A DNA stretch of 64,000 nt from Bauldia litoralis. GTDB lineage: Bacteria; Pseudomonadota; Alphaproteobacteria; Rhizobiales; Kaistiaceae. The stretch covers positions 1-64,000 of the forward strand of contig CAMCWB010000002.1 of assembly GCA_945882315.1 (NCBI GenBank), given 5' to 3'. Position numbers and translations under genes: made by a program. Below, in pieces: positions 1 to 64,000 of this stretch. The notes beneath the pieces were generated by a model, which was not told where the DNA came from, did no database searches, and saw only the letters and a list, made by a program, of their open reading frames with translations. Each line of letters starts with the position of its first letter. The first letter of the stretch is position 1.

Positions 1-293
1 GCCTTGCCTTCGATGATGCCCATGACGTCGGATTCCTTCATGATCAGGAGCTCCTCGCCATCGATCTTCACTTCGGTACCGGACCACTTGCCGAACAGGA
101 TGCGGTCGCCGACCTTGAGGTCGATCGGGATCAGCTTGCCGCTTTCGTCGCGGCCGCCGGGACCGACTGCGATCACTTCGCCTTCCTGCGGCTTCTCTTT
201 CGCCGTGTCCGGAATGATGATGCCACCGGCCGTCCGGACTTCGGACTCGACCCGGCGAACAACCACGCGGTCGTGCAGAGGGCGGAATTTCAT
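1..293 (-). CDS. groES: Co-chaperonin GroES (3' end cut by window edge)
   Basis: GroES forms the heptameric lid of the GroEL chaperonin in the cytoplasm. The protein begins [14 protein letters not shown] and continues with the mobile loop (residues about 16-32, [16 protein letters not shown]) and the [14 protein letters not shown] strand, all diagnostic of Cpn10. About 97 codons are present, so only the last few residues lie beyond the edge; groEL is expected further left in the same direction, but is not visible. The ATG at 293 follows a 5' leader that contains a CIRCE operator and a near-consensus promoter, so it is expected to be heat-inducible through HrcA repression. Confidence 0.97.
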
Positions 294-351
294 GGTGCTT
301 CCTCTCGTACAAAGGCTCCCGACAAGGGGAACCAAGGGAATTGGGGCAATC

Positions 352-378
352 CTGGCACTCGTCAGGGATGAGTGCTAA
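352..378 (-). promoter_or_regulatory. CIRCE operator (HrcA binding site) of groES
   Basis: The plus strand reads CTGGCACTC, nine spacer bases, then GAGTGCTAA. This matches the CIRCE consensus TTAGCACTC-N9-GAGTGCTAA except for two changes in the outer left arm. It lies just downstream of the groES -10 box, where bound HrcA would block transcription. Confidence 0.92.
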
Positions 379-389
379 CAGGCCGCCGG

Positions 390-418
390 GATTTAGGAAA
401 AGGGCCCATGCTTGTCAA
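390..418 (-). promoter_or_regulatory. Sigma-70-type promoter of groES
   Basis: On the minus strand a perfect TTGACA (-35, positions 418-413) is followed by a 17-base spacer and TAAATC (-10, positions 395-390). The predicted start of transcription falls next to the CIRCE element, the usual arrangement for HrcA-repressed groESL operons of alphaproteobacteria. Confidence 0.8.
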
Positions 419-464
419 GCTGGCCGCAAGGCGGCCGGGCGAAAAATTCCTGCCTGACGGCGGA

Positions 465-1049
465 TTATTGCGTGGCGATGGCGAAGGGTAGGGAGGCCGT
501 CGCGGTCTTGCCGCTGGCCGCGTCCGTCACGGTCAGCAGCAACTCATAGTCGCCCGCCTTCAATTCCGGCAGGTCGATGCCGACGCGGCCGCTAAAGGTC
601 CGGTTCCTGATCGGGCCTTTCCATGCGAGCTCGGCGAAATCCGTGGCTTTCGCGAGGATGAGCCGACCCGGCGTGCGGATCTCGATGCCGGTCTTGAGGC
701 CGATGGCGAAGGCGCCGTCCGCCCCGGTGAAACCGTAGCCGACCGGTTCGACGAAGACCTTGGCCGCTTCGCCCGGCCGGAAGGGGCCGTCCGGGCGCTT
801 GCCGTCATCGGCAATGAAATAGGCTTGCGCGAGGGTCAGCGGCGCGGCGGCCCAGAAGGCGTCGACGGCTGCGTCGAGGGCGGCGAAGGCTTCGCTCGTC
901 TGGCCGCCGCCAAGCAGGGTTTCGGCCTCGGCGGCCTTGTCGGCGACCTCGCCGGCGGTGGCAATCGCCGTCATCGAAACGACAGACGCCGCCACTAGCA
1001 TAGCGGATGCGATCATAAAGGTGAGCGGCCGAGCAGCGCTCGCGGTCAT
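465..1049 (-). CDS. Exported hypothetical protein
   Basis: About 194 residues. The start chosen is the ATG at 1049, preceded by GGGGGAA at a good distance; it gives an N-terminus MTASAARPLTF followed by a hydrophobic segment and an Ala-rich cleavage region (ATAGE), so a Sec signal peptide is likely. The remainder is predicted soluble, with a possible beta-sandwich C-terminal half (GDYELLLTVTDAASGKTA). I do not recognise a named family with certainty. It lies between groES and a sigma-54 regulator, both on the same strand. A longer reading frame upstream to 1106 lacks a better ribosome binding site. Confidence 0.75.
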   Translation of the reverse strand: MTASAARPLTFMIASAMLVAASVVSMTAIATAGEVADKAAEAETLLGGGQTSEAFAALDAAVDAFWAAAPLTLAQAYFIADDGKRPDGPFRPGEAAKVFVEPVGYGFTGADGAFAIGLKTGIEIRTPGRLILAKATDFAELAWKGPIRNRTFSGRVGIDLPELKAGDYELLLTVTDAASGKTATASLPFAIATQ

Positions 1050-1175
1050 GACATTCCCCCTTCTTGCCTGACCGCACCCCTCGGCGGACAGGCAGCCCGT
1101 CTCCATGATCCGACGCCGCGTATTCTAGCGCAAGCGGCTCGATGGCGGCAGATCGAAGCGGCAAAGCCGTGTCAT

Positions 1176-2585
1176 TCAAGCGCCTTCGGTCCAGCCCTTC
1201 ACCTTCCGGTAAATCGTCGCCGGGCTGATCTCCAGCGCCGCCGCGGCACGCGGGACATTACCGCCGAAAGCCGCGAGTGCCGTCTCGATGATCCGGCGCT
1301 CCTGCTCGCGGAAGCTCGCAAGGCGGGCGGTCCCGGCCGGCATGCCGGCATCTACGACGGAAGGGGACCCGCCGCGCAGCGTGTCCGGCAGCATGGCGGC
1401 GCCGACCAGCGTAACGTCATGCAGCACGACCGTGCGGCGGACCGCGTTCTGCAACTGGCGGATATTGCCCGGCCAGGCATAGGCGAGGATGCGCTCTTCG
1501 GCGGCCGCATCGAAGCCCTTGAAGGCCCGGCCCTCTTCGGCGGCGTAGCGGGCGAGGAAGGCATGGGCGAGCGGCATGATGTCGTCGCGCCGGTCGCGGA
1601 GCGGCGGCAGGTGGATCGGCAGGACATGCAGCCGGTAGAAGAGGTCCGAGCGAAAGCGACCGCTTTCGACCTCGGCGAAGGGGGCGCGGTTGGTGGCGCA
1701 GACGAAGCGCACGTCGACCGTCTTCAGCTCGCTGCCGCCGACGCGCCGCAGCGTTCCGGTCTGGATGAAGCGTAAGAGCTTCGCCTGCAGCGACGGGTCC
1801 ATCTCGCCGATCTCGTCGAGGAAGAGCGTGCCGCCGTCGGCGAGTTCGGCGGCGCCGGTACGGTTGTCGCTGGCGCCGGTGAAGGCGCCGCGCACATGGC
1901 CGAAAATCTCGCTCTCCATCAGGTCTTTCGGGATGGCGCTGCAATTGATGGCGACGAAAGGCCGTCCGTCGGGGCCGGCGGCTTCGTGGATCGCCTCGGC
2001 AACGACTTCCTTGCCGGTGCCGCTCTCGCCCGTCACAAAGACCGGCGCCTTGGACGGCGCCATGCGGCGGATCTGGTCATAGACGGCGTGCATCGCCGGC
2101 GAGCCGCCGATGAAGCCGGCGAAATCGCCGCCGGTATCGGGGTGGGCCGTTGCCTTCGGCCTCTCGACCGCAACGGGCAGGGGCGTCGCGAGTTTTTCCC
2201 GCCAGGAGGCGACAGCGGCGTCGAGCCGTTCGATCAGCGCCGAGACGCCGATCGGCTTCGGCAGGAAATCGACGGCGCCGGCTTTGACCGCGGCAATCGC
2301 CGTGTTGACCGAGCCGCGTGCACTGGTCGCGATTAGCGAGTCAGCCGGGCCGGCAACGCCGCGCAAATGGTCGGCGCCGCCCAGCGTCTCGATGTCGGCA
2401 ATGAAGATGGCACTCGCCCCGCCACGGCTTAGGCCGCGGGCCTCCGCCATATCGGCGCAGAGATGCGACCTGAAGCGGCCCACCGCGCGATTGGCGATGG
2501 CGCCGGCAAGGGCGCGGCGCTGGGCGGGGTCGGCATCGACGATGACGACATCGACCGGTTCCGCCTGAGATCGGCTGAGCGCCAT
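1176..2585 (-). CDS. Sigma-54-dependent response regulator (NtrC family)
   Basis: A 469-residue bacterial enhancer-binding protein that activates RNA polymerase-sigma54. Receiver domain at residues about 10-125 with acidic residues D17/D19, probable phosphoacceptor D64 (FIADIE) and K110 (LPKP). The AAA+ domain carries Walker A GESGTGKE (186-193), the sigma54-contact loop GAFTGA (233-238) and Walker B GGTLFLDEIGEMD (from 251). A Fis-type helix-turn-helix ends the protein (NVPRAAAALEISPATIYRKV). The ATG at 2585 starts exactly at the receiver domain. No histidine kinase gene is adjacent, so its partner and targets are unknown. Confidence 0.93.
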   Translation of the reverse strand: MALSRSQAEPVDVVIVDADPAQRRALAGAIANRAVGRFRSHLCADMAEARGLSRGGASAIFIADIETLGGADHLRGVAGPADSLIATSARGSVNTAIAAVKAGAVDFLPKPIGVSALIERLDAAVASWREKLATPLPVAVERPKATAHPDTGGDFAGFIGGSPAMHAVYDQIRRMAPSKAPVFVTGESGTGKEVVAEAIHEAAGPDGRPFVAINCSAIPKDLMESEIFGHVRGAFTGASDNRTGAAELADGGTLFLDEIGEMDPSLQAKLLRFIQTGTLRRVGGSELKTVDVRFVCATNRAPFAEVESGRFRSDLFYRLHVLPIHLPPLRDRRDDIMPLAHAFLARYAAEEGRAFKGFDAAAEERILAYAWPGNIRQLQNAVRRTVVLHDVTLVGAAMLPDTLRGGSPSVVDAGMPAGTARLASFREQERRIIETALAAFGGNVPRAAAALEISPATIYRKVKGWTEGA

Positions 2586-2731
2586 GGCCGGATTGTCGCC
2601 TCTCGTCGGCTGTTTCGTTCGCTGATGGAACTTATCGCCATCAGGGTAAAGAAACGGTTTTGATGGTGAACGAGCGCCGTGCCGGAATGACACGCTTGAC
2701 CGGAAGGCGGCGAGGCAATAGGCGGGCCAGC

Positions 2732-3604
2732 ATGAGCAATTCATCAAGGCCGGTCGCGATCTCCGGCTTTTCAGAAATCGCCGCCCGATACCGCTTCGTC
2801 CTCTGCGACATCTGGGGCGTGCTGCATAACGGGGTGAAAGGCTATCCCGCTGCCGCCGCCGCGCTGATGCGCTACCGTGAGGGCGGAGGCCGGGTCGTGC
2901 TCATCACCAATGCGCCGCGCCCGCGGCGGCAGATCGCCGAGATGCTCGACCGGTTCAAGGTCGACGCATCGGCCTATGACGACCTCGTCACCTCGGGAGA
3001 AGTGGCGCGCGTCTTTCTCCAGAAGCGGCCCGAAGCGAAGATCTTCCATCTCGGTCCCGATCGCGACCGGCCGATCTATGACGGCCTGCCCAACCGGATC
3101 GTCGACGAGGCGGACGCCGATTTCATCGCCTGCACTGGCCTCTTCGACGATACGATCGAGACCCCGGACGACTATGCCGACCAGCTTGCGCGCCTCGCCA
3201 AGCGCGGCCTGCCGATGCTCTGCATGAATCCGGACAAGGTCGTCGAGAGGGGCGGCCAGCTCATCTGGTGCGCCGGCGCGCTTGCCGACGTCTATGAGGC
3301 GCTGGGCGGTTCGACGGTCACGATCGGCAAGCCGTTCGCGCCGATCTACGAGATGGCTCTGGAGCGCTTCGCGACGATTGCCGGCGCCCCGGTCGACAAG
3401 AGCCTGGTGCTCGCCATCGGCGACAGCGCGCCGACCGACCTCCGCGGTGCGAGGGACCAGGGCATCGATGCGCTGTTCGTCACCGGCGGTATCCATATCG
3501 GCGAGTTCGGCGAGCATGGCGGCACGGATGCCGGCGCGGTCGGCGACTTCCTCGCCGCCTCCGGTCTCGGCGCCCGGGCCTTCATCGACTACCTGAAATG
3601 GTGA
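2732..3604 (+). CDS. HAD-superfamily class IIA hydrolase (TIGR01459 type)
   Basis: A 290-residue phosphatase-fold protein of the NagD-like branch. HAD motif I is CDIWGVLHNG (nucleophile D26), motif II lies in VVLITNAPRP, the motif III lysine is in IGKP and motif IV is GDSAPTDLRGA. The DxWGVLHNG variant is typical of the TIGR01459 family found in alphaproteobacteria; the physiological substrate is not established. The ATG at 2732 was preferred over upstream ATGs because homologous sequence begins just after it. Its stop codon overlaps the start of ribF (ATGGTGA), implying translational coupling. Confidence 0.9.
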   Translation: MSNSSRPVAISGFSEIAARYRFVLCDIWGVLHNGVKGYPAAAAALMRYREGGGRVVLITNAPRPRRQIAEMLDRFKVDASAYDDLVTSGEVARVFLQKRPEAKIFHLGPDRDRPIYDGLPNRIVDEADADFIACTGLFDDTIETPDDYADQLARLAKRGLPMLCMNPDKVVERGGQLIWCAGALADVYEALGGSTVTIGKPFAPIYEMALERFATIAGAPVDKSLVLAIGDSAPTDLRGARDQGIDALFVTGGIHIGEFGEHGGTDAGAVGDFLAASGLGARAFIDYLKW

Positions 3605-4713
3605 AAGACACGCCCCTTGACCCCGGAGCGGCGGGCCTTCAGGGTTCCCGGGCTGCGAACGCCGACGGAAATCCCATGCAAGCCGACGCCGGCGCACCGA
3701 TAGAGCCCCTCGCGCCCCATCCCATCGACCATGTGCCGCCGGCGCTGCGCGGCGCAGTCTATGCGATCGGCAATTTCGACGGCGTGCATCGCGGCCATGC
3801 GGTGCTCTTCGATGCGACCAGGGCAGAGGCGCACAAGCTCGGCGTGCCTGCCGTCGTCCTGACCTTCGAGCCGCATCCGCGTTCGGTCTTCCGACCCGAT
3901 GCGCCGGTTTTCCGGCTGACCCCGCCGGAATCGAAAGCCCGGCTTTTCGCGGCTATGGGGCTCGATGGCCTGCTCGTCATTCCCTTCGACCGGCAGTTTG
4001 CCAGCCACAGCGCCGAGAACTTCATCGAGGCGGAGCTGATCGGCAAGCTCGCCGCCAAGGCCGCCATCGTCGGCTATGATTTCCACTTCGGCCGGGCGCG
4101 CGCCGGTTCGCCGGAATTCCTGGCCGAGGCAGGCGGACGTCTGGGCTTCGGCGTCACCGTGGTCGGTCCGGTTTCGGACGAGACCGCGATCATATCGTCC
4201 TCGCGGATTCGCTCGCATCTCGAAGCCGGCGAGGTGGCGGCCGCCAACCATCTGCTCGGCTATCGCTGGTTCGTGACGGAGCACGTGATCCCCGGCGAAA
4301 GGCGCGGGCGCGAACTCGGCGTGCCGACCGCCAATCTCAGGCTTGGCGCCGATTGCCGCCTCCGGCATGGCATCTATGCGGTGCGTTTCACCCGCGAGGA
4401 CGGCACCGTCCATGACGGCGTCGCGAGCTTCGGCAGCCGCCCGACCTTCGACGACGGCGCGCCGCTTCTCGAAGTCCATCTTCTCGATTTCTCCGGCGAT
4501 CTCTATGGCGAGAATGTCCAGGTCGTCTTCTTCGACTGGATCAGGCCGGAGTTGCGCTTCGAGACCGTCGAGGCGCTGATTGCCGAGATGAAGGAAGACG
4601 TCATCAACGCCCGCAAGCGCCTCGAAGCGGCGGCTCCCGGCTCGGCTCTCGACCAAGCCCTTGAACGCACAGCGATAGCCGGACGGGTTGTCGCAGGCGG
4701 CCGCTTCGGCTAA
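3598..4713 (+). CDS. ribF: Bifunctional riboflavin kinase / FAD synthetase
   Basis: Converts riboflavin to FMN and FMN to FAD in the cytoplasm. The FMN adenylyltransferase domain has the nucleotide-binding motif GNFDGVHRGH (residues 58-67) and the SSSRIRSHLEAG segment; the C-terminal riboflavin kinase domain has RGRELGVPTANL with the conserved PTAN and GVASFGSRPTF. At 371 residues it is longer than usual because of a roughly 50-residue, poorly conserved N-terminal extension; an internal ATG at 3676 could be the true start. It overlaps the HAD gene by 7 bases and is probably co-transcribed with it. Confidence 0.95.
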   Translation: MVKDTPLDPGAAGLQGSRAANADGNPMQADAGAPIEPLAPHPIDHVPPALRGAVYAIGNFDGVHRGHAVLFDATRAEAHKLGVPAVVLTFEPHPRSVFRPDAPVFRLTPPESKARLFAAMGLDGLLVIPFDRQFASHSAENFIEAELIGKLAAKAAIVGYDFHFGRARAGSPEFLAEAGGRLGFGVTVVGPVSDETAIISSSRIRSHLEAGEVAAANHLLGYRWFVTEHVIPGERRGRELGVPTANLRLGADCRLRHGIYAVRFTREDGTVHDGVASFGSRPTFDDGAPLLEVHLLDFSGDLYGENVQVVFFDWIRPELRFETVEALIAEMKEDVINARKRLEAAAPGSALDQALERTAIAGRVVAGGRFG

Positions 4714-4829
4714 AAGCCTGCGACGGTCGGATTTTCGCCCGGATTCTAAGCGAATCTGATGATTGATAGCGAAGCATGACAGTCGGGCCCGAAAGCCCGC
4801 CCGCATACCGATCGGGGAAAGTTTCTTAA

Positions 4830-5477
4830 ATGGGCAAGGTTCTCTTGGTTAAAGCGCTCGTTCCCGCCTCGATCGCCATGGCTGGCCTGCTTGTCGCCGG
4901 GTGCAGCCCGATGACCACCTACGGCACCGGCAAGACGCCCGCGGCCCAGACCTTCGAGGACATCGGCGGCATCGTCTCCCTCGGCGGCAAGCGCCACGAT
5001 GCGGTCGCCATCGACTACAAGGAGCGTCCCCCGGTCGTTGAGCCGCCATCGACGGCTGCGTTGCCGCCGCCCGAAACCCGTGACCAGACGGCGATGACGG
5101 GCGATTGGGTGAACGATCCGGACGAGGCCGATAAGCGCGCCAAAAAGCTTGTCCAGGAAGCGGTAGCGTTCGGCGAAGACTTGAAATTCTCGGTGCCCGG
5201 CGGCGCCACCGCCAGCGGAACAAGCCGTCTCCGTGGGGACCGGTCGCATTCGAAAGACCTTCGCGAGGAGAAGCGTGAGGCTTCCGCTAGTCCGGAAGAC
5301 CAGAAGCAGGTCATGGCGGCGATGAAGGCGGCGAAGAACGGCTCGGTCGACGCGCAGGGAAATCCGGTCCGGAAATATCTCACCGAACCGCCGGTGGACT
5401 ACCGTGCGCCGGATCCCGAAGCGCCGCTGGCTATCCCCGAAGAAAAGAAGAAGGGCTTCAAGTGGTGGCCGTTCTAG
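4830..5477 (+). CDS. Predicted lipoprotein
   Basis: A 215-residue protein with a lipoprotein signal: MGKVLLVKALVPASIAMAG then a lipobox LVAGC (Cys29). The mature part is low in hydrophobicity, Pro- and Lys/Glu-rich, with no obvious enzyme motif, and ends in a basic-aromatic tail KKGFKWWPF. I do not know its function. It is convergent with tadA, only 9 bases apart, and sits upstream of the M16 peptidase pair, as comparable lipoprotein genes do in related genomes (from memory). Confidence 0.8.
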   Translation: MGKVLLVKALVPASIAMAGLLVAGCSPMTTYGTGKTPAAQTFEDIGGIVSLGGKRHDAVAIDYKERPPVVEPPSTAALPPPETRDQTAMTGDWVNDPDEADKRAKKLVQEAVAFGEDLKFSVPGGATASGTSRLRGDRSHSKDLREEKREASASPEDQKQVMAAMKAAKNGSVDAQGNPVRKYLTEPPVDYRAPDPEAPLAIPEEKKKGFKWWPF

Positions 5478-5486
5478 GCAGCTTGC

Positions 5487-5942
5487 TCAGCGCTTCGACC
5501 TGAAGAAATCTACCAGCAGTCCGGCAGCCTCACTTTCCGCGAGGCCGCCATAGACCTCCGGCGCGTGATGGCATGTCGGCTGCGCGAACAGCCGGATGCC
5601 GCTCTCGACCGCGCCGCCCTTCGGATCGGCCGCCCCGAAATAGAGCCGCCGGACGCGCGCGAAGGAGATTGCCGCCGCGCACATCGGGCAGGGCTCGAGT
5701 GTGACGAAGAGGTCGGCGCCGACCAGGCGTTCGCTGCCGCCCGCCGCGGCGGCTTTGCGGATCACCAGCATCTCGGCATGGGCCGTTGGATCGGACAATT
5801 CCCGCGTCCGGTTGCCGTCACGCGCCAGCACGACGCCGTCGCAAAGGATTGCCGCCCCGATCGGCACCTCGCCGCGCTCGCCGGCGAGCCGTGCTTCGGC
5901 AAGCGCTATCGTCATCGGATCGATCACTTTGTCGGCGGGCAT
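5487..5942 (-). CDS. tadA: tRNA-specific adenosine deaminase TadA
   Basis: Deaminates wobble adenosine-34 to inosine in tRNA-Arg(ACG). The cytidine-deaminase fold is shown by THAEM (zinc His and proton-shuttle Glu) and PCPMCAAAI (two zinc cysteines), with [15 protein letters not shown] typical of TadA. The ATG at 5942 gives 151 residues; a TTG at 5990 would extend it by 16 but would overlap the start of the divergent pseudouridine synthase gene. Confidence 0.95.
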
Positions 5943-5989
5943 CTTTGCGACCTCGCGCCTCCTGTGGCGCTCTGCTATGCAACCCGGCA

Positions 5990-6880
5990 ATGAAAAGCAA
6001 ATCCAAGGAAGAACCGGCCTTCAGCGGCGAGCGGATTGCCAAGGTCCTCGCCCGGGCCGGCCTCTGTTCGCGCCGGGACGCCGAGCAATGGATCGCCGCA
6101 GGCCGCGTCGCCGTCAATGGCAAGGTGCTGGCGAGTCCGGCCTTCAATGTCGGTCCGCAGGACCGCATCACGGTCGATGATGAGCCGCTCCCCGACCGTG
6201 AGCGGACGCGGCTCTGGCTCTACAACAAGCCGCGCGGCCTGGTGACGACGGCCCGCGATCCCGCCGGAAGACGGACCGTTTTCGCAGCATTGCCGCCGGA
6301 ATTGCCGCGCGTCGTGGCGGTCGGCCGGCTCGATATCAACACCGAGGGCCTGCTCCTCCTCACCAATGACGGCGGCCTGGCCCGCGTCCTCGAACTGCCT
6401 GCGACCGGCTGGCTCCGCCGCTACCGCGTCCGTGCCCACGGCACGACCACGCAGGCCGATCTCGACGGCTTGGCCAAGGGCGTCGAGATCGAGGGCGTCC
6501 TCTATGGCGAGATCGAAGCGACGCTCGACCGAGTCCAAGCCAGCAATCTGTGGATCACGATCGGGCTCCGCGAGGGCAAGAATCGCGAGATCAAGAAGAT
6601 CCTGGCGCATCTCGGCCTGTCGACGACGCGGCTGATTCGCATCTCCTTCGGCCCGTTCCAACTCGGCGACCTGCCGGACGGCGAGGCACGCGAGGTGAGG
6701 GGCAAGGTGCTCCGCGACCAACTCGGCAGCAAGCTTGCCGCGGCCGCCGGCGCCGATTTCGAGGCGGCGGTTCGCGTTCCGGTGCCACCGAAGGAAGAAA
6801 AGCCGAAAGCGCGGCCATTGCGGCCGGGCGCCAAGCGCCGTGTTCAGGGGCAGGAGCACAATGCGCGTCGTTGGCGGTGA
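5990..6880 (+). CDS. 23S/16S rRNA pseudouridine synthase (RluB/RsuA family)
   Basis: Isomerises uridine to pseudouridine in rRNA. An N-terminal S4 RNA-binding domain (residues about 12-60; [20 protein letters not shown]) precedes the catalytic domain with [16 protein letters not shown], where the Asp is catalytic, and [12 protein letters not shown]. It is 296 residues long with a basic C-terminal tail, as in RluB. The start ATG at 5990 was chosen because upstream codons overlap tadA and lack homology. It overlaps rsmD by 20 bases. Exact target (RluB versus RluE/RluF) is inferred only from length and tail. Confidence 0.92.
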
Positions 6881-7421
6881 GTTTCGCGGCCGTAGCCTTG
6901 CGACGCCGAAATCGCAGGACATAAGGCCGACCTCCGATCGCCTCCGCCAGACGTTGTTCGACATCCTCGCCCATGCCCATGACGACAAGCTCAAGGGCGG
7001 GCGGGTTCTCGATCTTTTCGCCGGCACCGGAGCGCTCGGTATCGAGGCCCTGTCGCGCGGCGCCGCCTACGCGCTCTTTGTCGAGGACGGGGTCGAGGCA
7101 CGCGGCCTCATCCGCCAGAATATCGAGACCCTCGGCCTGACCGGCCGCAGCCGCGTCTTCCGGCGCGACGCAACGGCCCTCGGACCTGCCGGCACCGTTC
7201 CGCCCGCCGACCTCGTCTTCGCCGATCCGCCTTATGAAAAAGGCCTCGGCGAACTGGCGCTCGCCGGGGCGAGGGACGGCGGCTGGCTCAATCCGGGCGC
7301 CCTCTGCATCCTCGAGGAATCTGCCAAGGCGCCGCTCGATACCCTTGATGGATTTGAGCAAATCGATCGCCGCGATGTCGGCGATTCGCGTCTGGTCTTC
7401 TACCGACTTGCCTCTGGATAG
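6861..7421 (+). CDS. rsmD: 16S rRNA (guanine966-N2)-methyltransferase RsmD
   Basis: Methylates G966 of 16S rRNA using S-adenosylmethionine. Residues 1-12 [12 protein letters not shown], then [15 protein letters not shown], the SAM-binding [20 protein letters not shown] and the catalytic DPPYEKG motif are all characteristic. At 186 residues it has normal length. AGGAG lies a few bases upstream of the ATG, inside the 3' end of the preceding gene, so the pair is translationally coupled. Confidence 0.96.
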
Positions 7422-7439
7422 CCTTGTTGCTCCCGCTAT

Positions 7440-8843
7440 ATGAGGGCTGGCGACCCCTCCGAGATCAGGATTTCTCGATTGAAACTCCTCCGTTTGTGCA
7501 GCCTCAGCGGCTTCGCGGCTGTCGTTTTCTCAGTGGCTGCGGCGGCTGCGCCGGCGCCGAAAGTCGCGCCCAACGCCACCACCTTCGCCCTCGCTAACGG
7601 GCTCGAAGTCGTGGTCATTCCGGATCATCGCGCGCCGGTCGCCACCCACATGGTCTGGTACAAGGTCGGCAGCGCCGACGATCCGGCCGGCAAGTCGGGT
7701 ATCGCGCATTTCCTCGAGCATCTGATGTTCAAGCAGACCACCAAGCACCCGCCGGGCGAATTCCGCTCGAAGGTGGCCGAGGTCGGCGGCAACGAGAACG
7801 CCTTCACCACCTATGACGTCACCGCCTATCACCAGACGGTCGCCAAGGAGCATCTCGGCCTGATGATGGAGTTCGAGGCCGACCGCATGGCCAATCTCGT
7901 AATCGACGAGGCGGCGATCGCCACCGAACGCGAGGTGATCATCGAGGAGCGCCGGTCGCGCATCGACAACGAGCCGGGCTCGCAGCTCGGCGAAGCGCTG
8001 AACGCCGCCTTCTACCAGAACAGCCACAACGGCATTCCGATCATCGGCTGGGCGCCGGAGATGGCGACGCTTGGCCGGACCGACGCGCTGGCACTCTATG
8101 ACCGCTATTACACGCCCAACAATGCGGTACTGGTCGTCGCCGGCGACGTGACCGAGGACGAGGTCCGCAAGCTCGCCGAGGCCACCTATGGCAAGCTGCC
8201 GCGCCGTGCCGAGCCACCGCCGCGCGTCCGGCCGCGCGAGCCGGAGCCGCTCGCCGCCCGTACCGTCACATTGGCCGATCCGCGCGTCACGCTGCCGTCC
8301 GTGCGCCGCTCCTATCTGGCGCCGTCCTACCGCACCGCCACGCCGGGCGAGGCGGAGGCTCTCGACATACTCGCCGATATCCTCGGCGGCGGCACCACGA
8401 GCCGCGTCTACCGCACGCTGGTCGTCGAAAAGGCCATCGCGGCCTCGGCCGGCACCGGCTATGGCGGCGGCGGGCTCAGCGACGGCTCCTTCTCCTTCGG
8501 GGCCTCGCCGCGCGGCGAGGCGACGCTCGACGCGCTCCTCGTCGAATGGGACGCGGTCGTCGCCGACCTCCTGGCGAACGGCGTCACCGACGACGAACTC
8601 GGCGATTCGAAGCGCCGCACGGTCGCCAACGCGATCTATGCGCAGGACAGCGCCGCGTCGCTGGCGCGGGCTTTCGGCGATGCCGTCGCCACCGGCGGCA
8701 CGCTCGCCGACATCCGCGACTGGCCCGAGCGCGTCGAAGCCGTCACCAAGGAGCAGGTCATGGCCGCGGCGCGGAAATACCTCAAGATCGAACGCTCGGT
8801 GACCGGCTATCTTACCGGCGTCAAAGGCGAGGGCCGCACATGA
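7440..8843 (+). CDS. M16 zinc peptidase, catalytic subunit (processing-peptidase type)
   Basis: A secreted or periplasmic metallopeptidase of 467 residues. A signal-peptide-like segment (LKLLRLCSLSGFAAVVF) precedes the M16 fold; the inverted zinc motif HFLEH with the downstream Glu (NENAFTTYD...EFEADRM) shows it is catalytically competent. The ATG at 7440 is used; a TTG at 7479 with an AGGA upstream would give a more compact signal peptide. Stop and start overlap (ATGA) with the next M16 gene, which lacks the zinc site, so the two probably form a heterodimer like mitochondrial processing peptidase. Confidence 0.93.
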   Translation: MRAGDPSEIRISRLKLLRLCSLSGFAAVVFSVAAAAAPAPKVAPNATTFALANGLEVVVIPDHRAPVATHMVWYKVGSADDPAGKSGIAHFLEHLMFKQTTKHPPGEFRSKVAEVGGNENAFTTYDVTAYHQTVAKEHLGLMMEFEADRMANLVIDEAAIATEREVIIEERRSRIDNEPGSQLGEALNAAFYQNSHNGIPIIGWAPEMATLGRTDALALYDRYYTPNNAVLVVAGDVTEDEVRKLAEATYGKLPRRAEPPPRVRPREPEPLAARTVTLADPRVTLPSVRRSYLAPSYRTATPGEAEALDILADILGGGTTSRVYRTLVVEKAIAASAGTGYGGGGLSDGSFSFGASPRGEATLDALLVEWDAVVADLLANGVTDDELGDSKRRTVANAIYAQDSAASLARAFGDAVATGGTLADIRDWPERVEAVTKEQVMAAARKYLKIERSVTGYLTGVKGEGRT

Positions 8844-10159
8844 GCATCGTCATGTCTCTTGCGCGTCATGTCAGCAGGTTCGCCGCAGTCGCCTTCGTCC
8901 TGATCTCCGCGAACGCGGCCCAGGCGATCGAGATTCAGCGCGTCGTCAGCCCGCAGGGCATCGAAGCCTGGCTTGTCGAGGACGACACGGTCCCGCTGAT
9001 CGCGCTGTCCTTCTCCTTCCTCGGCGGATCGACGCAGGATCCGGTCGGCAAGCCCGGCGTCGCCAACCTCCTGTCGGGCATGCTCGACGAGGGTGCCGGC
9101 GAGCTCGACAGCAAGACCTTCCAGGCCGAGCTCGACGAATATTCGGTCGAGCTTTCCTTCAGCGCCGGTCTCGACAGTTTCGTCGGCTCGCTGACCACCC
9201 TGACCGACAACCGCGCCCAGGCCGTTCGGCTCCTGCAGCTTGCCCTGACCAAGCCGCGCTTCGACGAGGAACCGATCGAGCGCATGCGCGCCCAGTTCAT
9301 CGCCGGCATCAAGCAGAACGAGCAGGATCCCGATACGCTCGCCGGCGACGCCCTGACCGAGGCGCTTTTCGCAGGACATCTCTACAGCCGGCCGGTCGAA
9401 GGCACGCCGGAAACGCTTGCCGCGATCACCGCCGACGATCTGCGCAGCTTTCACGCCAACACCTTCGCCCGCGACCACCTCAAGATCGCGGTCGTCGGCG
9501 CCATCGATGCGAAGGCGCTGGGCGCGATGCTCGACGAGGCGTTTGGCGGCCTGCCGGCAAAGTCGAAGCTGGTCGATGTCCCGGAAGTGAAGCCCGTGCT
9601 GACCGGCTCGACGGACATCTCGATGAGCATCCCGCAGACCATCATCAATTTCGCCGGCAATGGCCTCAAGCGCGACGACCCGGATTTCGTGCCGGCCTCC
9701 GTCGCCTCGCTCATTCTCGGCGGCGGCGGAATGACCTCGCGGCTCTACGAGGAGATTCGCGAGAAGCGCGGCCTGGCCTATTCGGTCGGCATCGGCCTGC
9801 GTGCCTATGACCACTCCGGCCTCGTCGTCGGCGGTACGCGCACCCGCGCCGATCAGGCCGACGCCGTCACCGACCTGATCCGTTCCGAGGTCGCCCGCTT
9901 CGCCAAGGACGGCGCGACGGAGGACGAACTCGCCAAGGCGAAGAGCTATCTGCTGGGCAGCTACGCGCTGCGCTTCACGACCTCGAATGCGATCGCGGCG
10001 CAGCTCCTGTCGATCCAGATGGACAATCTCGGCATCGACTACATCAACCGCCGCAACGGCCTGATCGCGGCGGTGACGCTCGACGACGTCAAGCGCGTTG
10101 CCAAACGCCTGTTCGACGGTGAGCTTCTCTTCGTCCGCGTCGGCCAGCCCGGATCCTAG
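8840..10159 (+). CDS. M16 peptidase-like protein, non-catalytic partner
   Basis: 439 residues with an N-terminal signal peptide (about residues 1-27, ending ANAAQA). The HxxEH zinc motif of its neighbour is replaced by NLLSG at the corresponding position (residues about 72-76), so it should not hydrolyse peptides alone. It keeps the C-terminal TSRLYEEIREKRGLAYSV element that contributes substrate-binding residues in M16B dimers. It starts with ATGA overlap on the catalytic gene. Its TAG stop overlaps the TAG stop of the convergent MATE gene (plus-strand CTAG). Confidence 0.92.
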   Translation: MSIVMSLARHVSRFAAVAFVLISANAAQAIEIQRVVSPQGIEAWLVEDDTVPLIALSFSFLGGSTQDPVGKPGVANLLSGMLDEGAGELDSKTFQAELDEYSVELSFSAGLDSFVGSLTTLTDNRAQAVRLLQLALTKPRFDEEPIERMRAQFIAGIKQNEQDPDTLAGDALTEALFAGHLYSRPVEGTPETLAAITADDLRSFHANTFARDHLKIAVVGAIDAKALGAMLDEAFGGLPAKSKLVDVPEVKPVLTGSTDISMSIPQTIINFAGNGLKRDDPDFVPASVASLILGGGGMTSRLYEEIREKRGLAYSVGIGLRAYDHSGLVVGGTRTRADQADAVTDLIRSEVARFAKDGATEDELAKAKSYLLGSYALRFTTSNAIAAQLLSIQMDNLGIDYINRRNGLIAAVTLDDVKRVAKRLFDGELLFVRVGQPGS

Positions 10160-11589
10160 GGCTGGGCATTCGCTGGCCGGTGGCGGTGCGCCCCGGCCAG
10201 CGCCGACCACCATGACCCCAAGCCGGCGACGCGGCCGGATTGCGCGCCGAGCCGGTCGATGATGCGCCGGCAGACGATGAGTGCGGCGATGCCGAAGGGC
10301 ACCGATCCGATGGCGAAGCCGGCAAGCACGCCTTCGGCGCCGCCGAGTTGCGCCCCGGCCCAGACGAAGGGGATCGTGCCGAGCGTCGCCTTGCCCCAGT
10401 TGAACAGCGTCGAGAGCACCGGATAGCCGAGATTGTTGAAGGCCGCATTAGCGACGAAGAGCCCGCCGGTGAAGATGTAGGAAATCGCCAGGAACTGGCA
10501 GAAGAAGAGGACCAGCGCGGCGTCCTCGCCGCTGGCTCCGAAGATGTCGACGATACCGTGCCGGCTCAGAAACAGGATGGCCGCGACGATCAGCGTATAG
10601 CCGGCGGTCAGGATCATGCTGTCGACGATCGTCTGCCGCACGCGGTCGAAAGCCTTGGCGCCGTAGTTCTGGCCGATGATCGGGCCGACCGCGCCGGACA
10701 GCGCGAACAGGACGCCGAAAGCGACCGGCACGACGCGGGCGACGATGGTCCAGCCGGCCACGGCATGGTCGCCGAAGCTCGCGATTTCCGCCGTCACGAA
10801 GCCGTTGCTGACCGGCGTCGCGATATTGGTCAGCACGGCCGGAAAGCCGATCCGCGCCAGCGGCATGAAATCGGCGGCAACCACCGAGAGCTTTGGCCAG
10901 GTGATGAGTTCGTGGACGCGGATCACCACGAACATCGCATAGGCGAAGGTCAGGAACCGCGAGATCACCATGACGATGGCGGCGCCGTTCACGCCGAGCC
11001 CCAGGCCGTAGATCAGCAACGGATCGAGCACCGCCGTCACCAGTCCGAGGATCAGCGTCGTGTACATCGAGCGCTTGGCGTCGCCGATCGAGCGGAGGAG
11101 GCCGATCAGGCACATGCTGAGGCCGAGCAGCGGCGTCGTCGGCAGCGCGATCAGCATGAAGCCGGCGGCGATGTCCTTGGTCCTGCCGGTGGCGCCGAGA
11201 AGGGCAAGCGAACCGTCGATGAAGGGCAGGCTGACCAGGGTCAGGACGACCGTTATCGCGGCGACCAGCGTCAGGGCCGAGGTCGCGACGCGCCGGGCTC
11301 CCGCCTTGTCGCCGGCACCGAGCGCCCGCGAGGTGAGGGCGACCGCGGCGATCATCAGCCCGACGCAGAAGGACATGTGGAAATAGAGGACGACGCCGGC
11401 ATAGCCGACGGCGGCGGTCAGCACCGGGTCGCCGAGCAGCGAGATGTAGAAGAGATTGGCGAAGTCGACGAGGAAGATGGCGACGAGGCCGATCGAGCCG
11501 GTGCTCGCCATGACCAGCACATGGCGCATGGTCGAGCCGGTCGTGAAACGCGCGTCAGAGACTTTTCCGGCGGCCGGCAATGCGGGCAT
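10156..11589 (-). CDS. MATE-family multidrug/cation antiporter
   Basis: 477 residues with about twelve hydrophobic segments in two repeats, typical of MATE exporters driven by Na+ or H+. Recognisable family features are the ALTSRALGAGD segment of the first half, IGDAKRSMY, and the second-half GAVGPIIGQNYGA motif. Substrate cannot be read from sequence. The ATG at 11589 was selected because the hydrophobic domain begins about 20 residues later; the ribosome binding site is weak. It is divergent from pmbA and convergent with the M16 pair. Confidence 0.9.
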   Translation of the reverse strand: MPALPAAGKVSDARFTTGSTMRHVLVMASTGSIGLVAIFLVDFANLFYISLLGDPVLTAAVGYAGVVLYFHMSFCVGLMIAAVALTSRALGAGDKAGARRVATSALTLVAAITVVLTLVSLPFIDGSLALLGATGRTKDIAAGFMLIALPTTPLLGLSMCLIGLLRSIGDAKRSMYTTLILGLVTAVLDPLLIYGLGLGVNGAAIVMVISRFLTFAYAMFVVIRVHELITWPKLSVVAADFMPLARIGFPAVLTNIATPVSNGFVTAEIASFGDHAVAGWTIVARVVPVAFGVLFALSGAVGPIIGQNYGAKAFDRVRQTIVDSMILTAGYTLIVAAILFLSRHGIVDIFGASGEDAALVLFFCQFLAISYIFTGGLFVANAAFNNLGYPVLSTLFNWGKATLGTIPFVWAGAQLGGAEGVLAGFAIGSVPFGIAALIVCRRIIDRLGAQSGRVAGLGSWWSALAGAHRHRPANAQP

Positions 11590-11745
11590 CGTTACTGGTC
11601 CAGTCGATGGGGGCGGCCGGCGGGTCCGCTGGAGGCTGCGCCTGATATGGCGCGGAACAGGGGCCCGATCAATCGGCCTGGGGCGCGGCATACCGACAAG
11701 GCTTGCCGGATACCGCTTTAGACCATAACTAGGCGAGAGGACATC

Positions 11746-13089
11746 ATGACAGACCATCCCGACCAGACTGATCTCGCCGACCGCGCCGCCCAACTGGTGG
11801 AAGCCGCGTTGAAAGCCGGCGCCGATACCGCCGACGCGATCTGCGTGCGCGGCATGTCGATGTCGGTCGACGTCCGCCTCGGCAAGGTCGAGGAAACCCG
11901 CCGCGCCGAGGGCGACGATTTCACGCTCCGGGCCTTTGTCGGCAAGCGTTCCGCCGCGGTCTCGGCCAATACGCTGGCCGATCCGGCCGAACTCGCCGAG
12001 CGCGCCGTCGCCATGGCGCGCGTTGCGCCGCAAGACCCCTATAACGCTCTCGCCGACCCCGACCGGCTGACCACGACCTTCCCCGATCTCGATCTCCTCG
12101 ATCCATCGATTCCGTCGGCCGAGGAACTGACCGACAAGGCGCGCGCCGCCGAGGACGCCGCCCGTGCGGTTCCCGGCGTGACCAATTCCGGCGGCGGTTC
12201 GGCCGGCTGGCGGCTGGGCGGCCTCGTGCTCGCTACATCGCACGGCTTCGTCGGCGCCTATTCGGCCTCGCGCTTCTCGATCTCCGCTTCGGCGATCGCC
12301 GGCGAGGGGACCGGCATGGAGCGCGACTATGATAGTGAGTCGCGCATCTACCGCGCCGATCTGCCCGATCCCGTCGAGATCGGCCGCCGCGCCGGCGACC
12401 GTGCCGTCAGGCGCCTCGCCCCGCGCCAGATGGCGACCGGCAAGGGCATCGTCATCTATGATCCGCGCATTTCGACGGGTCTCATCGGCCATCTCGTCGG
12501 CGCGGCGAACGGCGCTTCCATCGCCCGCAAGACCAGCTTCCTCATCGACAAGCTCGGCAGCGCGATTTTCTCCCCGGCGATCCGCGTCCATGACGATCCG
12601 CATCGCCGCCGCGGCCTCGGCTCGCGTCCCTTCGACGGCGAGGGCGTCGCCTCGGCGCCGCTCGATATTGTCAGCGACGGCATCCTGCGCACCTGGATCC
12701 TCGACAGCGCCAGCGCCCGCGAGCTCGGCCTCGTCACCAATGGCCGGGCGAATCGTGGTGCGAGCAGCACCTCGCCGGGCATCACCAACCTCACCCTCGA
12801 GCCCGGCACGCAGACTCCGGAAGAGCTCATCGCCGAGGCCGGCAACGGTCTCTATGTCACCGAGCTGATCGGCCACGGAGCCAATCTGATGACCGGCGAC
12901 TACAGCCGCGGCGCCGCCGGTTTCGCCATCGAGAACGGCGTCCTGACCCATCCGGTCGCCGAAGTGACGATCGCCGGCAACCTCATCGACATGTTCCGCA
13001 ACATGAAGCCGGCGAACGACCTTCGCTACCGCTTCGCTGTCAACGCGCCGACGGTCGCCGTCGAGGGCCTGACGATCGCCGGACGCTGA
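11746..13089 (+). CDS. pmbA: PmbA/TldE metallopeptidase subunit
   Basis: A 447-residue TldD/PmbA family protein. In enterobacteria TldD and TldE act together as a cytoplasmic zinc protease that matures microcin B17 and degrades unfolded peptides; TldE itself lacks the HExxxH motif, and it is absent here too. Family signatures: TLRAFVGKRSAAVSANT near the N-terminus, HGFVGAYSASRFSISASA in the middle and LTLEPGTQ, GHGANLMTGDYSRGAAGF near the C-terminus. The partner tldD lies at 55878-57302. It is followed 2 bases later by the CysQ-like gene. Confidence 0.95.
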   Translation: MTDHPDQTDLADRAAQLVEAALKAGADTADAICVRGMSMSVDVRLGKVEETRRAEGDDFTLRAFVGKRSAAVSANTLADPAELAERAVAMARVAPQDPYNALADPDRLTTTFPDLDLLDPSIPSAEELTDKARAAEDAARAVPGVTNSGGGSAGWRLGGLVLATSHGFVGAYSASRFSISASAIAGEGTGMERDYDSESRIYRADLPDPVEIGRRAGDRAVRRLAPRQMATGKGIVIYDPRISTGLIGHLVGAANGASIARKTSFLIDKLGSAIFSPAIRVHDDPHRRRGLGSRPFDGEGVASAPLDIVSDGILRTWILDSASARELGLVTNGRANRGASSTSPGITNLTLEPGTQTPEELIAEAGNGLYVTELIGHGANLMTGDYSRGAAGFAIENGVLTHPVAEVTIAGNLIDMFRNMKPANDLRYRFAVNAPTVAVEGLTIAGR

Positions 13090-13091
13090 CC

Positions 13092-13892
13092 TTGGCGGAA
13101 GCTGGCGACGACCTCGAACTTCTCGTCGCCGCGGCCCGCGAGGCCGGCGCGCTCGCCATGACTTTCTTCCGCAAGGATCCGAAGACCTGGCCGAAAGGCG
13201 ACAGCTCGATCGTCAGCGAGGCCGACATCGCGCTCGACCAGCTTCTCTTCTCGCGCCTGACCGCGGCCCGCCCCGATTATGGCTGGCTGTCGGAAGAAAC
13301 CGCCGACGATCTTGCCCGCCTGTCGCGCGAGCGCGTCTTCGTGGTTGACCCGATCGACGGCACGCGCGGTTTCCTCGCCGGCGGCAACGAGTGGACGGTG
13401 TCGCTCGCCGTCGTCGAGAACGGCTACCCGGTTGCCGCAGCACTGTTTGCCCCCTCGCTCAATCTGATGTTCGAGGCGAAGGCCGGTCGCGGCGCGACGC
13501 GGAACGGGCGGCCGATGCAGGTTTCGCCGCGCCAGGAGCTGGCCGGCGCGAGCGTCGCCGGCTCCAAGCGGCTCATCCGCGACGCCCTGGAAATCGGTGG
13601 GGTGTCACTCGATTATTATGGCTTCGTCACGTCGCTCGCCTATCGCTTCGCGCTGGTTGCGGCCGGCGAGGTCGACGCTGGCATCGCGCGTGCGGGATCG
13701 CACGACTGGGACCTTGCGGCAGCCGATCTTTTGGTGCACGAAGCCAAGGGGCGGCTTGCCGATCTTGCCGGCAACCGGCCGCGCTACAATGAGCGCGAGC
13801 CGCGCCATCCGACGCTTCTCGCCACCAATTCGGCGCTGGGCGATGCGATGGCCGAGCTTGTCGAGAAAGCCGACAAGGCGCAGGCGAAATAG
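13092..13892 (+). CDS. cysQ: Inositol monophosphatase-family phosphatase (CysQ-like 3'(2'),5'-bisphosphate nucleotidase)
   Basis: A 266-residue Mg2+-dependent, Li+-sensitive-type phosphatase. The metal site is built from LSEET (about residue 65) and DPIDGTRGFLAG (about 81), with the second-metal Asp in SHDWDLAAADLLV. The GTRGF variant favours the CysQ/BPNT branch that hydrolyses PAP or PAPS over true inositol monophosphatases, but assignment by motif is not decisive. Start is a TTG two bases after pmbA's stop. In this lineage it heads the Kdo/lipid A cluster. Confidence 0.88.
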   Translation: MAEAGDDLELLVAAAREAGALAMTFFRKDPKTWPKGDSSIVSEADIALDQLLFSRLTAARPDYGWLSEETADDLARLSRERVFVVDPIDGTRGFLAGGNEWTVSLAVVENGYPVAAALFAPSLNLMFEAKAGRGATRNGRPMQVSPRQELAGASVAGSKRLIRDALEIGGVSLDYYGFVTSLAYRFALVAAGEVDAGIARAGSHDWDLAAADLLVHEAKGRLADLAGNRPRYNEREPRHPTLLATNSALGDAMAELVEKADKAQAK

Positions 13893-13941
13893 GGGGACGA
13901 CGCCGACTATCGAGGTTTCCAGCTTTTCATGAGGAGCCGAA

Positions 13942-14178
13942 ATGGAAAAGCGCAATGCCCCTGAACAGTTGCTCCACCTCGTCTTCGGAGGGTAGCTTGA
14001 AAGCGTCGACGATATGAAATTCACCGATCTGTCCGCTGTCGATATCGTCGGCATTTTCCCCAATTACCGCACCGCCTATGACGCGTGGAAATCCAAGGCG
14101 CAGGCAACCGTGGACAATGCCGGCACGCGCTATTTCATCGTCCATCTCCACCGCCTCCTGGAGCCTGACGCATCGTGA
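13942..14178 (+). pseudogene. DUF4170 protein gene interrupted by an in-frame amber codon
   Basis: A clear GAGGAG ribosome binding site precedes the ATG at 13942. The frame encodes a 17-residue N-terminal piece ending QLLHLVFGG, then TAG (13993-13995), and continues in frame for 60 codons with DIVGIFPNYRTAYDAWKSKA and TRYFIVHLHRLLEPD before TGA. Together these make one typical 78-residue DUF4170 protein, a small family of unknown function attached to the Kdo/lipid A cluster in alphaproteobacteria. Family members have Glu at the interrupted position, so GAG to TAG is a one-base change. An internal ATG at 14014 could allow restart of the larger piece. A sequencing error is possible. Confidence 0.8.
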
Positions 14179-14185
14179 GAAGCCG

Positions 14186-14983
14186 ATGACGGTAGGGGAC
14201 GTGGATGCCAAGCCCGAGGCAGAGCCGAAGCCTGGGTCGAAGCGGGGCTCGCCGCGCACGAGGCGGCGGCGCCGGCTCGCCCATCTCGGCGACCGGCTCA
14301 TCCGTTCGCCACGGACGCAGTCGACCGTCGCCGGTCTGGTCGCCAACTATCTGCGCTTCGTGAATGCCACGAGCCGGCTGACCTTCGATCCGAGCGATCC
14401 GTACGTCATGCAGGCCTCGCTCGCCCCGGTGATCTTCACCATGTGGCACGGCCAGCATTTCATGCTGCCTTTCGCCCGCCAGTACGAGCTCGACGTTCGC
14501 GTACTCATCTCCCGCCACCATGACGGCGAGATCAATGCGCTGGTCGCCGAGAAGCTCGGCGTCGGTACGATCCGCGGTTCCGGCGGCCGCTCGCGCAAGC
14601 GCATGGTCGAAAAGGGCGGCCTGGTCGGCTTCATGGAGATGAAGACGGCGCTCGAGGAGGGCGCCTTCGTCTGCATGACCGCGGATATCTCCAACCTCGA
14701 ATCGCGCCGGGCAGGGCTGGGCGTCGTGTCGCTTGCCAAGGCGAGCGGCCGGCCGATCGTGCCGATCGCCTACGCATCGAGCCGGCGCATCGACATCACG
14801 AGCTGGGACCGCGCCACCCTGAACCTGCCCTTCAGCCGCGCCGTCTGCGCCGTCGGCGAGATCGTCGAGGTGCCCGAGGATGCCGGCGACGCGCTCCTCG
14901 AAGCCAAGCGCCAGGATGTTGAGACGGCGCTGAACGAAGCAACCGCCCGCGCTTACGCGCTTGTCGACCGGCGCGCGGTCTGA
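14186..14983 (+). CDS. Lysophospholipid acyltransferase-like protein (DUF374)
   Basis: 265 residues of the LPLAT/DUF374 branch of acyltransferases. The family signatures are TMWHGQHFMLPF (residues about 90-101), SRHHDGEIN and RGSGGRSRKRMVEKGG, followed by ADISNLESRRAGLGVV. Members sit beside waaA and lpxK in alphaproteobacteria, suggesting a role in lipid A or envelope lipid acylation, but no activity is proven for this group. The N-terminal 35 residues are basic and variable. The ATG at 14186 lies 8 bases after the DUF4170 gene. Confidence 0.88.
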   Translation: MTVGDVDAKPEAEPKPGSKRGSPRTRRRRRLAHLGDRLIRSPRTQSTVAGLVANYLRFVNATSRLTFDPSDPYVMQASLAPVIFTMWHGQHFMLPFARQYELDVRVLISRHHDGEINALVAEKLGVGTIRGSGGRSRKRMVEKGGLVGFMEMKTALEEGAFVCMTADISNLESRRAGLGVVSLAKASGRPIVPIAYASSRRIDITSWDRATLNLPFSRAVCAVGEIVEVPEDAGDALLEAKRQDVETALNEATARAYALVDRRAV

Positions 14984-14986
14984 GCG

Positions 14987-16276
14987 ATGGCGGATCGTCT
15001 CGGCAACGCCGTCCTCGCAGCCTATCGGCTGGTCGGACGCGCCGTCACGCCGATCCTGCCGCTCGCCCTGTCGCGGCGCGCGGCGCGCGGCAAGGAAGAT
15101 CCGGGCCGCATCTCCGAGCGCTACGGCACGGCTTCGATCGAGCGGCCCGCCGGGCGCCTCGTCTGGGTCCATGCGGCGAGCGTCGGCGAGACCAACGCGG
15201 TGCTGCCGCTGATCCGCCGGCTCGTCGAGGCGGGCCTTGCCGTGGTCTTCACCTCGGTGACCGTGACGTCGGCCGGCATCGCCGCCACACGTTTGCCGGC
15301 GGGCGCCCATCACCAGTTCGCGCCGATCGACGTGCCTTCCGCCATCGGCCGCTTCATCGAGCACTGGCGTCCCGAAATGGCGCTCTTCGTCGAATCCGAG
15401 CTCTGGCCGACGACGCTGTCCACCTTGCAGAATCGCGGCATTCCGCTGGTCCTCGTAAATGCCCGGCTGTCCGAGCGTTCCTTCCGCGGCTGGCAGCGCT
15501 TCGGCAGCGTTGCCCATGCGCTGGTCGGCCGCCTGGCGCTTTGCCTCGCGCAGAGCCCGCAGGATGCCGAACGTTATCGGGCGCTCGGCGCTCGCGACGT
15601 CCGCATCACCGGCAATCTCAAATTCGATGTGCCGGCCCCCGAGGTCGATCCGGCGGCGCTGGCGGCTTTCGAGCGCACGACCGACAACCGGCCGATCTGG
15701 GTGGCGGCGAGCACGCATCCGGGCGAGGAAAGCATCGCCGCGGGGGTTCACCGGACGCTCGCATCGCGGATCCCCGGCCTTCTGACCGTGATCGTGCCGC
15801 GCCATCCCGAGCGCGGCGCCGCCATCAGGAGTGAGATCGTCGCCGGCGGCCTTTCGGTCGCGCAGCGCAGCCTCGGTGAGCTGCTCCTGCCCGTGACCGA
15901 CGTCTATCTCGCCGATACGCTGGGCGAACTCGGCCTGTTCTATCGCGCCGCGCCGGTCGCCTTCCTCGGCGGCTCGATGGTCGAGCATGGCGGCCAGAAT
16001 CCGATCGAGCCGCTCCGTCTCTCCTGCACCGTGCTGCATGGCCCGCATGTCCATAATTTCTCGGACATCTACGCCGCGATCGACGCCGTCGTTCCGCAGG
16101 CCTTTGCGGCCGACGCCGGCGACCTTGCCGAACGCGTCGCGGAATTACTGGGCGACCGCGAAGCGGCGCGACGCCAGGCGGAAGCGCTGGCCGACGCATT
16201 GAAGCCACTTTCCGGCGCGTTGAATGAAACGATGACGGCGCTCGACCCCTTTATCCGCAAGGCGCAGCGCGCATGA
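14987..16276 (+). CDS. waaA: 3-deoxy-D-manno-octulosonic acid (Kdo) transferase
   Basis: A GT30 glycosyltransferase of 429 residues that adds Kdo to lipid IVA on the inner leaflet of the cytoplasmic membrane. Motifs: WVHAASVGETNA (about residue 59, with the catalytic Glu), FVESELWPTTL, VLVNARLSERSFRGW, GNLKFD, WVAASTHPGEE and FLGGSMVEHGGQNPIEP. A short hydrophobic N-terminal segment anchors it. It follows the DUF374 gene by 3 bases and overlaps lpxK by ATGA, so the cluster is one operon. Confidence 0.97.
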   Translation: MADRLGNAVLAAYRLVGRAVTPILPLALSRRAARGKEDPGRISERYGTASIERPAGRLVWVHAASVGETNAVLPLIRRLVEAGLAVVFTSVTVTSAGIAATRLPAGAHHQFAPIDVPSAIGRFIEHWRPEMALFVESELWPTTLSTLQNRGIPLVLVNARLSERSFRGWQRFGSVAHALVGRLALCLAQSPQDAERYRALGARDVRITGNLKFDVPAPEVDPAALAAFERTTDNRPIWVAASTHPGEESIAAGVHRTLASRIPGLLTVIVPRHPERGAAIRSEIVAGGLSVAQRSLGELLLPVTDVYLADTLGELGLFYRAAPVAFLGGSMVEHGGQNPIEPLRLSCTVLHGPHVHNFSDIYAAIDAVVPQAFAADAGDLAERVAELLGDREAARRQAEALADALKPLSGALNETMTALDPFIRKAQRA

Positions 16277-17307
16277 GGAAGCCGCCGAGCTTCTGGCGCG
16301 ACGAGAAGCCCAGCCCGGCGGCCTTCCTCCTGATGCCGGCAGGCGCCGTCTATGGCTGGGTTGCCGGCTGGCGGATGAACCGGCCGCCTTTGGCGCGCGC
16401 CGCGGTGCCGACCATCTGCGTCGGCAATTTCGTCTTGGGCGGCGCCGGCAAGACGCCGACCGCGCTGGCGCTGGCGCGGATCGCCCGGGCTCGCGGCCTG
16501 CGCCCCGGCTTTCTGACGCGTGGCTATGGCGGCGAGGAAAAGGGGCCGCTGCTCGTCGACCTCGCCACGCATCGTGCCGATCGCGTCGGCGACGAAGCGC
16601 TGCTGCTCGCGGCGGTCGCCCCGACCGTCGTCGCCGAGGCGCGCCCGGCCGGCGCCAGTCGCCTGCTCGACGAGGATATCGACCTCATCATCATGGATGA
16701 CGGCTTCCAGAATCCGTCGCTCGCCAAGGATCTCTCCTTCATCGCCGTCGATGCCGGGGCGGGGATCGGCAATGGGCTGGTCTTCCCGGCCGGGCCGCTC
16801 CGCGCGCCGCTCCGCACGCAGATCCAGCACACCGATGCGCTGGTCGTCATCGGCGAGGGCGATGCCGCCGACCCGGTCATCCGCGTCGCGGCCCGTGCCG
16901 GCCGGGCCATCCTGCGCGGCCGCCTGCGGCCGGCGCGCATCAAGGACTGGCGGAAGACGCCGATCCTCGCTTTCGCCGGGATCGGACGGCCCGAAAAATT
17001 CTTCGCCTCGCTCGCCGAGATCGAGGCGCCGGTCGCTAAGACCGTCGCCTTCCCGGATCACCATCGCTTCACCGAGGACGATGCCGAGAATCTCCTGTTG
17101 ACCGCCGAAGCCGGCAAGCTCCGCCTCGTCACCACGGAGAAGGATCTGGCGCGCCTGGCGGGTGCCGAAGGCGCTGCCGGCCGTCTTCGCGACAAGGCCG
17201 ACGCCTTCGCGGTCACGCTCGAATTCGAGAATCTCGTCGCGGTGAACGAGATGATCGCCGATGTCTCGCGCGCCATGCAGGCGCGGGAACCGGTGGTGAG
17301 CCGCTAA
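16273..17307 (+). CDS. lpxK: Tetraacyldisaccharide 4'-kinase
   Basis: Phosphorylates the 4' position of the lipid A disaccharide at the inner membrane. The 344-residue protein has the membrane-associated N-terminus GAVYGWVAGWRMNRP, the P-loop VLGGAGKTPTALAL (about residues 53-67), RGYGGEEKGP, and IIMDDGFQNPSLAKDL. Its TAA stop overlaps the TAG stop of the convergent DUF2093 gene within the plus-strand tetramer CTAA. Confidence 0.97.
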   Translation: MRKPPSFWRDEKPSPAAFLLMPAGAVYGWVAGWRMNRPPLARAAVPTICVGNFVLGGAGKTPTALALARIARARGLRPGFLTRGYGGEEKGPLLVDLATHRADRVGDEALLLAAVAPTVVAEARPAGASRLLDEDIDLIIMDDGFQNPSLAKDLSFIAVDAGAGIGNGLVFPAGPLRAPLRTQIQHTDALVVIGEGDAADPVIRVAARAGRAILRGRLRPARIKDWRKTPILAFAGIGRPEKFFASLAEIEAPVAKTVAFPDHHRFTEDDAENLLLTAEAGKLRLVTTEKDLARLAGAEGAAGRLRDKADAFAVTLEFENLVAVNEMIADVSRAMQAREPVVSR

Positions 17308-17519
17308 CGCGTCTCGGTCTCGATATGGCGGGTCAGCGAGGCGATGGCGTCGGAATAGGCTTCCTGGCGCTCGACGCTCCAGTAGCGGAGCTCGTCCAGC
17401 GGAATCTCCCGCCCGGTGACCGCGCAACGCACGAACGCCCCCGGTGCGAGGATCTGGAAATCGCCGTCGAGATAGCGGATGCGGGCTTCGCCGCCGCGTC
17501 CGGTTTCGATCCTGTTCAT
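17304..17519 (-). CDS. DUF2093 domain protein
   Basis: A 71-residue protein starting MNRIETGRGGEARIRYLDGD and containing GAFVRCAVTGREIPLDELRYW, the core of DUF2093. The family is small, mostly alphaproteobacterial and uncharacterised; the Cys in VRCAVTG and the overall shape suggest a small beta-rich protein. It is convergent with lpxK, with overlapping stop codons, and is commonly encoded next to lpxK in this order (from memory). Confidence 0.85.
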   Translation of the reverse strand: MNRIETGRGGEARIRYLDGDFQILAPGAFVRCAVTGREIPLDELRYWSVERQEAYSDAIASLTRHIETETR

Positions 17520-17601
17520 TGCGGCCCTTCGGGTTGCCGATGAGCGACCATAGCCACGCCCCGCCATCGCGCGCAATCTCCCCCAGCCACGCGGCCGGAG
17601 C

Positions 17602-20600
17602 TTATTGGCCGAGCAGCGATTTGAGAAGATCGGTTGCCGGATCGGACGGCGGCTCCGGCGGAACCTCTTGCGGCGGTGCCAGTTCGGCGGACGGCGCATC
17701 CGCGGGCGGTTCGGCCGGGGGTGGTTCGACCGGCGCCTCGGCCGGCGGCGGCGCCAGATCGAGGGGAGGCTGGTCGGCCGGCGGCAGCGGCAGAGGTTCG
17801 GGCTGTGGCGGTTGGGCGGGCGCCTCGGCTTGCGGCGGCGCCGGCGGGACGGGCTGCGGTGTCTTGGGCTTCTTCGAGCCGCCGAAAAGCTGGTCGAGAC
17901 CCAGCTCTTTGGCGCCTTCCTTCAACTGGTCCTCGATACTCTTGCCGCCACTATCGCCCGAACCGGATGGCTTGCCACCGGAGCCGCCGAAAAGTCCGCC
18001 GCCGAGCTTCTTGAGCTGGTCGAAAGCCTTCTGCGGATCCTGAAGGATGCCCTCGATTTCGGGATAGAATTGCGGCCGGTCCCATGAGCCCTCGATGCGG
18101 ATCGGCACCGCGAAGCCTTCGAGGTCGCCGGAACTCCCCTGGCCGTCGAGCGAGGCGACGATCTTCGGATCGACACGATAGGCGAGCGTCCGCTTCGGGA
18201 TGTCGACCCGGCCGGCGCCGGTGACGCGGAGCAGCGGCCCGACCAGCGCGAAATCGTTGTTGGTGAGGATGCCATTGTCGATCGTGTAGGTGCCCGAGAG
18301 CTGGCTGAACTCGGTCTTCTCGTCGCCGCCCTGCTGCCAGCCGAGCAGCGTCTCGATCGACAGGTTCTGGATCATCTTGGGAATATTGATGCCGCGGATG
18401 GCGCCGTTGCGGAAATCGATCGCACCCTTGCCGTCGAGCGCCGCGGCAAGCGCCGCCGGGCTCGCGCCAGCAGCCCCGAGCTGGAACGACAGGGCGCCGG
18501 TGCCCTCGACTCGCGTGAAGCCGATCGCGTCCGTCAGGAAGGGCAGGAGGTCGAGGCTGTCGAGCCGGAAGAACGCGGCGACCGACGGCGTCGCGGCGCC
18601 GCCGTCGATCGACAGCGTGCCGACGCCGATGCCCGAATAGAGCGTCATCTCGGTCAGTTCGGCGTCGAGCTTGCCGCCCTTGATGGCGACGGTGAGGTTG
18701 GACGGGCCGATCTTGATCTGGTCGGCGATGATCTGCTCGGTCTTGAGGTTGAGCTGCGCGTCGATCGCCTTCAGCCCGTCGAAGGCGATGCGGTCATTGC
18801 TCCAGCCGCCGCCGCCACCGCCGGAAGCCCCGCTGCCGGACCTGCTTCCGCCCTTCGCGGCACCCGAGGCGACGAGATAGGGAGTGATGTCGAGCCGCGA
18901 CATGGCGAGGCCCGCCGTCACCTCCGGCTTGCCGCCGAAGGTCAGCTTGCCGGTGCCGACACCCTGCGAGCCGTCGAGCGAGAAGGCGGCATTGTCGAAG
19001 GAGAAGGCGTCGGCCGAGAGCGCCACGGCGCCTTCGATCGAGAAATTGGCGAGTCCGCCGCCACGCGCCATCGGCTGGCCGGTCCAGGCGAGAAGGTCGC
19101 GGAGCGAAGTTGTCACGAGCCGCACATTGCCGGCGCCGAGGCCGGACAGGCTGGCTTTGCCGTCAAAGCCGAATTCGACGCGCGCCGACTTGGCATCGAT
19201 CGAGACGGAAGAGCTTTGTCCGGCGGCGATCGCCCGCGGCTCGCCGCGCGCCGATATATCGAAGCGCTCGCCCCGCCAGGTGAAGCCGCCGCGCGTCGTG
19301 ATCGGTTCGGCGAGCGAGGTGAACTCCGCCGTCACATCGAGATCGTCGATCTCGTTCGCCGCCGCATCGCCGCCGACCAGCCGGGCAAGGTCGAGACCGG
19401 TGACATGGCCGTTCAGCAGCGAGACGCGCCCGTTGCCGTCGAGATTTTCGATGAGCGCCGGTTGCGTCTCGCCACGCGTCCGGAAGGAGATGTCGAGCGT
19501 CAAATTGCCGGCATCGACCGGCACATTCGCGCCGATCAGCGCCACCAGCCCGGCCGCGTCGAGGCCGTTCATCTCGACCGTGCCGCTGACCATCGGCACG
19601 CCGCTGCTTGTCTCGATGTTCAACGCGCCGGTCCCCGGTGCACCGTTGACCCGCGCCGAGCGGATCGTCGCACCGAGATTGCCGCCGGCGATCTGGAGGT
19701 CGACGCCGAGGCCGCTGATCGGCACCTGGCCGACGAGAAATTCCTTGGCCGAGAAATCGATATTGGCGTCGAGGAGCCGGAGCGCCGAGAGGTCGATGGG
19801 CTGCTCGCCTTGCGACACGCGGTCGCTGCTGCCGGATGCGGACGAGCCTCCTTCGGATGAAGACCGGCCGAGGAAGAGCGCCGTGTCGAACTGGTCCGCC
19901 TCGATCTTGAGGCCGACTCCCGGTCGCGCCCGGTCGAGACCGATGGCGGCACCGCCGGTTGCCTTCAGCCCGCCGAGATCGACGGCATACTGCTCGATCA
20001 GGATCTGGCTGGCGCTGGCCGCGACCCGCGCCTCCGTCGTGAAGGCGCCGAAGGCCGGCAGATCGGGGAGCGCGACGCCGAGGCCGCCGGCGAAGGCCCG
20101 GAGCGAGTCGCCCTTGGTCTCGACCGTGCCGTTGAAGAAGGTATCGCCGGCAAGCGCCGTGCCCTGCGCCGTCACCGCGCCCAGCGCCGAGGTCAGCGTC
20201 ATCTCGACCGGCACCTGCTCGAAGCGCGTTGGGTCGGGGCGCGCACCGATCGAGAGCGACAACTCGTTCTCGACGCCGAGCCGCGTGAAGCCGCCGTCGA
20301 TCGTGCCGGCACCGTCGAGCTTCGGCACCTTGATCTCGAGGTTGAGCGCCTCGATGCGCTCCTCATGGCCGCTGGCTGCGTTCCGCCAGATCAGCGTGCC
20401 GTCGGCGATGGCGATGCGTCCGATGCTCAGCCGGTCGAGGACGGTGACTGCATCCGACGATGCGCCGCCTGCGGGTGCCGCGGGCTCGGCCGGCGCGGCG
20501 ATCATGTCCTCGATGCTGCCGGGCTCCGTGGCAGCGGCGGGCGCTTCCGCGATATCCCAATTGGTCCGTCCATCGGCGTCGGTCTCGACCAGGATCACCG

Positions 20601-20925
20601 GCCGGGTGATGGTGACGCCATAGACCTCGATCGTGCCGGTGAGGAGCGGCAGCAGGCTCAGCCCGAAGGAGACGGATTCGACCGAGAAGGCCTCCGTGCC
20701 GCTGGCGAGCCCGGCGATACCGATGCCGTCCGCCGAGAGCCGCGCCGTCGGGAAGACGCTGAAAGTGATCGGCCCGTCGATGCGGGCGGCGCGCCCGGTC
20801 GCCGCCTCGATGCGCGAGGCCAGCTCGGTGCGGATCGATTCCGCCGACAGGAAGAGTGGCAAAGCGGCGAGCGCAATCCCGATGAACGCCAAGAAGGCAA
20901 TGAACGCGACAATGAGCTTTTTCAG
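17602..20925 (-). CDS. AsmA-family protein with Pro-rich C-terminus, apparent CTG start
   Basis: About 1107 residues. AsmA-like proteins are inner-membrane-anchored, repeat-built beta proteins implicated in envelope lipid transport and outer-membrane biogenesis. An N-terminal anchor is followed by AARIDGPITFSVFPTARLSADGI and many beta repeats, ending in the typical GAIDFRNGAIRGINIPKMI region and a Pro/Ala/Glu-rich tail of about 85 residues. No ATG, GTG or TTG gives a complete anchor: a TTG at 20892 starts inside it, whereas a CTG at 20925, with GAGGG 8 bases upstream, adds a Lys-Lys pair and completes the helix. An in-frame stop lies just upstream. Confidence 0.88.
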   Translation of the reverse strand: MKKLIVAFIAFLAFIGIALAALPLFLSAESIRTELASRIEAATGRAARIDGPITFSVFPTARLSADGIGIAGLASGTEAFSVESVSFGLSLLPLLTGTIEVYGVTITRPVILVETDADGRTNWDIAEAPAAATEPGSIEDMIAAPAEPAAPAGGASSDAVTVLDRLSIGRIAIADGTLIWRNAASGHEERIEALNLEIKVPKLDGAGTIDGGFTRLGVENELSLSIGARPDPTRFEQVPVEMTLTSALGAVTAQGTALAGDTFFNGTVETKGDSLRAFAGGLGVALPDLPAFGAFTTEARVAASASQILIEQYAVDLGGLKATGGAAIGLDRARPGVGLKIEADQFDTALFLGRSSSEGGSSASGSSDRVSQGEQPIDLSALRLLDANIDFSAKEFLVGQVPISGLGVDLQIAGGNLGATIRSARVNGAPGTGALNIETSSGVPMVSGTVEMNGLDAAGLVALIGANVPVDAGNLTLDISFRTRGETQPALIENLDGNGRVSLLNGHVTGLDLARLVGGDAAANEIDDLDVTAEFTSLAEPITTRGGFTWRGERFDISARGEPRAIAAGQSSSVSIDAKSARVEFGFDGKASLSGLGAGNVRLVTTSLRDLLAWTGQPMARGGGLANFSIEGAVALSADAFSFDNAAFSLDGSQGVGTGKLTFGGKPEVTAGLAMSRLDITPYLVASGAAKGGSRSGSGASGGGGGGWSNDRIAFDGLKAIDAQLNLKTEQIIADQIKIGPSNLTVAIKGGKLDAELTEMTLYSGIGVGTLSIDGGAATPSVAAFFRLDSLDLLPFLTDAIGFTRVEGTGALSFQLGAAGASPAALAAALDGKGAIDFRNGAIRGINIPKMIQNLSIETLLGWQQGGDEKTEFSQLSGTYTIDNGILTNNDFALVGPLLRVTGAGRVDIPKRTLAYRVDPKIVASLDGQGSSGDLEGFAVPIRIEGSWDRPQFYPEIEGILQDPQKAFDQLKKLGGGLFGGSGGKPSGSGDSGGKSIEDQLKEGAKELGLDQLFGGSKKPKTPQPVPPAPPQAEAPAQPPQPEPLPLPPADQPPLDLAPPPAEAPVEPPPAEPPADAPSAELAPPQEVPPEPPSDPATDLLKSLLGQ

Positions 20926-20949
20926 GATCGTTTCCCTCGGCGCCCGAAA

Positions 20950-20993
20950 GCAATGTCAGGAAAAGTGGGAACCGGTTTTCCGTCCGACATTGC
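20950..20993. repeat. Short palindromic intergenic element of the rhizobial type
   Basis: A 44-base imperfect palindrome with outer arms GCAATGTC / GACATTGC and inner arms GGAAAA / TTTTCC around a GTGGGAACCGG core. The core resembles the dispersed elements with AAAAGTGGNAACCGGTTTT that I know from many rhizobial intergenic regions. It fills the gap between the AsmA gene and mutL, both on the minus strand, and could form a hairpin in the mRNA. Confidence 0.7.
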
Positions 20994-21007
20994 GCAAAAA
21001 ATCATGT

Positions 21008-22795
21008 CTACCGCCGGCCGAAAAGCCGTTCGATATCGGCGAGCTTCAGTTCGATGTAGGTCGGCCGGCCGTGATTGCATTCGCTGGCGTTCGGCGTTGC
21101 CTCGATCTCGCGCAGGAGCGCGTCCATCTCCGCCGGCTTCATCCGCCGGCCGGCGCGCACCGAGCCATGACAGGCCATGCGCGAGGCGATGCGGTCGAGC
21201 CGGTCGCGGAGGCTCGTGGTGCGATCCCATTCGGCAAGCTCGTCGGCGAGATCGCGGACGAGCGCCGCCGCGTCGACATTGCCGAGCATCGACGGCGTCT
21301 CGCGGATGACCACGGCGCCGGGCCCGAAGCGCTCGACGGTGAGCCCGCAGCCGGCAAGCTCGGCGGCCCGCGCCGTCAGCCGGTCGACATCGTCTTCCGG
21401 CAGCTCGACGACTTCCGGGATGAGCAGGATCTGGCGCGGCACGCCACGCGTATCGAGCGATTTCTTCAGCCGCTCATAGACCAGGCGCTCATGGGCGGCG
21501 TGCTGGTCGACGATGACCAGCCCATCCTCGGTCTGCGCGACGATATAGGTCTCGTGGATCTGCGCCCGCGCCGCACCGAGCGGATAGGCGAGGTCGTCCG
21601 GCGCGGTCTCGGCGACCTGCCGCGCATCCGCCGACGGGCGGGCGGCAAAGGCGGCCTGGGCAGGCTCGGCGAAGCCGCGAAGCGGCGTGACGTTGCCCTG
21701 CGGGCGGAAGGAGGCGGGCGCCGGGATCGGCCTGAGCGGCCGCGTCTGGCCGAGCGGCCGGAAGGCGGCAATGGTGGCGCCGGCGGCCGCGGTCGAGGAG
21801 CGCGGGCCGGTGCCGGCAAAAGCGTCGCGGATCGCGCCGACGATCAGCCCGCGCACCAGCCCCGGATCGCGGAAGCGCACTTCGGCCTTGGCCGGATGGA
21901 CATTGACGTCGACCTCCGCCGGATCGAGCGTCAGGAAGAGGACGGCGACGGGATGCCGGTCGCGCTTCAGCTGGTCGGCATAGGCCCCGCGGAGCGCCCC
22001 GATGAGCTGCTTGTCGCGCACCGAGCGGCCGTTGACGTAGAGGAATTGCGACAGGCTGTTGGCCTTGTTGAAGGTCGGCAGGCCGACGAAGCCCTGCAGC
22101 CGCACGCCTTCGCGCACCGCATCGATCGCCAGCGAATTCGGCCCGAAATCGCTGCCGATCAGCTCAGAGAGCCGATGCAGCCTGGCGCCATCGCCCGTGG
22201 CGGCAGAAAGGTCGGTCGCCGTCCGGTCGCTGCCCGACAGCGAGAAACGGATTTCCGGATGCGCCATGGCGAGGCGGCGCACGATATCGGTGATCGCCGA
22301 TGCTTCTGCGCGTTCCGATTTCAGGAATTTGAGCCGTGCCGGCGTCGCGAAGAAGAGGTCGCGGACCTCGACGCGCGTCCCGGCCGGCAGCGACACCGGC
22401 CGCAGCGGCGCAACGGTGCCGCCCTCGATGGAGACCTCGAAGGCGTCGGCCGAACCGGCCCGCCGCGAGGCGATGGCGAGCCGTGCCACCGAGCCGATCG
22501 AGGCCAGCGCCTCGCCACGGAAGCCGAGCGTATCGATCCGCTCGAGGCCGGTTTCAAGCTTGGAGGTGCAATAGCGCTCGACCGACAGCGCCAAATCGTC
22601 CGGTGCCATGCCGATCCCGTCATCGGTGACCCGGATCAGCGCCACGCCGCCGGCTGCGGTGACGATCTCGATCCGCCGCGCCCCGGCATCGATGGCGTTC
22701 TCGACCAGTTCCTTGACGACACTCGCAGGGCGCTCGACCACTTCGCCAGCGGCGATGCGGTTGATCGTCTCCTCCGAGAGGCGGCGAATGGGCAT
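21008..22795 (-). CDS. mutL: DNA mismatch repair protein MutL (endonuclease type)
   Basis: A 595-residue mismatch-repair coordinator. The GHKL ATPase domain has [20 protein letters not shown] with the catalytic Glu, DDGIGM and [12 protein letters not shown]. The C-terminal dimerisation domain carries [12 protein letters not shown], matching the metal-binding endonuclease motif DQHA(X)2E(X)4E, plus [12 protein letters not shown] and CNHGRPT. It is therefore the nicking type found in bacteria without MutH, unlike E. coli MutL. The start ATG (22795) gives the canonical [19 protein letters not shown] beginning. Confidence 0.97.
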
Positions 22796-22865
22796 GGCAG
22801 ACCTCGATTGGAACCGCGTGAGTCTGCCGGATTCGCGGGGCCGGCGAAAGGCCTTGAGCCTTCTA

Positions 22866-24134
22866 TCAACCGTTCGTGACACGCCAGCCGATATCGCTCC
22901 GGCAGAAGCCGTCCGGCCAGTCGATCCGCCCGACCGCCTCATAGGCGCGGCGCTTGGCGTCGGCGATCGACGGCGCCCGCGCCGTGACGTTGAGGACGCG
23001 GCCGCCGGCGGCGACGATACCGCCGTCCTTGGCCGCCGTCCCGGCATGGAACACCTTCACGCCACCGCCCTTTTCCGCGGCCTCTATGCCGTTGATTACG
23101 CCGCCCTTGGCATAGGCGCCGGGATAGCCCTTTGCCGCCATGACCACGGTCAGCGCCGAATCGGTGCTCCAGCGCGGCGTCACAGTGGCGAGCCGGCCTT
23201 CGGCGGTCGCCGCCAGAAGTTCTAGAAGATCGCTGTCCAGCCGCAGCATCATGGCCTGCGTCTCGGGGTCGCCGAAGCGGACGTTATACTCGATGAGTTG
23301 CGGCCCCTTGGCGGTCAGCATCAGCCCGGCATAGAGGACGCCCCTGAAGGGCACGCCGCGTTTGGCCATCGCGGCGATGGTCGGCCGCACGATCTCGGCC
23401 AGCGTCCGCTCGATAAGCGCCGGGATCATCACCGGCGCCGGTGAATAAGCCCCCATGCCGCCGGTGTTGGGGCCGGTATCGCCCTCGCCAACGCGCTTGT
23501 GGTCCTGCGCGGTGACAAGCGGCAGCACCGTCTCGCCGTCGGAAAGCGCGAAGAAGCTCGCTTCCTCGCCTTCGAGGAATTCCTCGATGACGACGGAGGC
23601 GCCGGCCGCTCCGAAGGCGCCGGCAAAGCAGTCGGCGACCGCCGCAAGCGCTTCCTCGACGGTCATCGCCACCGTCACCCCCTTGCCGGCGGCAAGGCCG
23701 TCGGCCTTGACGACGACCGGGGCGCCGACCTGCCGGACATAGGCGGCGGCAGCACTGCCGTCCTCGAAGCGTTGGTAGGCGGCGGTCGGGATATCGGCCT
23801 CGGCGCAGAGATCCTTGGTGTAGCCCTTGGAGCCTTCGAGCTGTGCCGCGGCCCGGCTCGGGCCGAAGGCCTTGATGCCGGCGGCGGCGAGATCGTCGAC
23901 GAGGCCCGCGACCAGCGGCGCTTCCGGCCCGACGACGACGAGATCGATCGCTTCCTTGCGGCAGAAGGCGATGATCGCCGGATGATCGGCCGGATCGAGC
24001 CCGACGAGGTCCGCATGTTCGGCGATTCCCGGATTGCCGGGCGCCGCAAAGAACTTCGTTAGAAGCGGGCTTTGCGCGATTTTCCAGGCGAGCGCGTGCT
24101 CGCGTCCACCCGAACCGATCAGAAGAACCTTCAT
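22866..24134 (-). CDS. purD: Phosphoribosylamine-glycine ligase
   Basis: Catalyses the ATP-dependent addition of glycine to phosphoribosylamine, step two of purine synthesis. The 422-residue protein starts [18 protein letters not shown]; the ATP-grasp domain shows [42 protein letters not shown] and [21 protein letters not shown], ending with [12 protein letters not shown] (metal ligands). The ATG at 24134 was chosen over upstream codons because it begins the conserved N-terminal domain. Confidence 0.97.
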
Positions 24135-24244
24135 CGCGTAACCCGCATCCATGGCTTTCGCGGCGCTTAGCAAGCGCGACGCCATGTGTCTATACGCCGG
24201 CGAAGCTTCCGCCTATGACGGTCCTCCGGTCAGAAGGTCGCCCC

Positions 24245-25192
24245 ATGGAAGCCGCAGAAAACCGCGAAACCACCGTTCCCGACGCGCCGAAAGGCAATTG
24301 GGTCGACCGTTTCCTGCCGTCTCCCGCCCGGCCCTATGCCCGTCTCGCCCGTCTCGACCGGCCGATCGGCTGGTGGCTCCTGCTCTGGCCGTGCTGGTGG
24401 TCCTCGGCCCTCGCCACCAACTGGCTCGAGGTGCCGCTGCCCGTCCCGGTGCACCTGCTGCTGTTTCTCGTCGGTGCCATCGTCATGCGCGGCGCCGGCT
24501 GCACCTATAACGACATCGTCGACCGCAAGATCGACGCAAAAGTCGAGCGGACCCGGCACCGTCCGATCCCGAGCGGCCAGGTCAGCGTCACGGCGGCAAT
24601 CGTCTTCCTCTGCCTGCAACTCCTGATCGGCCTCTTTGTCCTGATCCAGTTCGGGGTCTTCACGATCCTGCTGGGGCTCGCCTCGCTCGGCACGATCGTC
24701 ATCTACCCCTTCCTGAAACGCTTCACCAACTGGCCGCAACTGGGTTTGGGCATTGCCTTTTCCTGGGGCGCGCTAATGGGCTGGTCGGGCCTGCTCGACG
24801 ATTTCTATGAGGCCTCGGTCCTGCTCTATTTCGGTTGCGTCTTCTGGGTGATCGGCTACGACACGATCTATGCCCTTCAGGACAAGGAAGACGACGCGCT
24901 GGCCGGCGTGCATTCGACTGCGCTGCTGTTCGGCGAGCGCGCCAAGATCCTGGTCGGAATCTGCTATGCGATCGCGACGGCCTTCTTCGCAGCGGCCTTT
25001 TACTTTGCCGAGGTCGAGATCGTCGGATTCATTGGATTGGGGTTAGGCGCCGCGCATCTCGCCTGGCAGGTTACGACGCTCGACACGGAAAACCCGGATC
25101 GCTGCCTGCGTCTGTTCCGCTCCAACCGCGATTACGGCTGGATCATTTTCTTGGCCATCGTCGTCGACGGCCTGCTCACCGGCTATTGGTGA
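24245..25192 (+). CDS. ubiA: 4-hydroxybenzoate polyprenyltransferase
   Basis: An integral membrane prenyltransferase of 315 residues that attaches the polyprenyl tail to 4-hydroxybenzoate in ubiquinone synthesis. The two Asp-rich Mg2+-diphosphate motifs are present as YNDIVDRKID and YALQDKEDDALAGVHS, with RPIPSGQVS between them. Around eight hydrophobic helices follow. The ATG at 24245 is preceded by AGAAGG at a suitable distance and is preferred to an ATG at 24215. It is divergent from purD. Confidence 0.95.
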   Translation: MEAAENRETTVPDAPKGNWVDRFLPSPARPYARLARLDRPIGWWLLLWPCWWSSALATNWLEVPLPVPVHLLLFLVGAIVMRGAGCTYNDIVDRKIDAKVERTRHRPIPSGQVSVTAAIVFLCLQLLIGLFVLIQFGVFTILLGLASLGTIVIYPFLKRFTNWPQLGLGIAFSWGALMGWSGLLDDFYEASVLLYFGCVFWVIGYDTIYALQDKEDDALAGVHSTALLFGERAKILVGICYAIATAFFAAAFYFAEVEIVGFIGLGLGAAHLAWQVTTLDTENPDRCLRLFRSNRDYGWIIFLAIVVDGLLTGYW

Positions 25193-25194
25193 GA

Positions 25195-25782
25195 TCAATC
25201 CCGGGCAATGATCTCGTGACCGGAAAGGATTTCGATCTCGCCGGCCTTCAGCCCGGTCTTCCGCCGGGTCAGGAAGCGCGGCCGCCGGTTGGCGAAGAAG
25301 GAATGACGCCGGCGCGGCCGTGACGGCAGGCGGCGGATGGCGCCGATCTGGTCGACCGGCTGCTCGACTGTGCCGTCCGGCGCGACGAGAAGCAGCGGCA
25401 AGCCGAGAACGCGTCCCCAGGCCTGCCAGTCGGCGGCGACGTCGGCCGGATCGTCGGCGACGATCAGCGGCAGGCTGAAGGACGGGTCGCGATGCATGAG
25501 TTCGACGGTGACTTCGATATCGCCGTCCTGCCCGATCGGCACGATGCGGACCGCGACGCCCTCGAAAGCCTTGATGGGCAGGCGCACCGTAACCGGCGCA
25601 CCGGAGGGCGACGGCCGTTTCAGGATGGCTTCCTGGCGATCGAGCACGATGACGGCTTCGACGCGCCGTGCCCCCGTTCCGATCCCCGCCGAATACCGGG
25701 CCGGAAGGTCCATGGGATCGAGGCGGAAGGTCCGCCCGGACCCCATGGAAACTTCGCCGGCCGCTGCTGTCTGACGCCTCAA
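25195..25782 (-). CDS. DUF6101-like hypothetical protein
   Basis: 195 residues, soluble. Features are FRLDPMDLPARYSA near the N-terminus, a repeated beta pattern (VTVRLPIKAFEGVAVRI) and an Arg-rich stretch SRPRRRHSFFANRRPRFLTR that could contact nucleic acid or lipid. It matches my recollection of the DUF6101 family of Rhizobiales, with moderate certainty; function unknown. The TTG at 25782 has GGGAG eight bases upstream; an internal ATG at 25746 is the alternative. It is convergent with ubiA, with only 2 bases between stops. Confidence 0.7.
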   Translation of the reverse strand: MRRQTAAAGEVSMGSGRTFRLDPMDLPARYSAGIGTGARRVEAVIVLDRQEAILKRPSPSGAPVTVRLPIKAFEGVAVRIVPIGQDGDIEVTVELMHRDPSFSLPLIVADDPADVAADWQAWGRVLGLPLLLVAPDGTVEQPVDQIGAIRRLPSRPRRRHSFFANRRPRFLTRRKTGLKAGEIEILSGHEIIARD

Positions 25783-25918
25783 ATTCGTTCTCCCTGGGTC
25801 CGTTTTCTGGACCTCGTCCGTGAGAGCGATGATGGCAGAACGCGCTCTGCGGCCGCTTAAGAAGGTCGGTTAAATTTGAGTGATTTCAGAGAGGGTTAGC
25901 GGTTGGTGACCGAAAAGT

Positions 25919-27349
25919 TCACAGAACCTTGCCGGGGTTGAAAATGCCGTTCGGATCAAGTGCCGCCTTGATCTTGCGCATCATCTCGAGCTCGACCTGA
26001 CTCTTGAATTGCGGCAGCAGCGCCCGCTTCAGCTGGCCGATGCCGTGCTCGGCCGAGACCGAGCCGCCGAGTTCGCCGACGATTTCGTGAATCAGCGCAT
26101 TGACGTCCTGCCAGCGAGCGAGGAAGGCCTGCTTGTCCATGTCGGGCGGCTGCGTGAAGTTGAAATGCATGTTGCCGTCGCCGATATGGCCGAAGGGCAC
26201 CGGCCGCGCCCCCGGCATGAACTCGGCCATCCGCGCGATGCCGCGGCGAAGCAACTCGGGCACGGCCGCGACCGGCACCGAGACGTCGTGCTTGATCGAG
26301 CCGCCCTCGAATTTCTGCACGTCGGGAATGCCGTGACGGATGTGCCAGAGGGCGCGCGCCTGCTCGATCGTCTCGGCAAGGACACCGTCCTCGATCAGTC
26401 CGGCTCCGGCGCCTTCCGCGAAAATCGCTTCGACCAGGGCGCGGGCGTCCGCGTCGGAACTGCCCGACGAAATCTCGAACAGCACATACCAGTTATGCCG
26501 GCCGGTGAGCGGATCGCGTGTTCCCGGCAAGTGCCGGAAGACGAAGTCGACGCAGAGCCGCGACATGATCTCGAAGGAGGTCAGCGACTGGCCGGCCTTG
26601 GCGCGGGCCCGATGGAAAAGCGCCAATGCCGCGTCCGGGTCGGCGACGCCGACAAAGGCGGTGCCGACGCCGCGCGGTCTCGGGAAGAGTTTCAACGCCG
26701 CCGCCGTGATGATGCCGAGCGTGCCCTCGGCGCCGATGAAGAGATTCTTGAGGTCGTAGCCGGTGTTGTCCTTGCGCAGCGTCCTGAGCCCGTTCCAGAC
26801 CTCGCCCGAGGCGAGCACGACTTCGAGCCCGAGCACGAGGTCGCGCGAATTGCCGTAGGCGAGCACCGCCGTGCCGCCGGCATTGGTCGAGAGGTTGCCG
26901 CCGATCTGGGCCGAGCCTTCGGCGGCGAGCGACAGCGGGAACAGGCGGTCGGCCTTGGCGGCCGCCGCCTGCGCATCGGCGAGGATGACGCCGGCTTCGA
27001 CAATCATCGCGTCGGCCCCCGGGTCGACCTTGCGGACCCGGTTCAGCCGCGACAGGGAAACGATGATCGCGGCGCCGCTGGCATCCGGCACCTGGCCGCC
27101 GACGAGCCCGGTATTGCCGCCTTGCGGCACGATCGGCGTTCGCGTCTCATTGGCGAGCCGGACGATCGCCGCGACCTCCTCGACGCTGCCCGGCCGCAGG
27201 ACCAGCGAGGTCCGGCCATGGAAGAGGTCGCGCGGCTCGGTCAGGAAGGGCACGATTTCCTGGGCGCCCCGGAGCGCATAGCCCGGGCCGACGATGGCGG
27301 CGAAACGGTCGATCAGGTCGCTGGCGAGCGACGGGGAGGGGGCATTCAT
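25919..27349 (-). CDS. FAD-linked 2-hydroxyacid dehydrogenase (GlcD / D-2-hydroxyglutarate dehydrogenase type)
   Basis: A 476-residue flavoprotein of the VAO/PCMH superfamily that oxidises D-2-hydroxyacids to 2-oxoacids. The FAD-binding domain has VPQGGNTGLVGGQVPD and GGNLSTNAGGTAVLAYGN; the cap and C-terminal part has PFGHIGDGNMHFN (metal and substrate His) and SAEHGIGQLKR. The pattern fits D-2-hydroxyglutarate or D-lactate dehydrogenases; the substrate cannot be fixed by eye. ATG at 27349 begins the conserved domain. It is divergent from the NAD-dependent 2-hydroxyacid dehydrogenase operon, with 165 bases between starts. Confidence 0.9.
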   Translation of the reverse strand: MNAPSPSLASDLIDRFAAIVGPGYALRGAQEIVPFLTEPRDLFHGRTSLVLRPGSVEEVAAIVRLANETRTPIVPQGGNTGLVGGQVPDASGAAIIVSLSRLNRVRKVDPGADAMIVEAGVILADAQAAAAKADRLFPLSLAAEGSAQIGGNLSTNAGGTAVLAYGNSRDLVLGLEVVLASGEVWNGLRTLRKDNTGYDLKNLFIGAEGTLGIITAAALKLFPRPRGVGTAFVGVADPDAALALFHRARAKAGQSLTSFEIMSRLCVDFVFRHLPGTRDPLTGRHNWYVLFEISSGSSDADARALVEAIFAEGAGAGLIEDGVLAETIEQARALWHIRHGIPDVQKFEGGSIKHDVSVPVAAVPELLRRGIARMAEFMPGARPVPFGHIGDGNMHFNFTQPPDMDKQAFLARWQDVNALIHEIVGELGGSVSAEHGIGQLKRALLPQFKSQVELEMMRKIKAALDPNGIFNPGKVL

Positions 27350-27457
27350 CGCGGCGGATATTAGGGGAGGCGCAAAACACAGTCGACGCATAAATATCGG
27401 GCGAGCTGACCGAGGAAATCGCCTCTCGACACTGCCCGGATAATTGATCAGAGATAG

Positions 27458-27473
27458 CCGAAAGCGTTCGGCG
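27458..27473. promoter_or_regulatory. Inverted repeat in divergent promoter region, possible operator
   Basis: GCCGAA-AGCG-TTCGGC is a perfect 6-base inverted repeat about 40 bases upstream of the dehydrogenase start, in the 165-base divergent region. It could be an operator or part of a leader hairpin; no regulator gene is adjacent. No convincing -35/-10 pair was found beside it. Confidence 0.3.
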
Positions 27474-27514
27474 CCAAAAAAACAAAGAGCCGAAAAATCA
27501 GAGGGAGGACTGGA

Positions 27515-28522
27515 ATGAACGTCGAAGCAGGAGCGGACCGCTCGATCGGTCTGGGGCCCATCACGAAAGTCGTCGCGCCGTCGCTGTCCTTCGGCCAGCA
27601 TCCCGGCCTCGTCGAACGCCTACGCCAGATTCATCCTACGGCCAAGATCAACACCGAGGGCAAGCTCATCCACCTCTCGGAGGACGAGCTGATCGATTAT
27701 ATGCGCGGCTACGAGGCCTGCCTGGTTTCGCTCGAATGGATCACCGACCGGGTGCTTGCCGAACTGCCCGAGCTCCGCGTCTGCGTGAAGCTCGGCGTTG
27801 GCCTCGACAAGATCGATCCCCATGCGCTCAAGAAGCACGGCGTCCGCCTCGGCTGGAAGGCCGGCGTCAACGCACTCTCGGTCGCGGAGCTGACCATCTG
27901 CACGGCGATCATGGGCCTCCGCAACGTGCTCTCGCGGAACATCCTGATGCGCGACGGCAAGCGGCCGATGCAGGCGATGGGCCGCCTCCTGACCGGGCGT
28001 ACGGTTGGCATCCACGGCGTCGGCCATGTCGGGCGCGAGGTCATCCGTCTCCTCCAGCCCTTCGGCTGCGAGATCCTGGCCAACGACATCGAGGACCGCT
28101 CGGCTTTTTATGCGAAATACGGCGTCAAGGCGGTGTCGGTCGAGGAGCTCTGGGAGCGCTCGGAGATCCTGACGCTCCACCTCACCGTCACCAACAAGAC
28201 ATACGGGCTCTATGGCGCGGAGGTTCTCGACAAGCTGAAGCCGGGTTGCATCCTGATTAATACGGCGCGCGGCCAGATCGTCGATGAGGTGGCGATCAAG
28301 GAGCGCCTGAAGAGCGGCCGGCTCGGCGCGGCGGCGATCGACGCCTTCCAGCGCGAGCCGACCGAGGACGACGAATTCCTCAACCTGCCGAACCTCATCG
28401 CCACGCCGCATATCGGCGCCGCCTCGATCGAGGCGCGCTGGGCCATGGGCGTCGCCGCGATCGAGGCGATCACCGACAATTTCCTCGTCGAGCCGGGCAC
28501 CTATCCGTTCGACGATCGCTAG
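27515..28522 (+). CDS. NAD-dependent D-isomer-specific 2-hydroxyacid dehydrogenase
   Basis: 335 residues, two Rossmann-like domains. The dinucleotide-binding site is VGIHGVGHVGREVIRLLQ (about residues 164-181), and the catalytic Arg, Glu and His lie in NTARGQIVDE, AFQREPTEDD and ATPHIGAAS. It resembles phosphoglycerate dehydrogenase-like enzymes but the short length and lack of an ACT domain argue against SerA. It is the first of three same-strand genes (with the thiamine-diphosphate enzyme and the lactonase-like protein) that may act on one sugar-acid or hydroxyacid route. GGGAGGA precedes the ATG. Confidence 0.88.
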   Translation: MNVEAGADRSIGLGPITKVVAPSLSFGQHPGLVERLRQIHPTAKINTEGKLIHLSEDELIDYMRGYEACLVSLEWITDRVLAELPELRVCVKLGVGLDKIDPHALKKHGVRLGWKAGVNALSVAELTICTAIMGLRNVLSRNILMRDGKRPMQAMGRLLTGRTVGIHGVGHVGREVIRLLQPFGCEILANDIEDRSAFYAKYGVKAVSVEELWERSEILTLHLTVTNKTYGLYGAEVLDKLKPGCILINTARGQIVDEVAIKERLKSGRLGAAAIDAFQREPTEDDEFLNLPNLIATPHIGAASIEARWAMGVAAIEAITDNFLVEPGTYPFDDR

Positions 28523-28528
28523 GAGACT

Positions 28529-28554
28529 GGCGGGCTTCCGCCCGCCGGTTTTTC
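28529..28554 (+). terminator. Intrinsic terminator-like hairpin
   Basis: GGCGGGC-TTCC-GCCCGCC is a perfect 7-bp stem with a 4-base loop, followed by GGTTTTTC. It lies between the 2-hydroxyacid dehydrogenase and the thiamine-diphosphate enzyme genes, so it either ends the first transcript or reduces read-through within an operon. Confidence 0.75.
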
Positions 28555-28618
28555 ATCAGCAGAGCATTTGGGAGGGGCCGGTGACGCCGCCGCGAGCGGC
28601 GCGCCGGAGGGGAGCCGC

Positions 28619-30283
28619 ATGACGGATACGCAGGACAATCTTCGCATGGGCGGCCGCGTGCTCGCCGACCAGCTCCGCATCCAGGGCGTCGACACCATCT
28701 TCTGCGTGCCCGGCGAAAGCTATCTCGGCTTCCTCGACGGCCTCTACGATCACCGCGACGCGATCCAGGTCATCTGCACGCGGCACGAGGCCGGCGCCTC
28801 CAACATGGCCGATGCCTATGCCAAGGCGACCGGCAAGGTCGGCGTCTGCGCCGTCTCGCGCGGTCCCGGCGCCACCAATGCGGCGAGCGGCCTGCACACG
28901 GCTTTCCAGGATTCGACTCCGGTCGTCCTGCTGGTCGGCCAGGTGTCGCGCAGCGAGCGCGACCGCGAGGCCCAGCAGGAGGTCGAGCATCGCGATCTCT
29001 TCAGGCCGCTGGCGAAATGGGTCGGGGAGATCAACGACGCCGACCGCATTCCGGAATATGTGAGCCGCGCCTTCCACCTCGCCCAGTCGGGACGGCCGGG
29101 GCCGGTCGTCCTCGTCCTGCCCGAGGACATGCTGATCGACCGCACGGCGGCCGCCGACGTCCGGCCGGCGCATGTCATCCGGCCGGTACCGTCGAAATCC
29201 GACATGGCGAAGCTGCGCGCGCTGCTGGCCGCCGCGAAGCGACCGCTGATGATCGTCGGCGGTCCGACCTGGGACCAGGAGGCCGTCGACAATTTGACCA
29301 GCTTCGCCGAGGCGAACGATATGCCGGTCATGGCGTCCTACCGGGCGCAGGATCGCTTCGACAATCGGAACGACCACTATGTCGGCCATGCCAACCGCGC
29401 CATCAATGCGGAGACGCGCAGGATCGTCGAGACCGCCGACCTGATCATCGCCGCCGGCCCGCGCCTCGGCGAGGTGACGACGGCGAGCTATTCGACGATC
29501 AAATCGCCGACGCCCACCCAGACCCTGATCCACGCCCATCCGAGCCCCGACGAGCTCGGCAGCGTCTACGCGCCGGAGCTCGCCATCCCGACCGGCATGG
29601 GCGCCTTTATGAAGGAACTGGCGGAGATGGCGCCCGTCGACAGCGCGGCCTGGGCCGAGTGGCGGCAGACGGCACGGAAGGTCTATCTCGATTATCTCCG
29701 CCCGACGCCGATGGCCGGCGCGGTCAACCTCGCCGAGATCGTCGCGCATATGAGCAAGGTGCTGCCGGAAGACGCGATCATGATCAATTGCGCCGGCAAC
29801 AATTCCGGCTGGGTGCACCGCTTCTACCAGTTCCGCGGCTACGGCTCGCAGATCGTCGCGACCAACGGCTCGATGGGTTATGGCGTCCCAGCGGCGATCG
29901 CGGCGAAGCTTGTCCATCCGGAGAAGACCGTCGTCAGCGTCAATGGCGACGGCTGCTTCATGATGCTCGGCCAGGAGATCGCGACGGCCATGCAATATGG
30001 CGTCGCGCCGATCTTCATCGTCGTCAACAACACGATGCTCGGCACGATCCGCATGAACCAGGAGAAGTCGTTTCCAAAGCGCGTCGTCGCCACCGATCTC
30101 GTCAATCCGGATTTCACCATGCTGGCGCGCGCCTATGGCGCCCATGCCGAGACCGTCCGGCGGACCGATGAGTTTCCGGACGCGCTGGAGCGTTGCCGCG
30201 CCGCCGACCGGATGTCGCTGATCGAGGTCTTCGTCGACCGCAACACGCTGACGCCGAGCCTCGAGATCGGCCGCAATATCTGA
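28619..30283 (+). CDS. Thiamine-diphosphate-dependent enzyme, acetolactate-synthase-like
   Basis: 554 residues with the three-domain plan of the POX/AHAS group. The catalytic Glu is in RHEAGASNMADAYA, followed by SRGPGATNAA and FQDSTPVVLLVGQV; the C-terminal ThDP/Mg motif is GDGCFMMLGQEIATAMQYGV...NNTML. Unlike biosynthetic acetolactate synthases, there is no regulatory-subunit gene next to it, and its neighbours are a hydroxyacid dehydrogenase and a lactonase-like gene. A carboligase or 2-oxoacid decarboxylase in a catabolic route is likely; the substrate is unknown. GGAGGGG precedes the ATG at 28619. Confidence 0.88.
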   Translation: MTDTQDNLRMGGRVLADQLRIQGVDTIFCVPGESYLGFLDGLYDHRDAIQVICTRHEAGASNMADAYAKATGKVGVCAVSRGPGATNAASGLHTAFQDSTPVVLLVGQVSRSERDREAQQEVEHRDLFRPLAKWVGEINDADRIPEYVSRAFHLAQSGRPGPVVLVLPEDMLIDRTAAADVRPAHVIRPVPSKSDMAKLRALLAAAKRPLMIVGGPTWDQEAVDNLTSFAEANDMPVMASYRAQDRFDNRNDHYVGHANRAINAETRRIVETADLIIAAGPRLGEVTTASYSTIKSPTPTQTLIHAHPSPDELGSVYAPELAIPTGMGAFMKELAEMAPVDSAAWAEWRQTARKVYLDYLRPTPMAGAVNLAEIVAHMSKVLPEDAIMINCAGNNSGWVHRFYQFRGYGSQIVATNGSMGYGVPAAIAAKLVHPEKTVVSVNGDGCFMMLGQEIATAMQYGVAPIFIVVNNTMLGTIRMNQEKSFPKRVVATDLVNPDFTMLARAYGAHAETVRRTDEFPDALERCRAADRMSLIEVFVDRNTLTPSLEIGRNI

Positions 30284-30397
30284 CGATCAACCGGCGCGGC
30301 CTCGCTGCGCCTTGCGGGTCTTTGTCTTGACTTTCGCGCTACGGGCGGCGCCCGATAGCGGCATTGAGCCAACGATAAGAATTACCGGGAGGACAGA

Positions 30398-31438
30398 ATG
30401 GCAGGGCAGAAACGCGGCTTCTTCACCTATGTGTCGACCTCCGTCGAACACGAGATCGTCGTCTTTCGCCTGACCTCCACCGCGGAAGCGCCCGAAATCC
30501 TGCAAAGGGTCGCGATCCTGCCGGAGGTCGCGACCAATGGCATGAGCACGCCGATGGCGCTGGCGCCGGATGGCCGCTTCCTCCACGTTGCGCTGCGCAA
30601 GACGCCGCTGCCGGTCGTCAGCTTTGCGATCGATCGCAAAACCGGCCGTCTCGAACGGGCCGGCGTTGCGCGCCTGCCGGCAACCTCGCCGCATCTGGCG
30701 GTCGATCCAAGCGGACGCGTGCTGGTCAGCGTCGCCAATCCCGGAGCGACACTGGCGATCACCAAGATCAAGAGCGACGGGCTGCCGCGGCAGCATGCCT
30801 CCGAAGTCGTGCATATCGGCCACAAGGTGCACGCCTCCGTGAGCAGCGCCAACGGCAAGTATCTTTATGTCAGCAGCACCGATGACAGGCAGATCTTCCA
30901 GTTCCGCCTGCACGCCAAGAGCACGCATCTCGAGCCGTTGTCGCCGGCCTCGGTGACGCTCGGCAACGACGGTGATCCGCGCCATATGGTCGTGTCGCCG
31001 GACGGCCGCTTTTTATATGTCGTGACCGAGGCCGGCGGGCATGTCGTCTGTTTCGCGATCGACCCGCGATCCGGCACCCTGTCGGAGCAGTCCGATGTTC
31101 GCCTCGCGCCCGAGACCTTCACCGGCGATCCCGAGTCTGCCGATATCCACCTGACGCCCAACGGACGCTTTCTCTACGCCTCGACGCGGAATGGCGACCT
31201 GCTCGTCGGCTACCGGGTGGATGCGAAGACCGGCGCCCTGACGCTGGTCGACCGCTGGCAGACGGAGAGCGTGCCGCGCGCCTTCGCGATCACGCCGGAT
31301 GGCCGGTCGCTGCTTGTCGCCGGAGAAAAGAGCGGCCGCCTCAGCGCCTACGCGATCGACGGCAAGACCGGCCGCCTGACGAAGGGCTTCGACATGCCGA
31401 TCGGCGGCCGGCCGAACTGGATCGCGTTCCTGTCCTGA
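30398..31438 (+). CDS. Beta-propeller lactonase-family protein (YbhE/Pgl-like)
   Basis: 346 residues made of repeated blades with the recurring pattern APDGRFLHVAL, SPDGRFLYVV, TPNGRFLYAS and TPDGRSLLVA, typical of the seven-bladed lactonase family that includes E. coli YbhE (6-phosphogluconolactonase). No signal peptide, so cytoplasmic. The repeats also occur in non-enzymatic propellers, so lactonase activity is inferred from fold and neighbours. GGGAGGA lies upstream of the ATG. Confidence 0.85.
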   Translation: MAGQKRGFFTYVSTSVEHEIVVFRLTSTAEAPEILQRVAILPEVATNGMSTPMALAPDGRFLHVALRKTPLPVVSFAIDRKTGRLERAGVARLPATSPHLAVDPSGRVLVSVANPGATLAITKIKSDGLPRQHASEVVHIGHKVHASVSSANGKYLYVSSTDDRQIFQFRLHAKSTHLEPLSPASVTLGNDGDPRHMVVSPDGRFLYVVTEAGGHVVCFAIDPRSGTLSEQSDVRLAPETFTGDPESADIHLTPNGRFLYASTRNGDLLVGYRVDAKTGALTLVDRWQTESVPRAFAITPDGRSLLVAGEKSGRLSAYAIDGKTGRLTKGFDMPIGGRPNWIAFLS

Positions 31439-31469
31439 CGGATGATCGGCTGGTCGAACCGGGTTGCGG

Positions 31470-32249
31470 CTACGAGATCTGTTCGTAGATCCTGGTCGCG
31501 ATCGCCATCAGCTTGTCGCGGTCCTTGGGTCCGTTGAGCGCATAGCCGAGATTGCCGTCGATCCAGTAGTAGCAGCCGATCGCGCCCCATTCCTCGAAAT
31601 GGAAAGCGGTCGGCGGCGCGCCGTCCGATTTCGTCACGAAGAGCGTGTAGCGGTCGCCATTGGCGCCCTCATACATGAGCTGCGCTGCGGGATCGCCCTC
31701 GACCGGCAGCAGCCGGCCGCCGAGCAGCTTCAGCCCCTGGGCGCTGAGATCGGGCGCCTTCACCGGCGCCCCGACCCGCTTCGACAGCCACGAAACGAGA
31801 TGATCCTCCTCATTCGCGGCGACCTCGACGGGGTGACGCACCTCGGCCGTATACATCTTGTGCGCCCGGTAGCCGGCCTTGGCGATGATGTCGCCACGGT
31901 CGGCGGTCCGGGCCTGTCCAAGCCAGTCCGACTGGCCGAGGAACACGCCGCCGCCGAGTCCGATTGCGAGCGCCAGGCTGGCGGCCAATGCCGGCATCGA
32001 CCACGATCGCCGCCGCGGGGCAGGGGACGAAAGCAGGGCGGCCATCGCCGCGGGCAGCGGTTCGGCAAGCGTCGGGTCGAGCGCCGCGCGCAGCGCCGCT
32101 GTCTGGCTCCGCCAGGCCTCGACGGTCTTGCGGTCGTCGGGATGCTCGGCGAGCCAGACTTCGACGGCGGCGCGATCCGCCGGCTCCAGCCGCTCGTCGG
32201 CAAAGGCGACGAAATCCGCCTCGGTGATCTTGCGTTCGGCGCCGCTCAT
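31470..32249 (-). CDS. Membrane-bound anti-sigma factor
   Basis: 259 residues. The cytoplasmic N-terminal region (about 1-80; ITEADFVAFADERLEPADR) resembles the sigma-binding domain of ECF anti-sigma factors, without the HxxxCxxC zinc site. One transmembrane segment (about 84-105, ALAASLALAIGLGGGVFL) separates it from a periplasmic C-terminal domain of about 150 residues with no recognised sensor fold. Its ATG overlaps the sigma factor stop (ATGA), the normal arrangement for a cognate pair. Confidence 0.88.
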   Translation of the reverse strand: MSGAERKITEADFVAFADERLEPADRAAVEVWLAEHPDDRKTVEAWRSQTAALRAALDPTLAEPLPAAMAALLSSPAPRRRSWSMPALAASLALAIGLGGGVFLGQSDWLGQARTADRGDIIAKAGYRAHKMYTAEVRHPVEVAANEEDHLVSWLSKRVGAPVKAPDLSAQGLKLLGGRLLPVEGDPAAQLMYEGANGDRYTLFVTKSDGAPPTAFHFEEWGAIGCYYWIDGNLGYALNGPKDRDKLMAIATRIYEQIS

Positions 32250-32737
32250 TTGATCCTCCGGAGCGGGACGACCGGGGCGCCGTCGAGGCGCTCGGACAGC
32301 GCCACGCGCGCCCGCGCGATCCGCGACATCACGGTGCCGATCGGCACGTCGAGCATGTCCGCCGTCTCGCGATAGCTGAAGCCCTCGACCGCGGTCAGCA
32401 GAAACGGCTGCCGCTGCTCCTCGGAAAGCCCGGAGAGCGCCGCGAGGATGGCGATCCGCGTCGCCGGGTCGGCGTCGCCGCCCACGGCAATGTCGGTCAC
32501 TTCTGAAAACTGCGGCTGGCGCCGCACGGATCGCATTTTGGAACGCACCACATTGGTCAGGATGGTGAACACCCATCCGGGAAGATTCTCGCCACGAAAC
32601 TGTCTTTCGTTGTCGAGCGCGCGGACCAGGCAGTCCTGCACCATGTCGTCGGCCGAACTGCGATCGCCGGTCATGCCGCGCGCATAGCGCCGCAGGGCCG
32701 GGATCAGTCTTTCGAGCTCGCGTCGGTCGATCGGCAT
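32246..32737 (-). CDS. ECF-family RNA polymerase sigma factor
   Basis: 163 residues with only sigma regions 2 and 4. Region 2 includes SSADDMVQDCLVRALDN and FRGENLPGWVFTILTNVVRS; region 4 includes GFSYRETADMLDVPIGTVMSRIARAR, a -35-recognising helix-turn-helix. It directs transcription of a small regulon when released by the anti-sigma encoded immediately downstream. The small secreted protein gene upstream on the same strand is a plausible target or partner. Stress signal and promoter consensus are not known. Confidence 0.93.
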   Translation of the reverse strand: MPIDRRELERLIPALRRYARGMTGDRSSADDMVQDCLVRALDNERQFRGENLPGWVFTILTNVVRSKMRSVRRQPQFSEVTDIAVGGDADPATRIAILAALSGLSEEQRQPFLLTAVEGFSYRETADMLDVPIGTVMSRIARARVALSERLDGAPVVPLRRIK

Positions 32738-32762
32738 GATTGCCTTGGTTCCGAGGAGAGAG

Positions 32763-32785
32763 GCGGCGCCGTTCAGCGGCGCCGC
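32763..32785. other. Perfect intergenic hairpin between secreted-protein and sigma factor genes
   Basis: GCGGCGCCG-TTCAG-CGGCGCCGC forms a 9-bp stem with a 5-base loop in the 60-base gap. There is no U-run on the minus transcript, so it is not a classic intrinsic terminator; it may act as a processing or attenuation hairpin between the two genes. Confidence 0.6.
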
Positions 32786-32797
32786 TATTCTAGTCTC

Positions 32798-33190
32798 TCA
32801 ATCTGCCTTCGCCACGTGCCAGACGCCGCCGGCGCCATCGCCCTTGACGTCGCCCGCGGCCGTGTCATCGACATAAAGATAGAGCGGCCAGCCTTCATAG
32901 GCCCACATCTTCTTGGCGGCGCCGTCCTTGTCGGTGACATCGACGAGCGTCCACTCGCCCTCGGCGGCGGCGCCCTCGGCAGCCAGGAAAGGCGGCCATT
33001 TCACGATGCATTTGTCTTCACAGGCCGATTTGTCGGCGCCCTTGGTATCCTTGTCGAAGGTATAGAGGGTCATGCCGCTCTCGGTGGCATAGACCTTTCC
33101 GGCCGATGTATCGACGACCTTGGCGGGTTCTGCCGCATAGGCGTAGCCCGAGACGAGAAGGGCCGTCAGGCCGATAAGAATCCGTTTCAT
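32798..33190 (-). CDS. Small secreted protein with WPP motif (COG4315/PF03640 type)
   Basis: 130 residues with a signal peptide (MKRILIGLTALLVSGYAYA). The mature part contains two copies of the lipoprotein_15-type repeat: GMTLYTFDKDTKGADKSAC with CIVKWPPFLA, then WAYEGWPLYLYVDD. The conserved Cys pair (ACEDKC) and WPP motif identify the family; its biochemical role is unknown. It lies upstream of an ECF sigma/anti-sigma pair on the same strand. ATG at 33190 is the natural signal-peptide start. Confidence 0.88.
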   Translation of the reverse strand: MKRILIGLTALLVSGYAYAAEPAKVVDTSAGKVYATESGMTLYTFDKDTKGADKSACEDKCIVKWPPFLAAEGAAAEGEWTLVDVTDKDGAAKKMWAYEGWPLYLYVDDTAAGDVKGDGAGGVWHVAKAD

Positions 33191-33376
33191 GGCGTTGTTT
33201 CCTTCCGGTTCCGATTCGGGGAGAGTCGGTTCCATGCGCGCCCCAGCCATGAGATGCGGCGGCGACCAGGTTTATTCCTTACATTCCGTCGATTTTCGTG
33301 ATTTTCCCGCGCCTTGAAGGTGCGGAGGGCCTGTGCGATAGGATGCACGCCTCGTCACGGAAGGGTGAAAACCGGC

Positions 33377-34192
33377 ATGGCCGCGAATGCATTGATGCAG
33401 GGAAAACGTGGCCTCGTCATGGGTGTCGCCAACAACCGGTCGATCGCCTGGGGGATCGCCAAGGCCTGCCACGACCAGGGCGCCGAACTGGCGCTCACCT
33501 ATCAGGGCGACGCCCTCAAGAAGCGCGTCGAGCCGCTTGCCGCCGAACTGGGTGCCCATGTCGTCGGCCATTGCGACGTCACCGATGCGTCGACCATGGA
33601 CGCCGTTTTTGCCGAGGTCGGCCGGATCTGGGGCGGTCTCGACTTCCTCGTCCACGCCATCGCCTTCTCCGACAAGGACCAGCTCGACGGCCGCTATGTC
33701 GACACCACCGAGGACAATTTCTCGCGGACGCTGCTGATCTCCTGCTACTCGCTGACCGCTGTCGCCCAGCGCGCCGAGAAGCTGATGACCAATGGCGGCT
33801 CGATCCTGACGCTGACCTATTACGGCGCCGAGAAGGTGATGCCGCATTACAACGTCATGGGCGTCGCCAAGGCGGCGCTGGAGGCGAGCGTCCGCTATCT
33901 CGCCGTCGATCTCGGCGGCAAGGCGATCCGCGTCAACGGACTGTCCGCCGGCCCGATCAAGACGCTTGCCGCCTCCGGCATCGGCGATTTCCGCTACATC
34001 CTCAAATGGAACGAGCTGAACGCGCCCCTGAAGCGGACGGTCAGCATCGAGGAGGTCGGCGATTCGGCCGTCTATCTTCTCTCCGACCTGTCCCGTGCCG
34101 TCACCGGCGAGGTTCATCACGTCGACTCCGGCTACCATGTCGTCGGCATGAAAGCGGTCGATGCGCCGGATATCTCCACCGTCAAGGATTGA
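33377..34192 (+). CDS. fabI: Enoyl-[acyl-carrier-protein] reductase (NADH)
   Basis: A 271-residue short-chain dehydrogenase-type enzyme that performs the last reduction of each fatty acid elongation cycle. N-terminal GLVMGVANNRSIAWGIAKA binds NADH; the catalytic residues follow the FabI spacing Y148-x9-Y158-x6-K165 (YYGAEKVMPHYNVMGVAK). The C-terminal LSAGPIKTLAASGIGDF loop is also typical. It is the triclosan-target type. ATG at 33377 gives a standard N-terminus; the phosphatase gene follows 17 bases later. Confidence 0.96.
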   Translation: MAANALMQGKRGLVMGVANNRSIAWGIAKACHDQGAELALTYQGDALKKRVEPLAAELGAHVVGHCDVTDASTMDAVFAEVGRIWGGLDFLVHAIAFSDKDQLDGRYVDTTEDNFSRTLLISCYSLTAVAQRAEKLMTNGGSILTLTYYGAEKVMPHYNVMGVAKAALEASVRYLAVDLGGKAIRVNGLSAGPIKTLAASGIGDFRYILKWNELNAPLKRTVSIEEVGDSAVYLLSDLSRAVTGEVHHVDSGYHVVGMKAVDAPDISTVKD

Positions 34193-34209
34193 CCGGCGGC
34201 ACGCGCTCC

Positions 34210-34809
34210 ATGGGCAAGCCGACGGTCGCCGTTCCGCCGCTGATCTTCGTCCGCCACGGCGAGACCGACTGGAACGCCGCCGGCCGGCTGCAGGGCCATA
34301 TCGACATCGCGCTGAATGACCGCGGCCGCGAGCAGGCACGGCGGAACGGCCTCGCCATCGCGGAGAAATTCCCCGACATCGCGGGCTTCGATTTCGTCGC
34401 GAGCCCCCTCGGCCGCGCCCGCGAATCGATGGAGATCATCCGCGCCACGCTGGGCCTCGACCCAACGGCTTTCCGCCTCGAAGACCGCCTCAAGGAAGTC
34501 TCGCATGGCGACTGGGAAGGCTCTACCGGCGAGGAGCTGCTGGAGCGGACGCCGGATCTGGTCGCCCAGCGGCTCGCGAACCGCTGGGAATTCGTGCCCC
34601 CGAACGGCGAGAGCTATCGCCTGCTTCTCGACCGCGTCAGCCCCTGGCTTGCGACCGTCGCGCGGCCGACGCTCGTCGTCTCGCATGGCGGCGTCGGCCG
34701 CGTGCTCCGCGCTCATCTTCTCGGCGCCGAACTCTTCCCCTCGATCACCAATATCTTCTCGCAGGACAACGCCTTTCACTGGCGCGACGGTGCCGAGACG
34801 CTGATCTGA
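34210..34809 (+). CDS. Histidine phosphatase (phosphoglycerate mutase-like)
   Basis: 199 residues of the histidine phosphatase superfamily branch 1. The phosphoryl-accepting His is in FVRHGETDWNAAGRLQG (residues about 14-30), and the second His in VVSHGGVGRVLRA, with a Glu in LKEVSHGDWEG. This type includes cobalamin and nucleotide phosphatases and cofactor-dependent mutases; no specific substrate can be claimed. It is probably co-transcribed with fabI. Confidence 0.9.
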   Translation: MGKPTVAVPPLIFVRHGETDWNAAGRLQGHIDIALNDRGREQARRNGLAIAEKFPDIAGFDFVASPLGRARESMEIIRATLGLDPTAFRLEDRLKEVSHGDWEGSTGEELLERTPDLVAQRLANRWEFVPPNGESYRLLLDRVSPWLATVARPTLVVSHGGVGRVLRAHLLGAELFPSITNIFSQDNAFHWRDGAETLI

Positions 34810-34897
34810 GCGTGACGGCAAAAGTCACGGAGGGGTGATTCCCAGCCGTCTTTCGGTATGCAAAGCTCGCGGCGGGGGTTGGTCCGGAGATCAATCT

Positions 34898-35725
34898 ATG
34901 TGCGACCTTCATGGCTGCGGTGCCCATCGCGACATGCCGCCGATCGTCGTTCCCGATGCCGTCCGGCGCGCTTTCCTGAAAGGCCTGGCGACGCTGCCGC
35001 TGGCCGCCATCCTCTTCGATCCGGTTCTCGCCCGCGCCCAGGCCGACCGGACGGAGATGGTCGAAATCCCGCTGGGGGAGGGCAAACCGGTCCGCGGCGC
35101 TCTCGCTCTGCCGGACGTCGAGAGAGCCCCGGCCGTGCTCCTCATCCACGAATGGTGGGGCCTCAATGACGAGACCAGGACGATGGCGGCCGAATTCGCC
35201 AGGCAGGGCTTCCTCGCCTTCGCCATCGACCTCTACGATTCCGAGCCAGCGACCGATGCCGCCACCGCGATCAAGCTCGTGCAGGGCCTCGACCCCGCCG
35301 TCGCGACCGCGAAGCTCGTCGCGGCGCTCGACTGGCTGGAGAACCATGAGCGGGGGACGGGCAAGATCGGTACGGTCGGCTGGTGCTTCGGCGGCGGCTG
35401 GTCGCTCAACGCCTCGCTTGCCCGTCCGGTCGATGCGACGGTCATCTACTATGGCAACGTCCAGAAAACCGCCGCCGAACTGAAGACGCTGCACGGGCCG
35501 CTCCTCGGCCATTTCGGCACGCTCGACGAGAACATCACCCGCGACATGGTCGAGCGCTTCGAGACGGCGATGCGGGAGGCCGGCAAGGGCGACCTCCTGC
35601 AGGTCTACTGGTACGAGGCCGATCACGCCTTCGCCAACCCCACCGGCGGCCGCTACGACGCCGACGACGCCAGGCTGGCGTGGGACCGGACGCAGGAATT
35701 CCTGAAGACGAGGCTGGCGGGATAG
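34898..35725 (+). CDS. Dienelactone hydrolase-family protein with Tat-like signal
   Basis: 275-residue alpha/beta hydrolase. The catalytic triad is visible as C163 (GWCFGGG), D210 (GTLDEN) and H243 (EADHAF), with the conserved Glu in HEWWGLND. Uniquely for this mostly cytoplasmic family, residues 23-49 look like a twin-arginine signal (RRAFLKGLATLPLAAILFDP, ending ARA), preceded by a Cys/His-containing leader CDLHGCGAH. If translation starts at 34898, with GGAG nine bases upstream, the enzyme may be exported folded. Substrate unknown. Confidence 0.88.
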   Translation: MCDLHGCGAHRDMPPIVVPDAVRRAFLKGLATLPLAAILFDPVLARAQADRTEMVEIPLGEGKPVRGALALPDVERAPAVLLIHEWWGLNDETRTMAAEFARQGFLAFAIDLYDSEPATDAATAIKLVQGLDPAVATAKLVAALDWLENHERGTGKIGTVGWCFGGGWSLNASLARPVDATVIYYGNVQKTAAELKTLHGPLLGHFGTLDENITRDMVERFETAMREAGKGDLLQVYWYEADHAFANPTGGRYDADDARLAWDRTQEFLKTRLAG

Positions 35726-35740
35726 CGGACCCGGCCTCGG

Positions 35741-35877
35741 CCTTGGTCCTCCCCCGTTTACGGGGGAGGGGGACCACCGATAGGTGGTGGAGGGGGCGGA
35801 GTTTGATTCCGAGTTTGCGACCGCCCCCTCCGTCGCCGCTGCGCAGCACCACCTCCCCCGCTTCGCAGGGGAGGAAC
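35741..35877. repeat. Composite palindromic intergenic repeat, copy 1
   Basis: An approximately 137-base element with outer inverted ends (GGTCCTCCCCCG and its near-complement), nested hairpins TCCCCCGTTTACGGGGGA and ACCACCGATAGGTGGT, and a G-rich then C-rich core. It lies between the dienelactone hydrolase-like gene and aroC. A second copy lies at 44283-44474. It resembles the dispersed palindromic elements seen in many alphaproteobacterial intergenic regions. Confidence 0.8.
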
Positions 35878-35959
35878 CCACTCCCGCCTCCGGTTTGACG
35901 CAGGCCCGGCAGGCTCCTAGAACGACGGCGGTTCCACACCTTTCCGTCAGCCGGCGCCC

Positions 35960-37051
35960 ATGTCGCACAATACCTTCGGCCATCTTTTCCGCGTCACCAC
36001 CTGGGGTGAAAGCCATGGGCCGGCGATCGGCTGCGTCGTCGACGGCTGTCCGCCGCGGATCCCGGTCTCCGAGGCGGAAATCCAGCAATACATGGACAAG
36101 CGCCGGCCCGGGCAATCGCGCTTCACCACCCAGCGCCGCGAGCCCGATACCGTGAAGATCCTGTCCGGCGTCTTCGAGGACGAGGCGACCGGCCAATTGC
36201 TCACCACCGGCACGCCGATCTCGCTCTATATCGAGAATGTCGACCAGCGCTCGAAGGACTATTCCGAGATCAAGGAAAGCTACCGGCCGGGCCACGCCGA
36301 TTACACCTACCAGACCAAATACGGCATCCGCGACTACAAGGGCAGCGGCCGTGCCTCGGCCCGCGAGACGGCGACCCGCGTCGCCGCCGGCGCGATCGCG
36401 CGCAAGGTCGTGCCCGGCATGACTGTGCGTGGCGCGCTGGTCCAGATCGGCCCGCATGCCATCGAGAGGTCGCGCTGGGACTGGAACGAGGTCGACAACA
36501 ACCCCTTCTTCTGCCCGGACGCGAAGATGGCCGAGCAATGGGCGACCTATCTCGACGGCATCCGCAAGAGCGGCTCGTCGATAGGCGCCGTCATCGAGGT
36601 GATCGCCGAAGGCGTCCCGGCCGGCCTTGGCGCGCCGATCTACGGCAAGCTCGACCAGGATATCGCCAGCGCCCTGATGTCGATCAACGCCGTCAAGGGC
36701 GTCGAGATCGGCGCCGGCTTCGCTGCCGCGAGCCTGACGGGCGAGGCGAATGCCGACGAGATGCGCGCCGGCAATGACGGCAAGCCGGTGTTCCTGTCGA
36801 ACAATGCCGGCGGCATCCTCGGCGGCATCGCGACCGGCCAGGAAGTCATCGCCCGCTTCGCCGTCAAGCCGACCTCGTCGATCCTGACGCCGCGCCGCTC
36901 GGTCAACCGCTCCGGCGAGGAGATCGACGTTTCGACCAAGGGCCGCCACGATCCCTGCGTCGGCATCCGTGCCGTGCCGATCGGCGAGGCGATGCTCGCC
37001 TGCGTGCTCGCCGACCATTATCTCCGACATCGCGCCCAGATGGGCGGCTGA
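35960..37051 (+). CDS. aroC: Chorismate synthase
   Basis: Converts 5-enolpyruvylshikimate-3-phosphate to chorismate using reduced FMN as catalyst. Signatures: N-terminal [20 protein letters not shown] (with the catalytic His), [16 protein letters not shown] and [18 protein letters not shown], plus [16 protein letters not shown]. 363 residues is the usual length. ribBX follows 26 bases downstream, and FMN produced from that pathway is the cofactor of AroC. Confidence 0.97.
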
Positions 37052-37077
37052 TCAATCCCGAAAGAAGCAGCCATTCC

Positions 37078-38187
37078 ATGATGACGACAGACATGCAGCG
37101 GGTGGTCGACGCCGTTCGCGCCTTCGAACGCGGCGAGATCGTCGTCGTCACCGATGACAACGACCGCGAGAATGAGGGCGACCTGATCGTCTCGGCCGAG
37201 CATGCGACGACGGAGAAGATGGCCTTCATCATCCGTCACACCAGCGGCATCGTCTGCGCGCCGCTGACCCGCGAAGCGGCGCGGCGGCTCAACCTCACGC
37301 CGATGGTCGCCGACAACGACGCCCCGCACAGCACCGCCTTCACCGTATCGGTTGATTTCCGCCACGGCACGACGACCGGCATCTCCGCCGAGGAGCGCTG
37401 CAACACGGTCCGGGCGCTCGCCAATCCAAATGCCGGCGCCGGCGATTTCGTGCGGCCCGGCCATGTCTTCCCGCTGATCGCCCGCGATGGCGGTGTGCTG
37501 ATGCGCTCCGGCCATACCGAGGCCTGCGTCGACCTCTGCAAGCTTGCCGGCCTGAAGACGGTCGGCGTGCTCGCCGAGCTCGTCAACGACAACGGCACCG
37601 TCAAGCGCGGCGCCGAGATCGACGCGTTCGCCACCGAGCACGGCCTCCGCTCGGTGTCGGTTGCCGACCTCATCGCCTATCGCCAGCGCAACGAGCGGCT
37701 GGTCGAGCGCGTCGCCGAGTTTCCGATCCAGACCAAGTCAGGCCCGGCCCACGCCGTCGCCTACCGGACGGAATGGGATGCCATGCAGCAGCTCGCCATC
37801 GTCTTCGGCGACATCCGTAACGGCAAGAGCGTGCCGGTCCGGCTGCAGCTTGAATCGGTCGCCGACGACGTGTTCGGCGCCGACAGCGCCCTCGACAAGA
37901 TCATCGCCCGTTTCGCCAAGACCGGCTCTGGCGTCATCGTCTATCTCCGCGAAGGCTCGGTCGGCGTCGCCCGCACGGCGATGCGGACCCGTGACGGCGT
38001 CAGCGAGGAACGCCATGCCTCGGCCGCTGCCCGCGATGCCGAATGGCGCGAGATCGGTCTCGGCGCGCAGATTCTCCGCGACCTCGGCGTCACCACGATC
38101 CGGCTGCTGGCCAGCCGCGAGCGCCGCTATGTCGGTATCGACGGCTTCGGCATCGCCATCGAAGCGACCGAGATCATCGAAGGCTGA
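37078..38187 (+). CDS. ribB: 3,4-dihydroxy-2-butanone-4-phosphate synthase with degenerate GTP cyclohydrolase II domain (RibBX)
   Basis: 369 residues. The N-terminal domain (about 1-205) is a complete DHBP synthase, with [13 protein letters not shown] and [11 protein letters not shown], making the four-carbon unit of riboflavin. The C-terminal domain aligns with GTP cyclohydrolase II but lacks its three zinc-binding cysteines: the corresponding stretch reads [17 protein letters not shown] and the domain has no Cys there. This matches the RibBX group described in Rhizobiales, where a separate RibA is needed. No FMN riboswitch is present in the 26-base gap to aroC. Confidence 0.93.
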
Positions 38188-38190
38188 CCG

Positions 38191-39133
38191 CTACTCCTCC
38201 TGCTGCGCCATCTGGCTTCGCTCGAAGGCGAGGATGATGAGGAGCGACAGCGCGAAGGGGATCAGCAGGTAGAAGAGGCGGAAGATGATCAGCGCCGCGA
38301 CGACGTCGGCCTGGTCGATCTCGCTCAGCGCCGAGATGAAGATGAACTCGATGACGCCGAGGCCGCCCGGCGCATGCGAGATCAGCGCCGCCGAGAACGA
38401 GGCGATGAAGATCCCGAGGATCACGATGTAGCCCGGATTACCCTCCGGCGGCAGGGCGAAATAGATGATCGCGGCGGCGGCGAGCACCTCGATCGGTGCA
38501 ACCATGAACTGCGCCACGACGATCGGCGGCCGCGGGTAATAGATCTTGAAGCCGCCGACGATGAATGGCCGGAAGTGGAACAGCGATCCGATCACATAGA
38601 AGGCGACGAAGGCGAGCATCAGCGCGCCGAGCGCCACGGCAGCGCTCTCCGGCACGTCGCCGAAGCGCTGCACGATATGCGGATGCGTGACGAGGACCAG
38701 CCCTCCGAGGATCAGGATGGCGAGCGCGAAGGTGAAGGAGCAGAGCGCCACGAGGACGCCGATCTCGGCCGCGGTCAGCCCCTTTGAGCTATAGGCGCGG
38801 TAGCGCACCACGGCGCCGGACAGCACCGAAGCGCCGACATTGTGCGATAGCGCATAGGTCGTGAAGGAGCAGAGAAAGACGAACCGCCATGCGATCTTCT
38901 TGCCGAGATGGCGGAGCGCCAGCTGGTCATATTCACCGAGCGCCACATAGGCGGCGAGCGTTGTCCCGCCGATGAAGATCCAGTGATGCGCCGGGATCAT
39001 CTCGATGCTCACCAGGATCTCGGCAAGCGAAAGGCTCCGGAGCTCCTTGACCAGCAGCCACAGCGAAAAGGCGACGGCCGTGAGTCCGATGACCGGCCAG
39101 AAGAATTTTCTTTATTTCAGCAGCTTCACTCAC
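38191..39133 (-). CDS. LPG-synthase-like membrane protein (UPF0104), probable one-base frameshift near N-terminus
   Basis: The open frame from 39012 encodes 273 residues with about seven membrane segments and ALSHNVGASVLSGAVVRYRAYSSKG plus GGLGVIEFIFISAL, typical of the flippase-like half of MprF and its relatives. The expected first helix (FFWPVIGLTAVAFSLWLLV) is encoded in frame just upstream but has no start codon and is preceded by TAA at 39114-39112. Removing one base from the A-run at 39106-39109 (minus strand) joins it to GTG at 39133, giving MSEAAEIKKFFWPVIGL. So either the gene is frameshifted, or the sequence has an indel error. Confidence 0.8.
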
Positions 39134-39149
39134 TCGATTTGCGTGCCAC

Positions 39150-39169
39150 CCGCCGATTGTCATCGGCGG
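39150..39169. other. Perfect hairpin downstream of the methyltransferase genes
   Basis: CCGCCGAT-TGTC-ATCGGCGG is an 8-bp stem with a 4-base loop in the short gap between the rRNA methyltransferase stop (39228) and the LPG-synthase-like gene. The plus strand continues AT-rich (TAATTAAG), but the minus strand has no U-run. A weak terminator or mRNA-end hairpin is plausible. Confidence 0.5.
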
Positions 39170-39227
39170 TAATTAAGAATTTGTCTGAAATTCTACCCTT
39201 TCGGCACCCGCAAGAAAGCGCTTCGAC

Positions 39228-40454
39228 CTAGCGCTCGAAGGTCGCGACGCATTCGATCTCTGCCGAGAACAGGAACTGATCGACCGGCGCGACCCGGACC
39301 AGGCGGTAACCGCCGTCGATCAGCACCCTTGCGTCGCGGGCAAGCGTTGCCGGGTTGCAGGAGACCGCAACGACCTTCGCGACCTTCGATGCCGCGATCT
39401 GGTCGACCTGCGCCTTGGCGCCGCCGGCCGGCGGATCGAAGACGAGGGCGCCGAAGGGATTGAGCTCGATCGGCGCCATCGGGTTACGGAAGAGGTCGCG
39501 CTTGCGCGTCGTCACCGGCTTCAGATGCTTCGTCCGGTTGGCCGCCGTGGTGATCGCCAGGATCAGCGCCACGTCGCCCTCGACGGCGGTGACCGGCGCG
39601 TTCCGGGCGAGGCGGAGGGCGAACGTGCCGGCGCCGGCGAAGAGGTCGAGCACCGGCGTCGCCTTGCCGACATGGTCGAGCACGACCGCCGCCATCGCCT
39701 CTTCGGCGGGCAGGGCCGCCTGCAGGAAGCCGCCGGGCTCGGGCAGGAGGAGTGTGTCGCCGGAGCGGATTTCCGGCTGCCGGTTGAGGAAGATGCGGTT
39801 GTTGTCGACCGTCAGCCGCGCCAGCGACGGATCGGCGGCCATCGCGCCGAGCGCTTCCAGTTCCGGCCGGCCGACCCGCCGGGCGCCCTGGACGGCGATA
39901 TCGAGGCCGTTGTCCGCGGCAACGATCGTCAGCCGCAGCGGCCGCCGCCGGTCGCACAGGATCTTCGAGAGCCGTGTCAGCGTGTCCAGCCGCCCGGCAA
40001 TCGCCGGCACCAGCACGGGACACTCGGCGATCGGCACGATGTCGTTGGTGCCGCGACGGTTGAAGCCGAGCACGAATCCCTGCGGCGTGGTGGCGGCCGA
40101 AAGCACGGCGCGCCGGCGCGTGCCTTCGGCGATCGGCACGATCGGCTCGACATCGGCCCCGATGCCGCGAAGCGCGAAGGCGTCGATGACGACCTGCCGC
40201 TTCCAGGCGAGATAGGCGCCGCGCTCCATATGCTGCAGCCCGCAGCCGCCGCAGGCGCCGAAATGCCGGCAGAGCGGCTCGACGCGATCCGGGCTCGCCT
40301 GGCTGATGCCGACGATCCGCGGCGGCTTTCCCGCCCGTTCGACCTCGATGGTTTCGCCGGGCAGCGCGTAGGGCACGAAGACGCGCCCGTCGGCGGTCTC
40401 GGCGACGCCGTCGCCGCCATGGCCGAGGGCAGTGATCGTCAGGGTCTCAGCCAC
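39228..40454 (-). CDS. Class I SAM-dependent RNA (uracil-C5) methyltransferase, RlmD/TrmA type
   Basis: 408 residues. An N-terminal TRAM-like domain (ITALGHGGDGVAETADGRVFVP) is followed by an iron-sulfur Cys cluster CRHFGACGGCGLQHM (residues about 62-76), the SAM-binding VLDLFAGAGTFALRLA and the catalytic Cys in VAVSCNPATLARD. These identify a uracil-5-methyltransferase of 23S rRNA (RlmD/RlmC) or tRNA; the Fe-S cluster favours the rRNA enzymes. It overlaps tlyA by 8 bases, indicating coupled expression. Confidence 0.94.
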   Translation of the reverse strand: MAETLTITALGHGGDGVAETADGRVFVPYALPGETIEVERAGKPPRIVGISQASPDRVEPLCRHFGACGGCGLQHMERGAYLAWKRQVVIDAFALRGIGADVEPIVPIAEGTRRRAVLSAATTPQGFVLGFNRRGTNDIVPIAECPVLVPAIAGRLDTLTRLSKILCDRRRPLRLTIVAADNGLDIAVQGARRVGRPELEALGAMAADPSLARLTVDNNRIFLNRQPEIRSGDTLLLPEPGGFLQAALPAEEAMAAVVLDHVGKATPVLDLFAGAGTFALRLARNAPVTAVEGDVALILAITTAANRTKHLKPVTTRKRDLFRNPMAPIELNPFGALVFDPPAGGAKAQVDQIAASKVAKVVAVSCNPATLARDARVLIDGGYRLVRVAPVDQFLFSAEIECVATFER

Positions 40455-41208
40455 GCCGCACGCCGATCAGATATTCGCGGTTGCCGTCGCCGCCCTCGAT
40501 CGGCGAATCGATCAGTCCATCCACGGTCCAGCCCTTGTCCTTCTCGATCCAGGTTGCGATGCCGTCGGCGGCGGATCGGCCGAGCGCCAGGTCGCGCACG
40601 ATTCCGCCTTTGCCGACGCCTTCGCGGCCAACCTCGAATTGCGGCTTGATGAGAAACACGCCCCAGGCCGGCGTGGCGGCGAGCGACAGGGCCGGCGGCA
40701 AAGCAAGCCTCAGCGAGATGAAACTGACATCGGCGGTGATCGCCGAGACCTTCTCGGTGATGCGGGCCGGCTTCAGGTCGCGGGCGTTCAGCCCTTCGAG
40801 ATTGACGACGCGCGGGTCCTCGGCGATGCGCCGGTGCAACTGTCCGTGGCCGACATCGACGCCGAAGACGCGCCGGGCGCCGCGCCGGAGCAGGACTTCG
40901 GTGAAGCCGCCGGTCGAGGCGCCGAGATCGAGCGCCGCCAGCCCCTCCGGCGAATAGCCGAAATGGTCGAGCGCCGCGACCAGCTTCAGGGCGGCGCGCG
41001 AGACGTAGTCACCGGCCGGATCGTCGACCTCGATCGCCGCTTCGGACCGCACCGATTGGGCGGGTTTCTCGGCTTTCCGACCATCGACGGTGACATGGCC
41101 GCGCAGGATGGCGTCTCGCGCCTTGGCGCGGGTCGGCGCCAGGCCGAGCGAGACCATGCGGTTGTCGAGGCGCGACGCTGCCTTTTCGTCGGGACTTTGG
41201 TCGATCAT
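40447..41208 (-). CDS. tlyA: TlyA-family rRNA (cytidine-2'-O)-methyltransferase / hemolysin-A-like protein
   Basis: 253 residues. An N-terminal S4 domain (RLDNRMVSLGLAPTRAKARDAILRG) binds RNA; the FtsJ-type methyltransferase core includes AALDLGASTGGFTEVLL, GVDVGHGQL, DVSFISL and FLIKPQFEVGRE. Mycobacterial TlyA methylates 16S and 23S rRNA and determines capreomycin sensitivity; the old hemolysin label is doubtful. ATG at 41208 starts directly before the S4 domain. Confidence 0.94.
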   Translation of the reverse strand: MIDQSPDEKAASRLDNRMVSLGLAPTRAKARDAILRGHVTVDGRKAEKPAQSVRSEAAIEVDDPAGDYVSRAALKLVAALDHFGYSPEGLAALDLGASTGGFTEVLLRRGARRVFGVDVGHGQLHRRIAEDPRVVNLEGLNARDLKPARITEKVSAITADVSFISLRLALPPALSLAATPAWGVFLIKPQFEVGREGVGKGGIVRDLALGRSAADGIATWIEKDKGWTVDGLIDSPIEGGDGNREYLIGVRRG

Positions 41209-41231
41209 GAGCGAAAGCCGCTGCGGAGATG

Positions 41232-41369
41232 TCAGAAGAAACAGCCGACAAAGGCGGACGCGAGATGGTCGAAATAGACCATGCTGCCGAAACGGGCCCA
41301 AAGCGCCGCGCCGAAAGTGAGCGCGGCGAGGCCGGTCAGCGAGAGCGAGAGCTTGGCGGTTCGCGTCAT
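41232..41369 (-). CDS. Small membrane protein, 45 residues, possibly leaderless
   Basis: MTRTAKLSLSLTGLAALTF continues into a hydrophobic helix and ends YFDHLASAFVGCFF. It has one membrane-spanning segment and no recognisable domain. No ribosome binding site is possible in the six bases between a perfect extended -10 box and its ATG, so the mRNA probably starts at the ATG. It sits between tlyA and the SCO gene on the same strand. I recall similar short proteins in related genomes but cannot confirm this. Codon use fits the neighbours. Confidence 0.6.
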   Translation of the reverse strand: MTRTAKLSLSLTGLAALTFGAALWARFGSMVYFDHLASAFVGCFF

Positions 41370-41375
41370 GGCCCG

Positions 41376-41384
41376 ATTATAGCA
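41376..41384 (-). promoter_or_regulatory. Extended -10 promoter of the 45-codon ORF
   Basis: On the minus strand the sequence reads TGC-TATAAT, a perfect extended -10, with only CGGGCC before the ATG. No good -35 hexamer lies 17 bases upstream, which is usual for extended -10 promoters. The expected start of transcription coincides with the start codon. Confidence 0.65.
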
Positions 41385-41398
41385 CACACCGCCCCGCT

Positions 41399-42004
41399 TC
41401 AGGAACGCTCGACCAGCCGCTTGAGCTTGGCGACCGCCGTATCCGGGCTTTCCTTGTAGTCGATCGTCCCGGAGAAGACCCCATTCGCGTCGAGGAGATA
41501 GATCGAGGCGGTGTGATCCATAATGTAGCTGCCGCTGTCGAGCGGAACTTTCCGCGAATAGATGCGATAGGCCTTGGTCATCTGCTCGACCGCCGCCGGC
41601 GAGCCGGTGAGCCCGGTGATGCGCGGGTCGAAGGCGGAGAGATAGCTTGCCATCTGCTCCCGGGTGTCGCGTTCGGGGTCGACGGTGACGAAATAGACCT
41701 TCAACCGGTCCGCGTCGGGCCCCAGCGTATCGAGCCAGGCGGTCATCTCGAACAGCGTCGTCGGGCAGACATCCGGGCAGAAGGTGTAGCCGAAGAACAT
41801 CGCCGAAGGATGGCCCTTCAGCGCCGCCTCGGTAACCGTCGCGCCTTTCTGGTCTGTGAGCGCGAAGGGCCCGCCGATCGAGGCCGCGACGAGCCGCTCC
41901 GGCGCGGCGCCGCCCTGCCACTGCCAGGCGGCATAGCCGGTAGCGGCCGCGACGATCGCGACCGCTACCCAGGCGACGTAGCGGACGATGCGCAGCGCGT
42001 TCAA
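41399..42004 (-). CDS. SCO1/SenC-family copper chaperone
   Basis: 201 residues, anchored by an N-terminal helix (VAWVAVAIVAAATGYAAW) with a periplasmic thioredoxin fold. The copper ligands are visible: FCPDVCP (C76, C80) and a distal His in YIMDHTASIYLL (H164). SCO proteins reduce and metallate the CuA site of cytochrome c oxidase subunit II, which is encoded in this window at 58584. It overlaps the PCuAC gene by ATGA, so copper delivery proteins are made together. Confidence 0.95.
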   Translation of the reverse strand: MNALRIVRYVAWVAVAIVAAATGYAAWQWQGGAAPERLVAASIGGPFALTDQKGATVTEAALKGHPSAMFFGYTFCPDVCPTTLFEMTAWLDTLGPDADRLKVYFVTVDPERDTREQMASYLSAFDPRITGLTGSPAAVEQMTKAYRIYSRKVPLDSGSYIMDHTASIYLLDANGVFSGTIDYKESPDTAVAKLKRLVERS

Positions 42005-42516
42005 TGTGCTGCTCCATGCTCATGCGGCTCGCCGGCCTTGCCGCCGGGACCGGGTGCGCCGATGCCCATGATATGCAGGAAGGTTTCGATCTTGCCGGCC
42101 TTTTCGAAGGTCAGTTCCACCGGAACCTTGCCGCCGTCGACGAAGGGTTCCTTCGGCGTCGTGAACATGATGTGCATTGCGCCCGGCGCAAGGGTGACCG
42201 ACTCGCCGGCCGGAATCTCGATGCCGTCGCCGAGCGGGCGCATGGTCATGATGCCATCCTTGACCGACATCTCGTGCAATTCGCCGGAGCCGGCCTGCGA
42301 CGAGGCCGCGCCGGTGAGCCGGTCGGCCTCGGTGCCGGTATTGGTGATGGTCAAATAGCCGCCGGCGGTCGGCGCATTGGGCGGCGTCGCGCGGGTCCAG
42401 AGATCGGTCAACTCTAGCGCACCGGCCTTGACCGAATGGGCGGAGGCAGTCCCGCCAATTAAGGCGGCAAGGAGAAGGGCGGCGGCGAGCGCCGCGACGC
42501 GGATGGGGAAAGGCAT
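42001..42516 (-). CDS. PCuAC-type periplasmic copper chaperone
   Basis: 171 residues with a cleavable signal peptide (residues about 1-26, ending ASA). The Cu(I) site of the family is present: LHEMSVKDGIMTM, then APGAMHIMFTTPKEP, giving the Met/His ligand set. PCuAC passes copper to CuA of cytochrome oxidase, together with SCO proteins. The His-rich C-terminus (EPHEHGAAH) may bind additional copper. It overlaps the SCO start (ATGA). Confidence 0.93.
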   Translation of the reverse strand: MPFPIRVAALAAALLLAALIGGTASAHSVKAGALELTDLWTRATPPNAPTAGGYLTITNTGTEADRLTGAASSQAGSGELHEMSVKDGIMTMRPLGDGIEIPAGESVTLAPGAMHIMFTTPKEPFVDGGKVPVELTFEKAGKIETFLHIMGIGAPGPGGKAGEPHEHGAAH

Positions 42517-42581
42517 GGATGTCCTCGAAAGAATGGCGCGCCGCAGCGACGCCGCATGAAATCGGAGATGGTCGAACGATT

Positions 42582-42971
42582 TCAGGCGAGGGCAGGCGGG
42601 CCGCGCGGCGAGGCGCTGCCGGCATGGCGCGGCTCGCGGAGGATGCTGTCGGCGAGCGGCGTGGCGGGCGCGTTTTGACCAAAGCTTGTGCCGGAAAGGA
42701 GCGCCGGTTCGGCTGCGATCGCTGCCGGCGACGGTCCGGAGCCCAGCACGCAGCAGGAAATCTCTTCCAGGCCGGCCGGAACCTGCGGCAGGCCCTGGTC
42801 GACCCGGACCGCGCCGTCGCTGGTGCAGAGGATCGCGTCAGCATGGCCGTTGGCCATGGCGCTCGCGTGATACGCGCCGAATATCCCGTTGAAGAGCAGG
42901 AGCAGGGCGAGCGCCCGCGCAACCGATCGCGCATCGGTGCCGCGGAGGCTCGCAAGGAAGGACCGGCTCAT
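42582..42971 (-). CDS. DUF2946-type exported protein
   Basis: 129 residues. N-terminal hydrophobic segment (ARALALLLLFNGIFGAYHASA) then a short mature part with ILCTSDGA and ISCCVLGSG, the Cys pattern seen in DUF2946. The family is usually encoded near copper and cytochrome-oxidase assembly genes, as here next to PCuAC and SCO. The cysteines suggest metal binding, but this is inference. The C-terminal 40 residues are low-complexity. Confidence 0.75.
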   Translation of the reverse strand: MSRSFLASLRGTDARSVARALALLLLFNGIFGAYHASAMANGHADAILCTSDGAVRVDQGLPQVPAGLEEISCCVLGSGPSPAAIAAEPALLSGTSFGQNAPATPLADSILREPRHAGSASPRGPPALA

Positions 42972-43011
42972 GCCTCTCCTCTAGCAGCGCAGGCCGGCGC
43001 GTACCACCGCG

Positions 43012-44256
43012 TCACCGCGCCGCGTTCCCGTCGGACCCGGCCGGCTCAGTAGTTGCCGGCGGCACGGTCGCGCCGGTCGGCGCCGTCGCGGCGAGGTCGA
43101 AACCGGTCTTTCCGGTGGGGGCCGGCCGCTGCCGGAGCCGCACGAAGGCGAAAGCGGCAAGCGACGCCTGCACCAGGGCGGTGAACAGGAAGAGCTTCAG
43201 GGAACTGGTCTCCTCCATCAGGGTCGAGGCGAGGATCGGACCGATAATCGCGCCCGACGCGTTGGCGAGCAGCACGCCGGCCGCAACCTCGACGAAAGTC
43301 CCTGGCGCGGCATGGTCGTAGGCATGGGCCGCGGCGATTGAATAGGTCGGCATGGTCGTCATGCCGAAGACCAGCGCCATCACGAACAGGCCGGTGCGCG
43401 GCAGCGGTACGAAGGCGATGATGAGCCCGCTCGTCGCCGCCAGGCAGAGGAGGGTGATCAGCACCAGCCTGCGGTCGATCCGGTCCGAGAGCCGGCCGAC
43501 CGGCCATTGCGTCAGCGCCCCGCCGGTGGTGGCGATGCTCATGAAGATCGCCGCTTCGGCGGCGGTCAGCCCGGCGCCGACTCCCGCGACGGCGCCGAGC
43601 GACCAGAAGGAGCCGTTGGCGACGCCGATCAGCGAGACGCCGACGATGCCAACCGGCGAAGACCTATAGAGCGCCAGCGGCCGGAAACGCACCCTGGTCA
43701 CCGGCGCCGGCTCGGAGGCCCGCGTCATCGCCACCGGGATCGCCGCGACCATCATCGCCATCGTCGCCATGGCGAAAAGGGTGAACTCGGTCGGCGCATA
43801 GAGCGTCACCGCCATCTGGCCGATCGTGATCGCGACGAAGTTGATGAAGATGTAGGCCGACATGATCAGCCCGCGCGTCCGGTTGGTCGCGTGGTCGTTC
43901 AGCCAGCTCTCGATGACCATGTACAGGCCGGCGAGGCTGGCGCCGATGACCAGCCGGAAGACGATCCAGGGAATGAAGGCGACCCAGAGCGTGTGGGCGA
44001 GCAGCGTCGCCGCGGTCAGCGAGACCAGCGCCGTGAAGGCGCGGATATGGCCGGCCCGCCGGATGATGAAGGGCGCCGCGAAACACCCGGCAACAAAGCC
44101 GACATAATAGGCCGAGCCGATGGCGCCGATCTGGTAGCCGGTCCAGCCTTCAGCCTCGGCGCGCAGCGGCACGACGGTAAGCTGCAGGCCGTGTCCGATG
44201 ATCAGGAAGGCAACCCCGGCAAGCAGCGATGCGACAGGGGCAAGGGTGGATTTCAT
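43012..44256 (-). CDS. Major facilitator superfamily transporter (YcaD-like)
   Basis: 414 residues with twelve predicted membrane helices. Features are YQIGAIGSAYYVGFVAGCF, the loop WLNDHATNRTRG of YcaD-type MFS proteins, and GRLSDRIDRRLVL between helices. Substrate is unknown. A low-complexity Ala/Pro/Thr C-terminal tail of about 35 residues follows the last helix. It begins close to a composite palindromic repeat at 44283, which separates it from dxs. Confidence 0.88.
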   Translation of the reverse strand: MKSTLAPVASLLAGVAFLIIGHGLQLTVVPLRAEAEGWTGYQIGAIGSAYYVGFVAGCFAAPFIIRRAGHIRAFTALVSLTAATLLAHTLWVAFIPWIVFRLVIGASLAGLYMVIESWLNDHATNRTRGLIMSAYIFINFVAITIGQMAVTLYAPTEFTLFAMATMAMMVAAIPVAMTRASEPAPVTRVRFRPLALYRSSPVGIVGVSLIGVANGSFWSLGAVAGVGAGLTAAEAAIFMSIATTGGALTQWPVGRLSDRIDRRLVLITLLCLAATSGLIIAFVPLPRTGLFVMALVFGMTTMPTYSIAAAHAYDHAAPGTFVEVAAGVLLANASGAIIGPILASTLMEETSSLKLFLFTALVQASLAAFAFVRLRQRPAPTGKTGFDLAATAPTGATVPPATTEPAGSDGNAAR

Positions 44257-44282
44257 GCCGCGAGCCGCGCCCCGTTCTCGGG

Positions 44283-44474
44283 CCTGGTCCTCCCCCGTTT
44301 AGGGGGGAGGGGGACCGCCGATAGGCGGTGGTGGGGGCGGCGGATCGCTCTGAACATGAGGTCGCCCCCTCCGTCGCAGCACTGCACTCGGCTTTTGCCG
44401 AGTTCAGCATCAAATACCTCAAGTCGGATAAACCGACTTGAGTGCGCCACCTCCCCCGCTTCGCGGGGGAGGAA
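44283..44474. repeat. Composite palindromic intergenic repeat, copy 2, with extra hairpin insert
   Basis: Shares outer ends and nested hairpins with copy 1 (35741-35877): TCCTCCCCCGTTTA with GGGGGAGGGGGA, and CCGCCGATAGGCGG. The middle carries about 60 additional bases with two perfect hairpins: ACTCGGC-TTTT-GCCGAGT (44386-44403) and CTCAAGTCGG-ATAAA-CCGACTTGAG (44418-44442). It lies between the MFS gene and the dxs stop codon. Confidence 0.8.
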
Positions 44475-44476
44475 CC

Positions 44477-46399
44477 TCAAGCCCGCAGGTTTGCCGCGGG
44501 CCGGTCTTCCTTGCTGATGCCAAGCGCCGTGAACACCGCCGTGACGATGCCCGCCGAGTCGAGCTTGACGGCTTCGTACATCGCTTCCGGCTTGTCCTGC
44601 TCGACGAAACGGTCGGGCAGCGTCAGGCAGCGCAGCTTGAGGCCGTGATCGAACTCGCCGGCATTGGCGAGATGATGCAGGACCTGTCCGCCGAAGCCGC
44701 CGGCCGAGCCTTCCTCGACCGTGATCAGCACCTCGTGATGGCGCGCCAGCCTGGTGATCAGCTCCATGTCGAGCGGCTTGGCGAAGCGCGCATCGGCGAC
44801 CGTCGCCGGCAGTCCGTAGGCGTCGAGGTCTTCGGCCGCCTTCAGGCATTCGTTGAGCCGCGTCCCGAAGGAAAGGAGGGCCACCTTGCCGCCTTCGCGG
44901 AGAATCCGGCCCTTGCCGATTTCGATCGGCACGCCCTGCTCGGGCATGTCGACGCCGATGCCGTCGCCGCGCGGATAGCGGAAGGAGGAGGGCCGGTCGT
45001 CGATCGCCGCCGCGGTGGCCACCATATGAACCAGCTCTGCCTCGTCCGCCGCCGCCATGACGACGAAGCCCGGCAGCGCCGCGAGATAGGCGGTGTCGAA
45101 GGAGCCGGCATGGGTTGGCCCGTCGGCGCCGACGAAGCCCGCCCGGTCGATCGCGAAGCGCACCGGCAGGTTCTGGATCGCCACGTCATGGACGATCTGG
45201 TCGTAGCCGCGCTGCAGGAAGGTCGAATAGATCGCGACGAAGGGCTTGTAGCCTTCGGCGGCGAGGCCGGCGGCGAAAGTGACGGCATGCTGCTCGGCGA
45301 TGCCGACATCGAAGGTCCGCGCCGGGAATTTCTCGGCAAAAAGATCGAGGCCGGTGCCGGACGGCATCGCGGCGGTGATGGCGACGATCCTGTCGTCCTT
45401 CTCGGCCTCGCGGACCAGGCTCTGTGCGAACACCTTGGTGTAGGACGGCGCGTTCGAGCGCGGCTTCGCCTGCTCGCCGGTGATGACGTCGAACTTGTTG
45501 ACGCCGTGATACTTGTCGGTCGATTCCTCGGCCGGTCCGTAGCCCTTGCCCTTCTGGGTCACGACATGGATCAGGACCGGGCCGTTCCGCATGTCGCGGA
45601 CATTCTTGAGCACCGGCAGGAGGTGGTCGAGATTGTGGCCGTCGATCGGCCCGACATAATAGAAGCCGAGCTCCTCGAAGAGCGTGCCGCCCGTCCAGAA
45701 GCTGCGGGCGAATTCTTCCGTCATCCTCGCCTTCTCGCGGAAGAAGCGCGGGAAGAGGTTGGCGACGCGCTTGGCGAAGCTGCGGAAGCGGCCATAGGTG
45801 CGGCCCGAGACGAGCTTGGCGAGATGGGCGGAGAGCGCCCCGACCGGCGGCGCGATCGACATGTCGTTGTCGTTGAGGATGACGATGAGCCGCGACTTCA
45901 TCGCGCCGGCATTGTTCATCGCCTCATAGGCCATGCCCGCCGACATGGCGCCGTCGCCGATGACGGCGATTACGGCATTATCGCCCTCGCGCAAGTCGCG
46001 CGCCACGGCCATGCCGAGCCCGGCCGAGATCGAGGTCGAGGCGTGCGCCGCGCCGAACGGGTCGTATTCGCTCTCTGCCCGGCGGGTGAAGCCGGAAAGG
46101 CCGCCGCCCTGGCGAAGCGTCCGGATGCGGTCGCGCCGGCCAGTCAGGATCTTGTGCGGATAGGCCTGGTGCCCGACGTCCCAGATCAGCCGGTCGCGCG
46201 GCGTGTCGAAAACATAATGGATCGCGACGGTGAGCTCGACGACGCCGAGGCCGGCGCCGAGATGGCCGCCGGTGACTGAAACCGCCGAGATCGTCTCCCG
46301 GCGAAGCTCGTCGGCAAGCTGTGCCAGCGACGATTCCGGAAGCTTCCGGAGCTCGTCTGGCGTCCGGACTGTGTCGAGGAGCGGGGTGGTCGAAGTCAC
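44477..46399 (-). CDS. dxs: 1-deoxy-D-xylulose-5-phosphate synthase
   Basis: Condenses pyruvate with glyceraldehyde-3-phosphate, using thiamine diphosphate, in the first step of the MEP isoprenoid pathway. 640 residues. Diagnostic motifs: [52 protein letters not shown] (ThDP site), [16 protein letters not shown] and [18 protein letters not shown]. The start is GTG at 46399, matching the family's N-terminus. The product feeds ubiquinone chain synthesis, used by UbiA here. xseB lies upstream on the same strand without ispA between them. Confidence 0.97.
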
Positions 46400-46435
46400 C
46401 GTGACGGCCTGTGGGCGAGGAACTGCTGTCAGAGA

Positions 46436-46462
46436 GTTATATCAGGGTATTGGGTGGCGCAA
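46436..46462 (-). promoter_or_regulatory. Possible dxs promoter
   Basis: On the minus strand TTGCGC (-35, 46462-46457), a 15-base spacer and TATAAC (-10, 46441-46436) lie about 37 bases upstream of the dxs start. The spacer is short, so this is a weak prediction. Confidence 0.3.
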
Positions 46463-46562
46463 TAAAGGCTGAATACAGTGCAATTTCAGCTATTTGCACG
46501 GGCCTCCGCGCTGCGCGCAGCAGCAACCAACAAGATTCGGCGGGGTCGTCGCGAAAGGAAGG

Positions 46563-46814
46563 TCAGCCCGGATCGAGCGGTTCCACGCCGGCCGGCTTGC
46601 CGTCGGCGCCGACGCGAATCTTCTCGACCCGCGCCTCGGCCTCGCCGAGAAGCGTCTGGCAGCGCGCCTTGAGGGCTTCGCCGCGCTCGTAAAAGATGAT
46701 CGAATCGGCGAGCGGTACGTCGCCGCGCTCCAGCTTGCCGACGATGTCCTCCAGCTCCTTCAGCGCTTCCTCGAAGGCGAGTTCGTCGATTGGCTTTTGC
46801 GGCGTGGCTGGCAT
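46563..46814 (-). CDS. xseB: Exodeoxyribonuclease VII small subunit
   Basis: 83 residues, all-helical. The conserved [21 protein letters not shown] and [19 protein letters not shown] segments are typical of XseB. It combines with XseA (not in this window) to degrade single-stranded DNA. Located upstream of dxs on the same strand, separated by 163 bases that contain a possible dxs promoter. Confidence 0.95.
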
Positions 46815-46884
46815 TTTTCAAGGCTCCTGATGGGCCTTTGTCGGCCATCTCAAGTCAGGTTGCAATGCTGGTATCGGGCTGGCG

Positions 46885-47811
46885 TCAGGCGTCCATCAGG
46901 GCCGCGACATGGGCCACGGTCGACGCCGCCAGCGCCTCCAGATCATAGCCGCCCTCGAGCATGCTGACGACCCGGCCGCCGCAATACCGGTCGGCGAGTT
47001 CCATGAGCTGGCGCGTTGCCCAGGCGAAATCCGCATCGTCGAGATTGAGCGAGGCGAGGGGATCGCGTCGGTGGGCGTCAAAGCCGGCCGAGATCAGGAT
47101 GAGGTCGGGACGAAAGCTGTCGATCGCCGGCAGGATCTTGCCCGTCATCGCGTTCCGGAACTGGACACCGCCGGCATCGCTGGACAGAGGTGCGTTGACG
47201 ATGTTGTCGGCCCCGGTCTCGCTCGCCGCGCCGGTGCCGGGATAGAGCGGCCATTCATGCGTCGAGGCATAGAGGACCGTCGGGTCCGCCCAGAAGATCG
47301 CCTGCGTCCCGTTGCCGTGATGGACGTCCCAGTCGACGACCGCGACGCGTTCGGCGCCGTGGGCCTTCTGCGCGTGGCGCGCCGCGATGGCGACGTTGTT
47401 GAAGATGCAGAAGCCCATGGCGCGATCGGCCTCGGCATGATGGCCGGGCGGCCGGATCGCGCAGAAGCCGTTGGCGGCCTTGCCCCGCATGACCTCGTCG
47501 ACCGCCAGGCAGGCGGCGCCGACGGCGTGGAGGGCAACCTCCAGCGTCTTCGGCGACATATAGGTGTCCGCGTCGAGCTGGACGAAGCCGTCGGCGGGCA
47601 CATTGTCGAGAATCAGGTCGATATGGGCCTGCTCATGGGCGAGTGCCACGATCTCGACCGGCGCGGCTGGCGCTGCGCGACGGATCACGGCGTCGAAGCG
47701 CTCGTCGGAGAGCGCCTCCGTGATGGCGCGGATGCGGTCCGGCCGCTCGGGATGGCCGGGCGGGACCTCATGCGCGGTGAAGATAGGATGCTCGACCAGA
47801 AGCGTTGCCAA
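46885..47811 (-). CDS. Histone-deacetylase-family amidohydrolase (acetylpolyamine amidohydrolase-like)
   Basis: 308 residues of the arginase/deacetylase fold. The active-site residues appear as RPPGHHAEADRAMGFC (His pair at about 124-125), VVDWDVHHGNGTQ (zinc ligands D162, H164) and SAGFDAHRRDPL (third zinc ligand Asp). Bacterial members deacetylate small molecules such as acetylpolyamines, not histones. The start is a TTG at 47811 with GAGGAG six bases upstream. It is next to xseB and dxs, which is a common neighbourhood. Confidence 0.92.
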   Translation of the reverse strand: MATLLVEHPIFTAHEVPPGHPERPDRIRAITEALSDERFDAVIRRAAPAAPVEIVALAHEQAHIDLILDNVPADGFVQLDADTYMSPKTLEVALHAVGAACLAVDEVMRGKAANGFCAIRPPGHHAEADRAMGFCIFNNVAIAARHAQKAHGAERVAVVDWDVHHGNGTQAIFWADPTVLYASTHEWPLYPGTGAASETGADNIVNAPLSSDAGGVQFRNAMTGKILPAIDSFRPDLILISAGFDAHRRDPLASLNLDDADFAWATRQLMELADRYCGGRVVSMLEGGYDLEALAASTVAHVAALMDA

Positions 47812-47855
47812 TCGCGCCTCCTCGGCGGTAGGGGGGCGGTCGCCCGCCGGCCTTG

Positions 47856-48605
47856 TCAGTGGTGCCGGTCGATGAACGCCTGAAGCGCGTCGCGGGCGGC
47901 GGGAGAGCGCAGCAGTTCCGTGAAGCTCGAGGCTTCCTTCTCGATCCGCTGCGCGAGGTCGCGCCTCTCGCCGCGCATCAGCTTCAGCGCTGTGCGAACG
48001 GCCTCCGGCGGCTTCGCCGCAATGGCCTTCGCCGCGGCTTCGGCGATGGCGTCGACCGATTCGGCCGGCACGACCTTGTTGACGAAGCCAGCCTGGAAGG
48101 CGCGTTGCGCGTCGAAATGCTCGCCCATGACGAAGAGCTCGAAGGCGCGCTGATGGCCCATCAGGCGCGGCGCCAGAAGGCTCGATCCGGCCTCCGGCGA
48201 AAGTCCGAGGTCGACGAAGGGCGCCGAGAAGGTCGACCACTCGCTGGCGACGACATAGTCGCAATGGAAGAGCATCGTCGTGCCGATGCCGACGGCGAGC
48301 CCGTCGACCGCCGCGACGAGCGGCTTTTCCAGCGACGAGATCGTCTTCAGGAAATGGATGGCGCTGTCGCCAAACGCGCCGCCCTCGGCAAAGGCGTGCA
48401 ACTCGTTGATGTCGTTGCCGGCGGTGAAGACGCCCGGCATGCCGGTGATCAGGAAGCATTTGACGCGGGAACTGCTCTCGCCGAAGGCGAAGGCGTCGGA
48501 CATCATGTCATACATGACGCTGGTCAACGCGTTCTGCTTCTCCGGCCGCTCGATGCGCATCGTGCTGACGCCGGCAGCGATGCTTACCGCAACCTGTTCG
48601 CTCAT
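47856..48605 (-). CDS. Enoyl-CoA hydratase/isomerase-family protein
   Basis: 249 residues of the crotonase fold. The oxyanion-hole signatures are FTAGNDINELHAFA and AAVDGLAVGIGTTMLFHCD. The catalytic Glu positions of typical hydratases are not both obvious: the second acidic position falls in DLGLSPEAGSS, as in isomerase-like crotonases. Probably acts in fatty acid or aromatic acyl-CoA breakdown with the acyl-CoA dehydrogenase encoded upstream on the same strand. Confidence 0.9.
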   Translation of the reverse strand: MSEQVAVSIAAGVSTMRIERPEKQNALTSVMYDMMSDAFAFGESSSRVKCFLITGMPGVFTAGNDINELHAFAEGGAFGDSAIHFLKTISSLEKPLVAAVDGLAVGIGTTMLFHCDYVVASEWSTFSAPFVDLGLSPEAGSSLLAPRLMGHQRAFELFVMGEHFDAQRAFQAGFVNKVVPAESVDAIAEAAAKAIAAKPPEAVRTALKLMRGERRDLAQRIEKEASSFTELLRSPAARDALQAFIDRHH

Positions 48606-48656
48606 GCAGAACCTTCCCGATCTCGAACGCTACCTACGGAAAGCCGGAGCCGTTCG

Positions 48657-50450
48657 TCAACCCTGAACGGTACGGCTTAGAAGATGTGTATCTGCCGCTT
48701 TTTCGAGCGCAGCGCCCCCTTCCATGACGGTCCCGGCCAAGGCGGCACTTTCTCCGAGCATGTTTTCAGCAAAGAAGCGCGCCAGGGAGATCCATCCCTC
48801 GGCCTCCGCAACCTCTGCCGACCGCAGCGCGCCCTTGGCAAGAAGCACGCCGCCGGCCGTCAGGCCGAAGAGCCGGAGATAGGGGGTGGCGCCAGCGAGC
48901 GCCGTCGGCAGGCGATTCTCCGCCTGCTCGCGGAGGAGAAATGTCGTCGCCTCGGCAAGATCGGCGAGGGCGGCGGCGAGCCGCTCACCCATCCGCCCGA
49001 AATCAGGCCGGTTCAGGGCCGCGACCCTGGTGGAAATTTCAGCAAATTCCGCAAGCAGTTCCTCGACCGCCTTGCCGTCGCGGAGACGAAGCTTCCGGAT
49101 GACGAGGTCGATCGCCTGGATGCCGTTGGTGCCCTCATAGATGGCGAAGATGCGGGCATCGCGGAGATATTGGGCCGCACCGGTTTCCTCGATATAGCCG
49201 GCGCCGCCATGCACCTGAATGCCGAGCGAGGCGACCTCGATGCCGGCATCGGTGGAAAAGGCCTTGGCGATCGGCGTGAGGAGGCTGGCCCGCTCCGCCC
49301 AGATGCTCCGGTCGGCCGGGGCGGCACGGCGGCTCCGGTCGATCGCCTCGGCGCAGAGCATGGCGATGGCGCGCGCCGCGGCGGTCAGCGCCTTCATCTT
49401 CAGGAGATCGCGCTGCACGTCGGGATGCTCGACGATCGGGCTCGACGTGCCGGCCACGGCGCCGACGGCGCGTCCCTGCTTGCGCTCCTGCGCATAGGCG
49501 AGCGCCCGGTCGAAGGCGCGGGTGGCGACGCCGATCCCCTGGATGCCGACCGTCAGCCGCGCCATGTTCATCATCGTGAACATCGCCGCGAGACCGCGAT
49601 TCTCGCCGCCGACCAGCCAGCCGGTCGCGCCGCGGCCCTCATCGCCATAGACCATCGTGCAGGTCGGCGAGCCGTGCAGGCCGAGCTTGTGCTCCAGGCC
49701 GGCGCAAACGAGGTCGTTGCGGGCGCCCGGCGAGCCGTCGTCCTCGACCAGGAATTTCGGCACGACGAAGAGCGAGATGCCGGCGGTGCCCGGCGGTGCG
49801 TCGGGCAGGCGCGCCAGCACGAGATGGATGATGTTCTCAGCGAGATCGTGCTCGCCATAGGTGATGAAGATCTTCTGCCCGAAGATGCGGTAGCTGCCGT
49901 CCCCGGCCGGCGCGGCGCGCGTCTTGATCGCCCCGACATCGGAGCCGGCCTGCGGCTCGGTCAGGTTCATCGTCGCCATCCAGGTGCCGGCGACGAGCTT
50001 CGGCAGATAGCGCGCCTTGATCTCGTCGGAGGCGTGCGTCTCCAGCGCCTCGATCGCGCCCATGGTCAGCATCGGACCCGCCGCGAAGGAGGCGGCGCCT
50101 GCGTTCCACAATTCCTGCAGCGCCGCATGCACCATGACGGGGAGATCCTGCCCACCCCATGCGGCCGAGGCGGTGACCCCATTCCATCCCGCGTCCGCCC
50201 AGCTTTTATAGGCATCCTTCCAGCCGGGCGGCGTGGTGACGGCGCCCTTGTCGAGCCTGCAGCCGATCTGGTCGCCGCCGCGATTGATGGCGTCGAGCTC
50301 GTTTTCGGCGAAGCGGCCGGCCTCGGCCAGGATCGCCTCGACCATCTCCGCCGAAAGGTCGGAAGAGCCGTCCGCCGCGATAACACCGTCGAGATCGGCG
50401 ATATTGCGCATGGTGAAAAGGATGTCGGCGAGCGGCGCCCGGAAGCCCAT
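48657..50450 (-). CDS. Acyl-CoA dehydrogenase, large type (DmdC/AcdB-like)
   Basis: 597 residues, longer than the usual 380, with the extra C-terminal helical domain of the MMPA-CoA dehydrogenase-like group. FAD-site and substrate motifs: MNLTEPQAGSDVGAIKTRA, FITYGEHDLAENIIH, GLEHKLGLHGSPTC and the catalytic region YEGTNGIQAIDLV. Oxidises acyl-CoA and passes electrons to electron-transfer flavoprotein. AGGA precedes the ATG at 50450 closely. The following gene is an enoyl-CoA hydratase, consistent with consecutive beta-oxidation steps. Confidence 0.93.
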   Translation of the reverse strand: MGFRAPLADILFTMRNIADLDGVIAADGSSDLSAEMVEAILAEAGRFAENELDAINRGGDQIGCRLDKGAVTTPPGWKDAYKSWADAGWNGVTASAAWGGQDLPVMVHAALQELWNAGAASFAAGPMLTMGAIEALETHASDEIKARYLPKLVAGTWMATMNLTEPQAGSDVGAIKTRAAPAGDGSYRIFGQKIFITYGEHDLAENIIHLVLARLPDAPPGTAGISLFVVPKFLVEDDGSPGARNDLVCAGLEHKLGLHGSPTCTMVYGDEGRGATGWLVGGENRGLAAMFTMMNMARLTVGIQGIGVATRAFDRALAYAQERKQGRAVGAVAGTSSPIVEHPDVQRDLLKMKALTAAARAIAMLCAEAIDRSRRAAPADRSIWAERASLLTPIAKAFSTDAGIEVASLGIQVHGGAGYIEETGAAQYLRDARIFAIYEGTNGIQAIDLVIRKLRLRDGKAVEELLAEFAEISTRVAALNRPDFGRMGERLAAALADLAEATTFLLREQAENRLPTALAGATPYLRLFGLTAGGVLLAKGALRSAEVAEAEGWISLARFFAENMLGESAALAGTVMEGGAALEKAADTHLLSRTVQG

Positions 50451-50537
50451 CAGAATTCCTTCCTCCCGCGCTCTGCTTGACGCGGCGTTCCCCGGCCGCC
50501 ACAACCCGGCGACGCGATCGGACAGTAAGAGGCAGGA

Positions 50538-51536
50538 TTGTCACCGATTTTCGACATGAGTGACAGCGAAGTTGGACCCGTCGGCATCGCCACGGCCGCG
50601 GAAGCGCTGCGTGAAGGGGAACTTGTCGGCCTGCCCACCGAGACGGTCTACGGCCTCGCCGCCGATGCGCGAAACGGCAAGGCGGTCGCCGGCATCTTCG
50701 CCGCCAAGGGCCGGCCGCATTTCAATCCGCTCATCGTCCATGTCCTGTCGCTGGAGGATGCCGGCAAGATCGCCGTCTTCGACGCTGCGGCGATGCGGCT
50801 TGCCGAAGCCTTCTGGCCGGGCCCGCTGACGCTCGTCCTGCCGCGGCGGCCCGATTCGGGGATTGCCGATATCACCACCGCCGGGCTCGACACGGTGGCT
50901 CTCCGCGTGCCGGCCCATCCGATCGCCCGCATCCTGCTTTCGGCCTTTGGCGGCCCGGTCGCCGCGCCGAGCGCCAACCGTTCCGGCCATGTCAGCCCGA
51001 CGACGGCGGCTCACGTCGCCGCCGATCTCGGTGGCGACGTCGCCTGCATCCTCGATGCCGGGCCGAGCGGCATCGGCGTCGAATCGACCATCGTCGGATT
51101 CTCGGGCGAGGATGCGGTCCTGCTGCGGCCAGGCGGCCTGGCCAGCGCAAAGATCGAGGCTGTTCTCGGGCGGAAGCTGGTCGCGCCGGCATCCGACGCC
51201 GCGGTGAGCGCGCCGGGGATGCTCGCCTCGCACTATGCCCCGGCCGCGTCGCTGCGGCTCGACGTGACCGATGTCCGGGCCGGCGAGACGCTGCTCGCCT
51301 TCGGTCCCGACCTGCCGGCCGGCAGCGACAGGGCAGAGGCGATTCAAAATCTGACAATGTCCGGCGATCTCGCTGAAGCGGCAGCGAATCTCTTCGCCGC
51401 ACTCCGCCGTCTCGACAGAGAGTCGGCGGCGATCGCCGTGATGCCGATTCCGAATGACGGGCTGGGCGAGGCGATCAACGACCGGCTGCGACGTGCCGCC
51501 GCGCCGAAGGATCGCGTGCCGACTGCGAGGCGATGA
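50538..51536 (+). CDS. tsaC: L-threonylcarbamoyladenylate synthase (Sua5/TsaC)
   Basis: Forms threonylcarbamoyl-AMP for the universal t6A modification of tRNA. The YrdC domain has GLPTETVYGLAADARN, KGRPHFNPLIVHV, PGPLTLVLPRR and APSANRSGHVSPT; a C-terminal Sua5 domain of about 120 residues follows (APGMLASHYAPAASLRL), so it is the long, Sua5 type with 332 residues. The TTG at 50538 has AGAGG five bases upstream and is used; the ATG at 50556 gives a shorter N-terminus without a visible ribosome binding site. Confidence 0.95.
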   Translation: MSPIFDMSDSEVGPVGIATAAEALREGELVGLPTETVYGLAADARNGKAVAGIFAAKGRPHFNPLIVHVLSLEDAGKIAVFDAAAMRLAEAFWPGPLTLVLPRRPDSGIADITTAGLDTVALRVPAHPIARILLSAFGGPVAAPSANRSGHVSPTTAAHVAADLGGDVACILDAGPSGIGVESTIVGFSGEDAVLLRPGGLASAKIEAVLGRKLVAPASDAAVSAPGMLASHYAPAASLRLDVTDVRAGETLLAFGPDLPAGSDRAEAIQNLTMSGDLAEAAANLFAALRRLDRESAAIAVMPIPNDGLGEAINDRLRRAAAPKDRVPTARR

Positions 51537-51570
51537 GGGTTTGATGAAGCGGCCAACCCAGTCCGCTCAT

Positions 51571-51647
51571 CCGCGCAAAAGCGGGGACCCAAGGGCGAAA
51601 GATTCGAGCTTCGCCTCAAACCCTGGGTTCCCGCTTTCGCGGGAATG
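51571..51647. repeat. Inverted pair of GCGGGGACCCA-type repeat units
   Basis: A left unit (CCGCGCAAAAGCGGGGACCCA) and an inverted right unit (TGGGTTCCCGCTTTCGCGGG) flank about 30 bases with a smaller TTCGAGCTTCG palindrome. Similar units are dispersed in intergenic regions of many proteobacteria. It lies between the convergent tsaC and dnaJ-like genes and may serve as a bidirectional transcription end. Confidence 0.7.
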
Positions 51648-51696
51648 ATCGGAATTTTCGGCAACCGGCGTGCTGCCCGAATAAGACCGCGAAAGA

Positions 51697-52689
51697 TCAG
51701 CTGTTCCGTTCGGGCTCGCGCGCCGAATAGCGCTGCTCTTCGCGCCATTTCTGCATGAGCTTCTCAAGCTCGGGGTCGCCGCCCTTGGGCAGCACGATGC
51801 GGAGCGAGACCAGAAGGTCGCCGCGCCCGCCGCCGGTTTTTGGAAGGCCCTTGCCCTTGAGCCGCATCGGCCGGCTGCCGTCGGATTGCGCCGGGACGTC
51901 GATCGACACGGCGCCTTCGAGCGTCGGCACGCGCAGCTTGGCACCAAGCACCGCCTCGTCCAGCGTCACCGGCAGGTCGACGCGAAGCGCGTCGCCGTCC
52001 GGCTTGAAGGTCGGGTGCGGAACGAAGTCGATGGTGATGACCACGTCGCCGGGCTGTCCGCCGAGTTCGCCCGGCCGGCCCATGCCCTTCAGGCGGATCT
52101 GGTGGCCCGGCTTGACGCCGGGCGGCACCGCGACCTCGTAGGTCTTGCCGGTCGGCAGGTCGACGCGGGCCTTCTCGCCGCGGGCGAACTGTTCCAGCGT
52201 GATCGCCGCCGTGACGGCCAGGTCTTCGCCGCGTGCTGTCGCGGCTCGCCGCTGGCCACCCGCGCCGGCACCGCGGCCCATATTGCCGAAGATCTCGCTG
52301 AGGATATCGTCGCTGTTGAACGGATCGTCGCCCGGCGCCGCACCGCCGCGGCCGCCCGTCGACCAGCGGAACGACCGGCTGCCGCCGGGAGCGCCGGCTC
52401 CAAATCCGCCGCCGCCGAAACCGGCTCCGGCGCCCGGCCGTTGGCTGAAACCTTCAAAGCCGCGCGGCTTGCCGTCGGCGCCGATCTCGCCACGGTCGAA
52501 CCGGCCGCGCTTGTCCTTGTCGCCGGCGATCTCGTATGCGGAATTGAGCTCCGAAAAGCGTTCCTTCGCCTTCGGATCGGTCTTGTTCTGGTCGGGGTGA
52601 AGCTTCTTGGCGAGCTTGCGATAGGCCGATTTGATATCGGCCGCGCTCGCGTCCTTCTTCACACCGAGGACTTCGTATGGATTCCGCAT
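51697..52689 (-). CDS. DnaJ-type co-chaperone without zinc finger (CbpA-like)
   Basis: 330 residues. The J domain (about 1-65) has the essential HPD motif in LAKKLHPDQNK; a Gly/Phe-rich linker (about 80-130) and the two C-terminal peptide-binding beta domains follow (GVKPGHQIRLKGMG, IDFVPHPTFKPDG). The Cys-rich zinc-finger region of true DnaJ is missing, so it is CbpA-like. The ATG at 52689 starts MRNPYEVLGV, the usual J-domain beginning. Confidence 0.94.
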   Translation of the reverse strand: MRNPYEVLGVKKDASAADIKSAYRKLAKKLHPDQNKTDPKAKERFSELNSAYEIAGDKDKRGRFDRGEIGADGKPRGFEGFSQRPGAGAGFGGGGFGAGAPGGSRSFRWSTGGRGGAAPGDDPFNSDDILSEIFGNMGRGAGAGGQRRAATARGEDLAVTAAITLEQFARGEKARVDLPTGKTYEVAVPPGVKPGHQIRLKGMGRPGELGGQPGDVVITIDFVPHPTFKPDGDALRVDLPVTLDEAVLGAKLRVPTLEGAVSIDVPAQSDGSRPMRLKGKGLPKTGGGRGDLLVSLRIVLPKGGDPELEKLMQKWREEQRYSAREPERNS

Positions 52690-52786
52690 GGTCCCGGACA
52701 ATAGCAAGCCCTTCCGGCCGCGGAAATGCGACAGGTTCCCGTTATATGGGAAATTCTAGGAATTGATTCCAGAGCTGGCGAACAGA

Positions 52787-53266
52787 CTAAAGCAGTTTGG
52801 AGTCGTCGGCGAGCACGCCGAAGAGCTGCCAGCGGTCGTTGCCCATGCGACAGGCTTCGCCGCGATAGCGTCGGATGCCGCGCATGTCGTTCATCGTCGT
52901 CGCGAAGTTCCGGCAATTGGCGTCGTTGGTCGCGGTCGGCGTGTTGAGGATCGACAGGGCGCCGCTCGATCCGGTCGACGGATTGCTCCAGGCGAGGCTC
53001 TCGGCCTTGCTCTCCATCGCCTTGGCGACGGTCGTGCGCACCGCTTCCCAATCGGACTGGCTGGTCGGACCGCCGGCCTTGGCGCTCACCTTCTGGATGC
53101 TGCCGGTCGACATTATGTCGCGCGAGGCGGTCTCGGAGAAGGGCATGCCCAGCCCGGCGCAACCGCCGAGCATTGAAGCAAGGAGTGCGATCGCGGCCGG
53201 CCGCATGAAGGGCGGCGACTGGCGCTGACGACCGCCGCCGATATATGAAGAACCCGACCAGTGCAT
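52787..53266 (-). CDS. Surface-antigen-like lipoprotein
   Basis: 159 residues. The ATG at 53266 is preceded by GGGAG at 5-6 bases; the N-terminus then contains two Arg and a hydrophobic run ending in the lipobox LGGC. The C-terminal region (NDANCRNFATTM, then RGIRRYRGEACRMGNDRWQ) resembles the 17-kDa rickettsial surface antigen / RT0821-type family, including its conserved Cys pair. Function unknown; probably outer-membrane or periplasmic-facing. It is divergent from pdxH. Confidence 0.8.
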   Translation of the reverse strand: MHWSGSSYIGGGRQRQSPPFMRPAAIALLASMLGGCAGLGMPFSETASRDIMSTGSIQKVSAKAGGPTSQSDWEAVRTTVAKAMESKAESLAWSNPSTGSSGALSILNTPTATNDANCRNFATTMNDMRGIRRYRGEACRMGNDRWQLFGVLADDSKLL

Positions 53267-53315
53267 GAAGACTCCCGACGCACGCTTACCAGCCCACAAT
53301 CGGTGATTTTCGTTA

Positions 53316-53912
53316 ATGGATCATGATCTCGACAGTGCAGCGGACCCATTTCGGCTGTTTTCCGAATGGCTTGCCGCCGCGACCGCCTCCGAACCCAACG
53401 ATCCGAACGCCATGGCGCTGGCCACCGTCGATGCCGACGGGCTGCCCAATGTCCGCATGGTGCTCCTGAAGGGCCTCGACGATGGCGGCTTCGTCTTCTT
53501 CACCAATTACGAGAGCGACAAGGGCCGCGAGCTGCTGGCGAGCCGCAAGGCCGCGTTGTGCTTCCATTGGAAAAGCCTGCGCCGCCAGATCCGCGTCAGG
53601 GGGGAGATCACGCCGGTCCCGGCCGCCGAGGCCGACGCCTATTTCGCCAGCCGCGCCCGCGGCAGCCGCATCGGCGCCTGGGCGAGCAAGCAGTCGCGTC
53701 CGCTCGAATCCCGTTTCGCGCTGGAGAAGGCGGTGGCGTCCTATGCCGCGAAATTCGCGATCGGCGAGGTGCCCCGCCCGGACTACTGGTCGGGATTCCG
53801 CCTGACGCCGCTGGCGATCGAGTTCTGGAAGGATGGCCAGTTCCGCCTCCACGACCGCGTCAGGTTCATCCGCGCCGGCGAGGGCTGGGAGAAGACGCGG
53901 CTTTATCCGTAG
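53316..53912 (+). CDS. pdxH: Pyridoxamine 5'-phosphate oxidase
   Basis: FMN-dependent oxidase that makes pyridoxal 5'-phosphate. The 198-residue protein has [20 protein letters not shown], the FMN-binding [32 protein letters not shown] and the C-terminal [10 protein letters not shown] plus WEKTRLYP signature. Normal length. Its stop is next to a palindromic repeat that fills the gap to the convergent kef gene. Confidence 0.97.
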
Positions 53913-53914
53913 CT

Positions 53915-54010
53915 ACCGTAGGGTGGGCAAAGCTGCGGAGCAGCGTGCCCACGTACCGGCGTCCGTGAGATACCGTGGCAAACGCGAAGGGCGTTTGCCT
54001 ACCCTGCGGC
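53915..54010. repeat. Composite palindromic intergenic repeat (GTAGGGTGGGCA type)
   Basis: About 96 bases with outer arms CCGTAGGGT / ACCCTGCGG and two internal hairpins: TGGGCAAAGCTGCGGAGC pairing with GCGTGCCCA, and GGCAAACGC-GAAG-GGCGTTTGCC. It exactly fills the interval between the convergent stops of pdxH and the Kef-type antiporter gene. The GTAGGGTGGGCAAAG motif is a widely dispersed intergenic repeat in proteobacteria. Confidence 0.78.
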
Positions 54011-55858
54011 CTAGGGCTGCGGCGCCGGCCTTTCCCGCTTTCCGTCTTCCTCCGCCGCCACGACCGCCGTTTCTTCGCTGAGCGGCCGGCTGGCGCGTTT
54101 CGGCGGGGTGAGGGGGGTCGGCGTCGGCTCGGTCTTGAGGATGCCGCGCCCGCCCCAGATGCCTTCGACCTGCTGCAGGCGAAGCCGCTCGGCGTCGCGC
54201 TCGCGGACGCCTTCCATGATCTCGTTCGCTTCGTCCTGCGGCACGCCCAATATGTCGAGCGCCGCCGCGCCGAAGCTCATGGCGCTCTCGAAGGTTTCGC
54301 GGATCTGGTAGTCGACGCCCGCCGCGATGAGGTCGAGCGTATGGCCGCGGTCGAAGGAGCGCACCAGAATCTGGGCGAGCGGGAACTCGGCCTTGATGAG
54401 CTCGACGATCTTGTCGGCTGTCTCGCGCTTGTCGACGCAGACTGCGATGACCTTGGCGGTGCCTGCCCCGGCGGCGCGCAGCACATCCAGCCGCGTGCCG
54501 TCGCCGTAATAGATCTTGAAGCCGAACCGCGCCGCCGCCCGGATCATGTCGGTGTCGTTATCGATGATCGAGACATCGACGCCGCGCGATAGCAGCGGCT
54601 GGCTGACCACCTGTCCGAAGCGGCCGAAGCCGATCAGGAGCGTCGTGCCGGAGAGGCCGTTGGCGAATTCGATCCCCTCGAAGGATTCGCTGCCCGAGCG
54701 GGCGAGGCGGTCGGCAAGAATCGCCAGAAGCGGCGTCACCGCCATCGAGATGATCACCGCCGCGTTCAGCCGGGCCGTGAGCTCGGCGTCAAAAATGCCG
54801 CTGTCGAAGGCCGCCGTGTAGAGCACGAAGGCGAACTCGCCGCCCTGCGCCATGAGGAGGGCGCGATGGATCGCCTCCGGATGCTTCGACCGGAAGAGCC
54901 GGGCGATCAGGTAGATGCCGCCCGACTTGACGATCACGAAGGCCGAGACGATGGCCAGGATCATCGTCCAGTCGCGGAGCACGAGCGAAAGGTCGAGCGA
55001 CATGCCGACGCTGAGAAAAAAGAGGCCGAGCAGCAGCCCGCGGAACGGCTCGATGTCGGCTTCGAGCTGGTGCCGGAAGGTCGATTCCGAGAGAAGCACG
55101 CCGGCGATGAAGGCGCCCATCGCCATCGACAGGCCGCCGAGATCCATGACCAGCGCCGAGCCGAGCACGACGAGGAGCGCCGCCGCGGTCATCACCTCGC
55201 GGGCCTGGGCTGCCGCGAAGATGCGGAAGATCGGGTTGAGGAGATACTTGCTGAAGGTGACCAGGAAGACGATCGCGGCCAGCGCGATCACGACCTCCAG
55301 CCAGCGCGGATTGCCGGTGACCGCGACCTGGGTCGGCGCCAGCAGCGTTGCCGCCACCAAAAGCGGCACGATGGCGAGGTCTTCGAGCAGCAGCACCGAG
55401 ACGATCTTCTGGCCTTGCGGCGCGTTGGTCTCGCCGCGCTCGTCGAGGAGCTGCAGCACGATCGCCGTTGAGGTCATGGTGAAGCCCATGGCCGCGATGA
55501 AGGCCGCCTGCCACGGATAGCCGGCGAGAACGCCGACGCCGGTCAGGAGCGCGCCGCAAAAGGCGATCTGGCTCAAGCCGAGACCGAAGATATCGCGGCG
55601 CAGCGACCAGAGCCGCGACGGCTTCATCTCGAGACCGATGATGAACAGGAGCATCACGACGCCGAGTTCGGCGACGGCCAGGATGTCCCCCGGCTCCTGG
55701 AACAGCCCGAGCCCGAAGGGCCCGATGGCGATGCCGGCGACGAGGTAGCCGAGCACCGAGCCGAGGCCGATGCGCTTGAAGATCGGCACGGCGACGACGC
55801 CGGCGCCGAGCAGGGCGACCGCCGGGATCAGGTCAAATCCGTGTCCCTCGACCGCCAT
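54011..55858 (-). CDS. Kef-type monovalent cation:proton antiporter (CPA2 family)
   Basis: 615 residues. An N-terminal transporter domain of about 12 helices (residues 5-385; GYLVAGIAIGPFGLGLF, LFIIGLEMKPSRLW, GFTMTSTAIVLQLLDERGE) is followed by a cytosolic RCK/TrkA-N domain (about 405-520) with LLIGFGRFGQVVSQ and IDNDTDMIRAAARFG, which binds nucleotide or glutathione adducts in KefB/KefC. Likely exchanges K+ for H+. A charged tail follows. The ATG at 55858 begins shortly before the first helix. Confidence 0.93.
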   Translation of the reverse strand: MAVEGHGFDLIPAVALLGAGVVAVPIFKRIGLGSVLGYLVAGIAIGPFGLGLFQEPGDILAVAELGVVMLLFIIGLEMKPSRLWSLRRDIFGLGLSQIAFCGALLTGVGVLAGYPWQAAFIAAMGFTMTSTAIVLQLLDERGETNAPQGQKIVSVLLLEDLAIVPLLVAATLLAPTQVAVTGNPRWLEVVIALAAIVFLVTFSKYLLNPIFRIFAAAQAREVMTAAALLVVLGSALVMDLGGLSMAMGAFIAGVLLSESTFRHQLEADIEPFRGLLLGLFFLSVGMSLDLSLVLRDWTMILAIVSAFVIVKSGGIYLIARLFRSKHPEAIHRALLMAQGGEFAFVLYTAAFDSGIFDAELTARLNAAVIISMAVTPLLAILADRLARSGSESFEGIEFANGLSGTTLLIGFGRFGQVVSQPLLSRGVDVSIIDNDTDMIRAAARFGFKIYYGDGTRLDVLRAAGAGTAKVIAVCVDKRETADKIVELIKAEFPLAQILVRSFDRGHTLDLIAAGVDYQIRETFESAMSFGAAALDILGVPQDEANEIMEGVRERDAERLRLQQVEGIWGGRGILKTEPTPTPLTPPKRASRPLSEETAVVAAEEDGKRERPAPQP

Positions 55859-55877
55859 CGGCGCCCTTTCGCTAGGT

Positions 55878-57302
55878 CTATGTGGCTGTGCCGCCGACCG
55901 TGATCTGGTCGATCCTGAGCGTCGGCTGGCCGACGCCAACCGGCACGCCCTGGCCGTTCTTGCCGCAGGTGCCGATCCCCGGATCGAGCGCCATGTCGTT
56001 GCCGATCATCTTGATCCGCGTCAAGGCATCCGGTCCGTTGCCGATCAGCATGGCGCCCTTGATCGCGGCGCCGATCTTGCCGTTCTGGACCTTGTAGGCC
56101 TCGGTGCAGGAGAAGACGAACTTGCCCGAGGTGATGTCGACCTGGCCGCCGCCGAAGGAGACGGCATAGATGCCGTTCTTGACCGAAGCGAGGATCTCGG
56201 CCGGGTCGGATTTGCCCGCGAGCATGTAGGTATTGGTCATGCGCGGCATCGGGATATGCGCATAGGATTCGCGGCGGCCGTTGCCGGTCGGCTTCATGCC
56301 CATCAACCGGGCATTCTGCCGGTCCTGCATGTAGCCGACCAGGATGCCGTCCTCGATCAGCGTCGAGCAATTGGTCGGCGTGCCTTCGTCGTCGACCGAA
56401 AGCGAGCCGCGGCGGCCGGCGATCGTGCCGTCATCGACGATCGTCACGCCGGGCGAGGCGACGCGCTGGCCCATCAGGCCGGCGAAGGCGCTTTCCTTCT
56501 TGCGGTTGAAATCGCCCTCCAGCCCGTGGCCGACGGCCTCATGCAGGAGGATGCCCGGCCAGCCCGGGCCGAGCACGATGTCGAAGGTGCCGGCCGGCGC
56601 CGGCTCGGCGGAAAGGTTGACCAGAGCCTGGCGGAACGCCTCGTCGACGGCGCCCTGCCAGACGTCCTCGGTGACGAAACGTCCGAAGCCTTCGCGCCCG
56701 CCGGTGCCGAAGGAACCCGATTCCTGGCGCGAGCCGTCGCCGGCGACGACCGAGACATTGATGCGCACGAGCGGGCGCACGTCGCGGACGAGGGTGCCGT
56801 CGGCGCGCAGGATCTCGACAGTCTGCCAGGAGCCCGCAAGCGAAGCACTGACCTGGCGTACGCGCGGGTCTTTCGCCCGTGCATAGGCGTCGATCGCCTC
56901 GAGAAGCTTGACCTTCTCGGCGAAGCTCGGCGCGCCGAGCGGGTTCTCGTCGCCATAGAGAGCGACATTGGTGCCGCGCGGTGCCGCCGCGTAGGAGCCG
57001 GTATAGCCGCTCTTCACGGCCTGGACGGCATCGGAAGCCCGCTTGATCGCCGCCTCGGAAATCTCGCTCGAATGGGCGTAGCCGGCGGCTTCTCCCGCGA
57101 CGGCGCGCAGGCCGAAGCCCTGGCTGGTGTCGAAGCTTGCCGATTTCAGCCGGCCATTATCGAAGACCAGCCCTTCTGACTGCGAATATTCGAGGAACAG
57201 TTCGCCGTCGTCGGCCCCGTCGAGCGCTTTGGCGACGAGCTGGCGGGCCTGTTCCTGGCCGAGGCCGGAACGATCGAGAAGACTGGCGGGATTGGTGGCC
57301 AC
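55878..57302 (-). CDS. tldD: TldD metalloprotease subunit
   Basis: 474 residues. TldD carries the zinc motif HEAVGH (residues 254-259), followed by GLEGDFNRKKESAF, and with TldE forms the heterodimeric protease whose partner gene pmbA is at 11746. Other signatures: SGSFGTGGREGFGRF, CSTLIEDGILVGYMQD and KNGQGVPVGVGQPTLR. The start used is GTG at 57302 with GAGG seven bases upstream, giving MATNPASLL. It precedes ialB and the cox operon in the arrangement usual for Rhizobiales. Confidence 0.95.
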   Translation of the reverse strand: MATNPASLLDRSGLGQEQARQLVAKALDGADDGELFLEYSQSEGLVFDNGRLKSASFDTSQGFGLRAVAGEAAGYAHSSEISEAAIKRASDAVQAVKSGYTGSYAAAPRGTNVALYGDENPLGAPSFAEKVKLLEAIDAYARAKDPRVRQVSASLAGSWQTVEILRADGTLVRDVRPLVRINVSVVAGDGSRQESGSFGTGGREGFGRFVTEDVWQGAVDEAFRQALVNLSAEPAPAGTFDIVLGPGWPGILLHEAVGHGLEGDFNRKKESAFAGLMGQRVASPGVTIVDDGTIAGRRGSLSVDDEGTPTNCSTLIEDGILVGYMQDRQNARLMGMKPTGNGRRESYAHIPMPRMTNTYMLAGKSDPAEILASVKNGIYAVSFGGGQVDITSGKFVFSCTEAYKVQNGKIGAAIKGAMLIGNGPDALTRIKMIGNDMALDPGIGTCGKNGQGVPVGVGQPTLRIDQITVGGTAT

Positions 57303-57347
57303 GGTACGCCTCGCAAGAGGGAGGAAGGTCTGCCCAATATGGAACTG

Positions 57348-57376
57348 CGGCCTCGCCAATCCAAGGGGCGAGGCCG
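57348..57376. other. Strong hairpin between ialB and tldD
   Basis: CGGCCTCGCC-N9-GGCGAGGCCG is a perfect 10-bp stem just after the ialB stop codon (57394) and before tldD, both read on the minus strand. There is no U-run after it, so it may protect the ialB 3' end or weaken read-through. Confidence 0.55.
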
Positions 57377-57393
57377 GAGGGCAGGGCAGTCCG

Positions 57394-58128
57394 CTACGGC
57401 AGGGCGTCGAATCCCGGGCCGAAGCCGGCGAGCGAGATCGGGATGCCGATCCCTTCCTCGGGCGTCTGCGAGATGATGAAGGTCGCGGTCGTTCCGGTGC
57501 GCAGCGTGGTCAGGAGCGTATCGCTCAGGATGACCTCGGCGACGCAGCCGTTCGGCAGGCAGCGGACGAAGCCCGCCCGGCCCATGTCGGTCTGGTCGAT
57601 GCGCAGGCCGAGGCCGGAGGGCAGGAGGACGCCGAGCGGCGCCAGGATGCGCATGATGCGCGCCTGCCGGTCGGCGGTCTTCAGGATGATCACCGTCAGC
57701 CCGACATTGTCGCGGTCTTCCGCCGTCACGAACTGCATGAGCACGCATTGCTCGCTCTGCGACCCGGCCGGGGTGTCGCAGCGAATCTGCCAGTCGCCAT
57801 GGGTCGAGCGCACGGCCGGCTCGCCGGCGGCAGGCGGCACGGCAGCGACCACGGCGTCCGGGACATCGACCGTCGGTTCGCCTGTTGCGGGCGGGGGCGG
57901 CGCGATCTCCGTCTGGCGGCCGCCGGCCGGTTCCGGCTCGGACAGGACCTCGGTGACCTGCGGGTCGCGCGATCCAAATACGCCCATCGAATAGAGGACG
58001 ACGGCGACGCCGATGCCGATCGCCAGAACGGAGGCCACGATCGCCAGGATCGGGATTAGCGGACTGCGGCGTTCGGGCTCGTATTCGTACTCGTCGTCCA
58101 AGTCTTCTTGGTCTTGCCGATATGTCAA
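57394..58128 (-). CDS. Invasion-associated locus B (IalB) family protein
   Basis: About 244 residues. An acidic N-terminal cytoplasmic stretch (DQEDLDDEYEYEPERR) is followed by one transmembrane helix (LIPILAIVASVLAIGIGVAVVLY), a Pro-rich linker and the IalB domain (THGDWQIRCDTPAGSQSEQC to the C-terminus) with paired cysteines (FVRCLPNGCVAEV). The family is periplasmic and linked to host-cell invasion in Bartonella, but it is general in Rhizobiales. The start is uncertain: TTG at 58128 is chosen because upstream codons do not look coding. Confidence 0.82.
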   Translation of the reverse strand: MTYRQDQEDLDDEYEYEPERRSPLIPILAIVASVLAIGIGVAVVLYSMGVFGSRDPQVTEVLSEPEPAGGRQTEIAPPPPATGEPTVDVPDAVVAAVPPAAGEPAVRSTHGDWQIRCDTPAGSQSEQCVLMQFVTAEDRDNVGLTVIILKTADRQARIMRILAPLGVLLPSGLGLRIDQTDMGRAGFVRCLPNGCVAEVILSDTLLTTLRTGTTATFIISQTPEEGIGIPISLAGFGPGFDALP

Positions 58129-58583
58129 GGCGATAGCCTGTCTGGATGATGTTGGCGCGAAAAGAGGGCAAGCGCGCCCCGTCGTCAACCTGCCCCGTCG
58201 AACTGTTCCGTTTCGCGCCGGCCCGGCATCGCGAATCGGATAAACCGAATCCCGGCAACGGTTTCTTGCGGATCGGACATGCCGGAGGCGAATCGACCCC
58301 CTGAATATCTGCATCCTGCACCAAACTCGCGGCGCGGAAAATCGGGGAAAATCATGGCCGGATTCTGCCGCTTTGCAGCATGAAGCGGCGCGATTTGCCG
58401 CACGGAACGGGACGTTCCTCCATTGCGACCAAAATGAGCTTGTGGTTTCTCGGCCTCGCCGAGTCTATCAATTCTAAAAAGCCGCATGGCCGTCCGCCGA
58501 TCCGGGCATATAATCGGACAGCCTGGCCGGCCATAGGGCATTGATTGATGTGCGGGATTCGGGGGAAGGGAAGGGTACCGAAA
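58129..58583. promoter_or_regulatory. Divergent intergenic region, ialB / cox operon
   Basis: This 455-base gap has no convincing gene. A perfect TATAAT lies at 58509-58514 on the plus strand, about 70 bases before coxB, without a good -35. A short hairpin CTCGGC-CTC-GCCGAG lies at 58449-58463. A TTGACA-like stretch near 58123-58128 (minus strand) overlaps the presumed ialB start and is probably chance. Confidence 0.5.
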
Positions 58584-59477
58584 GTGACCAGGGCGACGAT
58601 GCGCGGTGTGATGGCGATCCTGAGCGGCGCCGGCTTTGGCCTTTGCGGCGGTGCGGCCCTCGCGGCCCAGCCGCAGCCGTGGCAGATGGGACTTCAGCCG
58701 GCGGCATCGCCGATCATGGAGATGATCCACAGCTTCAATAACGGCGTCATGATCATCATGACCCTCGTCACGCTCTTCGTGCTCGCTTTGCTTCTCTATT
58801 GCATCGTCCGCTTCAATGCGAAGTCGAACCCGGTGCCGTCGCGGACGAGCCACAACACGCTCATCGAAGTCCTGTGGACGGTCGTGCCGATCCTGATCCT
58901 GGTCGGCATCGCGGTGCCGTCCTTCGCGCTGCTTTTCGCCGAGCATGATCCGGCGCGCGCCATTCCGGGCTTCAACCCGGCGACCGATCGCCAGATGACC
59001 ATCAAGGCGACCGGCAGCCAGTGGTACTGGACCTACGAATATGTCGACAGCGACGGGCTGTCCTTCGATTCGCTGATGCTGAACGAAACCGACCGCGCCG
59101 CCGATCCGAATGCCGGTCCGCGCCTGCTCGCCGTCGACAACGAACTGGTCGTTCCGACCGGCACCGTCGTCAACATGCAGGTCATCGGCGCCGACGTCAT
59201 CCACGCCTTCGCCGTGCCGGCTTTCGGCGTCAAGATCGACGCCATTCCCGGCCGCCTGAACACGACCTGGTTCCGGGTCGACGCCGAGGGCATGTATTAC
59301 GGCCAGTGCTCCGAGCTTTGCGGCCGCGACCACGCCTTCATGCCGATCGCCGTCCGCGCCGTTGCGCCGGCGACGTTCGACGCCTGGGTTGCGGTGGCCA
59401 AGACCGACCTTCCCGGCGCCTACCAGATGCTTGCGGCGGCGGAAGCCGACGCAAAGCTCAAGGTCGCCGGCAAGTAA
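58584..59477 (+). CDS. coxB: Cytochrome c oxidase subunit II
   Basis: 297 residues from the GTG at 58584, with AAGGG eight bases upstream; a start at ATG 58602 is also possible. A signal peptide is followed by two membrane helices (GVMIIMTLVTLFVLALLLYC and LIEVLWTVVPILILVGIAV) and the periplasmic CuA domain: GSQWYWTYEY, then HAFAVPAFGVKIDAIPGR and the copper ligands in GQCSELCGRDHAFM. It accepts electrons from cytochrome c. First gene of the cox operon. Confidence 0.96.
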   Translation: MTRATMRGVMAILSGAGFGLCGGAALAAQPQPWQMGLQPAASPIMEMIHSFNNGVMIIMTLVTLFVLALLLYCIVRFNAKSNPVPSRTSHNTLIEVLWTVVPILILVGIAVPSFALLFAEHDPARAIPGFNPATDRQMTIKATGSQWYWTYEYVDSDGLSFDSLMLNETDRAADPNAGPRLLAVDNELVVPTGTVVNMQVIGADVIHAFAVPAFGVKIDAIPGRLNTTWFRVDAEGMYYGQCSELCGRDHAFMPIAVRAVAPATFDAWVAVAKTDLPGAYQMLAAAEADAKLKVAGK

Positions 59478-59499
59478 GCGGTCGCTGCTGCTGATTTGA

Positions 59500-61176
<1,677 letters not shown>

Positions 61177-61181
61177 TCGAC

Positions 61182-61198
61182 GGGGCGCTTTGCGCCCC
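61182..61198. other. Hairpin between coxA and ctaB
   Basis: GGGGCGC-TTT-GCGCCCC is a perfect 7-bp stem followed by TTCACC. Without a U-run it is unlikely to end transcription fully, but it could lower or stabilise expression of the assembly genes relative to coxBA. Confidence 0.55.
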
Positions 61199-61224
61199 TT
61201 CACCGATCACGGGCCGGAGTTTCA

Positions 61225-62151
61225 ATGGCTTATTTCGACCGCAGCGATATTGAGACGGGGCTAGGGGACGATCCGGTCCTCTTCGGCGCCGTTGGCGATT
61301 ACATCACGTTGCTCAAGCCGCGCGTCATGTCGCTGGTCATCTTCACGGCTTTTGTCGGGCTGGTGATCGCGCCGGTCGATATCCACCCGGTGATCGGCTT
61401 CACCGCGCTCCTCTGCATCTCGGTCGGGGCAGGGGCCGCCGGTGCGCTCAACATGTGGTACGACGCCGACATCGATCGGATCATGCAGCGCACCCGCATG
61501 CGCCCGATTCCCGCCGGCCGCATCCCGGCGGGCGAGGCGCTGACCTTCGGCACCGTCCTGTCGATCGGTTCGGTCGCCGTGCTCGGCCTCCTGGTCAACT
61601 GGGTCGCCGCCGGCCTGCTCGCCTTCACGATCTTCTTCTACGTCGTCATCTACACGATGTGGCTGAAGCGCCTGACGCCGCAGAACATCGTCATCGGCGG
61701 CGCCGCCGGCGCATTGCCCCCGGTCGTAGGCTGGGCCGCGGCGACGGGCAGCGTCTCGCTCGAAAGCCTCGTCCTCTTCCTCATCATCTTCCTGTGGACG
61801 CCGCCGCATTTCTGGGCCCTGTCGCTCTACAAGGCCGATGACTATGCCAAGGCCGGGGTGCCGATGCTGCCGGTTGTCGCCGGCCATCACGAGACGCGCC
61901 GCCAGATCGTCATCTATTCGGTCATCCTGGCGCTGTCCGGGCTGCTGCCGACGCTGGTCGGCATGGCGTCGATCACCTATGGCGTCATCGCCGCCGCCCT
62001 CGGCGCCATCTTCGTCGCGCTTGCGATCCGTGTTTACCGCATGGACAATCACGACACCTTCATGCGCCCGGCGCGGCAGCTCTTCGCTTATTCGCTTCTC
62101 TATCTGCTTCTCCTGTTCCTCCTGCTTCTCGCCGAGCGGGGCGTTCAGTGA
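61225..62151 (+). CDS. ctaB: Protoheme IX farnesyltransferase (haem O synthase)
   Basis: 308-residue membrane enzyme of the UbiA superfamily that converts haem B to haem O for the aa3 oxidase. The diphosphate motif is [20 protein letters not shown] (from about residue 76), with a second motif around [18 protein letters not shown] and [11 protein letters not shown] typical of COX10. Eight or nine hydrophobic helices. Its stop overlaps a GTG that could start the next small gene. Confidence 0.96.
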
Positions 62152-62168
62152 CCGGGAGCGTTGTCGTC

Positions 62169-62327
62169 ATGAATGAAGAAGACGGGATCCGCCCGACCGA
62201 GGAACAGCGCCGCCGCCAGAAGGCGCGTTCCGTCGCCATCGCCGTGGTGCTCGCCGTGCTGGTCGCGCTTTTCTACCTCGTGACCATCGTCAAGCTCGGT
62301 CCGGGCATCTTGAACCGGCCGCTGTGA
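62169..62327 (+). CDS. coxF: CoxF-like small membrane protein
   Basis: 52 residues: MNEEDGIRPTEEQRRRQKAR is a charged cytoplasmic head, followed by one transmembrane helix (SVAIAVVLAVLVALFYLVTI) and a short tail VKLGPGILNRPL. This is the pattern of the CoxF protein placed between ctaB and ctaG in rhizobial cox operons; its role in assembly is not known. Starts at ATG 62169 after GGGAG; a GTG at 62148 overlapping the ctaB stop would add 7 residues. Confidence 0.85.
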   Translation: MNEEDGIRPTEEQRRRQKARSVAIAVVLAVLVALFYLVTIVKLGPGILNRPL

Positions 62328-62334
62328 GGAACCG

Positions 62335-62937
62335 ATGAGCGGCGAGACCAGCCCTTCGTCGAAATCGCGCGTCGGCATCACTGCCGCGGCCTGCGCGGTG
62401 TTCGTCGTCGGCATGGTCGGCATGTCCTTCGCCGCCGTCCCGCTCTACCGCATGTTCTGCCAGGTGACCGGCTTCGGCGGCACGCCGCTCCGCGCCGACA
62501 GCGCGCCGGAGGGCTCGATCGACCGCGAGGTCACCGTCCGCTTCGATACCAATATCGGCAACGGCCTCGGCTGGAGCTTCCGGCCCGTCGAGCGGCAGAT
62601 CAGGCTGCGGGTCGGCGAAGTCGCCGAAGTCGCCTTCATCGTCGAGAATCGCGGCCGCACGACCTCGACCGCCACGGCGACCTTCAACGTCACCCCGGAA
62701 GTCACCGGCGCCTATTTCAACAAGCTCGCCTGCTTCTGCTTCTCCGAGCAGACGCTGGCGCCCGGCGAGCGCGTCGAGATGCCCGTCCAGTTCTTCGTCG
62801 ATCCGGCGATCGCCGAGGACAAGGACCTGAACTATATCGACGCGATCACGCTGTCCTACACCTTCTATCCCGCCAGGGAGCCGGCAAAGCCGCTCGCAGC
62901 TCTTGCCGCGCCCGCAACGGGAAGCAATCCGCTATGA
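62335..62937 (+). CDS. ctaG: Cytochrome c oxidase assembly protein CtaG (Cox11)
   Basis: 200 residues. One N-terminal membrane helix (GITAAACAVFVVGMVGMSFAA) precedes a periplasmic immunoglobulin-like domain with AAVPLYRMFCQVTGFGGT and the copper-binding KLACFCFSEQTLAPGE motif. Delivers Cu(I) to the CuB site of subunit I. It begins 7 bases after coxF. Confidence 0.97.
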   Translation: MSGETSPSSKSRVGITAAACAVFVVGMVGMSFAAVPLYRMFCQVTGFGGTPLRADSAPEGSIDREVTVRFDTNIGNGLGWSFRPVERQIRLRVGEVAEVAFIVENRGRTTSTATATFNVTPEVTGAYFNKLACFCFSEQTLAPGERVEMPVQFFVDPAIAEDKDLNYIDAITLSYTFYPAREPAKPLAALAAPATGSNPL

Positions 62938-62991
62938 CCAAACTTGAGGCCGCGTCCCGCCAGGGCGCCGAAGCTTTCCAGGAGCATCGAA

Positions 62992-63825
62992 ATGGCTGAG
63001 GCACACGCCAAGCATCACGACTACCACCTCGTCGATCCGAGCCCGTGGCCGGCCATGGGAGCGCTTTCGGCGTTCGTGTTGGCGCTCGGCGCCATCGGCT
63101 ATATGCACGGAGCGACGGCTCTCTGGCTGGTCCCCGGCTTCCTCGGCGTTTTCTACACGATGTTCGCCTGGTGGAGCGACGTCATCCGCGAGTCGGCGAC
63201 CCATCACACCCGCGTCGTTCAGCTCCATCTCCGCTACGGCATGATCCTCTTCATCGCCTCGGAAGTGATGTTCTTCGTCGCCTGGTTCTGGGCCTTCTTC
63301 GATGGCAGCCTCGCGGTCGACGACCCGATCCAGGTCACCCGCTTTGCCTTCACCGGCGGTCATTGGCCGCCCGCGGGCATCGAGGTCTTCGATCCCTGGC
63401 ACCTGCCGCTCCTCAACACGCTGATCCTGCTGACCTCGGGCACGACCGTCACCTGGGCGCACCATTCGCTCCTGCACAACGACCGTAAGGGCCTGCTCTG
63501 GGGCCTGACGCTGACCGTCGTCCTCGGCCTGATCTTCACCTGCGTCCAGGCCTATGAATATGCCCATGCGCCGTTCTCCTTCGGCGGCTCGATCTTCGGG
63601 GCGACCTTCTTCATGGCGACCGGCTTCCACGGTTTTCACGTCATCGTCGGCACGATCTTCCTGTTCATCTGCCTGATCCGGGCCTATCGCGGCGAGTTCA
63701 CGTCCGAGCAGCATTTCGGCTTCGAGGCGGCCGCCTGGTACTGGCATTTCGTCGACGTGGTCTGGCTGTTCCTCTTCGTCTGCGTCTACATCTGGGGCGG
63801 CTGGGGCGCACCCATCCACGGATAG
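62992..63825 (+). CDS. coxC: Cytochrome c oxidase subunit III
   Basis: 277 residues, seven membrane helices. Recognised by [20 protein letters not shown] at the N-terminus, [40 protein letters not shown] and [20 protein letters not shown], plus [20 protein letters not shown]. Stabilises the oxidase and proton uptake by subunit I. AGGAG lies 8 bases before the ATG at 62992. A short interval (62938-62991) holds no gene. Confidence 0.97.
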
Positions 63826-63830
63826 GCACG

Positions 63831-64000
63831 TTGACCGGAAGACAGGATCAGGCCCTCTACCCGCCGCTGCCGGCGACCACCACCGGCTTGCGCGGGCGCT
63901 GTCCGCGCTGCGGTGAGGGGCGTCTCTTCTCCGGTCTTCTCGGCCTTGCGCCGCGCTGCCAGGCCTGCGGGCTAGATTTCGACTTCAGCGATGCCGGCGA
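63831..64000 (+). CDS. DUF983 family protein (5' part, cut by window edge)
   Basis: 56 codons from a TTG at 63831. The sequence contains GLRGRCPRCGEGRLFSGLLG and APRCQACGLDFDFSDAG, a pair of CxxC motifs that open DUF983 proteins before their two membrane helices. Members lie after coxC in Rhizobiales oxidase operons and are thought to be membrane-bound, with unknown role. The helices lie beyond the window. Confidence 0.85.
   Translation, partial: MTGRQDQALYPPLPATTTGLRGRCPRCGEGRLFSGLLGLAPRCQACGLDFDFSDAG

Follow-up and report, generated by a model that had tools for sequence, protein, structure and literature searches.

The closest described counterpart of the locus reported here is the solved DUF4170 member of Caulobacter crescentus (2MHE / NP_419126.1), which is alike in profile, fold and gene neighbourhood; the copy in the window (the whole 64,000-nucleotide stretch of DNA analysed here) differs in that it is interrupted after residue 17. 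A second comparison is provided by ordinary bacterial pseudogenes with one nonsense mutation, which have a single stop, are found in a single genome, affect non-core genes and occur several per genome. The DUF4170 copy is similar in all these respects, but is as yet without decay behind the stop, and may be an artefact. Lastly, Belinky et al. (2021; PMC7918605) argued that prokaryotes frequently read through in-frame stops, a case built on stops common to orthologues of two or more species. The DUF4170 stop likewise lies inside a conserved coding frame, but it is common to no relative. A literature search on DUF4170 itself found nothing relevant.

The interrupted DUF4170 frame and its neighbourhood

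The frame at 13942–14178 on the + strand comprises 17 codons, a TAG at 13993–13995 (codon 18), 60 further codons and a TGA, and reads MEKRNAPEQLLHLVFGG, stop, LESVDDMKFTDLSAVDIVGIFPNYRTAYDAWKSKAQATVDNAGTRYFIVHLHRLLEPDAS, stop. With X in place of the internal stop, it matches the DUF4170 profile (PF13773) with 75.5 bits over profile positions 2–60 of 60, well above 25 bits, the curated cut-off that defines membership; the piece from ATG 14014 alone scores 59.3 bits. Sequence and profile therefore agree with the preliminary description, in which a DUF4170 frame with a ribosome binding site was broken by a TAG and continued for 60 codons. The source genome is a draft of 3.98 Mb in 162 contigs, with a completeness of 100%, and the genome-wide search found no second DUF4170 copy above cut-off or noise; a compensating second copy was therefore rejected. 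No Rfam element was found at the locus. In an alignment of 25 DUF4170 members, the interrupted copy retains every invariant column, so neither decay nor relaxed constraint is visible behind the stop, which is expected with a recent mutation or an error.

The family alignment profile matches 2MHE with an E-value of 2e-32. A structural model of the read-through protein also matches it (Foldseek E-value 5.6e-6, 56% identity), although this model is of modest quality, with a mean pLDDT of 71 and an alignment of only two sequences. It possesses a strand at residues 12–18, a second at 33–39, a helix at 42–56 and a third strand at 62–68, and the stop corresponds to the final residue of the first strand.

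The flanking genes (Table 1) are uninterrupted in sequence, with Pfam matches of 59.5–278.1 bits, consistent with the intact Kdo/lipid A operon that had been described. The context in relatives is similar: DUF4170 is flanked by a CysQ-like gene and, in many cases, by DUF374 and waaA behind it. Termination at the TAG would leave a 180-base untranslated stretch, with the DUF374 start 8 bases past the end of the DUF4170 frame, and translation of DUF374 could therefore be lowered. ARAGORN reports a tRNA-Thr(CGT) at window positions 14202–14291 on the - strand, antisense within the DUF374 gene; this call is most likely spurious, since a good tRNA-Thr(CGT) is found elsewhere and there is no Rfam match at this position.

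Conservation of DUF4170 in relatives

I surveyed DUF4170 in 101 genomes, consisting of the source genome and 100 relatives. A match above cut-off is present in 92 of these, and only one, that of the source genome, contains a stop; none was found in the other 91. The disabling mutation is thus absent from the relatives. At the position of the stop, 46 sequences from relatives have GAG (26), GAA (14), GAC (2), CGG (2), GCG (1) or CGC (1). As the homologous codon is GAG in 26 and GAA in 14 of the 46, a single substitution is enough to produce the TAG, and the one-base explanation proposed initially holds. None of the relatives examined is shortened to the internal ATG 14014, where a Met or start codon is only sporadic among them, and the comparison with relatives suggested in the preliminary description therefore identified neither a shared stop nor a shared internal start. 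A waaA-based search of genome contigs for close relatives retrieved one, Xanthobacter tagetidis, with 50% identity and an intact DUF4170.

Seven genomes without a DUF4170 match still retain waaA, indicating that loss of DUF4170 is tolerated in nature. Among them are the complete genomes G056 and G098, which belong to one genus, and the reduced genomes G030 and G080. DUF4170 is therefore dispensable, at least in other backgrounds. Several relatives possess a second, weaker DUF4170 paralogue (about 52–61 bits), among them G002, G004, G008, G009, G011, G012, G014, G017, G018, G019, G021 and G025; the source genome has none.

Other interrupted genes in the same genome

The DUF4170 stop had been treated as a single event. 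A sample of 1.26 Mb of the same genome, including the window (stretches L107–L146 and L167–L186), was scanned with a trained codon model for in-frame stops that are preceded and followed by coding signal. Ordinary gene ends were removed by eye, which is a weakness of the scan. This identified at least 15 further conserved genes that are each cut by a single stop (12 TAG, two TGA and one TAA; Table 1), and the DUF4170 stop is thus one of many. Stops close to gene ends escape the scan, as the one in DUF4170 did, and the count is therefore a minimum. Counting DUF4170, the stop is spanned by a single Pfam domain of the type expected in 13 of the 16 genes, and none of the 16 is obviously essential. 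At least one clear frameshift is also present, in UPF0047/YjbQ (L118:19703), where two complementary Pfam pieces cover profile positions 1–77 and 84–117. It is the only one confirmed, the output of the frameshift scan being mostly noise from gene boundaries and stretch ends; two candidates, in genes for an O-antigen ligase (L111) and for a cyclase (L116), are unproven.

Table 1. Features of the DUF4170 locus (window positions) and stop codons interrupting other genes of the sample (stretch:position).
Feature	Position	Strand	Basis or remark
Inositol-monophosphatase-family gene (CysQ-like), intact, own stop TAG	13092–13892	+	PF00459, 139 bits
Ribosome binding site, AGGAG type, ahead of ATG 13942	13930–13934	+	sequence inspection
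DUF4170 (PF13773) frame, interrupted, sole genome copy	13942–14178	+	profile, single copy, 25-member alignment
GGAGGG directly ahead of TAG, candidate Shine-Dalgarno-like motif, 22 nt before ATG 14014	13987–13992	+	sequence
In-frame TAG, codon 18, mostly Glu in relatives	13993–13995	+	sequence; codons of 46 relatives' sequences
54-codon frame from internal ATG, product would be without the first beta strand	14014–14178	+	PF13773, 59.3 bits; model
DUF374 gene, intact	14186–14983	+	PF04028, 59.5 bits
waaA/kdtA (Kdo transferase), intact	14987–16276	+	PF04413, 206.8 bits
lpxK (lipid A 4'-kinase), intact	16273–17307	+	PF02606, 278.1 bits
PhoX, TAG	L120:2456	-	scan
ABC ATPase, TAG	L119:4679	-	stop spanned only by a secondary AAA_21 match
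cNMP-binding, TAG	L113:5086	-	scan
CNNM, TAG	L114:10307	+	scan
NMT1 binding protein, TAG	L143:9616	-	scan
Aminotransferase, TAG	L139:9606	-	scan
Amidohydrolase, TAG	L140:14477	-	scan
APH_6-like kinase, TAG	L146:6732	-	scan
Amino-acid binding protein, TAG	L179:18649	-	scan
TctC, TAG	L168:14802	+	scan
XylF-like binding protein, TAG	L181:17930	+	scan
TerB-like protein, TAG	L177:10255	+	scan; uninterrupted in 39 relatives
TerC, TGA	L124:10620	+	scan
GNAT/CelD-like protein, TGA	L186:4624	+	stop 11 residues ahead of domain, within alignment to homologues
TctA, TAA	L108:1102	+	scan

As a control, the same scan was applied to six relatives, covering about 0.78 Mb and about 678 genes, and yielded one possible case. 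Interrupted genes thus amount to 15 of 1089 in the sample of the source genome, versus 1 of 678 in the six relatives (Fisher p = 0.008). Either this genome has unusually many single disabling mutations, or its draft has a quality problem. The single control case, in relative G006 (L148:15133), is a possible TAG-cut ATPase-like gene, perhaps part of a mobile element, and has no Pfam match.

Two further oddities were observed in the tRNA complement. Contig C28 of the source genome G000 (L116, L135; tRNAs L082, L097) harbours a second copy each of tRNA-Ala(CGC) and tRNA-Tyr(GTA), and the G+C content falls to 58.5% in the second half of the contig, versus about 65% elsewhere; the contig is either a genomic island or foreign. 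In addition, a poorly pairing tRNA-like gene (L098, G000:C102:144-319), which scores 35.5 bits, has an anticodon loop containing GGU and is not called by ARAGORN, is either a degenerate tRNA-Thr or a foreign remnant.

Origin and consequence of the stop

The explanation I favour, with a probability of roughly 0.55, is a recent loss-of-function amber substitution that truncates the single-copy DUF4170 after 17 residues and makes it effectively null in this strain. An ordinary nonsense substitution would have produced the TAG at codon 18, the protein would end there and the gene would be without effective function; the stop would then be one of several dozen isolated disabling mutations (an extrapolated figure) across the non-core genes. 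I infer that the organism truly carries this base and makes no useful DUF4170 product. Because at least 15 other genes are cut likewise, the stop looks like ordinary recent breakage, or a sequence error, and not like special decoding. Of the four readings offered initially, recent loss and sequence error fit best, and read-through and re-initiation less well. The main rival is accordingly a sequence artefact, in which DUF4170 and the other isolated stops reflect consensus errors of the draft assembly or a damaged template. The assembly is fragmented into its 162 contigs, and the many single stops lacking decay, together with their excess over the six relatives, fit consensus errors equally well. 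The clearly inferable stop-creating changes are all G:C to A:T, which is the usual direction of bacterial mutation, but also the outcome of template or DNA damage. If the errors were random, however, the number of stops would require an error rate of about 6e-4 per base, which is high for a genome of such completeness, and a search of rpoC, ribosomal-protein and ATP-synthase loci found no stop. Private substitutions are not in excess either, at 7.8 per 1000 versus 4.3–18.3 in the others over 2578 core-gene columns, a comparison of low power in which errors would add only two or three events. An artefact is a serious contender, if on balance the less likely one.

The two remaining readings would preserve a DUF4170 product, and both appear improbable. 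In one, ribosomes would terminate at 13993 and resume translation at ATG 14014, producing a working 54-residue protein. The arrangement around 13987–14014 is suggestive of termination-reinitiation, albeit recognized post hoc: the GGAGGG preceding the TAG encodes a Gly-Gly pair in a rare form (seen in 5 of the 2625 such pairs of the sampled genes), the in-frame ATG lies 19 bases past the stop, and a TTG mini-frame from 13997 closes with a TGA overlapping this ATG. Nevertheless, the motif is located beyond the usual distance from the ATG, the product would lack both the first strand of the model and the invariant LLHLVFGG block, and no family member that begins at the internal ATG was found among the relatives examined. 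Re-initiation, as raised in the preliminary description, is possible, but unsupported, and I regard it as very unlikely. Functional amber read-through, or a partial reassignment of TAG, at DUF4170 and the other sites is very unlikely. It would account for the conservation of the parts downstream of the stops, and is in line with the argument that read-through is frequent in prokaryotes (PMC7918605). TAG makes up 13 of the 16 stops (DUF4170 counted), and the homologues mostly have Glu or Gln at the TAG sites where they are clear: Glu for DUF4170, the TerB-like and the APH-like proteins, and Gln for the XylF-like protein, CNNM and the aminotransferase. The cNMP-binding site has Glu or Ser in homologues, and the sites in the amidohydrolase and the amino-acid binding protein gave no clear residue. 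Against this, PhoX has Trp, so that no single residue type is found at these sites; TGA and TAA occur as well; and a TAG-specific enrichment was rejected, the share of TAG being not significantly above the 66% expected under uniform single substitutions in the codons of this genome (p = 0.15). TAG is also not avoided as a normal terminator, ending 238 of 744 sampled genes, including the one just upstream of DUF4170. Among the 44 tRNA genes found, none has a CTA anticodon, in a search that could miss a very divergent tRNA, and the suppressor tRNA considered in the preliminary description was consequently rejected. With no cognate tRNA among these 44, TAG an ordinary terminator and no single residue at the TAG sites, amber recoding is unsupported. 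It is most improbable of all that UAG is usefully read through by a weak RF1 or near-cognate Gln/Glu decoding, in a lineage that would tolerate unusually many single amber codons in conserved genes and produce DUF4170 and a dozen other proteins at full length. Genuine stops that are read through would represent an interesting natural amber tolerance.

Returning to the favoured reading of a recent nonsense substitution, the single locus is of little weight, since the gene it disrupts is small and conserved but of unknown function; unless the draft is in error, a known small family has here a nonsense allele, in a genome with many of them. The interrupted genes of this genome call for a check of the reads before they are interpreted. 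The locus would then constitute a natural DUF4170 null allele, in an otherwise intact operon beside lipid A genes.
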